58,607 nt of DNA. Origin: Akkermansiaceae bacterium (GTDB taxonomy: Bacteria; Verrucomicrobiota; Verrucomicrobiia; Verrucomicrobiales; Akkermansiaceae). This document shows, piece by piece, positions 1 through 58,607 of the stretch. The translations under genes were made by a program, and so were the position numbers. The stretch lies in the NCBI GenBank assembly GCA_025363295.1, contig JANYEC010000037.1:1-58607 (forward strand), read 5' to 3'. A model generated the notes under the pieces. The model made no database searches and was not told the origin of the DNA. It saw nothing but the letters and a program-made list of their open reading frames with translations. Positions within the stretch are counted from its first letter, which is position 1. Each line of letters opens with the position of its first letter.

Positions 1-293
1 CGCTACGCGGGCCTTGAATTCGGGGTCGTGTCTTCTTCGTTTGTCTTTCATTTTGTGTGTGTTCGGTTCGGTTTAAATGCCGTTCCCACACACCACAATC
101 ATAGCTTAGCCACTGGCCCGATTTTCTGGGTCCGCCTCAATCAAGGCAGTGGGAATGGACTCGGTTTTCGACCCGATCCGCCAGCTCAACGGGGGGCGCT
201 ATCGTCTCAAGCCTAACCGCAGTAAATTGTTCGACTTCGAGTGAGGTCCATTGGTGCCTTGCGTCTTGGCACGGAAACGGCAGTGTATGGATT
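1..293. other. left edge, no supported gene
   Basis: No convincing gene. A short plus-strand frame ends in a TGA at about 242 and could be the last 40 or so codons of a gene, but it has an in-frame TAG at about 105 and no recognisable domain. Bases around 121-145 resemble bases around 6695-6720 (both contain ATTTTC followed by CCGCCTCA), so this may be decayed repeated sequence. Confidence 0.3.
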
Positions 294-1826
294 ATGAATG
301 AACTCATCCCTTCTCGGCGTCAGTTTCTAGCTGGAACGGGAGCGTGGTTGGGAGCCACGGCGCTCGGCTTCGGGGCTAACCCCGAAAAGGTCAAAACCAT
401 TTCCATTTTTCATACCACTGACCTGCACGGCCACATCCTTCCGACTCAGACCTACGGCGGAGTAAAGGATGTGGGCGGATTCGCCCGCTGTGTTTCTTGC
501 ATCCGGCAATGGCGCAAGGAGGTCCCGGACTCGCTGCTGCTAGACATCGGTGATGTCTATCAGGGGACTGCTGAAAGTTTAAGCAACGGCGGAGCGCTGA
601 TGATAGGACTCTTCAATCGTCTCGGCTATGATGCTTGGGCGCTTGGGAATCATGACTTCGACTGGGGGCCGGAAGCGCTTGAGAAAAATCTAACTCTGTC
701 CAAATCTCCGGTTTTAACAGGAAACCTCGAACTCCGCGGAAAAGTCCCTGGCGCACTCCAAGGTGCGTGGCAAGTGGTGAAACCGTGGACGATGAAAGAA
801 TGCGGCGGTTTCCGCATTGCGCTGATAGGTTTGGTGACGCCCGGCCTGCCGTATTGGCTGGCACCGGAAACACTCGGCGGAGTTTCTCCCACCGCTCCGG
901 CAGAATCACTCAAACGCTCCATCGCCGAGGCGAAAGCGGACAAGGCGGACGTCATTGTCGTCATGGGCCACATGGGTTGGCGCAAGGATGACGACTTCGC
1001 GAATCCCATGCGTGAGGTTCTCAAGGAAAACAACGACGTGGATGTTTTTCTAGCAGGGCACACCCACCAGGACCAGCCGTCGTTTGAGCTGAACGGAGTC
1101 TTGTGTTCGCAGGCTGACTATTACGGCATCCACTGCGGGCGGATCGACCTGACATTGGATTTGGAATCTCGGAAAATTGTCGGACGCAAGGCACTTACGA
1201 TGCTGATGGACCAGCGTTACGATCTTGATCCTGTGGTGATAGAAACCGCGCAACCGGAGTTAAAAAAAGCGGAGGAGCAAATGGCACGAAAATCAGGAAG
1301 CGTTAGATCGCCCATTGATGGAAAGGGGAGGGGAAACCGGCTGTCCCAGCTTTTCTGTGAGTTTTTCAGCGAGGCGCTCCAACGCAACCAGACTCCCGTG
1401 GACGGAGTTTTCCATGGCACATTTGGCACCGGCGATCTCGCTGCGGGAGACCTCACCGTGGCGGATTGTTGGAAAATGCTGCCATATGAAAACCTCCTAA
1501 CCGTCGCAGGCGTGACGGCCGAGGAGCTAATCGAAATCGCCCGCGAGGACCGCAAGGATTACCAATCAGATCGAACCTTGTGGCCATTCGTTTTGGAGCT
1601 CGCCCATGATGGCAGTGTCACCCGCTTCCTTTACAAAGGTGAGGCCGTCGCTGCGGGTAGGCGTTTCACCATCGGCTTCAATAGCTACGATGCCCAGTCT
1701 GGCGGACGGAAACTCATGCGCCTGCGTGAAATTGCCGCAAGCCCCTCCGCCAAACGTGTGATCACGCACATCGACACCCGCAACGCCCTGATCGACGGCA
1801 TCCTCAACCGCAAGGAGATTTCCTGA
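294..1826 (+). CDS. Tat-exported bifunctional metallophosphatase / 5'-nucleotidase-like protein
   Basis: A 510-residue protein of the 5'-nucleotidase/UshA-like family, which hydrolyses nucleotides or other phosphoesters outside the cytoplasm. Residues 7-28 hold a twin-arginine signal (SRRQFLAG followed by a hydrophobic stretch). The N-terminal calcineurin-like domain shows the metal ligands in order: DLHGH (43-47), DIGD (84-87), GNHD (118-121), GHM (225-227) and GHTH (255-258). The C-terminal half fits the 5'-nucleotidase substrate-binding domain. Length is normal for the family. The ATG at 294 places the Tat motif close to the N-terminus, as expected. It stands alone, with no same-strand gene close by. 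The substrate cannot be told from sequence; sulfur-oxidation SoxB proteins are related, but no sox genes are present here. Confidence 0.9.
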   Translation: MNELIPSRRQFLAGTGAWLGATALGFGANPEKVKTISIFHTTDLHGHILPTQTYGGVKDVGGFARCVSCIRQWRKEVPDSLLLDIGDVYQGTAESLSNGGALMIGLFNRLGYDAWALGNHDFDWGPEALEKNLTLSKSPVLTGNLELRGKVPGALQGAWQVVKPWTMKECGGFRIALIGLVTPGLPYWLAPETLGGVSPTAPAESLKRSIAEAKADKADVIVVMGHMGWRKDDDFANPMREVLKENNDVDVFLAGHTHQDQPSFELNGVLCSQADYYGIHCGRIDLTLDLESRKIVGRKALTMLMDQRYDLDPVVIETAQPELKKAEEQMARKSGSVRSPIDGKGRGNRLSQLFCEFFSEALQRNQTPVDGVFHGTFGTGDLAAGDLTVADCWKMLPYENLLTVAGVTAEELIEIAREDRKDYQSDRTLWPFVLELAHDGSVTRFLYKGEAVAAGRRFTIGFNSYDAQSGGRKLMRLREIAASPSAKRVITHIDTRNALIDGILNRKEIS

Positions 1827-2440
1827 AACGGAGAGGAACGCCTGACTTGGTTGGCGGTCAACGCCTTCGCCGTAATAGGCCAAGTTCGTCCAAAGCACCG
1901 AGCATGCGTGACAGCACGCAGCGGGATGTTTGGCGGGGTGAGGTGAATTTGTATGACAATACCTGTTATTTTGGACTGGTACCATTTCCACGGAGAGTCG
2001 GATACGAGGTTGTGGCGGAAGCGCTAGGCAGTCCGAGGGTCATCTTCAGTAAGCTCGGCTTCCAGAATCCACTTTCCAATTCCCCAAGCAAAACAACTGC
2101 AAGCGTCTGGCCTAGAACAAAACGAACTCCATGCTGCCAGCCATACTTCCCACTCGGCTACAACTCGCGCCCCAAGGGGCAGCGCTGCGTGGAGACGGGG
2201 AGAGACAGGTTGGGGAGAGGTTGGGGAGAGGTTGGGGAGAGGTGGGCCGTTTCCAACGGAGCAAGGCTAGAGCCTCTAAACAGCCGAAGAGAGCAGCCGA
2301 AGGCGGAGAAATGGAGGCGCTGACTTCACACGCGGGCGAATGCGGAGGCACCGCAGTCGCTGCAAAAAGTGGCGCGACTATCACGGGTGCAACACACCGG
2401 GGCAGCCGCGACACGTACTAACAGTTTAGGCCTCTCCGGA
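1827..2440. other. 614-base intergenic region
   Basis: No gene is supported: frames open here lack domain signatures or plausible starts. It contains a three-unit 11-base tandem repeat (listed separately) and, near 1965-2000, a degenerate copy of sequence also seen near 56745-56770 (both contain GGACYGGTACCATT and ACGGAGAGT). Confidence 0.6.
2208..2246 (+). repeat. 11-base tandem repeat with a G-quadruplex pattern
   Basis: Three perfect copies of GGTTGGGGAGA run from 2208 to 2240, followed by a partial fourth. The G-runs at 2212-2215, 2223-2226, 2234-2237 and 2244-2246 are separated by 7, 7 and 6 bases, which meets the usual G3+/N1-7 quadruplex rule on the plus strand. Confidence 0.85.
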
Positions 2441-3421
2441 TTATCTGCGACGGCGCAAGGTTAGGCCACCCAAAGCCACAATGCCAAGCAGCGCCGAGCT
2501 TGGCTCGGGAACCGCAGTCAAAAACCGGACTTCCGCGATGCCAATCCGGTCCCCACCCGTGGTGCCACCGACGCCGTAGTAGTTGTCAGTCGGCTTCATC
2601 TGGACCCTAGTAACTCCAGCGACGGTGCTGGCAAAATTCAAGGTATTGGCTGCGCCGCCGATCATCCCGCCCGCCGGACCGGAGATGGTCTCGTTGGATA
2701 TCAGAGTTCCATCAAAATTGAAAAACGACATGTCCCATGAGCGTACGTTGTTGGCACCGTTGTCGGTGGCATTGAAATTGTATCCCCAAAGCACGACGGC
2801 ACTGAGATCAACAGCGCTCGGAAGGCTCAGGCTTAGAAATCCCGCAAGGGGGTTGGTGCGGTTTGTTCTAGAGTAGGCAGCGTCCAGATCAGCAAAGAAA
2901 TCACCATCAGCGCTGCCGGGATCCACCGACACCCACGCACTCGCGTTCACACCAGAAAAGCCGGGGGTGGTATGGGTAATGGTCGTATAATTGGCGGCGG
3001 TGGGGCTGCCGCTGAGTCCATTGCCATTGATGATGCCGTTTAGCATCTCGGACTTGGAGGCGCCGAGGCTGGTATCGGTGATGAAATAGGTCTGCTGAAC
3101 AGACACCGGCATGCCGAGGTTCGGATCGACGACGGTTGTCGTGGAGGTCGGATCGGTGTAGGAGGCAGCGGTGGGAGTCACGAGGGTGGGAGTCACGACG
3201 GGGGGAGTCACGACGGGAGGAGTCACAACGGGGGGACTCACGACGAAGGAAGTCACTGAGAGGGCGGCCGCCGCGTGACCAGCAGCAACGATAGACAGGA
3301 TGGAGAATATTTGACGGATCGTGAAGGGATTAGTTGCCAGGAATTTGCTTCTGGAATGAAGGCCGTTGAAAGAGCGGGTGGCGCGGGTGAGGCAGTTGGG
3401 CAGCTTGTTTGGTGATTTCAT
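2441..3421 (-). CDS. PEP-CTERM sorting domain protein
   Basis: A 326-residue secreted protein ending in a PEP-CTERM signal: VPEPSSALL, a hydrophobic helix, then RRRR at the extreme C-terminus. Such proteins are processed by an exosortase and released to, or anchored at, the cell surface, often with exopolysaccharide. Residues around 35-55 form a hydrophobic export segment. It is followed by a proline-rich linker of repeated VVTPP units encoded by a 15-base tandem repeat. The middle is Ser/Thr/Asn/Gly-rich and may be a beta-sandwich; no catalytic motif was seen. The N-terminal 30 residues before the hydrophobic segment are unusually long, so a start further downstream is possible. It stands alone, convergent with the upstream phosphoesterase gene. 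Confidence 0.85.
   Translation of the reverse strand: MKSPNKLPNCLTRATRSFNGLHSRSKFLATNPFTIRQIFSILSIVAAGHAAAALSVTSFVVSPPVVTPPVVTPPVVTPTLVTPTAASYTDPTSTTTVVDPNLGMPVSVQQTYFITDTSLGASKSEMLNGIINGNGLSGSPTAANYTTITHTTPGFSGVNASAWVSVDPGSADGDFFADLDAAYSRTNRTNPLAGFLSLSLPSAVDLSAVVLWGYNFNATDNGANNVRSWDMSFFNFDGTLISNETISGPAGGMIGGAANTLNFASTVAGVTRVQMKPTDNYYGVGGTTGGDRIGIAEVRFLTAVPEPSSALLGIVALGGLTLRRRR
3171..3255. repeat. 15-base tandem repeat inside the PEP-CTERM gene
   Basis: AGTCA (once ACTCA) recurs at 3176, 3191, 3206, 3221, 3236 and 3251, an exact 15-base period over six units. On the minus strand it encodes the VVTPP-type linker. Because the period is a multiple of three, gain or loss of units would change linker length without shifting the frame. 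Confidence 0.85.
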
Positions 3422-3542
3422 AATGTGTTGTCGTTTGAAATCAACTCCCCGAGGTATTACGGGTTCGTTGAATAACCGAACACTACCGCCCGGCAGCGGC
3501 CGAATGCGATTCTCCCGGCGGGGTAATTTCGGGGTACTCGCG

Positions 3543-3701
3543 CTAGAATTTGAACGAGACTCCGGCGAAGAATTCGCGGCCCGGCGAGCTCATGCCTTCG
3601 CCGCTGGCGGTGCCTGGCAGGAGGTATGGGGCGACGTCCTGGGTGGAGTGGTTGTTGAGGGCGTAAAAGTAGCTGCTGTAGTTTTTATCCAGCACGTTGC
3701 T
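3543..3701 (-). pseudogene. C-terminal remnant of a TonB-dependent receptor
   Basis: Reading the minus strand from 3701 to the TAG at 3543 gives 52 residues that start with NVLDKNYSSYFYAL and end GREFFAGVSFKF. This is the typical last strand pair of a TonB-dependent outer-membrane receptor, with a C-terminal Phe for barrel insertion. Everything upstream is gone: an in-frame stop lies directly before the first residue, and the DNA beyond 3702 belongs to a response regulator on the other strand. There is no start codon or signal peptide, so it cannot be functional. Substrate unknown. Confidence 0.75.
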
Positions 3702-3702
3702 C

Positions 3703-4206
3703 TATGTCTGTCGCCGCGTGCGCGAAACTTTGGCCATGCCAGTTCTGTTTCTAACGGCCCTCGACGGCGAGGTGGACCGCATCCTGGGGCTCGAACTCGG
3801 CGGTGACGACTACGTGACCAAGCCGTTTTCCTCTCGGGAAATTGTCGCCCGGGTGCGTGCCATTCTCCGTCGTTCTCAGAATATGGTTTCTCCGCAGCAG
3901 CAGGTCGCTTGCGGTGGGAAATCGCTGCATCACGAGCAGGAAACGATGCGAATTCACTGCCATGGAGAGCAACTCGATCTCACGGCTCATGCATATAAAC
4001 TTCTGCTCGTTCTGTTGGAAAAGCCGGGCCGCGTTTTCACCAGGGATCAATTGATCGATCATGCCTGGCAGGATCCGGGTGCCGTGACCGATCGCACCAT
4101 CGATGCCCACATTAAATCTATCCGAGCTAAGCTTCGTGCCGTCCGCGTGGGGGCAGAGGACTTGGTTCAGACCCGTCGCGGTCTAGGCTATCTGGTGATG
4201 CTTTGA
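3703..4206 (+). pseudogene. creB: 5'-truncated OmpR-family response regulator (CreB-like)
   Basis: The frame encodes the second half of a receiver domain (LTALDGEVDRILGLELGGDDYVTKPFS, with the conserved Thr and Lys) and a complete winged-helix DNA-binding domain ending RRGLGYLVML. The first 70 or so residues, including the acidic pocket and phospho-accepting Asp, are missing, and the sequence begins abruptly at the junction with the TonB-receptor remnant. A creC-like kinase follows 15 bases downstream, so this was probably a creB-type gene. A TTG at 3697 could start translation, but the product would lack phospho-acceptor chemistry. Assignment to CreB rests mainly on the creC neighbour. Confidence 0.75.
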
Positions 4207-4221
4207 AAATTTCGGATCATC

Positions 4222-5458
4222 ATGCGTTTCACCCGGGTCACCCTCTTTTTCATCGCGTTCATTATAACGCTGGGCTTCTATCAGCTTGGACGGCATTTCG
4301 TTTCGGAAGTGGAACCGCAGACGTTCCAAGCGACCGAGGAGGTGCTCGTTGATGTGGCAAATCTGCTGGCCGAAGTAGTTACGAAGGGCGTTCAGGAAAA
4401 TCACCTCGAGTGAGCTCAGCTCCATCAGGCCTTTGAAGGTGCCCACGGCCGCATCATCCAAGCGCGGATTTTTGATCACCTTAAAAAGTGGCATCGGCAT
4501 CCATGCCTATCTCACCGACTCCAAGGGCATGGTCATTTTCGATTCTGATAGAGGAAGGCGTGAGGGCCAGGATTATTCTGAGAAACGGGATGTATCGCTG
4601 ACGCTCGCAGGTCGTTATGGTGCACGCAGCACCCGTGACAATCTCGAGGACTCGACAAGCTCTGTGTTCTACGTGGGGGCCCCCATTGGGAATGCGAAAA
4701 AACCCATCGGGGTGCTAACCGTCTATAAACCCCAAGCGGATGTGCTGCCGTTAGTTCGTGAGAGACGTCGCATCATTTACATCGCCTGCGGTTTGATTGG
4801 TGGAGGTATTTTATTCCTGATCGGCGCAGTATTTCTTTGGCTGTTCCACCCCATCGGGAAAATCACTGAATACGCCCGTGCCATCGAGCGCGGCGAGCGA
4901 CCGGCGAAGCCTAACATCGGCATAGGCCGCGAGGTGAATACTCTCGCTCATGCACTGGACTCGATGCGTGATGCCCTAGAAGGCCGTGCCAGCCTTGAAA
5001 TTGTCGATGAACTCGACTTCCATGCCATCGTTGCCCACGCCATCGACCAAGCTCGTCCTCTAGCGGAAATCGCCGATGTTACGTTAGAACCGGCAATAGC
5101 GGCGGCAGTCATTCCGATGTGTGGTGATGCCTTCATCCTGCAGGCGGCAGTCACAAATCTGTTGGAGAACGCTATTGATTTTTCCCCGCGTGGGGGCACC
5201 ATCGAAAACGAAGTAAAAACGAGCGAGCGTAACGTTACCTTATTGATCCGCGACCACGGCCCCGGCGTGCCGGAATACGCGCGGGAAAAGATCTTTGAGC
5301 GCTTTTTCTCACTGCGCCATCACACTTCGAAACGTAAAGGCACCGGCTTAGGTCGCACGCTTGTTAGATAAACTGCCGAGCTCCACGGCGGATCAATTGC
5401 CCTCGACCCCGCAGATGGAGGCGGCACGGTAGCAAGGCTGAGCCTTCCGCTAATCTGA
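4222..5458 (+). pseudogene. creC: decayed CreC-like sensor histidine kinase
   Basis: The reading frame resembles CreC across its length: N-terminal membrane helix, periplasmic sensor region with the FDSDRGRREGQDYSEKRDV and GRYGARST blocks, a second membrane helix, HAMP, then an ATPase domain (N box ENAIDFSPRGG, G box DHGPGVP, FERFFSL, GTGLG). It is broken in four ways. There is an in-frame TGA at about 4411. A one-base frameshift lies in the A-run near 4482-4487. The HisKA segment with the phospho-accepting His is missing between ALEGR and ASLEIVDEL. A Glu-like codon has become TAA at about 5369, after which the same frame still reads TAELHGGSIALDP to the TGA at 5456. With its truncated partner regulator, this is a dead two-component system. 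Confidence 0.8.
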
Positions 5459-5593
5459 CGGACCGCGCGATTCCTCTCGTCTCTAAGATTCGTCCAGTGC
5501 CCGCGAGCACGATTCCTCTAAGCAGCAACCCATGGCCGATTTTTGCTTTATTTTGTGCTTAGTCGTAAGCCGTTCCTGCGCTAGACCGTGGGC

Positions 5594-5914
5594 ATGGATG
5601 AACTGACACGCGATCACGGACTTCAGCCACTCGATGGCTTGATGATCCGCTGGAATTTGGCCAATCATGAATTGGTGGAAGTTTCGACTGAGCAATTGAA
5701 CCACAAGCAGGTGCAAAAAGCCCGCAAGGGACGCCAGCTCACCCTACACCTGATGCAGAAAATGATGCGCGCGCTCAACGATTTAATCGTTACGAAACTT
5801 CCCAAAGAGGACCGCGCGAAATTCGTGCCTTACCTGCATAAGCAGTTGTTCAGTTATGCCAAAGCCTACGACGCAGCATGGGTCGATCCTAACAGTGAGC
5901 TGATGCCAAAGTGA
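5594..5914 (+). CDS. conserved hypothetical protein, small and charged
   Basis: A 106-residue soluble protein with no signal peptide or membrane helix. The N-terminal half (TRDHGLQPLDGLM, NHELVEVSTEQLNHKQVQKARKGRQLT) is rich in Lys, Arg, Gln and His and looks helical, as in small nucleic-acid-binding proteins. The C-terminal half is also helical and mixed-charge. The ATG at 5594 is preferred over an in-frame GTG two codons earlier. It lies just after the creBC remnants and is followed by a hairpin at 5950-5978. The even codon use and clean frame support a real gene. I do not recognise a characterised family; DNA- or RNA-binding is a guess from composition. Confidence 0.65.
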   Translation: MDELTRDHGLQPLDGLMIRWNLANHELVEVSTEQLNHKQVQKARKGRQLTLHLMQKMMRALNDLIVTKLPKEDRAKFVPYLHKQLFSYAKAYDAAWVDPNSELMPK

Positions 5915-5949
5915 GCAGCGATCTGAGCCGTGCGGTGTTTTTCCCTTCA

Positions 5950-5978
5950 CGGAGCGCGGACATTCATTCCGCTCTCCG
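5950..5978. terminator. hairpin downstream of the small hypothetical gene
   Basis: Eleven-base arms (CGGAGCGCGGA and TCCGCTCTCCG) pair with one mismatch around a CATTCAT loop, 35 bases after the stop codon at 5914. There is no U-run, so it may be a palindromic repeat element rather than a classical terminator. Confidence 0.5.
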
Positions 5979-6879
5979 ATCAGGCGCGTGAAGGCACCAA
6001 GGTCGGGGAGTTGAGGGTTGAGGGGAAGTAAGGGCACGATCCATGATCGCTCTTCCCTATATTATTCTAGTGTAGGGGTCCTTAATTTATTCCTTACCTC
6101 CGGTGGATACCCGTTAGTTTCTGCATTGCGGCCAAGTATTGGGTTTTCTGTTCTCCCACGACCCGGATATCACTTCTCCACGCCGCCAGAGAAAGCTATG
6201 AACCCTAACCGGATGAGAGTTTTCCATACCGATCCATATTCGAGGATTTCTTGTTAGCGAACGATGTGGTCAGGACTCACGAATTTTATGAACAATCTAC
6301 CTGCGAATAAATCGTATTCTTGCTAGGCCCGTAAGTGAAAAGATTTTTCAGGCTTGGCTATGCCAGGATAGGAATTGAAATGAAAGTAATACGTAGAAGA
6401 AAGTGTAACTGGAACTTGTGGGCACGCACATTCCCGTAGCAGTCGCACGATCTTTACGGAGGTTTGCATTTTTAAAAGGCACTCCTTCCGATATTTCTCT
6501 CAAACGCTAACTTAATCGGAGAAGTTCGCAAAAGGGCTAGTGCTAACAATACCTCCGGCTGTACTAATGACAGGACCAGAGCGGGTTGCCGCTCCAAACG
6601 TGTATATAGTTGAGCAGTCAAAAACACTATTCCCTCGGACAAGCACTTTTGCTGAAGCATTCGTAATAATCCCTGTCGCGCATGTACTTACGGATTTTCG
6701 GGGCCGCCTCAGTCAATGAAACTGAATTCCGTTAGAAACTATTCTTTAGAATTTACAAACCGCCAGAGTCTTACAGAGAAAACCTAACCAGTAGCTTTGG
6801 CCACGAACCCTACGCTGGGAGCAGTAATGTTCCGGGTGTAGCATGGGAGAGTGGAGACGTAGGCCAGCCATTGAGCTCC

Positions 6880-7015
6880 GACATTGCAGTTTCCCAGACA
6901 AACTGTGATAACACACCGTTTTCGGCCAAGTCCGTCCACTACCCATAGTGGCTGCGACGGGCTCACTCACGGACCCGCTTCGCTGCGGGTGATCACCCAG
7001 CGGAGGAAGTTAGTG
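6880..7015. repeat. diverged copy of the repeat at 47795-47990
   Basis: TTGCAGTTTCCCAGACAAAC (from about 6882) matches TTACAGTTTCCAAGACAAAT (from about 47800) with a few changes. Further on, CTTCGCTGCGGGT here and CTTCGCTGCGGGTAGGAC there occupy comparable positions. The arms around 6977-7008 form an imperfect hairpin. Confidence 0.45.
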
Positions 7016-7043
7016 GACGATTTTTCCCGGCGTCCCCCGCAGT

Positions 7044-7220
7044 ATGTTGGGTAGGTGTCCGTTTCATCTTCAGCAAAACACCCAAGAATACGTCATCGTA
7101 AAGCATCTCAAAAGCAAGGTCGCCTCGGACATCATGGTCATTTCCAACGCTGACGATCGCGCCGCTGCACGAGTTCGCTCTTCCCTGCGGGAAGGCGGGG
7201 AGGCAGAGTTTGCAGGATGA
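7044..7220 (+). CDS. possible 58-residue hypothetical ORF
   Basis: An ATG at 7044 opens a frame to the TGA at 7218-7220, encoding a basic/acidic helical peptide (YVIVKHLKSKVASDIMVISN in the middle). No domain is recognised and no ribosome binding site is clear. It ends 31 bases before the FAD oxidoreductase start and could be a leader gene or the tail of a decayed protein. Support is weak. Confidence 0.25.
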   Translation: MLGRCPFHLQQNTQEYVIVKHLKSKVASDIMVISNADDRAAARVRSSLREGGEAEFAG

Positions 7221-7251
7221 AAGTGTGTGGAAACCCTGGCGTGATGAGCCG

Positions 7252-8241
7252 ATGAAAGATTTAGAAAACAAGTGGATCATCGTCGGACAAGGTCTCGCCG
7301 GGTCTTGTCTCGCATGGGAGCTTTGGAAACGGGGGGTGCCATTTTTGTTAGTAGATCGTGGCAGCGGCGGAAGCTCGCGGGTGGCTGCGGGGATGATCAA
7401 TCCTATCACTGGGAAAAACTTTGAACCGAGCTGGCACATCGCGGATTTTCTGCCGCAAGCGCTGGCTTTTTATGCAGAAATCGAACCTCTGATAGAGCGT
7501 AGAATCTGGCATGGCTTTCCGGTGTTGCGGCTTGCGGAATCGGAGAAGGAGTGGGGGAAGATTCTATCAAAAATCGCCGATCCTATGGTCGCGCCTTGGG
7601 TGGCAAGGGAGGTGAGCGCACCTGCGGGCTGGGTGGGCGCGGTGAAAGTCTGCGGTGGCGGACGGCTTGACACGCGCGCATTCATGGATGGCTCGAGGGA
7701 GTTTTTCCAAGCGCAGGGCTGTTATGAAACGGGTGATGTTTCTACCAACGCACCTAACATGATCTGGTGTGATGGCGCGGCCGGGTTGATGGCTAACAAG
7801 TTCGGCCGGCATCGGTGTGCGAAAGGCGAGATTCTCACGCTGCACGCCACGGGCTGGGATGAAACGCAAATCCGCATCGGTGCGGGGGGCTGGCTCGTTC
7901 CGTTAGGCGGCGGGCATTTTAAAGTGGGCTCCACTTATGAATGGAACGAGCTGGATGAAATTCCGACGCAAAAAGGCCGCGACCGAGTGGAAGCGATCGC
8001 ACGCAAACTCGGTGGCGATAATTTTCAAATCATCGCTCACGACGCCGGCATCCGGCCAATCCTGCGCCGCAGCCAGCCCTTGATCGGTCCTCTGGAGCAA
8101 GGTGGCTGGATGTGCAACGCGCTGGGATCGAAAGGCTCGCTCTACGCGCCGGGCATGGCCAAGCGACTTGTTAGGTGGTTAGTCGATGGCACGGTGCCTG
8201 AGCCGGAGGTGGACTTGCGGGTCTTCCTGAACCACGATTGA
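7252..8241 (+). CDS. FAD-dependent oxidoreductase (DAO family), MnmC(o)/MnmL-like candidate
   Basis: A 329-residue cytoplasmic flavoprotein of the D-amino-acid-oxidase family. The Rossmann dinucleotide motif is at the N-terminus (IIVGQGLAGSCLAWEL, then the ribose-binding acidic residue in LLVDRG), followed by the family pattern SSRVAAGMINPITG. The C-terminal part has the FAD-contacting GIRPILRRSQPLIG block. The ATG at 7252 starts directly before the dinucleotide motif; in-frame codons upstream add nothing recognisable. The next gene starts five bases after this stop and encodes an MnmM-type tRNA methyltransferase. That neighbour suggests this enzyme acts like the oxidase half of MnmC on carboxymethylaminomethyl-uridine at tRNA position 34. 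The role comes from context; another secondary-amine substrate is possible. Confidence 0.8.
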   Translation: MKDLENKWIIVGQGLAGSCLAWELWKRGVPFLLVDRGSGGSSRVAAGMINPITGKNFEPSWHIADFLPQALAFYAEIEPLIERRIWHGFPVLRLAESEKEWGKILSKIADPMVAPWVAREVSAPAGWVGAVKVCGGGRLDTRAFMDGSREFFQAQGCYETGDVSTNAPNMIWCDGAAGLMANKFGRHRCAKGEILTLHATGWDETQIRIGAGGWLVPLGGGHFKVGSTYEWNELDEIPTQKGRDRVEAIARKLGGDNFQIIAHDAGIRPILRRSQPLIGPLEQGGWMCNALGSKGSLYAPGMAKRLVRWLVDGTVPEPEVDLRVFLNHD

Positions 8242-8246
8242 GCATT

Positions 8247-8834
8247 ATGAAACCCACTGATCTCGATCCCATGTTTCCGCCACGTCCTACGGCTTTAGCC
8301 CAGCAGATTCTGCGTGAGATTCTCCGCGATGGTGATTGGGTGATCGATGCCACGGCGGGAAATGGTCATGACACGCTTTTTCTAGCAGACTGCGTGGGAC
8401 CTAGCGGACGCGTCCTGGCATTCGACGTTCAAGCCGCTGCCATCGCCTCCGCACGGGCGAAAGTCGAACAACGCGGATTCGCCGGTCGCGTTGAGTTTTT
8501 CCAAGTCTCCCACGAATCCATGGAATCTCATGCGGCGCAGAATTCCGTCGCCGCCGTCATGTTTAATTTGGGTTACTTGCCGGGAGACGATCATGCGCTG
8601 ACGACCCAATCCGCCACCACTCTCGCTGCACTGGAAGCCGCGGCCCGGCTCTTGAAATGGGGCGGTGCTCTATCAGCCGTTTGTTATCCGGGCCATCCGT
8701 CTGGCGCAGTTGAGGCCGGAGCGGTGGAAACTTGGATGGCATCACAAGTTGCCAAGGGCTGGCGTGTGGCCAAATACGCAGCGATCGCGACTCGCCGCCC
8801 CGCGCCGTTTTTGTTGTTGGCGCAGTCTTCGTGA
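8247..8834 (+). CDS. mnmM: class I SAM methyltransferase, MnmM/YtqB family
   Basis: A 195-residue methyltransferase. The SAM-binding motif I is VIDATAGNGHDTLFLA, with motif II at LAFDVQ. The NLGYLPG block, the GGALSAVCYPGHP strand-loop and the terminal PAPFLLL segment are hallmarks of the YtqB family. YtqB (MnmM) methylates 5-aminomethyl-2-thiouridine at the wobble position of tRNA to the methylaminomethyl form. The ATG at 8247 is chosen over an in-frame TTG at 8238 that overlaps the preceding stop. Coupling to the upstream flavoprotein gene (five-base gap) fits two consecutive steps of one tRNA modification. Family assignment is firm; the exact tRNA product is inferred. Confidence 0.85.
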   Translation: MKPTDLDPMFPPRPTALAQQILREILRDGDWVIDATAGNGHDTLFLADCVGPSGRVLAFDVQAAAIASARAKVEQRGFAGRVEFFQVSHESMESHAAQNSVAAVMFNLGYLPGDDHALTTQSATTLAALEAAARLLKWGGALSAVCYPGHPSGAVEAGAVETWMASQVAKGWRVAKYAAIATRRPAPFLLLAQSS

Positions 8835-8978
8835 ATGATTGGCCACATGGAGCGAGCGCGACGGAAAATTTCACCGAGTTCAAAAAATCGCGAAAAAAAG
8901 ATGATCCAATTTCCACGTGCGAGCGGATTACAATTGTCACTTGCTGCAAAACAAAACCAAACTCCCCAAACGAAATTC

Positions 8979-9497
8979 ATGAAAATTCAATCGAAATTAA
9001 CCGCTCTCGTTGCTGTCACCGCCTTGGTGGCAAGTCCTCTTGTTTTCGCTGAAGATGCTGCACCTATCACTCCTGACGTGGTCATTAGTCCTGTGATTGT
9101 TGATGTTCCAGTGGTGGTTGAGACACCTACGGATTCAAAAGCAGACAAGGGTGACAAAGACACCTCGGTCGAAGTTGATGGTTCCACTAAAGGGAATCCG
9201 GAAGATGTCGTCACGGTTGACGATGGCCCCGTCAAAGACGGCGGGGAAGTGCCGCTCGATTGGATCAAGCGCGGTGGCGGTGACAATCCTGATGTAATTT
9301 TTTACAACATGGCCGGTGGTCCTGCCCCTGTGGTCATGAACAAGGGAGAAACTCCGAGCGCTCTCTCCCGCGAACTCGGTCAAGATGACAAAGGCGCTGC
9401 CATCGAGGCCAAGGGCAACGCGGTGGTTCCCCAAGTCAAAAGTGAGAAGAAGGACCCGGTTGCAGTGATCAAAAAAGGTCACGTTTTCCTCCGCTGA
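8979..9497 (+). CDS. exported acidic hypothetical protein upstream of the TpsB-type transporter
   Basis: A 172-residue protein with a clear Sec signal peptide (MKIQSKLTALVAVTALVASPLVFA). The mature part is acidic and low in complexity, rich in Asp, Val, Pro and Lys (SPVIVDVPVVVETPTDSK, DKGDKDTSVEVDG), then KRGGGDNPDVIFYNMAG, and ends GHVFLR. No hemagglutinin-type secretion domain or cysteine is present. The ATG at 8979 is preferred because the 48 codons before it read as noncoding and would bury the signal peptide. A strong terminator follows at 9522-9557. It precedes the outer-membrane transporter gene, but the terminator argues against a single transcript. Related short exported proteins before TpsB-like barrels may be partners; function unknown. 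Confidence 0.7.
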   Translation: MKIQSKLTALVAVTALVASPLVFAEDAAPITPDVVISPVIVDVPVVVETPTDSKADKGDKDTSVEVDGSTKGNPEDVVTVDDGPVKDGGEVPLDWIKRGGGDNPDVIFYNMAGGPAPVVMNKGETPSALSRELGQDDKGAAIEAKGNAVVPQVKSEKKDPVAVIKKGHVFLR

Positions 9498-9521
9498 TTT
9501 TCAAAACATGAGTTCATTCAC

Positions 9522-9557
9522 AAAGGCCGCCGGATGATTCTGGCGGCCTTTATTTTT
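9522..9557 (+). terminator. rho-independent terminator
   Basis: A perfect 10-base-pair stem (AAAGGCCGCC at 9522-9531 pairing with GGCGGCCTTT at 9542-9551) with a 10-base loop, followed by ATTTTT. It ends transcription of the acidic exported protein gene, 11 bases before the transporter start codon. Confidence 0.9.
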
Positions 9558-9568
9558 GCCGTTTTCTC

Positions 9569-11242
9569 ATGAAATCACAAACCGTTTTCGCATCCTTGTG
9601 TGGGCTTCTTCCTGTATCGGTTTTCGGCTTTGGAGCCGAAGACGCAACTCGTCCGATTGCCCCCACCGAGCATCGCGCTCCTGATCGCCCCACCCGCGAT
9701 GACTCGGGGGGCGTGAAAGCCGGAAAGGACCAGATACTGGTTCCATCGCTGATCGGTCTGGCCATCGGGACAACCGTGGAATCTTCGTTAGATATCCAAA
9801 AACAAAAGAAACCGGGCGTTCTGTTGGAAGGATTTTCGGATGAAGATGCGTTGGCATTGCGAAAAATTGCAGACAGGAGCATCGGCCAGCCGGTTTCTCT
9901 GCGTTCGTTAGACAAGCTCAACTCGGAGCTGGAAACCGCGTTTCGTTTGGCGGGACGGTCGTTTGTCAAAGTCTCGTTTCCCCCTCAGGAAATTACCTCG
10001 GGTGTCATTGCGGTGATGGTGTGTCCTGCTCGCGCGGGCGCAATTTTGATGGCGGGAAAGCCCTCGTTCGGGATGAAGTTTTCCGCAGATGCATTCCGCA
10101 CGCTGCCGGGAAAGGAAATTTCTGGGGACGTGGTGATGGAGGACATCGAGTGGATCAATCAGAACCCATTGCGGCGCGCCTCAATTTCGTATGCCGATGG
10201 AGCGGCGCCCGACGCTCTCAATCTAACAATGCGGATGCGTGCAGAGAAAACGTGGCGTGCGTATGCCGGAATTGACAACCAACTGAGCAAAGACCTCGGT
10301 GATGAACGCGCGTTTCTTGGTTTTCAGTATGGCGATGTCTTCTCGCTCGATCACCGTGTCACCGCGCAATACACCTCATCGCTGGACTCAAAAAGCCTTC
10401 GCGGCATTAGCGGAATTTATGAGATCCCACTGCCGATACGTCATCTGCTCGATATTTCGTTAGGCTACACGGAGTCGGATTCGGCGAGCAATGGACCCAT
10501 CGATCAAAGCGGGAAATTCTCGCGCGTTGCGCTAGGCTACCGGGTGCCGCTTCCGCGTTGGAAGTCGATCACTCAGGAATGGCGCATGGGGGTGGAATTC
10601 CGCGACAACGATTACCTTTTCTCCGATGGCTCCCGTGACACGGTACGCTTTTTCCAGATAGAAACGGGCTGGAAAGGACGCCGCATCGATCGTCTGGGAT
10701 CGACGAAGTTAGATGCTTCGCTGATCTACAGTCCGGGGCACGGAATTCTGGGGTCGAATGACAGTGACTTTATCGCTCTGGGCGCGGATGGTGCCGAGTC
10801 ATGGATTGCTAGAATCGAGCTAGAGCGCACCTTAAAACTCGGCGATGTGGCCACCTTGCTTGGACGTTGCCAAGGCCAGTGGGCGGATTCCACCTTGCTA
10901 TCCTCCGATCAAATTTCAGCCGGTGGTTTCTCCCGCGTGCGTGGATTTGATGAAACCGTCGGCTATGCATCGAAAGGAATTGTCGGCACCATTGAACTTC
11001 AGTCACAGAGTTTTCACACACGGAAAGCCGGGGATTTCCAGGCAATTACTTTTGTGGATGGCGCGTTGCTTCACCGGGATCAGGATGGGGATGTTGGCCA
11101 GCTCGCGTCAACGGGTGCTGGTATCCGCTGGCACTACGAAGATCATTTTGCGGCGAGAGTGGATCTCGCGATTCCCATCGTTATTCCCAGTGACGAGACT
11201 GGAGATCCCATGCTCCATTTCTCTGTCAGCACCACTTGGTGA
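9569..11242 (+). CDS. TpsB/ShlB/FhaC-type outer-membrane transporter
   Basis: A 557-residue protein with a Sec signal peptide (first 20-23 residues) and a proline-rich linker. A POTRA domain spans about residues 85-165 (GFSDEDALALRKIADRSIGQPVSLRSLDKLNSEL is spread over it), and a 16-strand-type barrel fills the rest. The barrel shows the lid-lock RGF motif in GGFSRVRGFDE and ends STTW with a C-terminal aromatic residue, as outer-membrane barrels do. TpsB proteins pass large TpsA exoproteins across the outer membrane. No TpsA with a hemagglutination secretion domain is nearby; the only candidate cargo is the small acidic protein just upstream. The barrel could instead serve an unlinked substrate. 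Confidence 0.85.
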   Translation: MKSQTVFASLCGLLPVSVFGFGAEDATRPIAPTEHRAPDRPTRDDSGGVKAGKDQILVPSLIGLAIGTTVESSLDIQKQKKPGVLLEGFSDEDALALRKIADRSIGQPVSLRSLDKLNSELETAFRLAGRSFVKVSFPPQEITSGVIAVMVCPARAGAILMAGKPSFGMKFSADAFRTLPGKEISGDVVMEDIEWINQNPLRRASISYADGAAPDALNLTMRMRAEKTWRAYAGIDNQLSKDLGDERAFLGFQYGDVFSLDHRVTAQYTSSLDSKSLRGISGIYEIPLPIRHLLDISLGYTESDSASNGPIDQSGKFSRVALGYRVPLPRWKSITQEWRMGVEFRDNDYLFSDGSRDTVRFFQIETGWKGRRIDRLGSTKLDASLIYSPGHGILGSNDSDFIALGADGAESWIARIELERTLKLGDVATLLGRCQGQWADSTLLSSDQISAGGFSRVRGFDETVGYASKGIVGTIELQSQSFHTRKAGDFQAITFVDGALLHRDQDGDVGQLASTGAGIRWHYEDHFAARVDLAIPIVIPSDETGDPMLHFSVSTTW

Positions 11243-11248
11243 GGCGGC

Positions 11249-12331
11249 TCAATGAGGGCCTAACAAAATTGTATTCGCTGATGTTGGATTGATCGGTTTA
11301 TCAATCGGATCCTTTGTTAGAATAAAGCCTGTAGGGATGATGGTGGATGTTCCGAGACTGAAATCATACGGCTCGGAACCTGCGGTGTTACTTGCGGGGA
11401 GTTGTCCCACCAACGTGGGATTCCCCCCATTTTCCGTCTTCACCCACAGATTATAGCGTTCATCGGGATTCGTTGGAGGGAGATTCGAGACGACTAAAGT
11501 TCCTGTGTGTCGCGCGGCATCGTAAATCGGAATGGCAGATGGGACGCCCTGCACTGCGGTGCCATCACCCACGCGGCTCACCGGATCGGCGGCGGGGATG
11601 GCTGCTGCTCCCGCGAGGGCATCGCCGATGATGCTGGTGAGAGGAGGGGAGTTTTCAGCTAACGTATTCAGGGATGCAGTCCTGCCCGGCGGGCTCATTG
11701 TCATGATGATGGGCCATGCCATGCCAGGGATCGTTTCAAAACGTTTTTGATCGAGTTTTTGCGCCTCATCTAACTTTCCATGCAGGGTTTCGATTTCCTC
11801 GTTCAAGCGCTGAGTTTCTGCTTTGGCGATGGTCGTAATCTGGCTTTGCTGGGTGGTAATCAATCCGGCATTCGGCTCTGAGTCACTTGCATCAGGCTCT
11901 TTGATAGAGTCATTTCTTTTATTGTTAGAAATTTGGTTTACTGGATCATTCCCTCTTATTTGTATGGGTGATTTGCGGATCGGAGCGGAGGAGGTGTATG
12001 CGGCGCTTTCGTTGCGGTGAGTGGGTCTGTGGTCTAACACTAGAACGACGGTGAGCGCGGCAGCAGCGGCCCACCCAGTGATGCCAAGCCAGTTAGGATG
12101 CCTCGAAACATGAAGCCCTAAGCGAAATTGTAAGCGTTCGAGTTGACCGGCCCGTGGAGTGATAGGAGTGACGGTGGCCGCGGCGATGGCGGCACCTAGG
12201 GCATTCATATCGCGATAGGCAATGCGCAGTTCCGGGTCATCGCGCATTGCCTCGTCAAAGCCGGCGGCTTCGTCGGCATCGAGCATTCCAAATGTCCGCC
12301 AAGCGGCGTTTTCGTGAGGGTCAGAGTTCAT
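11249..12331 (-). CDS. anti-sigma factor, RskA-like
   Basis: A 360-residue single-pass membrane protein. The cytoplasmic N-terminus (AWRTFGMLDADEAAGFDEAM...) has the composition of a zinc-free anti-sigma domain. One membrane helix spans about residues 81-99. A Thr/Asn-rich and coiled periplasmic part (QITTIAKAETQRLNEEIETL) follows, and the end is an RskA-type C-terminal domain (YDAARHTGTLVVSNLPPTN, YNLWVKTENG, GFILTKDP). It overlaps the sigma factor gene by 11 bases, so the two are translated together. By analogy with RskA it would hold the sigma factor at the membrane until its periplasmic part is cleaved. The signal is unknown. It converges on the transporter gene with only six bases between stops. 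Confidence 0.85.
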   Translation of the reverse strand: MNSDPHENAAWRTFGMLDADEAAGFDEAMRDDPELRIAYRDMNALGAAIAAATVTPITPRAGQLERLQFRLGLHVSRHPNWLGITGWAAAAALTVVLVLDHRPTHRNESAAYTSSAPIRKSPIQIRGNDPVNQISNNKRNDSIKEPDASDSEPNAGLITTQQSQITTIAKAETQRLNEEIETLHGKLDEAQKLDQKRFETIPGMAWPIIMTMSPPGRTASLNTLAENSPPLTSIIGDALAGAAAIPAADPVSRVGDGTAVQGVPSAIPIYDAARHTGTLVVSNLPPTNPDERYNLWVKTENGGNPTLVGQLPASNTAGSEPYDFSLGTSTIIPTGFILTKDPIDKPINPTSANTILLGPH

Positions 12332-12950
12332 GACGTGATAGGTGGTTGCGCACCTTTTCCAAGGCGCGACGTAAGCGGTTTTTCACCGTGCCCAGTGGCG
12401 TTGCGAGATGATCGGAAATTTCCGAATGCGTGTATTCTAAGAAGACTGCGAGTTCGAGGCATTTGCGCTCGTCTGTGCCGAGGGTATCTAACGCAGCGCG
12501 CACCCGCCGCCAATCGTCCAAGGCCATCACCCGTGGGTCCTCGCTTTTTTCGGTGGGTGCGTGCAGATGGATCGGAACTACCCGCGAGGAATCTCGCTTG
12601 GCGCGGTGGCGGTAACGCAGCCGGTCGATGCAATAGCCGCGCATCACTGCAAAGGCCCACGCAAAAGGCGCGGATTGCAGTGGATCGTAATCCACCGCCC
12701 GATGCCAAATCCGGACGAAGGAATCCTGCACCGCTTCCTCTGCCTCATGCCGATCCCCAAGCATGCGGAACGAAGCACCTAACAGTACAGGGCTCCACAT
12801 TTCATAAAGTTCCGTGAGGGCGTCGCCTTCACCCTTTGCCATGCGCTCGATCAAAGCCACTGCATCGCCCGTCCGGTCCTCTCCCACTCCAGCGGGGAAA
12901 TTGCGGTTGAGCGAGAACTCGGGTTCGATCATGGGCTGGTGAATGGACAT
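12321..12950 (-). CDS. ECF-type RNA polymerase sigma factor (SigK-like)
   Basis: A 209-residue two-domain sigma factor. Region 2 contains FRMLGDRHEAEEAVQDSFVR and FAWAFAVMRGYCIDRLRYR; region 4 contains LEYTHSEISDHLATPLGTVK, the helix-turn-helix for the -35 box, with RRALEKVRNHL after it. Length and domain order are typical for group 4. Its partner is the anti-sigma gene overlapping its 3' end. The start is set at the ATG at 12950; a GTG at 13016 would add 22 atypical residues, and an ATG at 12932 is also possible. The divergent region up to 13083 probably holds its autoregulated promoter, but no clear -35/-10 pair was identified. Confidence 0.9.
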   Translation of the reverse strand: MSIHQPMIEPEFSLNRNFPAGVGEDRTGDAVALIERMAKGEGDALTELYEMWSPVLLGASFRMLGDRHEAEEAVQDSFVRIWHRAVDYDPLQSAPFAWAFAVMRGYCIDRLRYRHRAKRDSSRVVPIHLHAPTEKSEDPRVMALDDWRRVRAALDTLGTDERKCLELAVFLEYTHSEISDHLATPLGTVKNRLRRALEKVRNHLSRHEL

Positions 12951-13083
12951 GGAAATCCTAAAGTGTTGCAAAAGCCATGCGACGAATGATCCGTCATTTG
13001 TCGAGATTTGGCCCACACATTTTCATTTTGTCCAAAAAAACTCACCCCTTGCCGTAAGCAAGGAGCTAGTTTTAACTCCGCGC

Positions 13084-13629
13084 ATGCACGAAGAAATCAA
13101 GCTCACCCGCGAAGTCTCAGCGATTCAGATTCCCAGCGGAGACACGCTCTTGCTCCCCACCGGCACCGCCGTTTTCATCACTCAACGCTTAGGCGGAACT
13201 TATACCGTGGCTACTTCGCAGGGCCTCGCACGGATTTCTTCTCAAGATGCCGATGCGCTCGGTGTGAATCCCGAGGAGGAGCAAAAGAAACAAGCTGAAG
13301 TCGTGCGACTCAAGGATGCGCCCCTCGAAGAGCAGGTCTGGAGTCAGCTCAAAGGCGTTTATGACCCGGAAATTCCCGTGGATATCGTGAATCTTGGACT
13401 CGTTTACGACTGCATCATCGAAGAATCCGAAGGGAAAAAAATCGTTGCAGTAAAGATGACATTGACCGCGCCGGGTTGTGGTATGGGCCCAGTCATCGCC
13501 GCCGATGCGCAAGCCAAGATCATGACCATCGACGGCATCGACGATGCACGGGTCGAGCTCGTTTGGGACCCCGCTTGGAATCAGGAAATGATCTCTGAGG
13601 AAGGAAAAATGAAGCTCGGGATGATCTGA
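13084..13629 (+). CDS. sufT: SufT, MIP18/DUF59-type Fe-S cluster assembly factor
   Basis: A 181-residue cytoplasmic protein of the SufT family, which helps mature iron-sulfur proteins. The first 65 residues form the SufT-specific N-terminal extension (SGDTLLLPTGTAVFITQRLGG). The DUF59 core follows, with YDPEIPVDIVNLGLVYD and the TLTAPGCGMG motif, whose Cys is the invariant functional residue of the family. The ATG at 13084 gives the expected start (MHEEIKL); the frame is open far upstream, but those codons overlap the sigma factor promoter region. Here it stands alone, without other suf genes, facing a convergent phosphatase gene. A possible short hairpin (CCTTGC-CGTAA-GCAAGG) lies just before the start. 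Confidence 0.9.
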   Translation: MHEEIKLTREVSAIQIPSGDTLLLPTGTAVFITQRLGGTYTVATSQGLARISSQDADALGVNPEEEQKKQAEVVRLKDAPLEEQVWSQLKGVYDPEIPVDIVNLGLVYDCIIEESEGKKIVAVKMTLTAPGCGMGPVIAADAQAKIMTIDGIDDARVELVWDPAWNQEMISEEGKMKLGMI

Positions 13630-13646
13630 AACCTGTTACTTGGATT

Positions 13647-14135
13647 TCAAACCGGGCCTTTTCCTGAAGTTTGATCGATATAAGCGATGATCGTGGGAAT
13701 TGCGTTTTCAAGCACAGCCGCCACTTCTTCGTAGGCGGCTCGGCCCATGCCTATGGGATCAGGCACATCCAGTCCGGTGCCCTTTCTGGGAACATCTGCG
13801 AATTCGCAGGTGAGGTAAAATTTATCTGCGTGCTGGGGAAAACGCGATTCCAACGCTTGCAGGTGCCCCTGCGTCATCGCGAAAACGTGCGTTGCTTCTG
13901 ATAGAATCGCGTCCGATATCGGCCTGCTGTGGAAGTCCTCTAGCACGGTTCCAAATTTTTTAAGAACTGCGGTTGTCTCTCCGCTGGGCGGGGTGCCCTT
14001 GGATGCGGCCACTCCGGCGGAGCTCACTTCATAGTCGGCGCGATCCATCACCGCCTTCCGAAACAGCCCTTCGGCCATCGGGCTGCGGCAGGTATTTCCG
14101 GTGCAAACGAAGAGCACATGCTTCATGTCAGACAT
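13647..14135 (-). CDS. low-molecular-weight protein-tyrosine phosphatase family protein
   Basis: A 162-residue enzyme with the CX5R phosphate-binding loop VCTGNTCRSP (catalytic Cys11, Arg17) right after the first beta strand, and the general-acid Asp in VPDPIGMG. These small phosphatases remove phosphate from tyrosine or arginine, and the group also contains arsenate reductases. The second loop Cys (Cys16) is in the position common to low-molecular-weight phosphatases. Start taken at the ATG at 14135; the ATG at 14126 (MKHVLF) is equally plausible, and the ATG at 14162 is unlikely. It converges with sufT across 17 bases. Substrate unknown. Confidence 0.85.
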   Translation of the reverse strand: MSDMKHVLFVCTGNTCRSPMAEGLFRKAVMDRADYEVSSAGVAASKGTPPSGETTAVLKKFGTVLEDFHSRPISDAILSEATHVFAMTQGHLQALESRFPQHADKFYLTCEFADVPRKGTGLDVPDPIGMGRAAYEEVAAVLENAIPTIIAYIDQTSGKGPV

Positions 14136-14360
14136 CGGGATGGAGGATGGGGTGCCAATCAAGATTCGTCAAATGTCAATGGTCCATCATTGCCACACCC
14201 GCGAGAAACGCGGCAGACCGTAGGGTTCGTGCCCCATGGAAGCAGCTCGGCCCCCCTAATGGATTAATCCGCGCGGATTGGCACGAAATAATCTAACGGA
14301 AATTCTTCGCTTTCATTCTCCGACTTGCGATTCAATGAAAGTTTGCCAAGATTGCCGCAC

Positions 14361-15017
14361 ATGGAAACTATGGCCCGATTCCTCACGCTTACCGCACTTG
14401 TTGCCTTTTCACACCCCATTCTTGCCGCAGAGCATCTGGATACGAAAGGCTGGAAGGACCTTTTCGCAAACGACTTAAAGAACTCAGCGGATGCGGGCAA
14501 GTGGAGCTTCGACGGGGGAGTGCTCGTCGCCAAAGATCATGAAACCCTGTGGACCGCAGGTGCATACTCAAACTTCATTCTCGACCTCGAATTCAAGGTG
14601 GAAAAAGATGCTAACAGCGGCGTTTTCCTTCGCTCCAGCAATCCAAAAGACGTTTTGGCCGCGCTCGAAATCCAAGTCCATGACTCCACCGATGGTTCGG
14701 GCCATGGCATGGTTGGAGCGATTTATGATGCGTGTAAACCGAGCAAGAGTATGGCCAAACCGATCGGCGAATGGAACCATTTCACTATCACCTGCAAGGA
14801 CAGCCTGGTGATAGTGATTTTCAATGGTGAGGAAGTCATCCACTCGGATCTCAATGATTGGCCAGAAGCGCACAAAAACCCAGACGGCACACCTAACAAA
14901 TTTAACATCGCACTCAAGGATTATGCCCGCAAGGGTCCGCTCGGCCTTCAAGGATTGCACGGCAAGGCCATGGCCCCGGTGTATTATCGCAATCTAAAGA
15001 TCAAGGTGCTAGAGTGA
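14361..15017 (+). CDS. DUF1080 (3-keto-disaccharide hydrolase-type) exported protein
   Basis: A 218-residue protein with a Sec signal peptide (MARFLTLTALVAFSHPILAA after a two-residue lead) and one DUF1080 jelly-roll domain. Family blocks visible are GWKDLF near the start, GGVLVAKDHETLWT, NFILDLEFKVEKDANSGVFLR, ALEIQVHDS, GEWNHFTITC, and PLGLQGLHGKAMAPVYYRNLKI at the end. DUF1080 proteins are abundant in Planctomycetota and Verrucomicrobiota, and some hydrolyse 3-keto-disaccharides or bind glycans. The ATG at 14361 is used; an ATG at 14370 would also keep the signal peptide. It is monocistronic in appearance, and the 100 bases after it have no clear terminator. Confidence 0.9.
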   Translation: METMARFLTLTALVAFSHPILAAEHLDTKGWKDLFANDLKNSADAGKWSFDGGVLVAKDHETLWTAGAYSNFILDLEFKVEKDANSGVFLRSSNPKDVLAALEIQVHDSTDGSGHGMVGAIYDACKPSKSMAKPIGEWNHFTITCKDSLVIVIFNGEEVIHSDLNDWPEAHKNPDGTPNKFNIALKDYARKGPLGLQGLHGKAMAPVYYRNLKIKVLE

Positions 15018-15129
15018 GTTACGGTGGGGCATCATCGGATAGCTTGAATTTAAAAGTTAAGGACTTGCCGGGGTGGCATGGAATACGCTGGTATGAACTT
15101 AATCGTATAAATCTCACATTGTTAAGATC

Positions 15130-16629
15130 ATGAATGCCTCCGAAAATCCAGTCTGCCCGCTCTATATCTCTGGAAAATGGGTAGAAATCGCCGGAAAAGC
15201 CGGCAGCCCCGTTTTTAATCCCTCGCGCGGAAAAGTCATCGCCACCGTCCCGATGTGCGGCGCGGTGGAGGTAGCTGCGGCGGTTGCCTCAGCGAATGCG
15301 GCGTTTCCCTCTTGGCGCGATACGCCGCCAAATGAGCGGGCGCAGGTGCTTTTTCGGGCGAAGATCCTGCTAGAGGATGCTTTTGAGGAACTCTGCCTCG
15401 GCATTGCTACGGAACACGGGAAAACTCTATCCGAATCTCGCGGCGATCTCCGGCGTGGCATCGAGGTGGTGGAATACGCGTGCGGCATTCCCAGCTTGCT
15501 GATGGGAGAGAGCTTGGAAAACATTGCACGCGGTATTGATTGCCACACGGATCGGCATCCGTTAGGCGTGGTTGCCGGGATCTGCCCTTTCAATTTTCCC
15601 GCACTCGTGCCGATGTGGATGTGGCCGATCGCGATCGCCTGCGGTAACACATTTCTCCTCAAGCCGAGCGAAAAAGTGCCGCTCACTATGCAGCGGATCG
15701 TCGCGCTGCTAGAAAAAGCCGGAATGCCACCGGGCGTGATGAATATCGTGCATGGCGGTCGCGAATGCGTCGATGCCATCCTCGAGCATCCAGATGTGAA
15801 GGCGATTAGCTTCGTGGGATCCACGCCAGTTGCGCGAGAAATCCACCGCAAGGGAACCCTCCATGGAAAGCGCGTGCAAGCTGCCGGTGGGGCGAAAAAT
15901 TTTATTGTTCTCATGCCCGATGCCGACGTGGACCGCACGGTGGAAGCCGTGAAAGACGGAGCTTTCGGCTGCGCCGGAGAACGCTGTATGGCCGGATCAA
16001 CAGCGGTGGCCGTGGGCGATGCGGGTAAACGCTTGCTGCCGGCTCTAGCAGATTTAGTGAAAGCCATGAAAGTCGGGCCAACCGATGTTAGGGAATCGCA
16101 GCCGGACATGGGCGCGGTGATTTCGGCAGAACACAAGAACCGTGTCTCGGGCCTCATCGACGCCGGGGAACGCGGTGGTGCGAAAATTCTAGCAGATGGA
16201 CGTTCCACTCAAGTGGACGAAGCGCCTGAAGGATTTTTCCTCGGCCCCACGCTGATTGATCACGTTGAAGAATCTAACCCGCTGATGGAAACTGAAGTTT
16301 TCGGCCCGGTGCTCGCCGTGATGCGGGCGAAGACCCTCGACGACGCGATCGACTCCGCAAATCGCCAGGCATTCGGCAATGGTGCGGCGATTTTCACCAA
16401 CTCCGGCAAGGCGGCTCGCGAATTCCGCCGGCGAGTGAGTGCCGGGATGGTAGGCATCAACGTCGGCGTTCCTGCGCCGCTCGCTTATTTTCCGTTCAGT
16501 GGTTGGAACGATTCCTTTTTCGGCGACCTGCACATCCAAGGCAAGGAGGGTGTTGAATTTTACACCCAGCGGAAAACCACCACCACGCGCTGGTTCGGAT
16601 TTGGTGATGGGGAAATCTGGGCGAAGTGA
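15130..16629 (+). CDS. mmsA: CoA-acylating methylmalonate/malonate-semialdehyde dehydrogenase
   Basis: A 499-residue aldehyde dehydrogenase of the MmsA type, which converts malonate or methylmalonate semialdehyde plus CoA to acetyl- or propionyl-CoA with NAD reduction and CO2 release. Visible are the oxyanion Asn in ICPFNFP (Asn155), the NAD-site block FLLKPSEKVP, and the catalytic Cys286 in CAGERCMAGS, the MmsA-specific form of this motif. Length is normal for the family. It is followed, 102 bases on and in the same direction, by dihydropyrimidinase, a permease and an omega-aminotransferase. The likely role is therefore the last step of pyrimidine/beta-alanine breakdown, oxidising malonate semialdehyde. 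Valine or inositol degradation is the alternative. Confidence 0.92.
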   Translation: MNASENPVCPLYISGKWVEIAGKAGSPVFNPSRGKVIATVPMCGAVEVAAAVASANAAFPSWRDTPPNERAQVLFRAKILLEDAFEELCLGIATEHGKTLSESRGDLRRGIEVVEYACGIPSLLMGESLENIARGIDCHTDRHPLGVVAGICPFNFPALVPMWMWPIAIACGNTFLLKPSEKVPLTMQRIVALLEKAGMPPGVMNIVHGGRECVDAILEHPDVKAISFVGSTPVAREIHRKGTLHGKRVQAAGGAKNFIVLMPDADVDRTVEAVKDGAFGCAGERCMAGSTAVAVGDAGKRLLPALADLVKAMKVGPTDVRESQPDMGAVISAEHKNRVSGLIDAGERGGAKILADGRSTQVDEAPEGFFLGPTLIDHVEESNPLMETEVFGPVLAVMRAKTLDDAIDSANRQAFGNGAAIFTNSGKAAREFRRRVSAGMVGINVGVPAPLAYFPFSGWNDSFFGDLHIQGKEGVEFYTQRKTTTTRWFGFGDGEIWAK

Positions 16630-16731
16630 AGCTTGAAGAAAATATCGATGGTCGCAGCTTTATAAAACAGAAAAGACATCTCATCTTCGATCTTCATCTG
16701 CGGTAAAAAAACTCTTAAATTCCTGATTGGT

Positions 16732-18168
16732 ATGACCCTGTTAATTCAAAACGGAACCATCGTCACTGCCGATGCGCAGTTTGTCGGAGATGTGCTTTGC
16801 CGTGATGGCTTGATCGTGGAAATCGGTCCTGATTTAACATTGCCGACCGATGCCGAGATTATTGATGCAACTGGCAAATTGGTATTTCCCGGTTTCATCG
16901 ATCCTCACGTGCATATCTATCTGCCGTTCATGGGCACGTTCTCCAAAGACGATTACGCGACGGGCAGCAAGGCCGCGCTCATGGGCGGGACGACGACTTT
17001 GATGGAAATGTGCTGTCCATCACGCAGCGAAGATCCATGCGAGGCGATCCAACTTTGGAAAAGTAAGGCGGCAGGAATTTCCTCGTGCGACTATACTTTC
17101 CACATGGGAGTGACGCGATTCGATGAAGGAACCGCCGATGCATTGCGGGCCATCGTCGCGGAGGAAGGAATTTCATCGTTTAAGGTTTTTCTCGCTTACA
17201 AAGGAGCGTTTGGCATTGAGGATACGGAGCTCTATCAGACTCTATCACTCGCCAAGGAACTCGGTGTGGTAGTCACCGCGCATTGTGAGAATGCGGACTT
17301 GGTTTCGGCGATGCAGAAGAAACTCATTGCCGAGGGCAAGACCGGCCCTGAGTGGCACGAGCCTTCTCGCCCGATCACGGTTGAAGCGGAAGGCTGCCAT
17401 CACTTGATGACCTTCGCGGAAATGACGGGAGCAGAAGTTTACGTCGTTCACACCAGTTGCATACCCGCAGTGGAGGCGATCACTGAGGCAAAAAAACGGG
17501 GAGTGAAAGCCTGGATCGAAACGGTTGCGCCGTATCTCACGATGGATAGCAGCGATGCCGAGCGCCCAGATTTCGAGGGCGCAAAGTATGTGATGAGCCC
17601 GCCGATCCGCGCCAAGGAACATCAGGATTTCCTCTGGAAATGTTTGGCGAATGGCACGGTGGATACCGTGGGAACCGACCATGCGCCATTTGACTTTGCG
17701 ACCCAAAAACACATGGGGCATCCCGATCCTAACAAATGCGTGGATGCCAGCCTCCAACCGACGGGGAAAGCAGGAAACTTCACGCTCATTCCTAACGGTA
17801 TTCCCAGCGTGGAGGAGCGGGTGAAACTACTTTACACCGAAGGCGTCTGCCGCGGCCGCATCGACTTGCAGACGCTGGTCCGCTGTGCTAGCACCCGCGC
17901 TGCTGAGATTTTTGGGCTCTATCCGCGCAAAGGCACCATCGCCGTGGGTAGCGATGCGGATTTGGTGATTTGGGATCCGGAGTGGAAAGGGCAAATTTCC
18001 GTCACGACTCATTCCATGGCCACCGACTACTCTGCCTTCGAAGGCCGCGACGTCATTGGCCGTGCGGAACTGGTAACCGTTCGCGGAAAAATCATGGTGC
18101 GCGACGGCGTATGGGTCGGCGAGCCGGGATGGGGTAACTTTCTGGCACGCAAACCACGGATTTCATAA
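16732..18168 (+). CDS. hydA: dihydropyrimidinase / D-hydantoinase
   Basis: A 478-residue cyclic amidohydrolase that opens dihydrouracil or dihydrothymine to the N-carbamoyl-beta-amino acid. The two-metal site is complete: DPHVH (His59, His61), the carboxylated Lys151 in SSFKVFLAYKG, His184 in TAHCEN, His240 in VVHTSC, and Asp316 in GTDHAPFDF. The start ATG at 16732 is directly followed by the usual LLIQNGTIVTAD. It forms an operon with the permease gene (three-base gap) and the aminotransferase gene. The upstream dehydrogenase gene and these three cover most of the reductive pyrimidine pathway. Dihydropyrimidine dehydrogenase and beta-ureidopropionase genes are not in this window. Confidence 0.92.
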   Translation: MTLLIQNGTIVTADAQFVGDVLCRDGLIVEIGPDLTLPTDAEIIDATGKLVFPGFIDPHVHIYLPFMGTFSKDDYATGSKAALMGGTTTLMEMCCPSRSEDPCEAIQLWKSKAAGISSCDYTFHMGVTRFDEGTADALRAIVAEEGISSFKVFLAYKGAFGIEDTELYQTLSLAKELGVVVTAHCENADLVSAMQKKLIAEGKTGPEWHEPSRPITVEAEGCHHLMTFAEMTGAEVYVVHTSCIPAVEAITEAKKRGVKAWIETVAPYLTMDSSDAERPDFEGAKYVMSPPIRAKEHQDFLWKCLANGTVDTVGTDHAPFDFATQKHMGHPDPNKCVDASLQPTGKAGNFTLIPNGIPSVEERVKLLYTEGVCRGRIDLQTLVRCASTRAAEIFGLYPRKGTIAVGSDADLVIWDPEWKGQISVTTHSMATDYSAFEGRDVIGRAELVTVRGKIMVRDGVWVGEPGWGNFLARKPRIS

Positions 18169-18171
18169 GCC

Positions 18172-19638
18172 ATGGACTCGACACGAATTTCCGATGACAG
18201 CTTATCTAACGAGGATCTAGCAGCGATTCCTACGGACAAGCGGACGTGGTCCTGTTGGAACTACGCGTCGCTGTGGATCTCGATGGCGGCGTGCATCCCG
18301 ACTTACATGCTCGCCTCCTCGCTCATTGAAAAGGGCATGAACTGGTGGCAAGCGGTGCTCACCATTTTTCTCGGAAATCTGGTCGTGTTAATCCCGATGA
18401 TTCTCAACGCGCATGCCGGCACCAAGTATGGCATTCCATTTCCCGTCTATTGCCGAGCGGCGTTCGGCACGCTCGGGGCGAATGTTCCCGCGCTGCTGCG
18501 TGCGCTCGTCGCCTGCGGGTGGTTCGGCATTCAGGCATGGATCGGTGGCGAGGCGATTCATAAAATTCTATCAGTTTTCATCCCGTCATTCGCTGGGGGC
18601 AGTCCGCTGCTAGGCTTGGGAATTTCCCTCTCGCAGCTCGTTTGCTTCTTGTTTTTTTGGAGTATTAATATGTGGGTGATCCATCGCGGAATTCACACGA
18701 TTCGCGTGCTACTTTCTATCAAGGCGCCACTGCTGCTCGTCCTCGGATTGCTGTTACTTTACTGGGCCTACTCGGCGGCCGGCGGATTCGGCCCGATGCT
18801 GGCGAAACCTTCCGCCTTCGAGCCTGGACAGCCTAAAGCCGGGCAGTTCATGTCATTTTTCCTGCCCGCGCTCACTGGCATGGTGGGATTCTGGGCCACG
18901 CTCTCGCTAAACATTCCGGATTTCTCGCGTTATGCCCGTTCTCAAAAAGATCAAATGTTAGGCCAAGCACTCGGCCTGCCGCCGACGATGGCGCTCTACT
19001 CATTCATCGGCGTGGCAGTGACCTCCGCCACTGCGGTGATCTTTGGTAAGACGATCTGGGACCCGGTCGATGTGCTGACGCGTTTTAAAAATCCGTTAGT
19101 TTTAGTAATCGCGATGCTCGCTTTGTGCATTGCGACATTGGCCACTAACATCGCGGCCAATGTCGTCAGTCCGGCGAATGATTTTGCAAATCTCGCGCCC
19201 AAAAAAATCTCCTTTCGCACTGGCGGTTTCATCACAGGAATCATCGGCGTTTTGCTGATGCCGTGGAAACTAGTGGCCGACCCGAGCGGCTACATCTTCA
19301 CTTGGCTAGTCGGATACAGCGCCTTATTGGGGCCGATCGCTGGGATCATGATCGCCGATTATTTCGTGCTGCGGAATAAGTATCTGGATGTCACGGAACT
19401 CTATCGGGTCGATGGGATTTATCGCTACACGAATGGCTTTAGCATTGCTGCGCTCGTGGCATTCGGTTTGGCCGTGCTGCCGAATCTTCCCGGCTTCCTC
19501 TCACAGATCGGCGTGCTGGGTCATGTCCCACCCATTTTCAAATCGCTCTATGAGCAAGCGTGGTTCGTCGGTCTCGGCGTGGCTTTCGTGCTCTATCTTC
19601 TATTTAGAAAAATTTCACCCGTTCCCATTCAGCGCTAA
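18172..19638 (+). CDS. NCS1-family nucleobase/hydantoin:cation symporter
   Basis: A 488-residue inner-membrane transporter with about 12 hydrophobic segments. The N-terminal block WSCWNYASLWISMAACIPTY, the GTKYGIPFPVYCRAAFG loop and NIPDFSRYARSQKDQ are NCS1 signatures shared with uracil, allantoin and hydantoin permeases (PucI, Mhp1). It starts three bases after the dihydropyrimidinase stop, so the two are almost certainly co-translated, which suggests import of uracil, thymine or a dihydropyrimidine/hydantoin. Allantoin is an alternative, but no allantoinase is present. The hydrophilic N-terminus (about 25 residues) is normal for the family. Confidence 0.9.
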   Translation: MDSTRISDDSLSNEDLAAIPTDKRTWSCWNYASLWISMAACIPTYMLASSLIEKGMNWWQAVLTIFLGNLVVLIPMILNAHAGTKYGIPFPVYCRAAFGTLGANVPALLRALVACGWFGIQAWIGGEAIHKILSVFIPSFAGGSPLLGLGISLSQLVCFLFFWSINMWVIHRGIHTIRVLLSIKAPLLLVLGLLLLYWAYSAAGGFGPMLAKPSAFEPGQPKAGQFMSFFLPALTGMVGFWATLSLNIPDFSRYARSQKDQMLGQALGLPPTMALYSFIGVAVTSATAVIFGKTIWDPVDVLTRFKNPLVLVIAMLALCIATLATNIAANVVSPANDFANLAPKKISFRTGGFITGIIGVLLMPWKLVADPSGYIFTWLVGYSALLGPIAGIMIADYFVLRNKYLDVTELYRVDGIYRYTNGFSIAALVAFGLAVLPNLPGFLSQIGVLGHVPPIFKSLYEQAWFVGLGVAFVLYLLFRKISPVPIQR

Positions 19639-19650
19639 CATATTAAAATC

Positions 19651-20985
19651 ATGGCCACACTTCCTCCCTACGATTACACTCCGAAACCCTACGACGGCCC
19701 ATCACCGGAGGAAATTCTTGCACTGCGTAAGGAATTCGTAAACCCCGCGATATTTCATTACTATAAGAAGCCTATCACCATCGTCGAGGGTAAGGGCCAA
19801 TACCTTTATGATGAAACTGGCAGGCGCTATCTCGATGGTTTTGGCGGAATCGTCACGGTCAGTGTGGGTCACTGCCACCCCGAGGTCCTCGCCGCCGCGA
19901 CGCTTCAGAACGAGACGATCAATCATACCACCACGATCTATCTGAATCCACAGATCGCGCTTTATGCGAAGGAACTCGCTGCGAAGATGCCCGGCAATCT
20001 TAAGGTCTGTTATTTTGTGAACTCTGGCTCCGAGGCGAACGACCTCGCCGTTCTAATGGCCCGCGCCTACACCGGAAACTACGATCTCATTGCGCTGCGC
20101 AACGCCTATCATGGCGGTAGTCCGGGGACGATGGCGCTCACCTCGCATCATACTTGGAAGTTCAATGTGCCTCACTCGTTCGGCGTGCAACACGCGCGTA
20201 TGCCCGATCCTTATCGCGGACCATTCGGTATGGATGATCCGGAGGCCGGGAAAAAATACGCGGCCGACATTCAGGAAATCATTCAGTTCGGCACTTCCGG
20301 GAAAATCGCCGCGTTCATCGCCGAGTCGATCCAAGGAGTTGGCGGCTCGGTGGTGTTTCCTGAAGGGTATTTGGAGCATGCTTACGAGCACGCGCGTGCC
20401 GCCGGTGGCTTGTGCATCGCGGATGAAGTGCAGGCGGGTTTTGGCCGGACGGGCACTCATTTCTGGGGATTTGAAACGCAGGGCGTCATGCCGGATATCG
20501 TCACGATGGCTAAAGGAATCGGCAACGGCTGCCCGCTCGCGGCGGTGATCACTACACCCGAAATCGCACAATCCTTAGCGAGCAGAATTCATTTCAACAC
20601 CTTTGGCGGAAATCCGGTGTCAATGGCACAAGGGCGCGCGGTGCTGCGTGTGATCGAAAAGGAAGGGCTTCAGGAAAACTCTCTCAGGATCGGTGCACAC
20701 CTAACGCGCGGATTTGAAAAACTCGCAGAAAAACATTTGATCATTGGACAAGTCCGCGGGCTGGGCCTGATGCTCGGCGTGGAACTTGTGAAAGACCGCA
20801 CCACCAAAGAGCCCGCCAAAGAGGCCTGCGCCGAAGTTTTCGAACGTTGCAAAGACCTCGGCCTGCTCATCGGCAAGGGCGGCCTTTTTGGCAACTCACT
20901 CCGCATCAAGCCGCCGATGTGCATTACTCTAGCAGATGCTAATTTCATGCTGGAAGTAATCGACGAAGCATTGAGCGGGATTTGA
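19651..20985 (+). CDS. class III (omega) aminotransferase, AGXT2/beta-alanine type
   Basis: A 444-residue PLP enzyme. Key residues are in place: the SGSEAND phosphate-binding turn (around 125-131), YHGG (153-156), the cofactor-binding Asp258 in [13 protein letters not shown], and the Schiff-base Lys288 in [14 protein letters not shown], followed by [10 protein letters not shown]. The sequence resembles alanine-glyoxylate aminotransferase 2 and beta-alanine:pyruvate transaminases. Twelve bases separate it from the permease gene. In this operon it would remove the amino group of beta-alanine (or 3-aminoisobutyrate), giving the semialdehyde used by the dehydrogenase encoded upstream. It converges on rodA with two bases between the stops. 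Confidence 0.9.
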
Positions 20986-20987
20986 AA

Positions 20988-22187
20988 TCAGGCCTCCGTG
21001 GGCTTCGTTTTGAGCGTGGGCATCGCGTTCCGGTGAATCCACACGCTCTGCACCAGTCCTAACATAAACATACAAATGACCACAAACGTTCCTGAGTAAC
21101 TGATCAGGGGTAGCGGAATCCCCGTGATGGGCATGATGAGGACGCACATTCCAATGTTTTCAAAAACATGCGCGAAAAACACCGCGACAATTAGGCATAC
21201 TAGTAAACGCCCGGACACATCTCTGCTGTAAAATCCGATGAACAGCGCTTGAATCAGTAAAAGTGCAAATGTCGTGAGCAGGAGTAAACTCCCTCGGAAA
21301 CCAAGTTCCTCCGCGATCACGGCGAAGATGTAGTCGTTGTGTGCGGTGTCCCGTGGGATGAAGCCTTTGTCGTGCAGGGAACCCTGCTCAGCCGTTGCAT
21401 TCCAGCCCACACCTTTCCACCCCGCTTTGCCAACCGCCATGGAGACATTGTGCGGCGCGTAGGCGGCTCCCGCGATGTCCACCTCTTTGTTTTGCATCAT
21501 ACGCAGCCAAATATCGATTCGCTCAGGTCCGCGCTTGGAAACGAGGGGAAGCACCACAAAGTAGAGCAGCGGAATGCATCCCGCTCCAACGAGCGCCATG
21601 AATGATAGATAGCGGAAAGGGATTCCTCCGATCAGCAAAGCAACGATAGAAACTGGAATCCAGACGAGGGCTGATCCCATATCCCCCATTTTCATCACAA
21701 ACAGAAAGGGAATCGCCGCGAGTGTCCCAATGATTCCAATCCTAACAAAAGGCAGTGCAAACCACCGATGCAGTTTTGGTAAATCTTGCATCAACCAGGC
21801 AATCAGCAATATCCCCGAGGAAACTCCAAGCTGGGCTGGTTGAAAACTGAAGGTGCCGAATTTAAGTCTGTAAACCGAGTCGTTTTGCACCATCGCCAAG
21901 ACCATCAGGGCCAAGCTGGAGATGTAGTAGGGAATCCCTAACCAGCGAATCCACCGATAATCACTCAATGAGACGATGAAGTAAACGGCACTGCCGAGCA
22001 AAATCCAAATCTTCTGGGAATGCGCGTAATAGCCTCCCACCGTGCCGTAGTGATCTAGCAATTCCTTGGAAATTGTCAAATGCCTCGCCGCGCTTTCGAT
22101 CATAAAAACGCCAAAAATCAGCAGCCCGTACATCACTAGCACGAGCACCCAATTCATACCGAGAATTTTCCTTAAGAACGGAGTCAT
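20988..22187 (-). CDS. rodA: RodA, SEDS-family peptidoglycan glycosyltransferase
   Basis: A 399-residue inner-membrane protein with about ten membrane helices, of the FtsW/RodA/SpoVE family that polymerises lipid II during cell elongation. The diagnostic blocks are HNDYIFAVIAEELGFRG in the large extracellular loop, with the catalytic Asp region in FIPRDTAHND, and the C-terminal MPITGIPLPLISYSGT. The MNWVLVLVMYGLLIFGVFMIESA start is typical of RodA rather than FtsW. No mre or PBP2 gene is adjacent. The 160-base region to purC is divergent and should hold promoters for both genes. Confidence 0.92.
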   Translation of the reverse strand: MTPFLRKILGMNWVLVLVMYGLLIFGVFMIESAARHLTISKELLDHYGTVGGYYAHSQKIWILLGSAVYFIVSLSDYRWIRWLGIPYYISSLALMVLAMVQNDSVYRLKFGTFSFQPAQLGVSSGILLIAWLMQDLPKLHRWFALPFVRIGIIGTLAAIPFLFVMKMGDMGSALVWIPVSIVALLIGGIPFRYLSFMALVGAGCIPLLYFVVLPLVSKRGPERIDIWLRMMQNKEVDIAGAAYAPHNVSMAVGKAGWKGVGWNATAEQGSLHDKGFIPRDTAHNDYIFAVIAEELGFRGSLLLLTTFALLLIQALFIGFYSRDVSGRLLVCLIVAVFFAHVFENIGMCVLIMPITGIPLPLISYSGTFVVICMFMLGLVQSVWIHRNAMPTLKTKPTEA

Positions 22188-22348
22188 GACAATTCCGGCG
22201 CGACCATACGGTTCCCATCGGCCATGGCAAGGCGGGTGTGAAATTTAGTGGGTCCGCGCATTGATAGGATGGTCTCTGTTTGAAAATGATTTCGCGCTTG
22301 GGTTTCAGCGGCCTTGACCACAGCCGGGCTGGGTTTTACCAATTTCAA

Positions 22349-23059
22349 ATGACACCGCTTTATGAAGGCAAGGCCAAGCGTCTTTGGACCACTGAAAACC
22401 CGAACACGCTCCGCATGGAGTTTAAGAATGACGCCACCGCTTTTAATGGCGAGAAAAAGGCCAGCTTTGAAAACAAAGGCCATCTGAACAACGAGATTAG
22501 CACGCTCATCTACGGGTTTCTCGAAAAAGAAGGAGTCCCGACGCATTTCGTCCGGCAGATAGACGCGACCAACGTCGAGGTGAAAAAAGTCACCATTTTG
22601 ATGGTCGAGGTGATCATCCGCAATGTTTCTGCTGGCAGCTATTGCAAACGCACCGGCATTGAGGAAGGCCGCATGTTTTCCCAACCGGTCATCGAGTTTT
22701 CCTACAAGAGCGATGAGCTGGGCGATCCGCTAATCAATGACGACTACATCCGTGAAATGGGCCTCGCAACGCCTGAGGATCTCGCCCATTTGCGGACATC
22801 TGCTTTGAAGGTTAACAAGATTCTCACCGAGTTTTTCGCCAAATGCGGACTCAAGCTGGTGGATTTCAAATTGGAATTCGGCCGTCTCATTTCCGATCCA
22901 TCAGTGATCGTGCTTGCTGACGAGATCAGTCCCGATGGTTGCCGCTTGTGGGATTTGAAAACCGGAGAGAAAATGGACAAAGACCGTTTCCGCCGCGATC
23001 TGGGCGGTGTGATGGAAGCCTACGAGGAAGTGCTCGGTCGCCTCAGATCTAACGGGTGA
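22349..23059 (+). CDS. purC: phosphoribosylaminoimidazole-succinocarboxamide synthase
   Basis: A 236-residue SAICAR synthetase, the purine-pathway enzyme that joins CAIR and aspartate using ATP. The start LYEGKAKRLW, the NDATAFNGEKK block, the VEVIIRNVSAGSYCKRTG segment and the LVDFKLEFG...DEISPDGCRLWD block cover the ATP- and substrate-binding sites. The ATG at 22349 is chosen because the motif LYEGKAK always lies at the very N-terminus; codons further upstream are not conserved. It is divergent from rodA, and its stop codon directly abuts the stop of rimK on the other strand. Confidence 0.95.
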   Translation: MTPLYEGKAKRLWTTENPNTLRMEFKNDATAFNGEKKASFENKGHLNNEISTLIYGFLEKEGVPTHFVRQIDATNVEVKKVTILMVEVIIRNVSAGSYCKRTGIEEGRMFSQPVIEFSYKSDELGDPLINDDYIREMGLATPEDLAHLRTSALKVNKILTEFFAKCGLKLVDFKLEFGRLISDPSVIVLADEISPDGCRLWDLKTGEKMDKDRFRRDLGGVMEAYEEVLGRLRSNG

Positions 23060-23956
23060 TCACTTATCCGTCGGCTTGGACGGTTTCACGGCGGTGCGTT
23101 CGATGAATTCAATGATCATGCCCGCCACGTCCTTTTTCGAGGATTGCTCGATGCCTTCAAGCCCCGGTGAGGAGTTTACCTCCATGACCACGGGGCCGTG
23201 ATTGGAACGCAGTAGGTCCACCCCGGCGACGTTGAGCCCCATGGCTTTGGCGGCACTGATGGCGACTGCGCGCTCGTCCGAGGAAATTTTGACTTTTTGC
23301 GAGGAGCCGCCGCGATGAAGGTTCGAGCGGAACTCTCCCGGAGCTCCCTGCCGTTTCATTGATGCGACGACCTTGCCGCCGACCACGATGCAGCGGATAT
23401 CGGCGCCCTCCGCTTCTTTGATGAATTCCTGTACAAGGATGTTCGCATTAAGGCCTTTAAATGCTTCAATCACAGATTCCGCAGCATTGGCAGTTTCTGC
23501 TAGAACAACGCCGACGCCTTGAGTTCCTTCTAACAATTTAATCACTAACGGCGCACCGCCACACATTTTAATGAGCTCTCCCGTTGCATCGGTGTGATGC
23601 GCGAAGCCGGTGACTGGAAGCCCGATGCCGCGCTTGGCGAGAATTTGGAGCGACCGAAGTTTATCCCGTGAACGAGCGATGGCGACGGACTCGTTGAGCG
23701 TGAAGACATTCATCATTTCAAACTGCCGCACCACTGCATTTCCATAAAACGTATGCCGGGCAGCGATCCGCGGGATGACGGCATCTGCGACTAATTCCTC
23801 GCCATCCACATAGATCCGTGGCTTGCGCGAGGTGATGTTCATGTAGCAGCGGAGGTAATCGACCACGCGCACTTGATGGCCGCGCGACTCGGCGGCGACG
23901 ACGAGGGCGTGGGTGCTATAAAGTTGCGGATTCCGGGAAAGGATGATGATTTTCAT
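23060..23956 (-). CDS. rimK: RimK-family ATP-grasp ligase
   Basis: A 298-residue ATP-grasp enzyme. The N-terminal pre-ATP-grasp domain starts [19 protein letters not shown]; the ATP-binding core has [15 protein letters not shown] and [10 protein letters not shown], then [28 protein letters not shown], and the metal-binding [14 protein letters not shown]. Escherichia coli RimK adds glutamates to the C-terminus of ribosomal protein S6, and this copy matches it in length and motifs. A poly-glutamate synthesis role is possible in other bacteria. The ATG at 23956 starts at the first beta strand; the 22 codons before it are not family-like. Convergent with purC without any spacer. Confidence 0.9.
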
Positions 23957-24077
23957 GCGAGGCAAGTTGCAGTAACCAATCGTGCGGCTGTGCTCACTCG
24001 TCCAATAGTTATGGCGCTGCATGGGTCAATGAGAAAAACGATTGTGACGCTTTGTTTGCAATGAATACAGTCGCCCT

Positions 24078-24749
24078 ATGCGAATGGATATTGTCACCCT
24101 GTTTCCCGAAGTGGCTCTTGCTCCCTTGAGCGATTCGATCATTCAAAGAGCGCGAGCGGCGGGGATCGTCGAGGTGAAAGCCCATCAATTGCGTGATTGG
24201 TCGGCGGACAAACATCGCCGCGTTGATGACTCATTGTGCGGAGGCGGGCATGGAATGCTTCTCAAACCAGAACCTTTGTTTGCCGCAGTCGAGGAATTGC
24301 GAGGCACTTCGACGCGCGTGATTTTGATGACGCCGCAGGGAAGACCTTTCAAACAAGCCATCGCACAGGAACTCGCTGGATCTGAGCATTTAGTGATTCT
24401 TTGTGGTCATTACGAAGGGGTGGATCACCGGGTAATCGAAGCATTGGTGGATGATGAGATTTCTATCGGAGACTACATTTTGACGAACGGCGCGCTGGCC
24501 GCGGCGGTGCTCTGCGATGCGGTGATCCGGCTCCTGCCAGGAGCGCTCGGAGATGAACGCTCACCGGTGGATGAATCATTTTTTGATCCAAATCGACTGG
24601 AGGCACCCGCCTACACGCGTCCTATCGACTTTCGGGGAATGACGGTGCCGGAGGTGCTGATTTCCGGGAATCATGGAAAAATCGAGGCATGGAAAGCAGC
24701 ACAATCCCTTGAAAGGACCACCAAGAATCGCCCCGATTTGCTGGAGTAG
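24078..24749 (+). CDS. trmD: tRNA (guanine-37-N1)-methyltransferase
   Basis: A 223-residue SPOUT-class methyltransferase that adds N1-methyl to G37 of tRNAs with a G at position 36, preventing frameshifts. It begins MRMDIVTLFPE, contains KHRRVDDSLCGGGHGMLLKPEP, LCGHYEGVDHRVIEALVDDEISIGDYILTNGALAA (trefoil-knot SAM site, spread over about 120-155), and the YTRPIDFRGMTVPEVLISGNH block with the catalytic Asp. It is not in the usual rpsP-rimM-trmD-rplS operon here; its neighbours are rimK (divergent) and a GNAT gene. Confidence 0.95.
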   Translation: MRMDIVTLFPEVALAPLSDSIIQRARAAGIVEVKAHQLRDWSADKHRRVDDSLCGGGHGMLLKPEPLFAAVEELRGTSTRVILMTPQGRPFKQAIAQELAGSEHLVILCGHYEGVDHRVIEALVDDEISIGDYILTNGALAAAVLCDAVIRLLPGALGDERSPVDESFFDPNRLEAPAYTRPIDFRGMTVPEVLISGNHGKIEAWKAAQSLERTTKNRPDLLE

Positions 24750-24825
24750 CGGAATGGGGAAAGGTTTTTTCGAATCTTGGTATAATTTAATGTGATCATC
24801 GGAAAATTCTGACAGTGTCCCGCTT

Positions 24826-25320
24826 GTGAAAACGGCAAAGAACGCAGCGAAAAATGACCATAACGAAGATCGCCCTGTCGTAGAGTCGGCGACGATTGAA
24901 GATTTGCCTGCACTCACGGAACTCGTCATGAGTCTCTTTGCCAGATCAGGCGACTTCTCGCCCGATCGGGCCGTGCAGGAGCGGGGCTTGCAGTTGATCC
25001 TTGAACAACCGAACCGCGGGCGCATTTTTGTGATTCGAAACAAGGATCAGATTTTTGGAATGGTGAACCTGCTATTCACGATTTCGACCGCTTGCGGAGG
25101 TTTTGTGATCCTGATGGAAGATGTCGTCATTGACCCGGACCACCGTGGCCAAGGCTATGGTGCGATGTTGCTCGATTACGTGACCGAGTTTGGCCACAAG
25201 AAGCACTTTAAGCGGATCACCTTGCTTACTGACAAGATCAGCGCTGAGTCCCAGGAGTTTTTCAAAAAGCAGGGCTTCGAATACTCTAACATGATCCCGA
25301 TGCGGAAGATCCTCCCTTGA
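24826..25320 (+). CDS. GNAT-family N-acetyltransferase
   Basis: A 164-residue acyltransferase with one GNAT fold. The acetyl-CoA pyrophosphate loop is DHRGQGYGAMLL (pattern Q/R-x-x-G-x-G/A), preceded by the beta-4 strand VILMEDVVIDP; the C-terminal block ITLLTDKISAESQEFFKKQGF is typical. The first 20 residues are Lys/Asn-rich and lie outside the fold, so the GTG start at 24826 could be slightly too early, but no other good start was seen. It lies in a same-strand run between trmD and a HIT gene with gaps of 76 and 48 bases. Substrate unknown. Confidence 0.85.
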   Translation: MKTAKNAAKNDHNEDRPVVESATIEDLPALTELVMSLFARSGDFSPDRAVQERGLQLILEQPNRGRIFVIRNKDQIFGMVNLLFTISTACGGFVILMEDVVIDPDHRGQGYGAMLLDYVTEFGHKKHFKRITLLTDKISAESQEFFKKQGFEYSNMIPMRKILP

Positions 25321-25368
25321 TGAATTCTAACGAAGTGATAGATATCGACCTGCCTGTCTTAATTTCCA

Positions 25369-25785
25369 ATGGCATTTGAACTTCATCCACGGCTCGCGGC
25401 TGGCGGTTTTGAAATTGGAAAACTAGGCGGATGTGTGTTGCTTTTGAAGAACAATGCGCTGTTCCCCTGGTTCCTGTTAGTGCCTGAGGTGGATGAAGGA
25501 ATCGAAGATCTCCATCAGCTTGAGCCGGGTCATTACATTGAAGTAATGTTGGCAGTGCGCCAAGTATCCGAATTTGTTTCCAGCTATTTTGAGCCCGAAA
25601 AACTCAACGTCGCTTGCATCGGCAATCAGGTGAGGCACATGCATGTTCATATTGTAGGGCGCTTCCTCGATGATCCAGCTTGGCCAGGCACGGTGTGGGC
25701 GTTCGATGGAAAAAAGAGTCTCTCAATCACTGAAGTTGAGGGAATTCTCGCGGCAGCGCGGGAATTTTTGAAAATGGACGAATGA
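25369..25785 (+). CDS. HIT-domain nucleotide hydrolase
   Basis: A 138-residue histidine-triad protein, possibly acting on dinucleoside polyphosphates or AMP conjugates. The triad is HMHVHIVGRF, with His90, His92 and His94 in HxHxH spacing; the substrate-binding block LLVPEVDEGIEDLHQL precedes it, as in Ap4A-hydrolase-type HIT proteins. The final His-x-x motif of the classical triad (HVHxHxx) is replaced by HIVGRF, a variation seen in some bacterial HIT proteins. It is convergent with the dehydrogenase gene that follows. Confidence 0.88.
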   Translation: MAFELHPRLAAGGFEIGKLGGCVLLLKNNALFPWFLLVPEVDEGIEDLHQLEPGHYIEVMLAVRQVSEFVSSYFEPEKLNVACIGNQVRHMHVHIVGRFLDDPAWPGTVWAFDGKKSLSITEVEGILAAAREFLKMDE

Positions 25786-25800
25786 TTTCTATTTTTACTA

Positions 25801-26760
25801 TCAAATCACTCCGTTAGCGCAGTTGCAGTCGCCCTCGCCTTTCAGCGCGTTGATGAGGTTTGTTAGCGATTTCATAGCCTGGCGAGGAACGCTTTCGTAA
25901 GTGCGGGAGCCGATGTGCGGGGTGATGACGCAGTTAGGCGCGGTGAGCAACGGATGATCCGCGCGGGGTGGTTCTTCATCGAGCACGTCGGCACCGTAGC
26001 CGCCGACCTTGCCGCTGTGAAGTGCTGCGACGATGTCCGCTGTCTCGACGATTTCGCCACGGGCGCAGTTGAGAATGATCACACCGTCTTTCATCTCCGC
26101 GATTTTTTCCGTGCGGATCATGCTGCGGGTTTCGTCGGAGAGATTGCAGTGAAGCGACACGACATCAGATTGCGTGAGTACCTCGTCCATGGAAGCGCAG
26201 CGTTTCACACCGTATTCGGCGGCGAATTTTTCATCCCAGTAAGGATCGAAAGCAATGATCGGCATGGAGAAAGCCTTTGCGCGAATCGCGACTTCCTTAC
26301 CGATGCGACCCAAGCCGATGATGCCCATGGTTTTGTCTGCGATCTCGTGGCCCGTGAGACGTAGCCACTCACCCTTCCGTGCGGCAGCGGCGGTGGTGAC
26401 GATGTGCTTGGTGATCCCGATGAGCAGGCCGAAGGTGTGCTCGGCCACGGTGGTATGATTCACGCCGGGCGTAAAAAGCACGGGGATTTTCAACTCCTTG
26501 GTCGCCGCAACATCGATTTTATCCAGGCCGATGCCGTATTTGGAAATAATTTTCAGACGCGGCAGGGATTTTTCGATGACCGCGCGGGTGATCGCATCAT
26601 CGCCGCAGAGAAAGGCATCGAAGTCGCCAGCGAGCTCCAGCATTCGGGCCTCGCTGAGCGGGCCGCGTTCACGGACGATTTCCCAGCCTTGTGCAGCCAT
26701 GAGTTCGTGATGTGGGCCGGGAGTGTCTTGATAGGAGCAGGTGGTGAGGAGGATGCGCAT
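25801..26760 (-). CDS. D-isomer-specific 2-hydroxyacid dehydrogenase
   Basis: A 319-residue NAD-dependent dehydrogenase related to phosphoglycerate dehydrogenase and hydroxypyruvate reductase. The Rossmann motif is MGIIGLGRIGKEVA (about 146-159). Catalytic residues are visible: Arg in LNCARGEIV, Glu in DVLDEEPP and His in VITPHIGS. No ACT or other regulatory domain is attached, so it is the short form. The substrate-binding lobe starts at residue 1 (MRILLTTCSYQDTPGPHHE). No pathway partner is adjacent, so the physiological substrate (3-phosphoglycerate, glyoxylate or another 2-keto acid) is open. Confidence 0.88.
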   Translation of the reverse strand: MRILLTTCSYQDTPGPHHELMAAQGWEIVRERGPLSEARMLELAGDFDAFLCGDDAITRAVIEKSLPRLKIISKYGIGLDKIDVAATKELKIPVLFTPGVNHTTVAEHTFGLLIGITKHIVTTAAAARKGEWLRLTGHEIADKTMGIIGLGRIGKEVAIRAKAFSMPIIAFDPYWDEKFAAEYGVKRCASMDEVLTQSDVVSLHCNLSDETRSMIRTEKIAEMKDGVIILNCARGEIVETADIVAALHSGKVGGYGADVLDEEPPRADHPLLTAPNCVITPHIGSRTYESVPRQAMKSLTNLINALKGEGDCNCANGVI

Positions 26761-27003
26761 GATTTACGGGGTTGCTGACGAGCCGATTTGAACAAATGCA
26801 CCGAGGGATGCAACTCACTAATAAGGGCTGGGAAAAAGAGTGGATTTGAAAATCTGTTAGAAACAAGCGTTGTAAATCTGAATGCCACGACAGGCGGGTT
26901 CTCGCATAAGTGTTAAAAACTGTCATTTCCATCTGCTAGGAGAAGCTGAAAAATTAACAGCGCGGGGTAGACGTTGGGCGGGGCGCAGTTGTAGTCTTCG
27001 TGC

Positions 27004-28008
27004 GTGCTTCCTTGGTTTTCCAATAACTCATTCCCGCTTTACCTTGCGCCGATGGCGGGGGTGACGGATGTGATTTTCCGTCAGATCTGCAAGGAGCTGG
27101 GGGCGGATGTGATGGTGACGGAGTTTGTGTCCGCGGAGGGGATCATGCAGGCGGATGAGCGGACGCGGAAATACACGGAGTTTTCTGAGAAACAGCGGCC
27201 GGTAGGGGTGCAGCTTTTCGGGGCGGACGGGGTGAGGATGGGGGAAGCGGCTCGCAAGATCATCGACAAGGGATTGGCGGGTAGGACGCCGGATTTCATC
27301 GATATTAATTTTGGCTGCCCCGTGAACAAGGTGGTGGCGCGGAATGGTGGTTCATCGCTGCTACGAGATTGCCCGGTGCTGGCAGAGGTGGCGTCCGGCG
27401 TGGTGAGGGCGGTGGGCGCTGACGTGCCGGTGACGGCGAAGATGCGGATCGGCTGGGATGCGGACTCTGTGAATGCGGTGGAAGTGGCGAAAATTCTTGA
27501 AGACAGCGGGATGCAGGCGATCGCCGTGCATGGCCGGACGCGGGCGCAGGGCTACGGCGGCGAGGCGGACTGGAACGTGATCGATGCCGTGGCGAGGGCG
27601 GTTTCCATTCCGGTAATCGGTAATGGCGACATTCATTGTGGGGCGGATGTGCTGCGGCGGAAGAGCGAGACGGCGGTGTCTGGCGTGATGATCGGCCGCG
27701 CGGCGATGCAGAACCCGTGGGTATTTCGTGAGGCAAAACATTTTCTGGAAACGGGCGCACTGGTACCAGAAATCGGCATGGAAGAGCGCTGGGACTTGGT
27801 GCTCCGTCACTGCAATCTCGCGGTGGAAAGCCGCCGGAATGGTGATGAAAAACAAACCCTAACAGCGATGCGCTCGCGTTTAATGGCGTATTGCAAAGGC
27901 TTCCCGGGGGCGAAGGAACTGCGGGGTAAACTGTGTCACGTCTCTTCTATCAGTGAGGTGGAGGACCTCGCGGCTTGCTCCATGGGAAAAGCGGAGGTGG
28001 CGGAGTAA
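27004..28008 (+). CDS. dusB: tRNA-dihydrouridine synthase, DusB type
   Basis: A 334-residue flavoenzyme that reduces uridines in the tRNA D-loop with NADPH and FMN. The N-terminal TIM barrel starts PLYLAPMAGVTDVIFR. The catalytic Cys105 is in INFGCPVNKV, Lys146 in TAKMRIGW, and the FMN-binding VHGRTRAQGY, VIGNGDI and GVMIGRAAMQNPW blocks follow. The C-terminal helical tRNA-binding domain contains MRSRLMAYCKGFPGAK. The GTG at 27004 is the only start that keeps the N-terminal strand intact. It precedes moaA by 58 bases on the same strand and may be cotranscribed with it. Confidence 0.92.
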   Translation: MLPWFSNNSFPLYLAPMAGVTDVIFRQICKELGADVMVTEFVSAEGIMQADERTRKYTEFSEKQRPVGVQLFGADGVRMGEAARKIIDKGLAGRTPDFIDINFGCPVNKVVARNGGSSLLRDCPVLAEVASGVVRAVGADVPVTAKMRIGWDADSVNAVEVAKILEDSGMQAIAVHGRTRAQGYGGEADWNVIDAVARAVSIPVIGNGDIHCGADVLRRKSETAVSGVMIGRAAMQNPWVFREAKHFLETGALVPEIGMEERWDLVLRHCNLAVESRRNGDEKQTLTAMRSRLMAYCKGFPGAKELRGKLCHVSSISEVEDLAACSMGKAEVAE

Positions 28009-28066
28009 TGAGACCGCCTGCGTCATTCCGGTTGCGAACCAAAGAGGATCGTCCATTATTCCCGCA

Positions 28067-29068
28067 ATGAGTTTACCGATGGATTTATTAGGCCGAGGCC
28101 TGCGAGATTTGCGAATCTCAGTGACGGATCGGTGTAATTTTCGCTGTCGTTATTGCATGCCCGTCGAGGTTTTCGGCCCAGGGTATTCGTTCATGCCGCG
28201 CGAGGACCTGCTGACATTTGAAGAAATCCTGAGTTTAGTTAGAGTCCTCGTTCCGCTAGGTGTGGAAAAAATTCGACTAACAGGTGGTGAGCCACTGATG
28301 CGCCGGGGCCTTGAAGATTTGGTGGCGATGATTGCGGCGGTGGATGGGGTGAAGGACATCGCAATGACGACGAACGGCGTTTTGTTAGCGCATCATGCAG
28401 AAGCCCTTGCTCTTGCTGGGCTAAACCGGGTGACGGTGAGTCTGGATGCACTGGATTCTGAAATTTTCGCCAAGATGAACGGGATCGGTGCAAAAGTGGA
28501 ACGCGTCTTGGCCGGAATCGAAGCGGCGAAAACCTTCGGCCTGCCGGTCAAAGTAAATGCCGTAATCCAACGCGGCGTGAACGAAGGTGAAATTCTTCCG
28601 CTCGCGAGATGGGCCAGGCGGGCGAGCGTGGATCTTCGTTATATCGAATACATGGACGTCGGCGAAACTAACGGATGGAAGCTTGATGAAGTCGTTTCCG
28701 GTGCGGAAATTTTAGAAATTCTCTCGAAGGAATTTGGACTGGTGAAGCGTGAGGCCGCTTATCGGGGAGAGGTTGCTGCCCACTGGCGCCACGCGGACGG
28801 GGCGGAGGAGATCGGCTTGATTCAATCGGTCACCCAACCTTTTTGCCGGGATTGTCAGCGACTGAGGCTTTCGGCAGATGGGAAAATTTTCACCTGCTTG
28901 TTTGCCACGAGCGGGCACGATCTGCGTGGTGTGTTGCGCAGCGGCATGACTCCGGCAGCGCTTCAGCAGATGGTGCGTGCAATGTGGGAAGTTCGCACAG
29001 ACCGCTACTCCGAGGAAAGATGCCTTGTCGATCAGCCAAAGGCGGAAATGAGCTACCTCGGTGGTTGA
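28067..29068 (+). CDS. moaA: GTP 3',8-cyclase, molybdenum cofactor biosynthesis protein A
   Basis: A 333-residue radical-SAM enzyme for the first step of molybdopterin synthesis. The SAM [4Fe-4S] cluster ligands are CNFRCRYC (Cys23, Cys27, Cys30), and the GTP-binding C-terminal cluster uses CRDCQRLRLSADGKIFTC. The sequence ends in the double glycine GG that is essential in MoaA. The ATG at 28067 puts the radical-SAM motif at the expected distance. It converges on a nitrate-type transport operon; nitrate reductases need this cofactor, so the neighbourhood is consistent with nitrate assimilation, although no reductase or other moa gene is in the window. Confidence 0.93.
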   Translation: MSLPMDLLGRGLRDLRISVTDRCNFRCRYCMPVEVFGPGYSFMPREDLLTFEEILSLVRVLVPLGVEKIRLTGGEPLMRRGLEDLVAMIAAVDGVKDIAMTTNGVLLAHHAEALALAGLNRVTVSLDALDSEIFAKMNGIGAKVERVLAGIEAAKTFGLPVKVNAVIQRGVNEGEILPLARWARRASVDLRYIEYMDVGETNGWKLDEVVSGAEILEILSKEFGLVKREAAYRGEVAAHWRHADGAEEIGLIQSVTQPFCRDCQRLRLSADGKIFTCLFATSGHDLRGVLRSGMTPAALQQMVRAMWEVRTDRYSEERCLVDQPKAEMSYLGG

Positions 29069-29091
29069 GCCTTGCGCGGGAACTTGAGATC

Positions 29092-29973
29092 CTACTGCGT
29101 GGATGTTACCGCCGCGACGGGCGATTCATACTTGCAGGCAACGGTTTCTGTTTCCTCAGAACGCGGGGTTTTGATGCGGCTGGGACGGATGTGCGATCGC
29201 TCGTTCAAGAAGGTGAGCAGGTGATTGCGAATTTCCATATAGCGTGGATCCGTTAGGACTTCCGCGCGGATGCGTGGGCGGGCGAAGGGGATTGTGAGGA
29301 TATCGCCGACTTCGGCCTCCGGGCCATCGCTCATCATGACGACGCGGTCGGAGAGGAAAATCGCTTCATCCACATCGTGGGTGACCATGAGCGTCGTGAG
29401 TTTATTCCGCCGCCAAAGCTCTAACAATACTTCTTGAAGTTCGATCTTTGTTAGGGAGTCCAACATGCCAAACGGTTCATCGAGCAAGAGCATCTTGGGT
29501 TGAAGCGCGAAGGCGCGGGCGATGCCGACACGTTGGCACATGCCTTGGGAAAGCTCGCGGGGGAACTTGTGCATCGCATTTCCAAGTCCGACGACGGAAA
29601 GATAGTATTCTGCTAGTTCACGACGTTCCACTTTCGGAGCGTTAAAATAAACTTGGTTCACGCCGAGCATCACATTTTCAAAGGCACTCAACCAAGGCAA
29701 TAGGCAAGGGGATTGGAAAACGACGCCACGGTCTGGGCCGGCTTCGTTGGTTTCGCGCCCGGCTAGAATCATCGAGCCTTCGGTGGCATCCGTTAGTCCG
29801 GCGACCATGGAAAGCACAGTGGATTTTCCGCAGCCCGAGTGGCCGATGAGGGTGACGAATTCTCCTTTGGCGAGGTTGAGGTTGAAATCTCTAACGATGA
29901 CGGCCGGACCTTTGGGAGTCGGGTAGGCTTTGGAGAGTTTGAAAAGCTCGAGAATGGGTGCGAGAGGGGTCAT
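29092..29973 (-). CDS. nrtD: nitrate/nitrite-type ABC transporter, second ATPase (NrtD-like)
   Basis: A 293-residue ABC ATPase: Walker [11 protein letters not shown]-loop [12 protein letters not shown], signature [13 protein letters not shown], Walker [13 protein letters not shown] and switch His in VTHDVDE. It belongs to the nitrate/sulfonate/taurine (NitT/TauT) group. Its start overlaps the end of the preceding ATPase gene by four bases (ATGA), showing translational coupling. The C-terminal 40 residues ([24 protein letters not shown]) lie outside the ATPase fold. With the NrtC-like subunit it would drive uptake through the NrtB channel. Cyanate or bicarbonate are possible alternative substrates in this subfamily. 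Confidence 0.88.
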
Positions 29974-30893
29974 GACGCTTCGATTTTGAGTTCTTCCCGC
30001 TCAAGCTTGGAGCGGCGACGTGGTTCAGCTTTTCCGAATTGGATGCGCTTGATTGATAGATCTTCCGGTAGGATATCCGGTGCGGAGAGCCGTTTCGTGA
30101 TGGTGGGATTGCTGTCGCGTTTGGCGTCTAACAAAGTATTCACGAGTTGGAGCTTCAGGGCCTTAAACTCAGTGGTGTGGAGGAGCTCACTGCGCAAACG
30201 CGGGCGTGTCATGCTCACCTTCATTTCTGCACCGAGTGTCGCACCATCGCGGCCTGGTAGAAGTGGGATGACGCGGTCTGCGACAAGCAGCGCTTCGTCT
30301 GGATCGTTGGTGATCCAAATGACCGTGGTGCGGTTTTTCTCCCAGATATCGGCGATTTCATCCTGCAAGGTGGCGCGGGTGAGGGCATCGAGCGCGGAGA
30401 GCGGTTCATCTAGCAGGAGAACTTTGGGGTTCGCGGCCAAGGTGCGTGCCACGGAAACGCGCTGCCTCATGCCACCGGAGAGTTCGCGCGGGAGTTTGCC
30501 GGAAGCCGGAGTGAGCTTCACCATGTCGATGTATTTGGCGGCGCAATCTGCCCGTTCATTTTCAGACATGGCCGGGAAAATTTGGTCCACGGCGAGACGC
30601 ACGTTTTCTGTGACGGTGAGCCATGGGAGCAGTGAGTAGTTTTGGAAAACAATGCCGCGCTCGGGGCCGGGACCGGTGATGAGTTCGCCATCCATTTTTG
30701 CCGTGCCGGTGTCTGGCTTGAGAAGGCCGGAGATGAGATTGATGAGCGTGCTCTTGCCGCTGCCGGAGTAGCCGATGATCGAAACGAAATCGCCTTCTTC
30801 GACGGTGAGGTTGATATCCGTCAGGATCGCCGTGCGTTCATGCGGCAGGCCGAAGCTTTTGGAGGCACCGTTGAGTTCGAGGATGGGTGGCAT
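29970..30893 (-). CDS. nrtC: nitrate/nitrite-type ABC transporter, first ATPase (NrtC-like)
   Basis: A 307-residue ABC ATPase with Walker [11 protein letters not shown]-loop [12 protein letters not shown], signature [13 protein letters not shown] and Walker [13 protein letters not shown], followed by [11 protein letters not shown]. Cyanobacterial NrtC carries an extra C-terminal solute-binding domain; this protein lacks it and has only a short basic tail ([18 protein letters not shown]), so nitrate feedback through that domain is absent. It lies 39 bases after the permease gene and overlaps the next ATPase gene. Two non-identical ATPases is the usual layout for Nrt-type transporters. Confidence 0.88.
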
Positions 30894-30932
30894 GGGGTGT
30901 GAAATTTAGTTGAACAGGCAGAAGTGCTTGTG

Positions 30933-31817
30933 TCACGCGGAGCGGAAGCGTCCTTCGATGAGGCTCATCATGCGATCCAAAATATACCCAATAAATCCGA
31001 TGGTTAGAATTGATAGGATGATGTGGGCGTAGCTGTTTGCATTGTATTGTTGCCAGAGAAAGCCTCCAACGCCAGGCTTGCCGATGAGCATTTCCACGGC
31101 AACGATCACCAACCAGGCAATTCCCAATGAGAGGCGGAAACCCGTAAACATATAGGGTAGCGCGGAGGGGATGAGGATCTTGAACAAGGTCTTGGGCTTG
31201 GAAAGTTTCAGCACCTTTGCGACATTGAGATAATCTTGTGGCACGGCCCTAACACCAACGGCAGTATTTAATACGGTGGGCCACATCGCGCAGATCGCGA
31301 TGGTGAAAAGCGCGGCGGCATCTGAAGTTCCGAATGTGGTGCGTCCGGTGGAATCGACCACCTTGAGTCCGCTGAATAGCACCATGCCGAGAGGCAGCCA
31401 CGCGAGCGGGGAGACGGGACGCAGAATCTGGATGATCGGGTCGAAGGCGCGGGTGAAGTTTTTGGAAAGTCCTAGGAAAAATCCGATAGGCGTGCCTAGC
31501 AGAAGTGCGATGGCGTAGCCTTGTGCAACAAGCTTGAGTGAGAGCCAAGCGAAGCGAAGGATACCTTGGTCGAGTTCACCGCGTTTGGCGAAGGGCTCGA
31601 CGATGTAGGGTTTGCTAGCGGTCCAAGTTTCCGCAGGTGAGGGGAGATTTTTAGAAAGACCGAAGCGTTCAGTTTTAGTCACTTTGTCGCCCCAGTCATC
31701 CACGGAGACAGTGGTCTTACCGTGACCGGCGATGAGTGCCCAACCACCGAGGCAGATAAGCAAGGCGATGACGGGAAGAAGGATGGCGTCGAGCTTGAGT
31801 TGGTAGAAGAATTTCAT
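30933..31817 (-). CDS. nrtB: nitrate/nitrite-type ABC transporter permease (NrtB-like)
   Basis: A 294-residue inner-membrane channel subunit of the BPD_transp_1 type. A hydrophobic N-terminal helix (AILLPVIALLICLGGWALIAG) is followed by a periplasmic stretch of about 65 residues and five or more helices. The ATPase-contact EAA loop reads VRAVPQDYLNVAKVLKLSKPKTL followed by ILIPSALPYMFTG. The closing GYILDRMMSLIEGR is common in NitT/TauT permeases. It is separated from the binding-protein gene by 95 bases with two stable hairpins, and followed by the ATPase genes. Confidence 0.9.
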   Translation of the reverse strand: MKFFYQLKLDAILLPVIALLICLGGWALIAGHGKTTVSVDDWGDKVTKTERFGLSKNLPSPAETWTASKPYIVEPFAKRGELDQGILRFAWLSLKLVAQGYAIALLLGTPIGFFLGLSKNFTRAFDPIIQILRPVSPLAWLPLGMVLFSGLKVVDSTGRTTFGTSDAAALFTIAICAMWPTVLNTAVGVRAVPQDYLNVAKVLKLSKPKTLFKILIPSALPYMFTGFRLSLGIAWLVIVAVEMLIGKPGVGGFLWQQYNANSYAHIILSILTIGFIGYILDRMMSLIEGRFRSA

Positions 31818-31847
31818 GGGATCAAGTCGTAGATTTGATAGGGAAGT

Positions 31848-31902
31848 GGGGCGGACCGGTTTAGCGATCCGCCCCGGAATTCGCGCGGAATAAATTCCGC
31901 GC
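31848..31902 (-). promoter_or_regulatory. two consecutive hairpins between nrtA and nrtB
   Basis: First hairpin: GGGGCGGA (31848-31855) pairs perfectly with TCCGCCCC (31868-31875) around 12 bases. Second: GCGCGGAAT (31883-31891) pairs perfectly with ATTCCGCGC (31894-31902) around AA. They sit directly after the binding-protein gene. By analogy with other ABC operons they would partly terminate or protect the upstream mRNA, giving more binding protein than membrane subunits. Confidence 0.7.
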
Positions 31903-31912
31903 TTTAGTTGTG

Positions 31913-33199
31913 TTAGCCTTTGAGTGTTTTGATAGCGAATGACTTGGCATAGGTTTCCATGTCGCCTGTTGGATCGAACACAGAACCGTCGAAAAAGGTC
32001 TCCTTTGCCGTGCTTTTGCCACCATGAGTATAACCGATTTCCTTCATGGCTTCCTCATAGATGTCCGCACGCATGACTTGCTTTGCCACGCCTTCGTAAT
32101 CAGGAGCGCCATCGGTGAAGCCCCAACGGCGGAGCTGAGTGAGCCACCACTTGCCGTATTTGAGTTGTGGGTAGTTACAATTCCGATCGCTGAAAATCAT
32201 GTAGTTCGGATCGCGGATTTTACGGCCATCACCCATATCATACTTCCCTTCCAAGCGAGGAAGGATCGCTTCCGGTGGGCAGTTGATATAGGTCGGGGCG
32301 CTGACGATTTTGGCTTGTTCCGCGCGATTGGCCATGACGTCTAACCAGACGCTGGCTTCGTGAAGGGCCTTGAGTACGGCTTTGACGGTCTTTGGATTTT
32401 TCGCGGCGAACTCTTCGGTAAATGCACAGACTTTTTCCGGATGATCTTTCCAAATGTCCTGAGTGTTAGTGGCGGTGAAGCCGATATCGTCCTTGAGGGT
32501 CTTTGCATTCCATGGCTCGCCGACGCAAAAGCCATCCATTTTTCCTGCCTGCATGTTAGCCACCATCTGCGGTGGTGGAATGGTGATGAGAGTAATGTCT
32601 GCCTCTGCGCCCGCAGCGTTTCCTGGATTGATGCCGCCAGCGGCGAGCCAATAGCGGAGCCACATGGCATGAGTGCCCGGCGGGAAAGTCATCGCAAAAG
32701 ACATAGGCGTGCCTGCTGCTTTGGCGGCATCGACGAGTGGTTTCAGCGCCTTTGGATCAGCAGCGACTTTACCTTTAAGGCTGTTAGCAAGACTGATGGA
32801 CTGGCCATTGCGGTTGAGAAGCCATGGCGCGATCATCGGCTTCTTCGGCGCTCCACCGAGGCCCATGGTTGAGGCGATGGGCATGCCTAGCAGCATGTGG
32901 GTAGCTTGAATGTCACCGTTAGAAAGTGAATCACGAATGGCGGCCCAACTCGCGCCTTTAGTGACCGTGGAGTTAATTCCATATTTCTTGAAGAGTCCTT
33001 TTTCGTGCGCGATGATGATGGGCGAGCAGTCTGTCAGCGCGATGATGCCGAAATTCACATTGGGTGATTCCGGTGCATCGCTGGCCGTTTGAGCACCGAG
33101 CCAACCGGTGGGGAGCCCGGTGGCAAGCAGTCCGAGAGCAGTGGTCTTGGTGGATACGGAGAGAAATTTCCGGCGGGATAGTGAGTGGTTTGGTTCCAT
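31913..33199 (-). CDS. nrtA: nitrate/nitrite-type ABC transporter substrate-binding protein (NrtA-like)
   Basis: A 428-residue periplasmic binding protein with a twin-arginine signal (SRRKFLSVSTKTTALGLLATGLP). The fold begins VNFGIIALTDCSPIIIAHEKGLFKKYG; the NrtA/CmpA blocks GASWAAIRDSLSNGDIQATH, FCVGEPWNAKTLKD and CNYPQLKYGKWWLTQLRRWG are clear. Nitrate- and bicarbonate-binding relatives share these blocks, so the ligand cannot be fixed from sequence, but adjacent moaA and a NasS-like sensor favour nitrate or nitrite. First gene of the transport operon proper, 107 bases after the NasS-like gene on the same strand. Confidence 0.9.
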   Translation of the reverse strand: MEPNHSLSRRKFLSVSTKTTALGLLATGLPTGWLGAQTASDAPESPNVNFGIIALTDCSPIIIAHEKGLFKKYGINSTVTKGASWAAIRDSLSNGDIQATHMLLGMPIASTMGLGGAPKKPMIAPWLLNRNGQSISLANSLKGKVAADPKALKPLVDAAKAAGTPMSFAMTFPPGTHAMWLRYWLAAGGINPGNAAGAEADITLITIPPPQMVANMQAGKMDGFCVGEPWNAKTLKDDIGFTATNTQDIWKDHPEKVCAFTEEFAAKNPKTVKAVLKALHEASVWLDVMANRAEQAKIVSAPTYINCPPEAILPRLEGKYDMGDGRKIRDPNYMIFSDRNCNYPQLKYGKWWLTQLRRWGFTDGAPDYEGVAKQVMRADIYEEAMKEIGYTHGGKSTAKETFFDGSVFDPTGDMETYAKSFAIKTLKG

Positions 33200-33306
33200 G
33201 GTCGAGTGTGGTTAAGTTGGAATGGAATAGAGCGGTAAGGGTGCCAACAGGAGTTTCCGTGTCAGTGATTTGGCGTATGTTATTTCATCTGCATGATGAA
33301 GTTGAC

Positions 33307-34347
33307 TCATGCGTCTTGAGTGCAATGTGCGGCGGCATGAAAAATATCCTCCCGATAGATTCGAGAAATCGAGCCACAGGTAACATCCGGGAGGATTCCG
33401 ATGCCGCGCATGCCAGCCAGCACCCATGAAGCTTTTTCAACGGTCGGACAATTGACTGATTCACCGTGGAATAGGTAAAATGAGGAGGCCGATATGGATC
33501 CTATTCCTGTATTGAATTGGCTCCCGAGGCTGTTGCGAAGTACCTCTGGCGATGCCCCGATATATTCCTTCATTGCTAGAATGGATACGAGTTCGCTTCT
33601 GAAATTTGTGTCTTGGCACAGCTGGCAAGACTCGAGGAGAGCGGCGACGAGGGCGATGGTTTCGTCCTTCCGCTCATGAATGAATTTCCCGGCTAACAAC
33701 AAGACTTTCTCCGGATGCCCAAAAGAAAGGTCTGCCGAAGTCGCAGGGCACCATCCCGTGCCAGCCATAATCGCTTCGGAGTTCCATGGCTCGCCCACGC
33801 AGTAGCCATCGATGTGCCCCGCCTTGAGGTGACGAGCCATGAGGGGAGGTGGCAGGAAAATAATTTCTGCGTTAGAGGGACTGCTTAGGCCGTTTCGCTT
33901 CAGCCATTGATGGAGTAAAATATGGTGAGATGAGAAACGGTGTGTCGCGGCGAGTGTGAACGGGCGGTCCTTCTTCCAGTGATTTGTTAGGTAATCTTGC
34001 AAACCTTCGCCCCTGCCGATTTCCGAATGTTTGAACTCGGAGGAGAGCGTGATCGCATTTCCGTGGAGATTGAGAATCAGCGGAACGGCGACTTCGCAAC
34101 GCAGCTCGCTGAAGCCCATGCCCAACGCGAACGCAATGCCTGCGATGGATTGCGCTCCCTCCAGATCACCGTAAAACATTTTATCCCGCACACTGGCCCA
34201 GCCTAACTCGCGCGACAATACCACTTGCAATCCATAGCGGTCAAAGATGCCTGTTTCCTGTGCGACTGCAATCGGTGCACAGTCGCATAAGGGGACAAAG
34301 CCTAGCCGAATGGGAAAGGGTTTTCGTAAGCCTTGCAACGCGTCCAT
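33307..34347 (-). CDS. nasS: cytoplasmic NrtA-like solute sensor (NasS-like)
   Basis: A 346-residue protein of the NrtA/CmpA fold but without any signal peptide: it starts MDALQGLRKPFPIRLGFVPLCDCAPIAVAQETGIFDRYG, so the binding fold begins at once and the product should stay in the cytoplasm. It has the matching GWASVRDKMFYGDLEGAQ and YCVGEPWNSEAIM blocks. In proteobacteria such a protein, NasS, binds nitrate and releases the RNA-binding antiterminator NasT. Here no NasT (ANTAR) gene is adjacent; instead a LysR gene is divergent. It probably senses nitrate/nitrite for this operon. An alternative is that it is a transporter component that lost its signal, but the family logic favours a sensor. 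Confidence 0.75.
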   Translation of the reverse strand: MDALQGLRKPFPIRLGFVPLCDCAPIAVAQETGIFDRYGLQVVLSRELGWASVRDKMFYGDLEGAQSIAGIAFALGMGFSELRCEVAVPLILNLHGNAITLSSEFKHSEIGRGEGLQDYLTNHWKKDRPFTLAATHRFSSHHILLHQWLKRNGLSSPSNAEIIFLPPPLMARHLKAGHIDGYCVGEPWNSEAIMAGTGWCPATSADLSFGHPEKVLLLAGKFIHERKDETIALVAALLESCQLCQDTNFRSELVSILAMKEYIGASPEVLRNSLGSQFNTGIGSISASSFYLFHGESVNCPTVEKASWVLAGMRGIGILPDVTCGSISRIYREDIFHAAAHCTQDA

Positions 34348-34370
34348 GCGGCTTTGTTAAGCGCGTTGGG

Positions 34371-34392
34371 TGCCAAAAGTGACATTTTGGCA
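34371..34392. promoter_or_regulatory. palindromic operator between the NasS-like and LysR genes
   Basis: TGCCAAAA (34371-34378) and TTTTGGCA (34385-34392) are perfect inverted 8-base arms around 6 bases. The site is 24 bases from the NasS-like start codon and 51 bases from the LysR start codon, a typical place for a LysR-type regulator that controls both its own gene and the divergent operon. Confidence 0.75.
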
Positions 34393-34442
34393 TAAGCCCT
34401 GCTCTTTCTCAAACGTGCTTTTGATGAAAGCCATTCATTATT

Positions 34443-35384
34443 ATGGACTGGGTTCCCGACTTGAGACAATTGAGGGCATTTGTTGCCGTGGCGGAGGAGG
34501 GGAGTTTCACACTCGCTGCTCGCCGAATCTTCGTTACTCAGTCGGCTGTTAGTCATTCCTTACGCACGCTTGAAGAACAACTCTCATGCCGGCTTCTGGA
34601 CCGTACGGGAAAACGGGTAGCGGTGACATCCGAAGGTGAAATGTTACTGAAGCGTTGTAAGCGGGTCATTTTCGAACTGGAGCAAGCAACCCGTGATCTT
34701 GATGGTTTAAGGCGCTGGGGCCAAACTCGCATTCGCATTGGCGCACCTCACACGCTTTGCCATGTTTTGATTCCATCGGTTCTGCGGGAATTTCGTGATT
34801 GTTTCCCGAGATGCGAACCTGTTATCGAAGCGGGCGATACCACCGGTCTGCTAGATCGTTTGACGGCCTCTGATCTGGACTTAGTCGTGGGCTTAAAACC
34901 CCGTGGTAAAAGTGACGAAGGATACCGCCCCATGTTTAGGGATCGCTTGGCATTTGTTGTTTCGCCGTTTCACCCATGGGCCATCGATCAGACGAACATC
35001 CTTTCCTCGATTCACGAGCATCAGTTTATCATTTATGCCAAAGCGACCGAGACGCATCGCTTAATCGAAGAATGGCTGGAACAAAAAGGTGGGCGCGGGA
35101 AAAAGCCGCTGGTGTTAGGTGACATGCAGGCGATCAAGGAAATGGCCAAACTCGGTATTGGTGTTGGAATCGTGGCACCGTGGGTGGCGATCCGTGAAAT
35201 CGAAGATGGAAGTTTGAAAGTCGTCGATATCGACGAGCCGGGAATCGAGCGCGAGTGGGGGGTCTTTTACTCACCGAAGCGTGAGCCCAGTCTGGTAGAG
35301 GAGGCGTTCATCGGTTTGTGCGAAATGGCGTTTGACGCGATGCCCGCCAATCCCAGCCTCGGTCGTTTCGCCGAGATTGGCTGA
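34443..35384 (+). CDS. LysR-family transcriptional regulator
   Basis: A 313-residue regulator. The N-terminal winged helix is LRQLRAFVAVAEEGSFTLAARRIFVTQSAVSHSLRTLEEQL (spread over residues 6-47), followed by the linker helix and a two-lobed effector domain (about 95-300) with TRIRIGAPHT and GDMQAIKEMAKLGIGVGIV. It is divergent from the NasS/Nrt operon, with a perfect palindrome in the 95-base gap. It is therefore the likely activator of nitrate uptake, comparable in role to NtcB of cyanobacteria. The effector is unknown; nitrite or a nitrogen-status metabolite are candidates. Confidence 0.88.
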   Translation: MDWVPDLRQLRAFVAVAEEGSFTLAARRIFVTQSAVSHSLRTLEEQLSCRLLDRTGKRVAVTSEGEMLLKRCKRVIFELEQATRDLDGLRRWGQTRIRIGAPHTLCHVLIPSVLREFRDCFPRCEPVIEAGDTTGLLDRLTASDLDLVVGLKPRGKSDEGYRPMFRDRLAFVVSPFHPWAIDQTNILSSIHEHQFIIYAKATETHRLIEEWLEQKGGRGKKPLVLGDMQAIKEMAKLGIGVGIVAPWVAIREIEDGSLKVVDIDEPGIEREWGVFYSPKREPSLVEEAFIGLCEMAFDAMPANPSLGRFAEIG

Positions 35385-35550
35385 GGCCCGGCGTGTTTTC
35401 ACGGAAGCATTTCGAGAGCAGCGTGACAATTTTAAGTGGTCCAGGAGTTTCATGGGAGAAGAGTGGATTTTCTCGTGCGGGTGGCTCAAGGTCCCTTCAG
35501 GCGAGTGTCCTTCATCTCATAGCGAGTCTCTCAGTCCGATCCAAGTCCTC

Positions 35551-35910
35551 ATGAAAAAATGCCCCTATTGCGCGGAAGAAATCCAGGATGAGGCGATCAA
35601 GTGCAAACACTGCCACGAGTTTCTTGATGAAACGCAGCGCCCGATTTCGCATGCGCCACCACCGCTGCCTAACACTCAAGAAAAAGCACTGCCGTTTTAT
35701 TTGAAGACGTCATTCGTCGTTCTGATGTTCCTCACCCTGCCTCCGGTAGCGTTGCCTTTGGTCTGGCTGCATCCTAAGTTACACCTTTTCTGGAAACTCG
35801 CGATCACCGCGGCAACCATAGGTTTCTGTTGGGTCACCTACATCGCGTTCAAAGGATTCATCCACCAGTTCGATGAAGCCACTGAGATGTTGAAAACGAT
35901 GAAGATCTAA
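35551..35910 (+). CDS. zinc-ribbon membrane protein
   Basis: A 119-residue protein. Residues 1-25 form a zinc ribbon with two CxxC knuckles (CPYCAEEI and CKHCHEFL). A Pro-rich linker (HAPPPLPNTQE) follows, then two hydrophobic helices (about 52-75 and 82-102) and a charged tail (HQFDEATEMLKTMKI). Such small zinc-ribbon/two-helix proteins are common and uncharacterised. The ATG at 35551 is directly before the first knuckle; upstream in-frame codons overlap the LysR gene and look noncoding. It converges on the pyruvate carboxylase gene with 16 bases between stops. Confidence 0.8.
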   Translation: MKKCPYCAEEIQDEAIKCKHCHEFLDETQRPISHAPPPLPNTQEKALPFYLKTSFVVLMFLTLPPVALPLVWLHPKLHLFWKLAITAATIGFCWVTYIAFKGFIHQFDEATEMLKTMKI

Positions 35911-35926
35911 TCACTTTGCGGATTTG

Positions 35927-38900
35927 TTATTCAACGGTTAGTTTCGCTAGCAGATCATCGCTATCGACTTGATCGCCTTTTTTGACGAGGACTTCGGACA
36001 CGACACCGTCCGCGCTAGCACTCACCGTGGTGAGCATTTTCATGGCTTCGAGAATCAGCAGCTTGTCCCCGGCTTTCACGGCCTGACCGGGAGATACGGT
36101 GACCTCGGTGACCATGCCTGGCATCGGCGCGCAGGCTTGGGCAGGGTTCGTGGGATCGCCTTTGACGCGGGATGCGGTCGAGACGGATTTGAGGGAATGG
36201 TCCATCACCATGGACTCGCGGGGCATGCCGTTAAGTTCATAGAACAAAGCCCGGCGACCTGCGGTGTCTGCTTCACCGATGGAAATGAGTTTGATGATGA
36301 GTGTCTTGCCGGTGTCGATTTCAATCTCGATTTCCTCACCGATTTGCAGGCCATAGAAAAAGGCAGGGGTCGGCAGACCGCTGAGGTCGTCGTATTTTGC
36401 ACGGAATGCATTAAAGTCCGCAAAAACCTGCGGATACATGAGGTGAGAATAGAGATCATCGTCGTTGGCCGGGCGACCCAGTTTGGTGGAAAGCTCGGCG
36501 CGGGTGACTTCCAGATCGATGGGTGCCGCGAGCTCTCCAGGGCGCTGGGTCGTCGGCTTGCGATTTCCTAACACCACGCGCTGCACCTCGACTGGCCAGC
36601 CGCCATCGGGTTGGCCGAGCCCGCCTGCTAACATATCAATTACACTCTCCGGGAAATCGACTGAGCCAGGTTTGATGTTAGGCACGTCCGCCGCTTTAAT
36701 GCCGCGGGTGACGAGGAACATGCACATGTCGCCAACGACTTTGGACGAAGGCGTGACCTTCACGATGTCGCCGAAGAGTTGGTTTACTTCGGCATAAGTT
36801 CTTGCGATTTCACGCCAACGATGACCGAGGCCCATCGAGTTCGCCTGCTCGCGGAGATTGGTGTACTGGCCGCCGGGCATTTCGTGTTCGTAAACTTCCG
36901 CGGTGCCTGCGCGCGGGGCGGAGTCGAAGGGTTTGTAGAACCCAAGCACTTCCTCCCAGTAGTCGGAGAATTCATTGAGCGAATCGAAATCGAGCCCGGG
37001 ATCGCGCTCGGTGCTGGCGAGTGCGGCGCAGATCGAATTTAAGTTAGGTTGTGACGTGGAGCCTGACATCGAGGCGATGGCGAGATCCACGATGTCCACG
37101 CCGGCCTTGGATGCGGCGATGGCGGATGCGGCATTGAGGCCCGAGGTGTCATGGGTGTGGAAATGGATAGGAATCCCGATTTCCTCCTTCAGCGCGGTGA
37201 CCAGCTTGTAAGCGGCGTGAGGTTTGCACAAGCCGGCCATGTCCTTGATGGCGAGGATGTGGGCACCCATGCGTTCCACTTCCTTTGCCTTCTCGACGTA
37301 GTATTTCAGCGAGTATTTGTCGCGGCTCGCGTTGGTGATGTCACCCGTATAACAGATTGCCGCTTCGCAAAGCACCTTGCCATGATCGCGGGCGGCTTCC
37401 ATCGCCACCTGCATGTTAGGGAGGTAGTTGAGGGAATCGAAAATCCGAAAAATGTCCATGCCTGAGTCCGCCGCGTGTTTAACAAAACCGGCGACGACGT
37501 TGTCCGGGTAGTTCGAATAACCGACGGCGTTCGAGCCACGGAAGAGCATCTGAAAACAAATGTTAGGAATCTTCTCGCGTAAGCGGCGTAGGCGGTCCCA
37601 TGGGCACTCACTGAGGAAGCGCATCGCCGTGTCGAAAGTGGCACCTCCCCACATTTCTAGCGAGAAAAGGCTGGGGATACGGTGTGAAATGGCTTCGGCG
37701 ACGCGCAACATGTCGAAGCTGCGCATGCGAGTGGCAATCAGCGATTGGTGGGCGTCACGCAGCGTGGTGTCGGTGATCAGTAAGCGCTTTTCGTTAAGAA
37801 TCCACTGGGCGAATTTTTCTGGACCTAACTCCAAGAGCACGTCGCGGCTGCCTTTCGGGACGACGGCGTGATGTTCGATAAACAGGGAATTCGGGACGTT
37901 CGCCCGGGGCATCGCTGCCGCTGGTTTCCAGCCTTTTACCGTGGGATTTCCATTAATCGTGATATCTGATAGATAGGACAAGGTGCGTGTCGCCCGATCG
38001 CGGCGCCGCTTGAATTGGAAAAGCTCGGTTTTGGTATCGATGAGCTTGGTGTGTGCTTGGCCACTGCGAAAAGTTTCATCTGCGATGACGTTTTCGAGGA
38101 AAGGAATATTCGTCTTCACGCCACGGATGCGAAATTCGCGGAGGGCGCGGTCCATCCGTTGGCAAGCCATCGGGAAATCGCGGCCCATCGCCGTGATTTT
38201 TACTAACATCGAGTCGTAATACGGCGTCACCACTGAGCCCGCATCACCCGAGGCGGCGTCCAAACGGATGCCGAACCCAGCGGCGGAGCGGTAGTTGAGG
38301 ATGCGCCCGTAGTCCGGTGAGAAATTTTTCTCCGGGTCTTCGGTGGTGACCCGGCATTGGATAGCGAAGCCGATGCACGGAATCTCATCCTGCGTCGGAA
38401 TCGCGACTGCTTCGCTGAATAGCGAGTGCCCGACTGCAACAAGGATTTGCGACCTAACAAGATCGATGCCCGTCACACACTCCGTCACGGTGTGCTCCAC
38501 TTGAATGCGTGGATTCATCTCGATGAAGAACCAGTCGTTCTGATCCATATCGTATAGAAACTCGACGGTGCCCGCGTTGTCGTAGCCGATGCCCTTTGCG
38601 AGTTTCACGGCGGCTGCGCAAAGTTCCTTGCGGACCTTTGGGTCGAGATGCATGGCGGGTGCCACTTCGACGACTTTCTGATAGCGCCGCTGCACCGAGC
38701 AATCGCGCTCATGGAGGTGAACCACGTTTCCTTGTTGGTCGCCGAGGATCTGCACTTCGATGTGTTTGGCGCGGGAAATGTAGCGTTCGAGGAAAACGGC
38801 GGAATTGCCAAATGCATTGAGCGCCTCGTTCTGTGCTTCGGCTAACAGACCTGCAAGCTGACAGGCTTTTTCCACCACGCGCATGCCGCGTCCGCCACCG

Positions 38901-39406
38901 CCGAATGCAGCCTTAATGATGAGTGGAAAGCCGATGTCATGCGCGGCGGCGAGTGCTTGCTCTGGATTGGTGATCGGGTCTTCCGTGCCGGGTAGGGTGG
39001 GGACATTGAACTTATGGGCGAGCGTCCGTGCTGCCGTTTTGTCGCCCATATTTTCCAACAGATCTGGCGATGGGCCGATGAAGGTGATGCCCTCACGCGC
39101 GCAAGCCCGGGCGAACGATGCGTTTTCTGATAGAAACCCGTAGCCTGGGTGAATCATCGTCACGCCCTTCTGTTTTGCGAGCGCCACGATTCCTTCGACA
39201 TCAAGATAAGCACCGACTGGTCCCTTGGAAGAATCTAGCTGATAGGCTTCATCTGCTTTAAAGCGATGGATGGAAAATCGGTCTTCCTCGGCAAAGATCG
39301 AGACTGTTCTGAGTCCGAGTTCATTAGCGGCACGGAAAATCCGGATTGCGATTTCGCCGCGGTTTGCGGCCATCAATTTTCCCACGGGTTTTTGAGTATC
39401 AAGCAT
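35927..39406 (-). CDS. pyc: pyruvate carboxylase
   Basis: A 1159-residue single-chain biotin enzyme that converts pyruvate, bicarbonate and ATP to oxaloacetate. Biotin carboxylase domain, about residues 9-460: KLMAANRGEIAIRIFRAA, AAFGGGGRGMRVV, FIEMNPRIQVEHTVTE. Carboxyltransferase domain, about 545-830: TTLRDAHQSLIATRMR, LEMWGGATFDTAMRFL, and the metal-site HFHTHDTSG. An allosteric/tetramer region follows. The C-terminal biotinyl domain contains EAMKM with the biotin-accepting Lys1123. Length and order match full-length Pyc. The ATG at 39406 is the natural start. No biotin ligase or linked gene is nearby. Confidence 0.96.
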   Translation of the reverse strand: MLDTQKPVGKLMAANRGEIAIRIFRAANELGLRTVSIFAEEDRFSIHRFKADEAYQLDSSKGPVGAYLDVEGIVALAKQKGVTMIHPGYGFLSENASFARACAREGITFIGPSPDLLENMGDKTAARTLAHKFNVPTLPGTEDPITNPEQALAAAHDIGFPLIIKAAFGGGGRGMRVVEKACQLAGLLAEAQNEALNAFGNSAVFLERYISRAKHIEVQILGDQQGNVVHLHERDCSVQRRYQKVVEVAPAMHLDPKVRKELCAAAVKLAKGIGYDNAGTVEFLYDMDQNDWFFIEMNPRIQVEHTVTECVTGIDLVRSQILVAVGHSLFSEAVAIPTQDEIPCIGFAIQCRVTTEDPEKNFSPDYGRILNYRSAAGFGIRLDAASGDAGSVVTPYYDSMLVKITAMGRDFPMACQRMDRALREFRIRGVKTNIPFLENVIADETFRSGQAHTKLIDTKTELFQFKRRRDRATRTLSYLSDITINGNPTVKGWKPAAAMPRANVPNSLFIEHHAVVPKGSRDVLLELGPEKFAQWILNEKRLLITDTTLRDAHQSLIATRMRSFDMLRVAEAISHRIPSLFSLEMWGGATFDTAMRFLSECPWDRLRRLREKIPNICFQMLFRGSNAVGYSNYPDNVVAGFVKHAADSGMDIFRIFDSLNYLPNMQVAMEAARDHGKVLCEAAICYTGDITNASRDKYSLKYYVEKAKEVERMGAHILAIKDMAGLCKPHAAYKLVTALKEEIGIPIHFHTHDTSGLNAASAIAASKAGVDIVDLAIASMSGSTSQPNLNSICAALASTERDPGLDFDSLNEFSDYWEEVLGFYKPFDSAPRAGTAEVYEHEMPGGQYTNLREQANSMGLGHRWREIARTYAEVNQLFGDIVKVTPSSKVVGDMCMFLVTRGIKAADVPNIKPGSVDFPESVIDMLAGGLGQPDGGWPVEVQRVVLGNRKPTTQRPGELAAPIDLEVTRAELSTKLGRPANDDDLYSHLMYPQVFADFNAFRAKYDDLSGLPTPAFFYGLQIGEEIEIEIDTGKTLIIKLISIGEADTAGRRALFYELNGMPRESMVMDHSLKSVSTASRVKGDPTNPAQACAPMPGMVTEVTVSPGQAVKAGDKLLILEAMKMLTTVSASADGVVSEVLVKKGDQVDSDDLLAKLTVE

Positions 39407-39483
39407 GTCGGCGAGCTTTTTAGGCGCTGCCAGATGATACGGGAAGCGGAAATCTCCAAGATGGCGAGATAGACTCGGCGATT

Positions 39484-39792
39484 TTAGACGTCAGAAGGCG
39501 GCTTCGCCTTACCTCCCGTCCGGTGCCCCGGTTTTGCCAAGATCTCGATGTAAACCGCCTCGGCACCGCTTGCCACCGTCTCATCGATCGCCTTGGTGAG
39601 TTCCTCGACGTGTTTGTTTTCCGCAATCGCTTCAGCTTGACCGACGCGGCAGTTGAAATCCCAGAAATCCGCGCCTTCCGGCAATTTCTTTTTACGCTCA
39701 CGTTTTACGTATTTCCGGACGTCGTTTTTGATTTGCTCGATCACGCGTGGCGTTTGGTGTCCTTCAACGCGAAGGGGAAACATCTTTTTCAT
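39484..39792 (-). CDS. DUF6172 family protein
   Basis: A 102-residue basic, soluble protein: MKKMFPLRVEGHQTPRVIEQIKND at the start (written over two blocks), the charged helix VRKYVKRERKKKLPEG, then DFWDFNCRVG and a helical/beta part ending AVYIEILAKPGHRTGG. This pattern matches DUF6172, small proteins of unknown role found in many Gram-negative bacteria. It lies between pyc and the GTPase gene on the same strand but with gaps of about 70-80 bases. Confidence 0.7.
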   Translation of the reverse strand: MKKMFPLRVEGHQTPRVIEQIKNDVRKYVKRERKKKLPEGADFWDFNCRVGQAEAIAENKHVEELTKAIDETVASGAEAVYIEILAKPGHRTGGKAKPPSDV

Positions 39793-39861
39793 AGACGCAG
39801 TTTTTGTTCCTTGGCGAGAGCTTTGTCTAGCTGGGAATTTTTCGCGCTCGCTGAGGCCAGC

Positions 39862-41589
39862 TCAGAGATCCTGCTCGATGGATTTCAGCGTGAGGAAGAG
39901 TTCTTGCCAGCGTTTTAGGCGTGGCTCGACGGCGATTTTCTCATGGGCAAGGTGCGTGCGGACGACGCCGAGGGAGGAAAGATAATCCCGGAAGACGATG
40001 CGAAGGGCTTCTTCGTAATCGGAGCGCAGCGTGGTCGCGAAGCTGCCGCATGTATCTAGCAGGCGCTTTTGGAAATCCGCAGTGATGGTCTTGCGCGTGA
40101 TGATGGCGGTGAGCACTCCGCCGATCATAAAGAGCGCGGATGAACCACACAAAATAACGGATGCTAACTGCAATTTAAGCGCTCCGCAAATAGCTCCTAC
40201 TGTTAGAAGTAGGAGCATCATAAATGTGGAAGATTTCAGCGCCACATTGCGGTGCCGCAGTTCTCTATCAAGTTGATTGCGGACCTTGAGATTGCCGATC
40301 CCCATGCGGGCAGCACGGCCTAAGCGCTGGACGAAATGGTGTTTTCCCGCAGCCAGCGTTTTTTCAAGCGGGGCCACATCTCCCATTTCGACGTTCATCG
40401 TTTCTTTCACTCGGCTCACGAGAGAAATCCGGTGCTGGCGGCAGAAATCGACCACTTCCAAGCCGTCTTTTTCAGCGACGGCTTCGACAGTCGCTTGCAA
40501 TCGCTCAATGAAAATCGACTCCATTTCTGGCCCTGTCCGATCACCCACGAAGAGCCGGAAAATGGATGGGATCACGCTCAGTTTTGAACGAAGCTTTTTG
40601 GCAGCCCAAATTCCTTCCGACTCAAAAGCCTCTGCGACTCCGACGAGGTGACGAGGCAGACGGGTGACAAATGTTTCGCGGATGTCGTCAATCTCGCGCT
40701 CGATCGATTCGAGGAAACGGCCTTGTTGGTTGAGCTCACGAGTCTGGTCCTCGATGCGGTCTTCCACGGCGCGCAGTGCGGAACTGGCCTGGCCTCGCCA
40801 TGTCTCCAGCGTTTGTTTGCGTGCGGGGGATTCGCAGACGGTTTTAGAAATGAACTTTTCCAGATCGAGAAACCCGCTCCTTGCGAGAAGATCGCCAGCG
40901 AAGGGTTTGGAGCGCTTGGCTTCGTATGCGAGCTTTCCCGAAACGGCAAAAATCGGCGGGATACGGCCAATCCGTTTCATCGCGAGATCTGCCATGTGCC
41001 CAAGGATCACTTTAATGTCGATTTCCTCACGCTGATCCGCCTGCTGAATGATGAACACAACGCGCTCCATGGCCTCGGTGGGCAGGCGCGAAATGAAATT
41101 CCAAGTGGCGGCTCCCCATGGGTTAGTGACTGGGAAAACGAAAAGAATTAGATCAGCCGAGGGCAGGAATTTCTCGGTGATGTCTTGGTGGCCTGAGACT
41201 ATGGAATTGGTGCCCGGGGTATCGATTAGATTAAAGTCGCGCAGGAAATCGATTGGCCGGTAGCGCTCCTCTAACATGGGTGTGACCTCGGAATCCCGCG
41301 CAGGACTGCCATAGCGATACCACAGCACTCGGTCCGTTTCTGGTAGAATATTCACGCGGCATAAGTCGCGCCCGAAGAGGCCATTGATGAGGGTGGACTT
41401 TCCCGCATTCACCTCGCCACTGACGACGAAAATAAAAGGAGTGCCAAGTCCTTGTTCCATCTCGGCGAATGGAAGCCTGTCATTGAGCTCGGTGCCGGTC
41501 TCGGTCGCCAAAGCTGCAATGCCAGACATCACTTCTGAAAGCCGTTCCCGCGTTGCGAAATAATTCTCACCGAACCGAATGTCGCTCAC
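39862..41589 (-). CDS. dynamin-family GTPase with C-terminal membrane hairpin
   Basis: A 575-residue GTPase. The P-loop is GEVNAGKS (residues 58-65), switch II is DTPGT (LIDTPGTNSIVSGHQDIT), and the next strand gives LILFVFPVTNPWG. A long helical stalk follows (RAVEDRIEDQTRELNQQGRF onward). Near the C-terminus two hydrophobic helices (STFMMLLLLTVGAICGAL and VILCGSSALFMIGGVLTAII) form a membrane hairpin. Bacterial dynamin-like proteins remodel or protect membranes. The GTG at 41589 is chosen because it starts 20 bases after the stop of the upstream deacetylase gene; the frame is open much further, but those codons are the shadow of that gene. Usually two dynamins are paired; only one is present here. 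Confidence 0.85.
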   Translation of the reverse strand: MSDIRFGENYFATRERLSEVMSGIAALATETGTELNDRLPFAEMEQGLGTPFIFVVSGEVNAGKSTLINGLFGRDLCRVNILPETDRVLWYRYGSPARDSEVTPMLEERYRPIDFLRDFNLIDTPGTNSIVSGHQDITEKFLPSADLILFVFPVTNPWGAATWNFISRLPTEAMERVVFIIQQADQREEIDIKVILGHMADLAMKRIGRIPPIFAVSGKLAYEAKRSKPFAGDLLARSGFLDLEKFISKTVCESPARKQTLETWRGQASSALRAVEDRIEDQTRELNQQGRFLESIEREIDDIRETFVTRLPRHLVGVAEAFESEGIWAAKKLRSKLSVIPSIFRLFVGDRTGPEMESIFIERLQATVEAVAEKDGLEVVDFCRQHRISLVSRVKETMNVEMGDVAPLEKTLAAGKHHFVQRLGRAARMGIGNLKVRNQLDRELRHRNVALKSSTFMMLLLLTVGAICGALKLQLASVILCGSSALFMIGGVLTAIITRKTITADFQKRLLDTCGSFATTLRSDYEEALRIVFRDYLSSLGVVRTHLAHEKIAVEPRLKRWQELFLTLKSIEQDL

Positions 41590-41609
41590 GGGTTTTGAGA
41601 GGAAAATGC

Positions 41610-42548
41610 TCAGGAATTCGCAGGGGCCACGGCGGGTTGCGTGGTTGGCACGGGAGTCTGCATCGCCAAGAGTTGAGAGACGGTGACAAATTGATAGCCA
41701 CGGCGCAGCAGCGCATCGAGCGTGGCGGGCATCGAGTCCACCGTTTGTCCGTGAAGATCGTGCGAGAGGACGATACCCCCAGCGCTTGCACCGGCCAAAA
41801 TGCGCGAGCTGACGACGCTGGGGCCCGGACGTTTCCAATCTAGCGGATCGACAGACCAAAGGATGATAGGATATCCGAATTGCGCGTGCACCATCTCGCG
41901 TTGCTTTTGCAGCAATCCGCCGTAGGGCGGGCGCATGGTCCGTGGCTTGACTCCGGCGGCACGCACGATCGCTTCCTCACAACGCGCGAGATCCGCACTG
42001 ATTTCGCTATCGCTGAGTTTGCTCAACAAACGATGGGTGTTGCTGTGATTTCCGATTTCATGGCCCTCCTCGACGGTGCGACGGACGATTTGCGGATAGA
42101 GATTCACGCTCTGGCCGATGACGTAAAAAGTGGCCTTGATATTGCGGGCGCGCAGCATATCGAGCAGCCGCGGGGTGTTTTGCGGATGCGGGCCATCGTC
42201 GTATGTCATGGCGATGTAGTTTCCCGAAACATGGACGCGGGAGAAGCTGATTCCGTTAGCTTTGGAGAAATTCGAATCGAGCGCCATATCCGGATTACGC
42301 GGCACGGGACCCTGAGTGGTGGGCGTGCGGTAGGCAGTGTTAGAAGTGGTTTTCACCGCAGCCGCAGCGCCCGCACGGCCCAGAGTCCCTGATTTCAAAG
42401 GTTCTGCAGCGGCACAACTGGTGAGTGTCGCTGCCGCGAGAAGGAATCCACGCCGGGTGAGTATGCCGAATTTTTCCTCTTGGGGAGAATCCGACTCAAG
42501 CGAGGTAGTGAGGAGCTTGTAGCCGAGGGCGTTGAGAGGATTGTCCAT
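41610..42548 (-). CDS. polysaccharide deacetylase (NodB domain), Tat lipoprotein
   Basis: A 312-residue exported deacetylase. A twin-arginine signal with lipobox (TRRGFLLAAATLTSC) follows a cytoplasmic lead of about 30 residues. The NodB domain has motif 1 TYDDGPHPQNTP (catalytic and metal Asp), motif 2 HSNTH (metal His pair), motif 3 RPPYGG, and the closing SHDLHG. It should remove acetyl groups from peptidoglycan or another N-acetylglucosamine polymer. The ATG at 42548 is used; the preceding 20 codons of open frame are not signal-like. The 214-base divergent region before the esterase gene contains a run of ten Gs. Confidence 0.88.
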   Translation of the reverse strand: MDNPLNALGYKLLTTSLESDSPQEEKFGILTRRGFLLAAATLTSCAAAEPLKSGTLGRAGAAAAVKTTSNTAYRTPTTQGPVPRNPDMALDSNFSKANGISFSRVHVSGNYIAMTYDDGPHPQNTPRLLDMLRARNIKATFYVIGQSVNLYPQIVRRTVEEGHEIGNHSNTHRLLSKLSDSEISADLARCEEAIVRAAGVKPRTMRPPYGGLLQKQREMVHAQFGYPIILWSVDPLDWKRPGPSVVSSRILAGASAGGIVLSHDLHGQTVDSMPATLDALLRRGYQFVTVSQLLAMQTPVPTTQPAVAPANS

Positions 42549-42642
42549 GGTGATTTGATGACAGCGGGAAAGCTTGGCGAAACTTAGTGAAGCGGCGGCA
42601 ACTGTCACGCCTCGTTTTTATGGGGCAGCGGAGAATTTGCAC

Positions 42643-42652
42643 GGGGGGGGGG
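42643..42652 (+). repeat. run of ten G residues in a divergent promoter region
   Basis: A G10 homopolymer lies 95 bases before the deacetylase start and 111 bases before the esterase start. Such tracts are prone to length change and can switch promoter strength, but can also be miscalled by sequencing. Confidence 0.8.
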
Positions 42653-42762
42653 CTCGGTGAAGCTTGGTGAGCCGCCATAAAGCATTCCTCCACTAGGCGG
42701 GTAAATTTGATGACAAAACCCCTGGGTGACTCATGTATTGTTCCCCCTCACTACAATTTTCC

Positions 42763-43731
42763 ATGAAAGCTCTCACCCTTCTCATTTCCCGCTCTCTCCT
42801 GATGGCGGTGATTTCATCGGTTTTACCAGCATCCGCAGAGGAAACGGAATTCACCATAGGACCGGACTACGCCAATGCGCCTGAAACGAAAATCCAAGAA
42901 GGCGTGCCGCGTGGGCAGGTTTACGAATTCACCATGGATTCAAAGGATAGTAAAATCTACAAGGGGATCGCAAAAAACACGAAGGGAACCGTTCCCTATC
43001 AGCGGAAGGTCGCAGTTTATGTGCCTGCCCAATATCGACCCGGCGACGCAGCTCCGTTCATCGTCGCCCAGGACGGCCTCAGCTATCGCGGAGTGTTGCC
43101 CTGCGTCCTCGACAACATGATCCACGAAAAGCGCCTGCCGGTCATGGTCGCGGTCATGGTCAATTCCGGCGGTGGCGATTCTCTCGGCAGCCAGCGTGGA
43201 CTTGAATACGACGAAGTGTCCGCCACATATACAGAATTTATCGAGACCGAAGTGCTCCCGAAAATTAGCCGGGATTATAAAATTCGATTCACCTCGGACC
43301 CCGATGGCCGCGCCACGATGGGCGGAAGTTCCGGCGGCGCGGCGGCATTTAGCATGGCGTGGTTTCGCCCAGATCTCTATCGGAAAGTTCTAACCTACTC
43401 AGGCACCTACGTGAATCAGCAGTTTCCCGAAAACAAGAGTACCCCACATGGTGCGTGGGAGTATCATGAGAATTTGATCAAAAAGTCGCCGAAAAAACCG
43501 ATCCGCATCTGGCTTCATGTTAGCGAAAATGATATCGGCCACGATAGGGACGAGGCTTCATTTCACAACTGGGTGATGGCGAACCAACGGATGGCCTCCG
43601 AGCTCAAGGCAAAGGGCTACGATTATCGCTACGTGTTTGCCAAGGCCGCAGGCCACACGGACGGCCGAGTGAGGATGCAAACGCTTCCCGGCGCTCTCGA
43701 ATGGCTCTGGCGCGGCTACCCCGCCAAATAA
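42763..43731 (+). CDS. exported esterase of the Fes/esterase-D family
   Basis: A 322-residue alpha/beta hydrolase with a Sec signal peptide (MKALTLLISRSLLMAVISSVLPASA). The core shows YQRKVAVYVPAQYRPGD, PFIVAQDGLSYRG, the nucleophile elbow GGSSGG (G-x-S-x-G), WLHVSENDIG with the acid region, and a late His in AAGHTDGR. This is the pattern of enterochelin-esterase/putative esterase proteins. The ATG at 42763 is favoured because it begins the signal peptide. It is followed nine bases later by the DUF1592 gene, so the two are probably cotranscribed. The substrate may be a carbohydrate ester; this is a guess from family and context. Confidence 0.85.
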   Translation: MKALTLLISRSLLMAVISSVLPASAEETEFTIGPDYANAPETKIQEGVPRGQVYEFTMDSKDSKIYKGIAKNTKGTVPYQRKVAVYVPAQYRPGDAAPFIVAQDGLSYRGVLPCVLDNMIHEKRLPVMVAVMVNSGGGDSLGSQRGLEYDEVSATYTEFIETEVLPKISRDYKIRFTSDPDGRATMGGSSGGAAAFSMAWFRPDLYRKVLTYSGTYVNQQFPENKSTPHGAWEYHENLIKKSPKKPIRIWLHVSENDIGHDRDEASFHNWVMANQRMASELKAKGYDYRYVFAKAAGHTDGRVRMQTLPGALEWLWRGYPAK

Positions 43732-43740
43732 ATAATCTCT

Positions 43741-46089
43741 GTGAGCGTCTCATTCATCGTACCCCTTTGCTCGAAAATTGCCGCTCCCCTGCTGCTGGCG
43801 AGTTTGTCCATCGCGTTTGCCGATCCCCAAAGCACTTACGTGAAGGAGATCACACCACTGTTAGAAAAGTACTGTTATGACTGCCATGCGGACGGCACCG
43901 CGAAAGGGAAATTCTCGATGGACGATTTCAAGGATTTGTCCGCGCATCTGAATGACCAGAAACATTGGCTCCCCGTTTGGCAGAACCTCCGCAGCCAGAT
44001 CATGCCGCCATGGGACAAGAGTCAGCCAAATCTAGCAGAGCGGAAACAACTCCTTGCTTGGATCGAGAAAGACGTTTTTAAACTCGATCCCGCGAACCCC
44101 GATCCGGGTCGAGTCACCATCCGCCGCCTGAACCGCACGGAATATCAGAACGCTGTTTATGATCTGCTAGGGGTGGAATACGATACCCGCGAGATCTTCC
44201 CGGCGGACGATACGGGTTACGGTTTCGATAACATCGGCTCCGTCTTATCCTTGTCTCCCATGATGATGGAGAAATATCTAGCAGCAGCCGATGAGGTCGT
44301 CGCCCTCGCACTGCCTGAAGGTGCCGCCGCGCAGGTGCCTCGGGTGGAAATTCTCGGGAAGAACTTCAAAGCACGCGGCTCGGAGGTCACAGGAGACTGG
44401 TTGCCCTTCGCTCAGAAACAGAGCGTCGGATTCAACCAGGAAATTCTCCGAGACGGCGACTATCAGATTAAAGTAGAGTATTCTATCCACGGGGCAGCGG
44501 AGGCCACCACCGATGAAGCGCGTCTCCAGGTTTCCGCAGGAGGGATGCAAGTGGGTGAAATTTCACTGGGCTGGGATCAGCGTCGTGTCATTGATCTAAC
44601 AGGGAGAGTGACGTTAAAAGCAGGTGCTCAGCCGTTCGAAATCAAACTCTCCCCCGCAAAGCGCCCGCTTCCCAGCGAAGAAGAGCTATCTCTCAAAATC
44701 CAGCGAGTGATCGTTCAAGGCCCGCTCGACGGCTCCCAACAAGAATTTGCGAAAGGCTACCGCATGATTTTCGTGGATGGTGAAGCGCCCGAAACCGTTT
44801 CTGGGAAAGATCGATACGCCCGCAAAATGATGCGCAGCTTTGTGAGCCGCGCTTTTCGCAAACCTTTGGATGAGCAGACGATTGATCGCCTCGCCGCGAT
44901 TGTTAGAGATGTTTCCGCACAGCCTGGGAAAACTTTCCAAGATGGAATCAAAGCTGCGATCGGCACCTGTCTCGCCTCGCCGCGTTTTCTGTTCCGCGTG
45001 GAGATTCAGCCAGAGCCGAACAATCGATCGAAGATTGTGGCGCTGGATGAATATTCGCTCGCGTCGCGACTCTCGTTTTTCCTGTGGGGTTCAGTGCCTG
45101 ATGATGAATTGTTAAGCTTGGCCTTTCATACCAAACTGCGCGCTGATCTAACGAATCAAGTGGATCGCATGTTGAAAGATCCGCGTTCACAGCGCATGGA
45201 GCGGAATTTTGTAGGTCAATGGCTTCAGGCGCGTGACGTGGAAACGGTTGCACTCAGTGCCAAAACGATCCTCGAGCTCGGTTCCAATCGCGAAGCCGCG
45301 AAGATTTTTGATTCCCGCCTGCGTAGCGACATGCTGCGGGAGACAGAGATGTTGTTCGACTTTGTCCTTCGCCAAAATCGTCCGGCCGAAGAGCTGATTT
45401 CTGCACGCTACAGCTTTCTCAACGAGCGGTTAGCGAAGTTCTACGGGGTGGATGGAGTCGTGGGTGAGGAGCTGAAACCCGTGGACCTCATTGAGCACCC
45501 CGAGCGTGGTGGCTTGCTCACCCAAGGGACGTTTCTCATAGTCACTTCGAACCCCACCCGGACCTCCGCCGTGAAGCGCGGGCTTTTTGTATTAGATAAT
45601 CTGCTAGGAATGCCCGCGCCGCCACCACCTCCGAATGTGCCAAAGCTGGCTGACGCTGGAGTAGGGAAAGTGAATCCGACGATGCGTGAAAAGATGGAGA
45701 TTCACCGCAAAAATCCTGAGTGTCGTAACTGCCACGCCCGGATGGACCCAATCGGCCTCGGGTTGGAGAATTTTAACGCTCTCGGCCAATTCCGCACACA
45801 AGAACATGGCAAACCCATCGACGCCTCTGGTAAGCTCCTCACCGGAGAAGGATTTGCGGATGTTGCTAGATTAAAAGAAATTCTCGCAGGAAAAAGAAAA
45901 CAAGATTTCTACCGCTGTCTCGCCGAGAAACTCCTCACCTATGCCATCGGGCGCGGCGTGGAGTATTATGATGCCACCACCATCAACCAACTCATCGACC
46001 GGATGGAAAAAAATCAGGGAAAACTCCGCGAACTCATCCAAGGTATTGTCGAAAGCGCTCCATTCCAAAAACGCCGAGGAGACGACTAA
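43741..46089 (+). CDS. DUF1592-type multidomain protein with cytochrome-like heme motif
   Basis: A 782-residue exported protein with the domain series common in Planctomycetota and Verrucomicrobiota. The order is: signal peptide; planctomycete cytochrome-C-like domain with CYDCH (CxxCH, heme-binding); DUF1587 (RRLNRTEYQNAVYDLLG); a carbohydrate-binding-like beta region; DUF1595; DUF1592 (LASRLSFFLWGSVPDDELL); DUF1588 with a second CxxCH in CRNCHARMDPIGLGLENF; and DUF1585 (LAEKLLTYAIGRGVEYYD). The GTG at 43741 starts the signal peptide. Such proteins always seem to travel with a DUF1552 gene, as here 26 bases downstream. They are presumed to form a periplasmic redox/polysaccharide-degrading pair; the reaction is unknown. 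Confidence 0.9.
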   Translation: MSVSFIVPLCSKIAAPLLLASLSIAFADPQSTYVKEITPLLEKYCYDCHADGTAKGKFSMDDFKDLSAHLNDQKHWLPVWQNLRSQIMPPWDKSQPNLAERKQLLAWIEKDVFKLDPANPDPGRVTIRRLNRTEYQNAVYDLLGVEYDTREIFPADDTGYGFDNIGSVLSLSPMMMEKYLAAADEVVALALPEGAAAQVPRVEILGKNFKARGSEVTGDWLPFAQKQSVGFNQEILRDGDYQIKVEYSIHGAAEATTDEARLQVSAGGMQVGEISLGWDQRRVIDLTGRVTLKAGAQPFEIKLSPAKRPLPSEEELSLKIQRVIVQGPLDGSQQEFAKGYRMIFVDGEAPETVSGKDRYARKMMRSFVSRAFRKPLDEQTIDRLAAIVRDVSAQPGKTFQDGIKAAIGTCLASPRFLFRVEIQPEPNNRSKIVALDEYSLASRLSFFLWGSVPDDELLSLAFHTKLRADLTNQVDRMLKDPRSQRMERNFVGQWLQARDVETVALSAKTILELGSNREAAKIFDSRLRSDMLRETEMLFDFVLRQNRPAEELISARYSFLNERLAKFYGVDGVVGEELKPVDLIEHPERGGLLTQGTFLIVTSNPTRTSAVKRGLFVLDNLLGMPAPPPPPNVPKLADAGVGKVNPTMREKMEIHRKNPECRNCHARMDPIGLGLENFNALGQFRTQEHGKPIDASGKLLTGEGFADVARLKEILAGKRKQDFYRCLAEKLLTYAIGRGVEYYDATTINQLIDRMEKNQGKLRELIQGIVESAPFQKRRGDD

Positions 46090-46115
46090 CTGAAATTTTA
46101 AGAACTCAATTAGCC

Positions 46116-47483
46116 ATGAAGCCCTTCCCCTTGACTGCCACCAATCGCCGCGGGTTCCTCCGCGGAATCGGCGCTTCCCTCGCTCTCCCCGCATTGGATG
46201 CCTTCCGTCCGCTACTCGCCGCTGGGTTCGAGCGAGCCATGGCCACGACTGCCACCGGAGCGCCGCTGCGCATGGCTTATCTCTATATTCCTAACGGCGT
46301 GAACCTGAATCTTTGGCGACCCGAGGGGACCACAGCCTCTTACAAGCTCGGCGAGACTTTCAAATCCATGGAAGCACTTCGGGATGACTTCCAAATTTAT
46401 ACAGGCTTTGAACAAAAAAATGCAAGCGGTGGCAGTGATGGTGCCGGCGATCACGCTCGCGGCGTCGCCAGTTTCCTCACTTCCGCACGAGCGAGGAAAA
46501 CTGCGGGATCGGATATCCATCTTGGAATTTCCGTCGATCAAGTGGCCGCGCAGGCCGCGCAGACCCTTACTCGCTTGTCATCCCTAGAACTATCCGCAGA
46601 AGGAGTTCGGAAATCAGGTAATTGTGATTCTGGCTACTCTTGCGCCTATCAGTTCAATCTATCATGGCGCTCCGAAGACCAGCCGATGACGCCCGAATCA
46701 AACCCGCGTGCTGTTTTCGAGCGGCTCTTTGGTTCCGGCACCGATAAGGAACGCGCCGCGAATCTCGGGCAGCGCTACGCCTCAAAAAAATCCGTGTTAG
46801 ATTTTGTCGAGCAGGACGCCAAGGCGATGCAAAAGTATTTGGGCCGCAGTGATCGACATAAGCTGGATGAATATCTAACTGGTGTGCGGGAAATTGAGCG
46901 TCAGGTAGAAAAAGCCGAGGCCATGGGGATTCCAAAATCTCCAGGGGTTCCCGCACCTGATGCCAATCCGGGCAGCTACAAGGAACAGCTCAATCTCATG
47001 TTAGATATGATGGTGCTCGCCTTCAAAACTGACTCTACTCGCGTCGCCACCTTCCTGATGGCTCACGATGGTAGCAACCGCAGCTTCGGAGATATAGGTG
47101 TCTCGGACGGCCATCACACCATTTCTCACCATCAAAAGAATCCAGACAACCTTGAGAAAATCGGGAAAATCGATCAATTCTACATGGAGCGTCTCGCCTA
47201 TTTCCTTGATCGGCTCAAGAAGACTCCCGACGTCGATGGCAAGTCGCTGCTCCACAATTCCATGATTGTTTACGGTGGCTGCATTTCTGATGGAGATCGC
47301 CATAATCACAATGATCTACCGGTTCTCGTCGCGGGTCACGCCGGGGGAGCCTTCAGCCCCGGCCGCCACGTGGATCTGGGGGAGGACGTGCCACTTTCTA
47401 ATCTTTATTTGAGAATGCTCGAGGAATTCGGAGTCAAAGGAAAACGCTTTGGAGACTCCACCAATTCGCTAAGGAAAATTTAA
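46116..47483 (+). CDS. DUF1552 protein, Tat-exported
   Basis: A 455-residue protein with a twin-arginine signal (NRRGFLRGIGASLALPAL). The DUF1552 body carries RMAYLYIPNGVNLNLW near the start, VASFLTSARA, GISVDQVAAQ, HDGSNRSFGDIGVSDGHHTISHHQ and NSMIVYGGCISDGDRHNHNDLPV at the end. These His/Asp-rich blocks resemble those of DUF1501/sulfatase-like metal sites. It is the standard partner of the DUF1592 protein and completes a three-gene run with the esterase. Activity unknown. Confidence 0.9.
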   Translation: MKPFPLTATNRRGFLRGIGASLALPALDAFRPLLAAGFERAMATTATGAPLRMAYLYIPNGVNLNLWRPEGTTASYKLGETFKSMEALRDDFQIYTGFEQKNASGGSDGAGDHARGVASFLTSARARKTAGSDIHLGISVDQVAAQAAQTLTRLSSLELSAEGVRKSGNCDSGYSCAYQFNLSWRSEDQPMTPESNPRAVFERLFGSGTDKERAANLGQRYASKKSVLDFVEQDAKAMQKYLGRSDRHKLDEYLTGVREIERQVEKAEAMGIPKSPGVPAPDANPGSYKEQLNLMLDMMVLAFKTDSTRVATFLMAHDGSNRSFGDIGVSDGHHTISHHQKNPDNLEKIGKIDQFYMERLAYFLDRLKKTPDVDGKSLLHNSMIVYGGCISDGDRHNHNDLPVLVAGHAGGAFSPGRHVDLGEDVPLSNLYLRMLEEFGVKGKRFGDSTNSLRKI

Positions 47484-48112
47484 GCCGTTAGGAAAAAGTC
47501 ATTTTTGAAACGATGAGTCGCGGAGGTCACGTTTTTACTCAGAGTTCTTTCTCTCGCGATTTATAATTCAGAATTCGGCCGCAAAGAGGCGCCAAAAAGT
47601 ACAAAAACAGAAATTTTGAATTCGAAAATCATGAAGCCTTGAATGCTACCGCGAGACCACTTTTTGCGCAGTGGCCATCGTAGTCGTTGGAGATGGTGGT
47701 ATGATTTTGAATGAGCGTACCATGATTCGCGCTTGCCAACCAAATTTGCAGTTTGCTCCAAATTCGACGCTTCGGATAGATTTGACTCCAGCCTTCACCA
47801 TTACAGTTTCCAAGACAAATTGTGATGCCAGACAAGTTGTGATGGAGAGGAAAAAGAGGGGCATTGAACATCGAGTTAAAAAGCAAATGAGCATGCTCTC
47901 TTACTCTTCTAATTCGATGTTCAATGTTGTGTGTTCGATGTCCAAGCCGCCCACTACTCCTTCGCTGCGGGTAGGACACAGCAAAGAGTTGTGAGCATGA
48001 AGGCGGCTTCTTGTATCATTGGGATCCTCTTCTGGATTTACGATTTTGGCTGATTCAAGCCGTTACGAATGTCAGTTATTTGGGACTGGCCCCGAAGCAG
48101 ACCCCGGAGCAG
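47484..48112. other. 629-base spacer at the downstream end of the Rhs-core array
   Basis: No gene is supported. It holds the diverged repeat shared with 6880-7015 (about 47795-47990). Bases from about 47850 to 48100 are a near-copy of bases from about 53296 to 53520, including GAACATCGAGTTAAAAAGCA, AGCATGCTCTCTTACTCTTC and GGCGGCTTCTT. A hairpin lies at about 47959-47987 and two short repeats at 48073-48135. Confidence 0.7.
47959..47987. repeat. array hairpin, loop GGTAGGA (imperfect)
   Basis: Arms around loop 47970-47976 pair at about eight of ten positions (CTTCGCTGCG with CACAGCAAAG). Same design as the other array hairpins but weaker. Confidence 0.55.
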
Positions 48113-48135
48113 TTATTTGGGACCGACCCCGGAGC
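48073..48135. repeat. two copies of a 26-base element reading TTATTTGGGAC..GACCCC
   Basis: CAGTTATTTGGGACTGGCCC begins one copy at 48073 and CAGTTATTTGGGACCGACCC another at 48110; both end GAAGC or GGAGC. A third copy is at 55045-55070. The second copy supplies the last codons and stop of the module 1 partner gene. It resembles REP-like recognition elements, unverified. Confidence 0.7.
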
Positions 48136-48709
48136 ATATTGTAGGTTTTCCATCTTTAATATTTATTGCCATTAGTGGGAATATATATCTTAATGAGCAA
48201 TCATCTTCTATGCCCATGTCTCGCATGGATACTGTCATGTGCAACATGAATTGGGATCCATCTGTAGATAGATATTTTTCGAGAAGTTTATTGGCAACAT
48301 TATTCATCGAATCCATGACATTTATCTTAACCTCGATAGTTTCATTTGGAGCGATGCTCACCTTGCTAACTTTAAATATTTCTGATGTTGAACCTGCGAC
48401 TCCGTCCGAAAACAACCTGAATTCATCAGTAGTCCTTCGAGGTGACTCAAAATTTATGAAGCTTGCATGAAGCATCATTGATTTTATGAAGTTTTGGTCT
48501 ATTATCGTTGACGAAATATTTCTCGAATCTCTCCCCTCATTTTTAATATTAAATATGAGAAATTGATCTTTTATTGAAAAGCTATAACTAATATCACTAT
48601 CGATGGTCCACTTCGGATATTTTCTATCCATCGCATGAGTTGCATTCGATGTAAATAAAGAGGTCAACAACGCGAATAATATTTTTAGAAATGTTGAGTA
48701 TGTTTTCAT
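48113..48709 (-). CDS. module 1 partner: exported hypothetical protein, candidate immunity protein
   Basis: A 198-residue protein with a Sec signal peptide (MKTYSTFLKILFALLTSLFTSNATHA). The mature part is polar with beta-like blocks (YSFSIKDQFLIFNIKNEG, KVSIAPNETIEVKINV) that resemble an immunoglobulin-like or chaperone fold; no catalytic motif is seen. It begins 27 bases after the stop of the module 1 Rhs-core protein on the same strand. The last residues (CSGVGPK) are encoded by a repeat element, so the natural C-terminus may have been replaced. The DNA is much more AT-rich than the housekeeping genes to the left. The immunity role rests on position and export only. Confidence 0.6.
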   Translation of the reverse strand: MKTYSTFLKILFALLTSLFTSNATHAMDRKYPKWTIDSDISYSFSIKDQFLIFNIKNEGRDSRNISSTIIDQNFIKSMMLHASFINFESPRRTTDEFRLFSDGVAGSTSEIFKVSKVSIAPNETIEVKINVMDSMNNVANKLLEKYLSTDGSQFMLHMTVSMRDMGIEDDCSLRYIFPLMAINIKDGKPTICSGVGPK

Positions 48710-48736
48710 GAAAATTCGATTCTTGATTTTAACTTC

Positions 48737-49528
48737 TTATTCATAAAATTTCGGATTATTATATCCTGTTCCATTAACGGATGTTGTTCTTACTCCGAAA
48801 TACGCATCCTTACCTGTAACATAATCTACATCTCCACCCGCGCCCTGTGATTGAACATTGACAGAGTGCTTGCCACCATCGTAAACAACAATTTTGGCAA
48901 ACTTTTGATCTACTTCTTGGTATTCATCCGCTAATATTATTCCAACCAAACTGTTATCAATAATAAAACTTGGAAGAAATACGTATCCATGGCAGTTCGT
49001 TGTAAAATAATTTGGTGCCAGTGGCCTTGGGGGATTTGGCGGTATCGGTTTGTTGGGCGTTAACCCCAAGAATTCAAATACCTCAATCACATGACCTTTG
49101 GTGGTTGTAGCTGACCTAGTTAGTAGATCCATCCAAGCACCATTCAAATTGTATGAATTGATAACCGGTGCTCCAGCCAAAGCATTAATTGTAAGTAGGC
49201 CGCTCCAATCCATCTCGGTTGTTGGCGTTGGCGCGTAACCATTCTGGTTCGCACCATCTGGAAATCCGCTTGGATCTTCCGATGTCCAACGTGCCAGCTC
49301 TGGATTGTAGCTACGGTATTTGAACGCGTAAGCGCCGAATGATGCGACATAGGGTCTGCCGGTGTAGAAGGTGGTTACCTCCGCCACGTTGGTGACCTCG
49401 GATGCCATCTCCGCCCGCCACTCCGCGAGTTGTTTTTCGTTCTTGAACTCCGGGAGCGGAGCTTTGAATTCCGCGAAGGCGGTGCTGGTCAGGGACGCCA
49501 CGAGGGCGAGTGTTAGTTTGTATTTCAT
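48737..49528 (-). CDS. module 1: mini-Rhs core protein with Cys/His variable domain
   Basis: A 263-residue protein. Residues 1-19 are a Sec signal peptide ending AFA. Residues 20-53 are the shared charged segment (EFKAPLPEFKNEKQLAEWRA). Residues 54-111 are the Rhs-associated core signature (FYTGRPY, YAFKYRSYNPELARW, SEDPSGFPDG, ending DWSGL), with no YD repeats before it. The variable domain (112-263) has a Pro-rich hinge (NKPIPPNPPRPLAPN), then NCHGYVF with Cys179 and, about 40 residues later, IVVYDGGKHSVNV with His221. This is the spacing of papain-like or NlpC/P60-like cysteine hydrolases. It ends NPKFYE. Its leader lacks the upstream ATG present in other modules, which fixes the start at MKYKL. 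Likely secreted toxin; activity unproven. Confidence 0.75.
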   Translation of the reverse strand: MKYKLTLALVASLTSTAFAEFKAPLPEFKNEKQLAEWRAEMASEVTNVAEVTTFYTGRPYVASFGAYAFKYRSYNPELARWTSEDPSGFPDGANQNGYAPTPTTEMDWSGLLTINALAGAPVINSYNLNGAWMDLLTRSATTTKGHVIEVFEFLGLTPNKPIPPNPPRPLAPNYFTTNCHGYVFLPSFIIDNSLVGIILADEYQEVDQKFAKIVVYDGGKHSVNVQSQGAGGDVDYVTGKDAYFGVRTTSVNGTGYNNPKFYE

Positions 49529-49618
49529 TTTTGGTTTATGTGTTTGGTTTCTCCGTTGGAGATTGGGGAAGAGTTTACCGCAGAGGTGCGGAGGTCCGTT
49601 CTTTGCTGACGCAATTTA
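49529..49618. repeat. leader of module 1
   Basis: On the minus strand this reads CCGCACCTCTGCGGTAAACT, then CTCC-AAC-GGAG and GAAACC before the start codon. The same leader precedes modules 2-6 (about 50611, 53090, 54819, 56582 and 58092). CTCC-NNN-GGAG can form a tiny hairpin. The spacing from GGAG to the ATG (22 bases) is too long for a normal ribosome binding site. Confidence 0.65.
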
Positions 49619-49783
49619 TTAGAATATTTTAAAATGAGACAAAACTACAGTCAGAATTACGGAAAACAAATATACTGATATTATAGTCATCGCGAATACC
49701 CTAAGCCAAAATTTCTTGGAATGTACCAATATTGATATGGAGAGTAATATTAAAGCAATCCAAACTATTAGTATTGTGCTCAT
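49619..49783 (-). CDS. module 2 partner: 54-residue two-helix membrane protein, candidate immunity protein
   Basis: A very small gene whose ATG overlaps the stop of the module 2 Rhs-core gene (GAATGA, four-base overlap). The product has two membrane helices (ILIVWIALILLSISILV and MTIISVYLFSVILTVVLS) joined by a basic turn (HSKKFWLRVF), and ends HFKIF at the TAA at 49619. No other feature is recognisable. It occupies the same place as the exported partner genes of the other modules, but is an inner-membrane peptide, the usual form of immunity proteins against pore-forming or membrane-acting toxins. Its AT-rich sequence and start-stop overlap support a real, coupled gene. Confidence 0.65.
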   Translation of the reverse strand: MSTILIVWIALILLSISILVHSKKFWLRVFAMTIISVYLFSVILTVVLSHFKIF

Positions 49784-50586
49784 TCCACAACAGTATATAT
49801 AAGAGTATTAAAACCGCCCTGTACTGCAAGGCCTCCATTATTTGAAACCGCTACTGTGGTGCCTCCTCCCGCAAAGGCAATTTGTCCCCCCAGCTGATTC
49901 GCTCCACCCCAAGTAATATTGATATGAACCTCCTTCTGGTTGTTTTGGTATTGATATGCCACCGCCATATTTGCTAGCGCTGGATAACCACTGTCTGAAT
50001 CGGCAGTAGTGCTTAGCGCCAACTGCACTCGTCCATCGCTGGTAGCAGATAAATTCCCGGTAATTTGAGCTGTCGCCGAACCCCAAAACACCAACGCTCC
50101 TTGAGCATATGCTGTAGACAGCGCCGAAAAAGAAACATCTGAAGGCATTAAGTCCGCTTCAACTCGCACGGTTGATCCGGTTAATGTTGAGCTGGCACTC
50201 TTTTCTTTGCTTTGTCCAACTCCTGTGGTCAATTTTATATGCCATAATCCCGAATAGTCTAATTCACTAGTTGGATTAGTAATGTAAATTTGGCTGTTCG
50301 CACCATCTGGAAATCCACTTGGATCTTCCGAAGTCCATCTCGCAACTTCCGGATTGTAACTTCGGTATTTGAAAGCATAGCTGCCGGAGAATGCGAGGTA
50401 CGGCTTGCCGGTGTAGAAGGCTGTTTCCTCGGCGGCGTTCTCTTGGCTGGTGGCTTCGGACGCTTGTTCAGCTCGCCATTCGGCGAGTTGTTTTTCGTTT
50501 TTGAACTCCGGGAGGGGAGCTTTGAATTCCGCGAAGGCGGTGCTGGTTAGGCACGCCACAAGGGCGAATGTCAGTTTGGTTTTCAT
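49780..50586 (-). CDS. module 2: mini-Rhs core protein, variable domain of unknown type
   Basis: A 268-residue protein: signal peptide (MKTKLTFALVACLTSTAFA), shared segment, then the Rhs core signature FYTGKPY, YAFKYRSYNPEVARW, SEDPSGFPDG, ending DYSGL. The variable part (about 112-268) is Ala/Ser/Thr/Gly-rich with alternating beta pattern (VHINITWGG, GGTTVAVSNNGGLAVQGG) and ends LIYTVVE; no catalytic residues stand out. The first and last strands (HIKLTTG, VVE) faintly resemble those of module 6. An in-frame ATG ten codons upstream (MEKPKRINTK) exists, but in modules 1 and 3 the equivalent is absent or out of frame, so MKTKL is taken as start. Partner gene overlaps its stop. Confidence 0.7.
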   Translation of the reverse strand: MKTKLTFALVACLTSTAFAEFKAPLPEFKNEKQLAEWRAEQASEATSQENAAEETAFYTGKPYLAFSGSYAFKYRSYNPEVARWTSEDPSGFPDGANSQIYITNPTSELDYSGLWHIKLTTGVGQSKEKSASSTLTGSTVRVEADLMPSDVSFSALSTAYAQGALVFWGSATAQITGNLSATSDGRVQLALSTTADSDSGYPALANMAVAYQYQNNQKEVHINITWGGANQLGGQIAFAGGGTTVAVSNNGGLAVQGGFNTLIYTVVE

Positions 50587-50796
50587 TTTTGTGTTTATAC
50601 GTTTTGGTTTCTCCATCGGAGATTGGGGAAGAGTTTACCGCAGAGGCGCGGAGGTCGCTAAGGGACGCAGAGGAAAAGATGGGAGGAGTTCTTAGTTTTG
50701 AATGGCAGAGAACATTCGGGCGGAATAAATTCCGCGCTCCAGAGCTCTGCGTTCCTTTGCGACCTTTGCGGCTTTGCGGTTAGTCTTAATCGATGT
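50587..50796. repeat. leader of module 2 plus a palindrome
   Basis: The conserved leader (about 50611-50672) is followed by GCGGAATAAATTCCGC at 50720-50735, inverted 7-base arms around AA. The same 16-mer occurs at 53199-53214 and inside the nrtA-nrtB spacer at 31885-31900. Around 50757-50784 there is a run of TTTGCG units. Confidence 0.75.
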
Positions 50797-51270
50797 TCAC
50801 CGCTTCGTCGGCGGAAGTTGGTGGGTGGTGGGGACGGGGTTGGTGGGCGAGGAAGGTGCGTCGGTTCCGAGGGCTCCGCCGCCGGAGCTGGCTTTGAGCG
50901 GCTGGCCGAAAGAGGTGAGGTGGGAAAAGCTCACGCCTGCCGGGCCGACGGTGGCGAGGGTGGTGCCGAGCAGGTCGTTGAGGTGGAAGGTGATTTCCTC
51001 CGGCTTGCCGACGGGGTGGGAGGCGATGGGAATGCCACCGCTGGGGTGGGACTCGATGATGTAAATGGTGTCGTTGCGCTTGAGTAGGGCGAGATTGTCC
51101 CAGAGGAAAGATTCGGATCGAATCGAGGATTCGAGATTTGAAATTTGAGATTGGGGTGAAGTAGAGGAAGAGATAGAGGCTAACTGGCCGTCGGGCCAGT
51201 AGGTGTGGGTGGCGGTGGTGCCGTCGGGGAGGGTGAGGGAGGTGAGTTTGTCGAGCCAGCCGTAGGTATT
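50797..51270 (-). pseudogene. remnant of a conventional Rhs/YD-repeat protein
   Basis: The minus-strand frame ending at the stop 50797-50799 reads GWLDKLTSLTLPDGTTATHTY (two blocks), WPDGQLASI, FLWDNLALLKRNDTIYIIES, then EEITFHLNDLLGTTLATVG and LTSFGQPLK. These are YD-type repeats and the start of the Rhs core (HxDxLGT...FG), the part missing from the mini-Rhs proteins. It lacks a real N-terminus and stops just before the core segment (TGKPY...ARWTSEDP) that the modules carry. It looks like the 3' part of a parental Rhs gene cut at this point. No start codon with support. Confidence 0.65.
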
Positions 51271-51444
51271 CTGTGGCTGGCTTGGACATGCTGCCGCCGT
51301 TGGTTGCACTCTGGCTGCGGATTTCACTCTCTGGAAATGATGAATTGGGGACGTATCCAGCAGCGTGTTGAGATAGCGAGAGCAAGAGAGCTTCCACTTC
51401 GATGTTGGGAGTTCGATATTCAACGTTCAAGGAGGGGCTCCCGA

Positions 51445-51477
51445 CTTCCCCGCTGCGGGTTGGACGCAGCGGGGAAG
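51445..51477. repeat. array hairpin, 13-base perfect stem, loop GGTTGGA
   Basis: CTTCCCCGCTGCG (51445-51457) pairs perfectly with CGCAGCGGGGAAG (51465-51477) around GGTTGGA. Flanked by GTTCGATATTCAACGTTCAA-like sequence. Identical stem to the hairpin exactly 200 bases to the right. Confidence 0.85.
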
Positions 51478-51644
51478 AAGGAATTAGTTAGAGGTCTGCT
51501 GGGGCATCGAGTTGGTTTGTGCGAGTTCGCGGTCTGGGTGGTGAACCCGATGGCACTGACCTCATCTATTGAATGTGAATCCGAGCGGACTGCCCCCATT
51601 TATGTTGGGAGTTCGATGTTCGACGTTCAACGAGGAACTCCTGA

Positions 51645-51677
51645 CTTCCCCGCTGCGGATTGGACGCAGCGGGGAAG
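51645..51677. repeat. array hairpin, 13-base perfect stem, loop GATTGGA
   Basis: Same stem as at 51445-51477, loop GATTGGA (51658-51664). Lies 73 bases after the end of the module 3 partner gene, on its downstream side, where it could act as a terminator for that module. Confidence 0.85.
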
Positions 51678-51749
51678 ATGGAGTAGCCCGGTTGTTTGTT
51701 GGAATTTCCGACTTTAGATGTGAGTCCGGGCGAACTAGCCCCATGTAGT

Positions 51750-52265
51750 TCATGTTCCCATGGTTTGGACGAATCTAGTAGATTTTCCGTTTTTTGAAAC
51801 GATCCAATAGACACAATAGGGAGCTGAAGCCCATCGAAACGACATCATTCGAATCATTATCCATTGATTGTTTATATCAGGAATGACTAGAATTCCCTCG
51901 GATTTTCCAGTGGTTTCTCTCTCAACATATGTCAAAGATGGTGAGTAAATATCATTATGCAAGTCCTGAGGTAGTTCAAACTCCTTTCCATCCCATATTA
52001 CAACAATAGACTTAATTCCAACTAATGGCTCAATACACCCACCATCAACACCGATCGGACCTTTGCCATCAATTTTCCATTCTTTTGAATCAATATTGTG
52101 ATTGGATGAAATAAATGGCTCGCTCTCGATATGGACTTTTATCGTATCTTTTCCAACTCTGATTTCTTGAGAAAATATATGAGATGTATCATTGACTTTT
52201 TCCTTTCCAGCACAAAGACTTGCGAGACTGAAAAATAGAAATAGTGATTTTTTAATTTTATTCAA
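51750..52265 (-). CDS. module 3 partner: exported hypothetical protein, candidate immunity protein
   Basis: A 171-residue protein starting from a TTG that overlaps the last 8 bases of the module 3 Rhs-core gene. Signal peptide: MNKIKKSLFLFFSLASLCAG; the Cys does not fit a strict lipobox. The mature protein is polar with several beta-like strands (EIRVGKDTIKVHIES, IKSIVVIWDGKEFELP, GILVIPDINNQWIMIRMMSF) and two Cys that could pair. No known family was recognised. The periplasmic location fits a partner that neutralises a peptidoglycan-acting toxin, which is what the adjacent variable domain suggests. AT-rich compared with the left part of the window. Confidence 0.6.
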   Translation of the reverse strand: MNKIKKSLFLFFSLASLCAGKEKVNDTSHIFSQEIRVGKDTIKVHIESEPFISSNHNIDSKEWKIDGKGPIGVDGGCIEPLVGIKSIVVIWDGKEFELPQDLHNDIYSPSLTYVERETTGKSEGILVIPDINNQWIMIRMMSFRWASAPYCVYWIVSKNGKSTRFVQTMGT

Positions 52266-53076
52266 AGTAAAGTGTGGTTCCTCCTGCGCCGGATAGGTGA
52301 TTAAAAACAGCTACAGAATCGTTATAGTTTGTGATCCCAACACAACCTTCTGTTCCTGGAACTCCTCCATCTGGATGAATTTTGAATCCACTTCTTCCTC
52401 CTACGTTAGTATTATGTATTGGGTTCAAGGCGAACTTATATTGAGTTGCTCCATTCGCTCTCGTTCCATTCCAGGCTGACATTGTTCCTTGTTGCCACAC
52501 GCCATCTACCTTGTAATCCGACTCGCGTGACGGTGGATTGTTAGTAATTGAACCCAATGTCTGGGATTGTGCGCCGACTGAGTACCAACCGCGCGGTAAT
52601 TCACCGTTACCGTGCGGCCCAGACGTTGCCGCCCAGTCAGATTGCATCTCCCCTCGATCAATCCTAGTTGCCGAGACCCATCCGGTTCCAGACCACAGCT
52701 GTAATCTAGTTCCAGTAAAAATCAAAAATTCCAATCCATCGGGATCCATTGCCCTCATACAGACGTTGTTTACGTAGAGGTGATTGTTGACTCCATCTGG
52801 AAATCCACTCGGGTCTTCCGAAGTCCAACGGGCCATTTTCGGACTGTAACTACGGTATCTGAATGCGTAGCTACCGGAGAAAGCGAGATAAGGTTTACCG
52901 GTGTAGAAAGCCGTTTCCTCTGCTACGTAGCCTTGGCTGGTGGAATTCGTAGTTTGGTCCGCCCGCCATTCGGCAAGCTGCTTCTCGCTTTTGAACTCCG
53001 GGAGGGGAGCCTTGAATTCCGCGAAGGCGGTGCTGGTCAGGGACGCCACGAAGGCGAATGTTAGTTTGTATTTCAT
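52258..53076 (-). CDS. module 3: mini-Rhs core protein with L,D-transpeptidase-like domain
   Basis: A 272-residue protein: signal peptide (MKYKLTFAFVASLTSTAFA), shared segment, Rhs core (FYTGKPY, YAFRYRSYSPKMARW, SEDPSGFPDG, ending DPDGL). The variable part has ELPRGWYSVG followed by SGFKIHPDGG and VPGTEGCVGI, giving His234 and Cys245 in the H...[S/T]xGC arrangement of YkuD/Tlde1-type (DUF2778-like) enzymes. Those enzymes cut or exchange D-amino acids in peptidoglycan stem peptides, and Tlde1 is a known antibacterial effector. The end is TTLYFE. The start is fixed because the upstream leader ATG is out of frame here. Most interpretable toxin candidate of the array; homology should be tested. 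Confidence 0.75.
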   Translation of the reverse strand: MKYKLTFAFVASLTSTAFAEFKAPLPEFKSEKQLAEWRADQTTNSTSQGYVAEETAFYTGKPYLAFSGSYAFRYRSYSPKMARWTSEDPSGFPDGVNNHLYVNNVCMRAMDPDGLEFLIFTGTRLQLWSGTGWVSATRIDRGEMQSDWAATSGPHGNGELPRGWYSVGAQSQTLGSITNNPPSRESDYKVDGVWQQGTMSAWNGTRANGATQYKFALNPIHNTNVGGRSGFKIHPDGGVPGTEGCVGITNYNDSVAVFNHLSGAGGTTLYFE

Positions 53077-53520
53077 TATGCTTTAGGTTCTCCATCGAAG
53101 ATTGGGAAAGAGTTTACCGCAGAGGTGCGGAGGTCGCAGAGGGACGCAGAGAAAGAGATGGGAGGAGTTCTTGGTTTTGAATGGCAGAGAACATTCGGGC
53201 GGAATAAATTCCGCGCTCCAGTTATCGCTTCGTTGGCGGAAGTGGGTAGTTGGAGGAATAATGAATAAATGGAGTGAAGGGTTTGGGTTTTTAGAGAGGA
53301 AAAAGAGGAGCATTGAACATCGAGTTAAAAAGCAAATGAGCATGCTCTCTTACTCTTCCACTTCGATGTTCAATGTTGTGTGTTCGATGTTCAAGCCGCC
53401 CACTTCTCCTTCGCTGCGGATAGGACATAGCAAAGAGTGGTGAGCATGAAGGCGGCTTCTTTTATCATTGGGTTCGTTTTCTGAATTTATGATTCAGGCT
53501 GATTCAGCATGCTTCCAATG
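53077..53520. repeat. leader of module 3, palindrome and long repeat
   Basis: Leader at about 53090-53152, GCGGAATAAATTCCGC at 53199-53214, then from about 53296 a copy of the sequence at 47850-48100. A weak hairpin with loop GATAGGA (53419-53425) lies at about 53406-53437. The block CAGTTTTTTGGAAC at 53522 is a degenerate form of the TTATTTGGGAC element. Confidence 0.7.
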
Positions 53521-54057
53521 TCAGTTTTTTGGAACCGGGTTCGAATCAGGTTTTGAACTGCTTTTTTTGCTCAATTCAATATCCTCCATCGCCCTCTTAA
53601 TATTTAGCTTGTGAATTGCCAGCTTAAGCGTATCTCGAAATGCCGCAATATGCCATGAATTCAGTCCCATCTTCCAAACGACCGTGGGTGATTCGGAACT
53701 TGGTTTGGAATCCTTTGAATCATACATTAATATGTAGCAATTTTCGTCAACTTTATACAGTATTTTTGACTCGATCCCAAGAGGCTTAAGTGGCTCAACC
53801 ATCGGTGGACTGAACTCTTCCGGAATTACAATCTCCCGGAAATCCGGCGTCACGTCCAGTTCCAGCATCACCAAATCTCCGCCCCGTTTTTCATCGTTGA
53901 TGGCAGTTAAAAACCTTTTTATAACAGAAGACAAATCCTTTGAAACTGTTTTCAAATTTACTTTCTCCAATTCAATCGGTTTTACAGAGGGGATTCCTTC
54001 GGCAAATATCGGGCATAGGGATGCAATCAGTATGCTGACCATAAATAAATTTTTCAT
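53521..54057 (-). CDS. module 4 partner: exported hypothetical protein, candidate immunity protein
   Basis: A 178-residue protein with a Sec signal peptide (MKNLFMVSILIASLCPIFA, cut before EGIPS). The mature part mixes helices (KTVSKDLSSVIKRFLTAIN, FRDTLKLAIHKLNIKRAMED) and strands, with a Lys/Ser/Pro tail (SKKSSSKPDSNPVPKN). No family recognised. It begins 30 bases after the module 4 stop. The last codons run into a degenerate copy of the spacer repeat, as in module 1. Candidate partner by position and export. Confidence 0.55.
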   Translation of the reverse strand: MKNLFMVSILIASLCPIFAEGIPSVKPIELEKVNLKTVSKDLSSVIKRFLTAINDEKRGGDLVMLELDVTPDFREIVIPEEFSPPMVEPLKPLGIESKILYKVDENCYILMYDSKDSKPSSESPTVVWKMGLNSWHIAAFRDTLKLAIHKLNIKRAMEDIELSKKSSSKPDSNPVPKN

Positions 54058-54087
54058 AATTTTTCAAATTTAAAATTCACTTATGTA

Positions 54088-54792
54088 TTATTCCAGCCTG
54101 ATCTGTTGAGAACTTGTTTGTTGGACGAGTCTTACTGTTGGATTAGTCGTTCCAAATGGGGTATAAGTTGATACAAAGTGAACGTAAATATAGACAAACC
54201 TGCCGTGAGCGTCACTGCCTATTTCAGAGAGAAGCGCCTCTGCGGCTGTAGCAATGGTTTCTTTGTTCCCACTGGTGTTCCCAGTTCCGTCATCACTGAT
54301 AGGGCTTCCAAGTAGGGTTCCCCACGCAACCGATTTTGAGGCAATATTCGTATTGTCTGCGGTCAACTCCCATGTAAGAGTTGCGTTCGAGTTTGCATCA
54401 CGGATTCCAGTTTCTATGCTGTTATATGTGACTTTAAATGTTTGCGTTGCGAGACCATCAGGATCGAATTCGAAATTCGGGTTCGGTGCGTAAATGGTTT
54501 GGTTCGCCCCGTCCGGAAATCCGCTAGGATCTTCCGATGTCCAACGTGCCAGCTCTGGATTGTAGCTACGGTATTTGAACGCGTAGCCGCCGGACGAGGG
54601 GAGATAGGGCTTGCCGGTGTAAAATACCGTCTCCTCAGTCGCGTAGCTCTGGCTTGTTGGTTCTGCTGCTTGTTCAGCCCGCCATTTGGCGAGTTGTTTT
54701 TCATTTTTGAACTCCGGGAGCGGAGCCTTGAATTCCGCGAAGGCGGTGCTGGTTAGGCACGCCACAAGGGCGAATGTCAGTTTGGTTTTCAT
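54088..54792 (-). CDS. module 4: mini-Rhs core protein, variable domain of unknown type
   Basis: The shortest complete module protein, 234 residues. It has a signal peptide (MKTKLTFALVACLTSTAFA), the shared segment and the Rhs core (FYTGKPY, YAFKYRSYNPELARW, SEDPSGFPDG, ending DPDGL). The variable domain (about 112-234) is Thr/Asn/Ser-rich with beta pattern (FKVTYNSIETGI, ATLTWELTADN, FVYIYVHFVSTYTPFG) and a helical patch (ETIATAAEALLSEIG). It ends SQQIRLE. No catalytic motif was seen. An in-frame ATG ten codons upstream is judged not to be the start, as in module 2. Partner gene 30 bases downstream. Confidence 0.7.
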   Translation of the reverse strand: MKTKLTFALVACLTSTAFAEFKAPLPEFKNEKQLAKWRAEQAAEPTSQSYATEETVFYTGKPYLPSSGGYAFKYRSYNPELARWTSEDPSGFPDGANQTIYAPNPNFEFDPDGLATQTFKVTYNSIETGIRDANSNATLTWELTADNTNIASKSVAWGTLLGSPISDDGTGNTSGNKETIATAAEALLSEIGSDAHGRFVYIYVHFVSTYTPFGTTNPTVRLVQQTSSQQIRLE

Positions 54793-54934
54793 TTTTGTGT
54801 TTATACGTTTTGGTTTCTCCATCGGAGATTGGGGAAGAGTTTACCGCAGAGCGGTTGGCTTTGGATCTTCTCCTGTCACTTCGATGTTCAACGTTTGGCG
54901 CTCAATGCCCGATCTTCATGGTGCCCGCCGCTCC

Positions 54935-54959
54935 TCCGGCACGGATTGGACGCGCCGGA
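54935..54959. repeat. array hairpin, loop GATTGGA, 9-base stem
   Basis: TCCGGCACG (54935-54943) pairs with CGCGCCGGA (54951-54959) with one A/C mismatch around GATTGGA. The stem sequence differs entirely from the 51-kb hairpins, while the loop is identical. Confidence 0.8.
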
Positions 54960-55044
54960 TTTGATTGAGCAGGTAGGCGCTTGTTTGATCGTCGGGTCTT
55001 CTTCTGGATTTACGATTCTGGCTGATTCAGGTTGTTCCGAATGT

Positions 55045-55070
55045 CAGTTATTTGGGACTGACCCCGGAGC
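55045..55070. repeat. third copy of the TTATTTGGGAC..GACCCC element
   Basis: CAGTTATTTGGGACTGACCC then CGGAGC; matches 48110-48135 with one base changed. Confidence 0.75.
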
Positions 55071-55179
55071 TGGAGTGCGAGCCAGTAGGCGGTTTGTTTG
55101 CTCATTGGGCTATTTCTATGAATCAGGATCTCGGATGTTAATACGCGAGGAATGACCACATCTTTGCTAGTCCTAGAAA

Positions 55180-55758
55180 TTAATTTTCATCTTTTTGATT
55201 CAAAACAGAAACAACAGATGGAAACTTGCTTGTAGCTACCTGAAGATGCCATTTCCGAATTTTAGTGGCTGAGATAATTAAATCTCCTTCATAGACCCCA
55301 TCGTTGGTTTCCGTCCAGTTTTCGGTCCATCTTTTTATAAGATCCCTTGGATCGTTATTCATACTCGATGAGAACTTTTCTAAATCTTGAGCGGACAAAA
55401 GTGGCTCGAATTTTGTAGCCGAATCCGGGCGGAAAACACCAAGCACAACCTCACCGCGTTGAGGGCGATATAGGAACAACGCCGTCTTTGATGATTTCCC
55501 CCATATTACCTCCGGTGAAAAACCAGTTTCATCCTTATAAGCAACGCCCACCCACAATAACGGCAAGGCTTTCCTACTCAGGGAAATTGAAAGGTATTCC
55601 CCAAAACTCTGTGTTCCCCAATCAGATCCTATTTTTTGAGCTGAATCTATTGAAACCTTCGCTGCTTTGTCAGAAGATTCGAACACCAGCGATTCTGCGC
55701 GTATAGATCCGGAAAAGACCGATGCGCAAATAAACAATAATAGTGATTTTTCATTCAT
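55180..55758 (-). CDS. module 5 partner: exported hypothetical protein, candidate immunity protein
   Basis: A 192-residue protein that starts at an ATG overlapping the last 8 bases of the module 5 gene (ATGAATGA). Signal peptide: MNEKSLLLFICASVFSGSIRA. The mature part has several strands (LVFESSDKAAKVSID, YLSISLSRKALPLLWVGVAY, TALFLYRPQRGEVVLGVF) and helix FSSSMNNDPRDLIKRWTENW. No known family. Start set at 55758 since the frame upstream is inside the module gene. Translational overlap argues that the product is needed together with the Rhs-core protein. Confidence 0.6.
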   Translation of the reverse strand: MNEKSLLLFICASVFSGSIRAESLVFESSDKAAKVSIDSAQKIGSDWGTQSFGEYLSISLSRKALPLLWVGVAYKDETGFSPEVIWGKSSKTALFLYRPQRGEVVLGVFRPDSATKFEPLLSAQDLEKFSSSMNNDPRDLIKRWTENWTETNDGVYEGDLIISATKIRKWHLQVATSKFPSVVSVLNQKDEN

Positions 55759-56557
55759 AAAAGAGTTCTCCGTTGTAGCCAGCGCCTGCATTTACCAAGG
55801 CATTATACAAGTAGCTTGAAAGGCCGCGCAGGGTATCTCGGCTGGTCCCGGCGTTGACCGGATTAAGTCGTGCGTTCACAGCAGCCAAATCAGGATCGTA
55901 AGCATTCGCATTTTCAAGAAATCCAGCACTCACCGTATAACCATTTGGAGTCCATCTATGTGCTCCATCAACGATCAAATGACTATATAAAGAGAGCGAC
56001 TGGTTAGAGCCAAAATCTGACGCGTCCAAACCCCTCCACGTCACAAATCCAACGGTCCAGGCACGTTCATACACCTCCTTAAATGTGCCTGTATAGCTTC
56101 CTTGATACTGGGACACTCCCCATAAAGAGATGTCCCATGTAAATGTAACAGCTGCAAGCTTTTCGTATCTTTCGTTTTTTGAATAGTGATTTTCTTGACC
56201 AATCCATTCAACCCTAAGGCCCTCATAATCAACCTCAGTCGTTGGACTCGGTGCATAAATATTCCCGTTCGCCCCATCTGGAAAGCCGCTGGGATCTTCC
56301 GAAGTCCATCTCGCAACTTCTGGATTGTAACTACGGTATTTGAAAGCATAGCTGCCGGAGAATGCGAGGTACGGCTTGCCGGTGTAGAAGGCTGTTTCCT
56401 CGGCGGCGTTCCCTTGGCTGGCGGACTCTGCTGCTTTTTCAGCCCGCCACTCCGCGAGTTGCTTTTCGTTCTTAAAATCCGGCACGGGAGCTTTGAATTC
56501 CGCGAAGGCGGTGCTGGTCAGGGACGCCACGAGGGCGAATGTCAGTTTTGTTTTCAT
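55751..56557 (-). CDS. module 5: mini-Rhs core protein, variable domain of unknown type
   Basis: A 268-residue protein: signal peptide (MKTKLTFALVASLTSTAFA), shared segment with small changes (APVPDFKNEKQLAEWRA), Rhs core (FYTGKPY, YAFKYRSYNPEVARW, SEDPSGFPDG, ending DYEGL). The variable domain is aromatic-rich with strands (LAAVTFTWDISLWG, AWTVGFVTWRGLD) and a helical end (AAVNARLNPVNAGTSRDTL, LSSYLYNALVNAGAGYN), finishing GELFYE. It contains His residues (ENHYSKN, SHLIVDGAHRW) but no recognised active-site pattern. Start at MKTKL as in the other modules. Confidence 0.7.
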   Translation of the reverse strand: MKTKLTFALVASLTSTAFAEFKAPVPDFKNEKQLAEWRAEKAAESASQGNAAEETAFYTGKPYLAFSGSYAFKYRSYNPEVARWTSEDPSGFPDGANGNIYAPSPTTEVDYEGLRVEWIGQENHYSKNERYEKLAAVTFTWDISLWGVSQYQGSYTGTFKEVYERAWTVGFVTWRGLDASDFGSNQSLSLYSHLIVDGAHRWTPNGYTVSAGFLENANAYDPDLAAVNARLNPVNAGTSRDTLRGLSSYLYNALVNAGAGYNGELFYE

Positions 56558-56769
56558 TTTTGTGTTTATACGATTTGGTTTCTCCATCGGAGATTGGGGA
56601 AGAGTTTACCGCAGAGGTGCGGAGGTCGCAAGCCGCCCACGGGTCCTCTGCTGCGGATAAAACGCAGCAGAGGTGATTGAGCGGGCGGGCGGTTTCTTGG
56701 GTCATCGGGCCAGCTGGATTCACGATTGCGAATGTTTATCTGCAAGGACCGGTACCATTCACGGAGAGT
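56558..56769. repeat. leader of module 5 and short spacer
   Basis: Leader at 56582-56630, the perfect hairpin at 56645-56673, then CTGGATTCACGATTGCGAAT, a degenerate form of the conserved CTTCTGGATTTACGATT block, and GGACCGGTACCATTCACGGA as in the spacer at about 1975. Confidence 0.7.
56645..56673. repeat. array hairpin, loop GATAAAA, 11-base perfect stem
   Basis: CCTCTGCTGCG (56645-56655) pairs perfectly with CGCAGCAGAGG (56663-56673) around a 7-base loop. Position equals that of the GATTGGA hairpins of the other spacers. Confidence 0.85.
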
Positions 56770-57207
56770 TCATTTTTTGGTTTCTTGAGGGTTTGGATTT
56801 ATTTTGGATTTTTCAGCTTCGGTTTTAAGCTCAAATTTCCCAACGCCTATTGTTACAGATGCTAGTCGGCTCGTTGCAATATTGAGACGATCAATTAACG
56901 ACATAATCTTGATCGATTTTTCCTCATCGGACAAACTAGACATCTGAATTTCAAGCGCATTTTTTTCGACAACTTTACTCAGTTCGATGATTTCTGGAAT
57001 CACACGTCGAGCTATTTCAGATGAAATTTTTGGATTTTTAGCTAGTAATAGTTTTGTTTCTGAAAACGATGAAAACAGAGAACTTTGTATCGGGTCACTT
57101 TTCTCGAATGCCTTAAGAGTATCTGATGCTTCTGTTTGGGCGTATAAAATGCGAGAATATCCACTAACAGCAATTAGTATAATTGCTAATTTTTTATTGG
57201 TTTTCAT
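56770..57207 (-). CDS. module 6 partner: exported helical protein, candidate immunity protein
   Basis: A 145-residue protein with a Sec signal peptide (MKTNKKLAIILIAVSGYSRILYA). The mature part is almost fully helical and charged (SEIARRVIPEIIELSKVVEK, SDEEKSIKIMSLIDRLN) with a Lys/Glu/Asn/Pro tail. It begins 15 bases after the module 6 stop. It shares no visible similarity with the other partner proteins. AT-rich. Family unknown; partner role is inferred from position and export. Confidence 0.55.
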   Translation of the reverse strand: MKTNKKLAIILIAVSGYSRILYAQTEASDTLKAFEKSDPIQSSLFSSFSETKLLLAKNPKISSEIARRVIPEIIELSKVVEKNALEIQMSSLSDEEKSIKIMSLIDRLNIATSRLASVTIGVGKFELKTEAEKSKINPNPQETKK

Positions 57208-57222
57208 AAATTAATTTCTTGA

Positions 57223-58062
57223 CTATTCAACAATTTTGAGACGGATTTCATATGTCTGCACTGTGAAAACAGGGAGCGCGGCCGCAGTCCAAGACATGGT
57301 TGAACCCACCTCGCCTACTGTAAGTCCCGCCGAATTGAGTTGCGCGCCTTGCCATGCGGCTTTAGTTATTACTTGTATATTTGCAATTTTATGATCACTG
57401 TCATCCCATCGTATATGCAAATTAACTCCGAGGTGCAGGTCACCATCGGCGTTTTCGCCTATTCCTCCGAGTTTTGTGTAGCTGAGCTTTCCATTTTCAA
57501 CTGTAAATTGATAGCCTAGCTGTTGATCTTGACCATTTGTGTTTGTAGATAGCATCCCGTTAATGTTCGACCAGCCAGCGCCGTATCCAATCACTTGAAT
57601 ACTATCATAAGTGGTATCAACTTCGCCAGTTGCAGAAATATGCGCAGTCGCTCCCATTTTATGGTCTCCTTGTTGTTGAACCGCATGATCATAATTTCCG
57701 ACCATTAACTTAATTTTAAACATTCCCATAAAATCGAATCCATTCGTGGGTGTTGGCGCATAACTATTGCCATTCGCCCCATCTGGAAATCCACTCGGGT
57801 CTTCCGAAGTCCAACGGGCCATTTTCGGGTTATAAATGCGGTATTTGAATGCGTAGCTATCGGATGATGCGAGGTAGGGCTTGCCTGTGTAGAAGGCTGT
57901 TTCCTCGGCTGCACAGCCTTGGCTGGTGGCTTCGGACGCTTGTTCAGCTCGCCATTCGGCGAGTTGTTTTTCGTTTTTGAACTCCGGGAGGGGAGCTTTG
58001 AATTCCGCGAAGGCGGTGCTGGTCAGGGACGCCACGAGGGCGAATGTCAGTTTGGTTTTCAT
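57223..58062 (-). CDS. module 6: mini-Rhs core protein, variable domain of unknown type
   Basis: A 279-residue protein: signal peptide (MKTKLTFALVASLTSTAFA), shared segment, Rhs core (FYTGKPY, YAFKYRIYNPKMARW, SEDPSGFPDG, ending DFMGM, where other modules have GL). The variable domain (about 112-279) is beta-like with Asp, Gly and His (GQDQQLGYQFTVENGKLSY, GDLHLGVNLHIRWDDSDHK) and ends RLKIVE. The first strand (FKIKLMVG), the LHIRWDD block and the end recall module 2 (HIKLTTG, VHINITWGG, TVVE); this may be distant kinship. No catalytic motif recognised. Start at MKTKL as argued for module 2. Confidence 0.7.
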   Translation of the reverse strand: MKTKLTFALVASLTSTAFAEFKAPLPEFKNEKQLAEWRAEQASEATSQGCAAEETAFYTGKPYLASSDSYAFKYRIYNPKMARWTSEDPSGFPDGANGNSYAPTPTNGFDFMGMFKIKLMVGNYDHAVQQQGDHKMGATAHISATGEVDTTYDSIQVIGYGAGWSNINGMLSTNTNGQDQQLGYQFTVENGKLSYTKLGGIGENADGDLHLGVNLHIRWDDSDHKIANIQVITKAAWQGAQLNSAGLTVGEVGSTMSWTAAALPVFTVQTYEIRLKIVE

Positions 58063-58307
58063 TTTTGTGTTTATACGTTTTGGTTTCTCCATCGGAGATT
58101 GGGGAAGAGTTTATCGCAGAGGGGTTGGCTATGGATCTTCTCCTGTCACTTCGATGTTCAACGTTCAGCACTCAATGCCCGATGTTTATGGTACCCATCG
58201 CTCCTCTGGCGCGGATCGGACGCGCTAGAGTTGATTTAGCAAGCATGCGGCTTCTTTGATCATTGGGTTCTCTTCTGAATTTACGATTCTGGCTGGTTCA
58301 AGCTGTA
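58063..58307. repeat. leader of module 6 and spacer
   Basis: Leader at 58092-58122, CACTTCGATGTTCAACGTT, the hairpin at 58204-58230 and the CTTCTGAATTTACGATTCTG block at about 58273. Same order as the spacer at 54793-55179. Confidence 0.75.
58204..58230. repeat. array hairpin, loop GATCGGA, 10-base stem
   Basis: CTCTGGCGCG (58204-58213) pairs with CGCGCTAGAG (58221-58230) including one G-U pair. Loop GATCGGA matches the conserved loop pattern. Confidence 0.8.
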
Positions 58308-58607
58308 CTAATGAATTTTTATTTCAATTTCGCTGGATTTTATTTCACCTATCCAAAATGGTTTCGAGTAGGTCCTCATCTCCTTTTCTTCAAAGGCTTT
58401 AAATAAATCTCTTTCAAATCCCGATTCGTCTATAGATTTAGTGCTGTAGGTAGCGCTTATTTTATAAGTTCCCGGAGTAATGTTTTTTACCTTATACCCA
58501 ACATTTTCATTTGAGTTATACAAAAATGTGATTGTTGATTCTCCTTCAGAAAATTCGTATAATATTGAATATGGTATATTCAATGTTTGTTTCGGACGTA
58601 TAAGAAG
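58308..58607 (-). CDS. module 7 partner, partial (5' end outside the window)
   Basis: An open frame runs from the window edge to the stop at 58308 (99 residues visible). It encodes a polar beta-like protein (ESTITFLYNSNENVGYKV, GTYKISATYSTKSIDESGF, IGEIKSSEIEIKIH). It has no start codon with support inside the window; the first visible codons (LLIRPKQ) are in frame, so the gene continues to the right. Its place relative to the hairpin and leader of module 6 equals that of the other partner genes, so a seventh Rhs-core gene should lie just outside. Identity as a partner gene is inferred. Confidence 0.55.
   Translation of the reverse strand, partial: LLIRPKQTLNIPYSILYEFSEGESTITFLYNSNENVGYKVKNITPGTYKISATYSTKSIDESGFERDLFKAFEEKEMRTYSKPFWIGEIKSSEIEIKIH

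What the first reader, a model, noticed from the sequence alone, without database searches (positions are those of the whole stretch)
48113..58607. Array of miniature Sec-exported Rhs-core proteins with variable C-termini and unrelated downstream partners
Seen: six genes on one strand share a near-identical first 111 or so residues (Sec signal peptide, EFKAPLPEFKNEKQLAEW segment, Rhs-associated core FYTGKPY...RYRSYNPE.ARWTSEDPSGFPDG...GL) and then differ completely. Each is followed within 30 bases, or with overlap, by a different small exported or membrane protein; a seventh partner is cut by the window edge. Known: full-size Rhs proteins carry a variable toxin after the same core and are followed by an immunity gene, but they are large, have YD-repeat shells, and usually leave by type VI or other routes. 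Here the shell is gone and the core is attached to a signal peptide. Inferred: a compact polymorphic toxin/immunity cassette array, with export by Sec and an unknown route past the outer membrane.
Basis: partly seen in the sequence, partly recalled or inferred. Interest (0 to 1): 0.95.

Follow-up and report, generated by a model that had tools for sequence, protein, structure and literature searches.

The report
One shell, many swappable toxin cartridges
In an unnamed bacterium, apparently a relative of Luteolibacter, and in some of its kin, the big Rhs toxin protein is split into two kinds of gene, one for the shell and a row of small ones that each carry the end piece plus a different tail; the small proteins are predicted to be exported toxin cartridges that share the shell, each likely kept in check by the gene beside it, and most of those seen end in the same amino acid, glutamate.

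Summary
In detail: six same-strand genes share a signal-peptide-like start, a linker and the end of the Rhs core, then differ completely; each is followed at -8 to +30 bases by an unrelated exported-looking or membrane protein. In relatives a separate YD-repeat shell gene lies immediately before a mini gene. The shell stops just before the core, and the mini supplies it, including the autocleavage motif. The own genome has this shell at the end of another contig (with an in-frame stop). The window holds a remnant of the shell's 3' end and 5' scars of the esterase-like gene that follows the cassettes in relatives. So this is a split, two-chain Rhs system with a cassette array, seen in two families of the phylum; a longer-cartridge version occurs in further relatives. 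Similar C-termini keep similar partners in two or three cases; recognisable C-termini are cell-wall toxins (Tlde1, Tae4). New and unexplained: the last residue is glutamate in 104 of 120 and 102 of 120 proteins listed by two searches, across 29 of 33 and 60 of 69 C-terminal families (background 15 of 140). Docking, toxicity and the route across the outer membrane are untested.

The parts
57223..58092 (-). Module 6 core-toxin chain (likely start 58062); all-beta C-terminal domain; ends ...LKIVE
56770..57207 (-). Module 6 partner, exported-looking (145 aa), likely immunity
55751..56587 (-). Module 5 core-toxin chain (likely start 56557); ends ...ELFYE
55180..55791 (-). Module 5 partner, overlaps the end of module 5; likely start MNEKSLLLF (8 bases before the end of the module's stop)
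54088..54822 (-). Module 4 core-toxin chain (likely start 54792); ends ...QIRLE
53521..54057 (-). Module 4 partner, exported-looking (178 aa)
52258..53076 (-). Module 3 core-toxin chain with a Tlde1-like C-terminal domain; ends ...LYFE
   Evidence: (PF10908 E 3.9e-4, below cut-off)
51750..52265 (-). Module 3 partner (TTG start, overlaps by 8 bases); relative of the partner of the Tlde1-like cassette on contig C98
50797..51423 (-). Remnant of the 3' end of the YD-repeat shell gene; 92.4% DNA identity over 384 bp (50897-51280) to the shell on contig C96
49780..50616 (-). Module 2 core-toxin chain (likely start 50586); ends ...YTVVE
49619..49783 (-). Module 2 partner, 54-aa membrane-type protein overlapping the stop of module 2 by 4 bases (coordinates derived from the offset)
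48737..49528 (-). Module 1 core-toxin chain with an NCHG-type C-terminal domain; ends ...PKFYE
48113..48709 (-). Module 1 partner, exported-looking (198 aa)
58308..58607 (-). C-terminal part of a seventh partner, cut by the end of the contig
58174..58269 (-). Degenerate 5' fragment (scar) of esterase A after the seventh partner (weak match)
   Evidence: tblastn E 0.17 and 0.04; DNA E 6e-4 and 5e-5 to esterase A starts
56634..56708 (-). 5' scar of esterase A after the module 6 partner
   Evidence: tblastn E 2e-5; DNA 81% over 74 bp
54966..55029 (-). Stretch after the module 5 partner that matches the upstream part of the scars of modules 1, 4 and the edge
   Evidence: E 5e-12, 7e-10, 4e-18 to other scars; not directly to the esterase start
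53397..53507 (-). 5' scar of esterase A after the module 4 partner
   Evidence: tblastn E 1.3e-7; DNA 82% over 84 bp
47948..48058 (-). 5' scar of esterase A after the module 1 partner
   Evidence: tblastn E 1.5e-7; DNA 80% over 83 bp

Best explanation
This is a split, two-chain Rhs system: one gene encodes the YD-repeat shell without the end of the core, and an array of small genes each encodes that missing end plus a different C-terminal domain, which is predicted to be a toxin likely neutralised by the protein of the next gene. Inferred steps: both chains are exported by Sec; in the periplasm or on the surface one small chain docks on the shell through its linker and core half and closes it, as TcC closes TcB; the conserved aspartate pair cuts after the D..GL site and frees the toxin inside; the loaded shell meets other cells by a route not yet known, and the toxins act mainly in the target's envelope, because the immunity proteins look exported. 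Because the cartridge is a complete gene with its own start and signal peptide, a cassette displaced from the site behind the shell need not become a dead tip: it could remain as a further working cartridge for the same shell. The shared C-terminal glutamate is probably a tag read by a common part of the machinery.
For: Shell gene directly before a mini gene in G150, G160, G164 and, in another family of the phylum, G613; own copy on C96. Shells stop right after LNDxLGTTLATV...FGQ plus a Pro-rich tail (41 of 66 homologues end 21-38 residues after it), and 0 of 43 shells scanned (of 66) match TIGR03696, whereas the six minis match model positions 9-13 to 76: the two chains complement each other. 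The mini core matches the end of the core of TccC3, YenC2, Tse15 and other Rhs proteins. Autocleavage motif: 101 of 127 with the exact x5/x8 spacing, 124 of 127 loosely; published motif in PMC11461821, passages seen. Genus co-occurrence, 73 genomes: mini in 5 and shell in 5, 4 shared (Fisher 2e-5, relatedness not corrected). Ten contig lengths are shared between mini and shell tables, among the 31 mini and 25 shell entries that I copied out of 120 and 66 (two of the ten confirmed on the contigs themselves). Scars of shell and esterase A in the array. Toxin/partner co-segregation: Tlde1-like pair (toxins 48% E 1e-39, partners 28% E 1e-16), cluster-1 pair (partners E 2e-6), cluster-5 pair with 54- and 58-aa membrane-type partners. 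Tlde1 and Tae4 hits. Precedent: YenB packages three different YenC proteins (PMC11067744, introduction and discussion read).
Against: No docking, cleavage or toxicity was tested. The own shell copy has an in-frame TAG and is cut by the contig end; the G164 shell changes frame near its end. G045 has minis but no shell hit, G176 a shell but no mini; both lie at contig ends. Only 3 of 127 members hit known toxin families; the models of modules 1 and 6 have low-confidence core regions, and neither gave a confident PDB fold match. The module 6 partner resembles neither G150a's nor G164's although the three C-termini look related (G164's P0007 is in the module 6 cluster by BLAST; G150a by eye), and the two tiny partners of the cluster-5 pair are not similar to each other by BLAST. 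One of eight own cassettes (C98, 3986-4684) and G160's end in Cys and Gly, not Glu.
Confidence: 0.72

Rival explanations
1. The minis are free-standing, shell-independent secreted toxins that merely kept the core end as a leader; the nearby shell genes are ancestral leftovers.
For: Own shell has an in-frame stop; G045 has minis without a shell hit; most cassettes of the array do not touch a shell.
Against: Shell and mini co-occur in 4 of 73 genus genomes with one exception each way, lie adjacent in two families, and the core half with its cleavage motif stays conserved in 124 of 127, which a free toxin would not need.
Confidence: 0.15
2. Ordinary orphan Rhs tips: silent displaced 3' ends that become active only after recombination onto a full-length Rhs gene.
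For: Repeated N-terminal half, cassette array, shell remnant and esterase scars are what displacement leaves.
Against: [quoted passage not shown] here each of the six has a start, a signal-peptide-like N-terminus and an intact reading frame, and the cassette next to the shell is a separate gene too, so fusion is not the working state.
Confidence: 0.1
3. The C-terminal domains are not toxins but variable surface or adhesion domains, and the partners are accessory or anchoring proteins.
For: Most C-termini match no toxin family; the module 6 domain is a fairly confident all-beta fold without a clear known match; the locus in relatives carries an O-antigen-ligase-like protein and esterase-like genes.
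Against: Tlde1-like and Tae4-like members, 33 C-terminal families on one scaffold, a different fast-evolving partner per C-terminus with some co-segregation.
Confidence: 0.1

Closest known systems
Tc (ABC) toxin BC cocoon, TcB + TcC (YenB with YenC1/C2/C3; TcdB2-TccC3)
   Same: Two separately encoded chains make one YD-repeat shell; the second carries the core, the autoprotease and a hypervariable toxin; one B can load several C (PMC11067744, sections read).
   Different: There the second chain is long (about 680 residues before the toxin). Here the split is inside the core, the second chain keeps only about 110 residues, each has its own signal-peptide-like start and a partner gene, and no SpvB or TcB-type domain was reported on two shells scanned. 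TcA was not searched for.
Rhs polymorphic toxins, T6SS type (RhsA, Tse15, Tse5, Tre23)
   Same: YD shell, Rhs core with the DPxG...D..GL autocleavage motif, variable C-terminus, partner gene next door.
   Different: Split into two exported-looking chains, no T6SS sheath gene in 8 genomes, exported-looking partners.
Orphan rhs-CT / cdiA-CT cassettes
   Same: Array of displaced C-terminal toxin/immunity modules with a repeated 5' part.
   Different: Those generally lack start codons, and the tested one lacks a signal sequence (PMC3150448, passages); here all six window cassettes are complete genes with a signal-peptide-like start.

Membership tests
Rhs polymorphic toxins | YD-repeat shell | tested here: met
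   On a separate gene: PF05593 E 1e-54 and TIGR01643 on P0122; own copy on C96
Rhs polymorphic toxins | Rhs-associated core above the curated cut-off | tested here: met
   TIGR03696 in 6 of 6 minis; 0 of 43 shells
Rhs polymorphic toxins | Conserved autocleavage motif before the variable C-terminus | tested here: met
   Motif 101 of 127 exact spacing, 124 of 127 loose; cleavage itself not tested
Rhs polymorphic toxins | Shell, core and toxin on one polypeptide | tested here: not met
   Separate genes in G150, G160, G164, G613
Rhs polymorphic toxins | Cognate immunity gene directly downstream | tested here: inconclusive
   Adjacent partners and two to three co-segregating pairs; neutralisation not tested
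T6SS Rhs effectors | T6SS in the same genome | tested here: not met
   VipB PF05943 in 0 of 8 genomes (control rings in E. coli); G160 is only 57% complete
Tc toxin B/C components | Two separately encoded chains, second with core and toxin | tested here: met
   Gene order and complementary ends; assembly into one shell not tested
Tc toxin B/C components | SpvB / TcB-type domains at the start of the B chain | tested here: not met
   Pfam scan of P0122 and P0123 lists none at E 0.01 or better
Tc toxin B/C components | TcA translocation pore | not tested
   no search made
Tlde1 (module 3 C-terminus) | Pfam PF10908 above gathering score | tested here: inconclusive
   E 3.9e-4, 21.3 bits against 30.1; best of 127 members E 6.3e-6

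The most novel reading that the evidence does not exclude
A two-chain Rhs arsenal in which splitting the core turns displaced toxin tips into permanently usable cartridges for one shell, all stamped with a C-terminal glutamate that is a sorting or attachment tag. The tag would be read by the shell or by the esterases and the O-antigen-ligase-like membrane protein encoded after the cassettes, as part of a new way of loading, displaying or releasing toxins at the outer membrane.
Probability: 0.3. Interest if true: 0.92.

Novelty: new variant of a known kind. Interest (0 to 1): 0.82.

Why it matters
It would give a bacterial-competition counterpart of the one-shell-many-cargo logic seen in insecticidal Tc toxins, built for tandem cassettes with immunity genes and for Sec export instead of T6SS. 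It suggests how a polymorphic toxin locus can add new toxins without losing old ones. The very common C-terminal glutamate across dozens of C-terminal families is a simple, sharp signature: it predicts which unknown proteins are cargo, and it makes the question of how such exported Rhs proteins are loaded and cross the outer membrane directly testable by changing one residue.

Tried and rejected
Shell-less minis as the whole system: rejected after the shell gene was found beside minis. Search with PF25023 (TEN_YD-shell) found nothing in the own genome; the family model was a poor probe, as the protein query found the shell.

DNA-level explanation of the terminal glutamate (a recombination border ending GAATAA/GAATGA, or start-codon overlap): unlikely, because two of the 16 Glu-ending genes of 18 examined use GAG (G613b, G082) and most partners do not start inside the codon.

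Esterase scars as a mere dispersed repeat: checked against 25 stretches. Outside the window's array the four scars matched only esterase A starts and cassette ends (L042, L090, L045, L013), and nothing in window 1-47600, in five other own-genome stretches (L014-L017, L063) or in the other relatives' stretches given. The rest of the own genome was not searched this way. Short inverted repeats lie in these stretches, so a repeat element is not wholly excluded.

Mobile-element carriage: no relative of the mini found in viral contigs (two peptide patterns) or plasmids.

T6SS delivery: no VipB in 8 genomes. Literature searches that listed no split Rhs with signal-peptide core chains: (0 papers); only listings were seen except for the five papers cited, and the library lacks most subscription papers and preprints, so absence there is weak.

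The regular expression for a core inside the shells gave false positives (30 of 66 "anywhere") and was replaced by the TIGR03696 scan of 43 of the 66.
Full report
What is in the window. Six genes on the minus strand share a signal-peptide-like start, a linker (EFKAPLPEFKNEKQLAEWRAE in most) and the end of the Rhs core, then diverge completely. Signal peptides were judged by eye and hydropathy; no predictor was run. All six exceed the cut-off of TIGR03696. Each is followed at -8 to +30 bases by an unrelated protein with a hydrophobic N-terminus or, for module 2, a 54-residue membrane-type protein. The window is a whole contig (C31, 58607 bases), so the seventh partner at the edge is cut by the assembly. 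A further small contig, C98, holds two more cassettes, one of them lacking its N-terminal half, beside an IS21-like element (IS family judged by eye from istA/istB-like ORFs, not searched). The own genome has 12 TIGR03696 matches: the six here, one C98 cassette, and five others on four contigs.

The shell is not gone. In three genomes of the same genus a gene of 1043-1179 residues with YD repeats lies directly before a mini gene (30 bases between them in G150, about 220 in G160; in G164 the shell's open frame ends about 350 bases before the mini, after a change of frame). In G613, from another family of the phylum, a shell of about 1080 residues lies between one cassette and two more. The own genome has the shell at the very end of contig C96, with one in-frame TAG near its start. 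C96 ends inside the stretch that is 92.4% identical over 384 bp to a remnant in the window at 50897-51280, which probably explains why the assembly broke there.

The two chains are complementary. Shell homologues (66 at E 1e-60 or better; one of them, P0189, 25% identical and 1366 residues, is a different Rhs protein) end just after LNDLLGTTLATV...LTSFGQ and a Pro-rich tail: 41 of 66 end 21 to 38 residues after that point; the other 25 did not fit the pattern, several being fragments or slight variants of the same end. None of 43 shells scanned (of 66) matches the Rhs core model; the six minis match it from position 9-13 to 76. Solved relatives of the shell are Rhs proteins (Tre23, Tse15, Tse5, 7q97) and teneurins. 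Solved relatives of the mini core are the end of the core of TccC3, YenC2, Tse15 and 7q97, reaching the GL position in Tse15 (7q97 is RhsA by recall). The published motif DP(I/L)GxxGGx5Yx8D(P/S)xG(L/W) (PMC11461821, passages) is met with the same x5/x8 spacing, Asp allowed for the first Gly of the pair, in 101 of 127 members and loosely in 124 of 127. In RhsA the two equivalent aspartates are needed for cleavage (PMC8765631, passages). The split point varies: in G082 and G034 a shorter shell (865 and 848 residues) is followed by a longer second chain (453 and 425 residues) that keeps some YD repeats, again with its own signal-peptide-like start.

Array history. Behind the partners of modules 1, 4 and 6 lie 5' fragments of the esterase-like gene A that follows the cassettes in G164 and G045 and heads the same operon in G160 (tblastn E 1.5e-7, 1.3e-7, 2e-5; DNA 80-82% identity to the G164 gene); weaker ones follow the edge partner and, by similarity to the other scars, the partner of module 5 and the C98 partner. 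In one search these stretches matched only esterase A starts and cassette ends outside the array, and nothing in the rest of the window or in the other stretches given. With the shell remnant before module 2, both borders of the shell-esterase interval are preserved as scars, so the cassettes were probably inserted or duplicated there as units. All six modules also carry CCTCTGCGGTAAACTCTT just upstream (6 matches with up to 2 mismatches, 0 expected).

The wider locus. Shell, cassettes, esterase-like genes and a Wzy_C (O-antigen-ligase-like) membrane protein occur together in G150 and G613; cassettes with esterases and Wzy_C in G164 (C333) and G045; esterases and Wzy_C in G160 (C268). Wzy_C is over the Pfam cut-off in G150 (52.8 bits against 31.7); the esterase matches are below cut-offs; in G613 both were judged by eye. 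Among 73 genomes of the genus, minis were found in 5 (G000, G045, G150, G160, G164), shells in 5 (G000, G150, G160, G164, G176), and Wzy_C in 5 (G045, G150, G160, G164 strongly, G082 weakly at 38% identity). Fisher tests on these hand-entered counts, without the weak G082 hit, give 2e-5 for mini and shell and 5e-6 for mini and Wzy_C. Shared ancestry is not corrected for. The own assembly lacks Wzy_C at E 1e-30; its array is broken over contigs C31, C96 and C98. Wider samples: minis in 5 of 260 family genomes, 4 of 386 order genomes and 2 of 387 phylum genomes; shells in 3 of 377 phylum genomes (one of them weak).

Toxin and immunity. The first search (module 6) found 361 proteins, 120 listed, five of these the window's own. 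Of the 120, 116 could be cut at the core and fall into 33 C-terminal families at BLASTP 1e-4; four without the exact motif were left out. Pfam hits among 127 members (120 plus seven from relatives and the window) were Tlde1 (2), Tae4 (1), cell-wall-acting effector families (function recalled), and four other families with one member each (C19orf12 at E 2e-4, the rest at 0.004-0.008). Exported-looking partners fit targets in the envelope (inference). Similar C-termini keep similar partners: module 3 and C98 (toxins 48%, partners 28%); G150a and G164 (partners E 2e-6); module 2 and G045b share a C-terminal family and both have 54-58-residue membrane-type partners, although those two are not similar by BLAST. 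Against: the module 6 partner is unlike those of G150a and G164 although the C-termini look related.

The C-terminal glutamate. All six window modules end in Glu. Of 18 cassettes or second chains read at DNA level, 16 end in Glu, 14 by GAA and 2 by GAG; the exceptions are the C98 mini (Cys) and G160 (Gly, about 50 bases from a contig end). In the first protein set 104 of 120 end in Glu (99 of 115 without the window's own five), and 29 of 33 C-terminal families have a Glu-ending member. In the multi-member families 12 members do not end in Glu; 11 of the 12 are shorter than the shortest Glu-ending member of their family, so probably truncated or frameshifted. A second search with a G613 mini listed 120 of 130 proteins, none identical to the first set: 102 of 120 end in Glu, 60 of 69 families (119 proteins cut), and 113 of 120 have Glu in the last two positions. 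Seven longer second chains of G082, G034 and G011 end LE, EH, EK, EH, EK, EK, EY (7 of 7 with Glu in the last two; the five own-genome loci given to the same script were not parsed). Controls: 15 of 140 mechanical ORFs of 180 aa or more from the same stretches end in Glu (some of these ORFs are surely spurious); a binomial test on the 33 families gives 2e-24. Three other core-bearing proteins of the own genome end in Gln, Leu and Lys. The families are single-linkage clusters and are taken as independent, so the figure is a guide only. The residue before the Glu is mostly Tyr, Val, Trp, Phe or Leu (88 of 104). The mix of GAA and GAG and the unrelated sequences before it argue for selection on the protein. 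What reads it is unknown.

Mechanism. Shown: split genes, complementary ends, conserved cleavage motif, cassette scars, some co-segregating partners, terminal Glu. Inferred: Sec export of both chains, docking, closure and cleavage of the shell, toxicity and immunity, Glu as a tag, delivery route. Closest precedent: YenB packages three YenC proteins, one from an orphan locus, and its authors suggest the same may hold for other Rhs proteins (PMC11067744, introduction and discussion read). Unlike classic orphan tips, which generally lack starts (PMC3150448, passages), each window cassette is a complete gene, so an array could serve as an arsenal and not only as a reserve for recombination. PMC3482391 (passages) describes polymorphic toxins in Verrucomicrobia and Sec-dependent ones with RHS repeats; the passages seen do not mention a split core.

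Naming.

Noticed in passing
L013 (own contig C98) 111-2460: Two adjacent ORFs (424 and 304 aa) look by eye like an IS21-type istA/istB pair and sit right beside a Tlde1-like cassette that has lost its N-terminal half.
   Followed up: partly
window 49569, 50629, 53108, 54835, 56600, 58105 (-): CCTCTGCGGTAAACTCTT lies just upstream of all six modules (6 matches with up to 2 mismatches, 0 expected); it may help cassette exchange.
   Followed up: partly
L072 2-6680 (G613): Behind the cassettes of G613 lie a 767-residue frame with propeller-like repeats, two repeat-type proteins, two esterase-like genes and the Wzy_C protein in one direction (by eye): a possible export or glycan module.
   Followed up: partly
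L089 6245-10234, L094, L095, L096 (G082), L097 (G034): Longer second chains that keep YD repeats, with their own signal-peptide-like start; five in G082. One (L095) sits behind a truncated shell-like remnant of 149 residues. Their C-termini end LE, EH, EK or EY.
   Followed up: partly
L072 13182-13697 (G613): The partner of one cassette looks by eye like a lipoprotein with ankyrin-type repeats; a similar-looking ORF lies behind a mini in L042 (15305-15802).
   Followed up: no
P0243, P0247, P0248, P0252, P0257, P0260, P0263, P0264, P0265, P0267, P0270: 11 of the 18 exceptions to the terminal-glutamate rule in the second protein set carry the glutamate one position earlier (such as VEK, EEQ, YEL, LEQ, TEQ).
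   Followed up: partly
L014 18029-19181 (own contig C68): A 235-residue fragment with a weak Rhs core match (below cut-off) followed by a small exported-looking protein, near a gene that looks like a tyrosine recombinase: another possible displaced tip.
   Followed up: no
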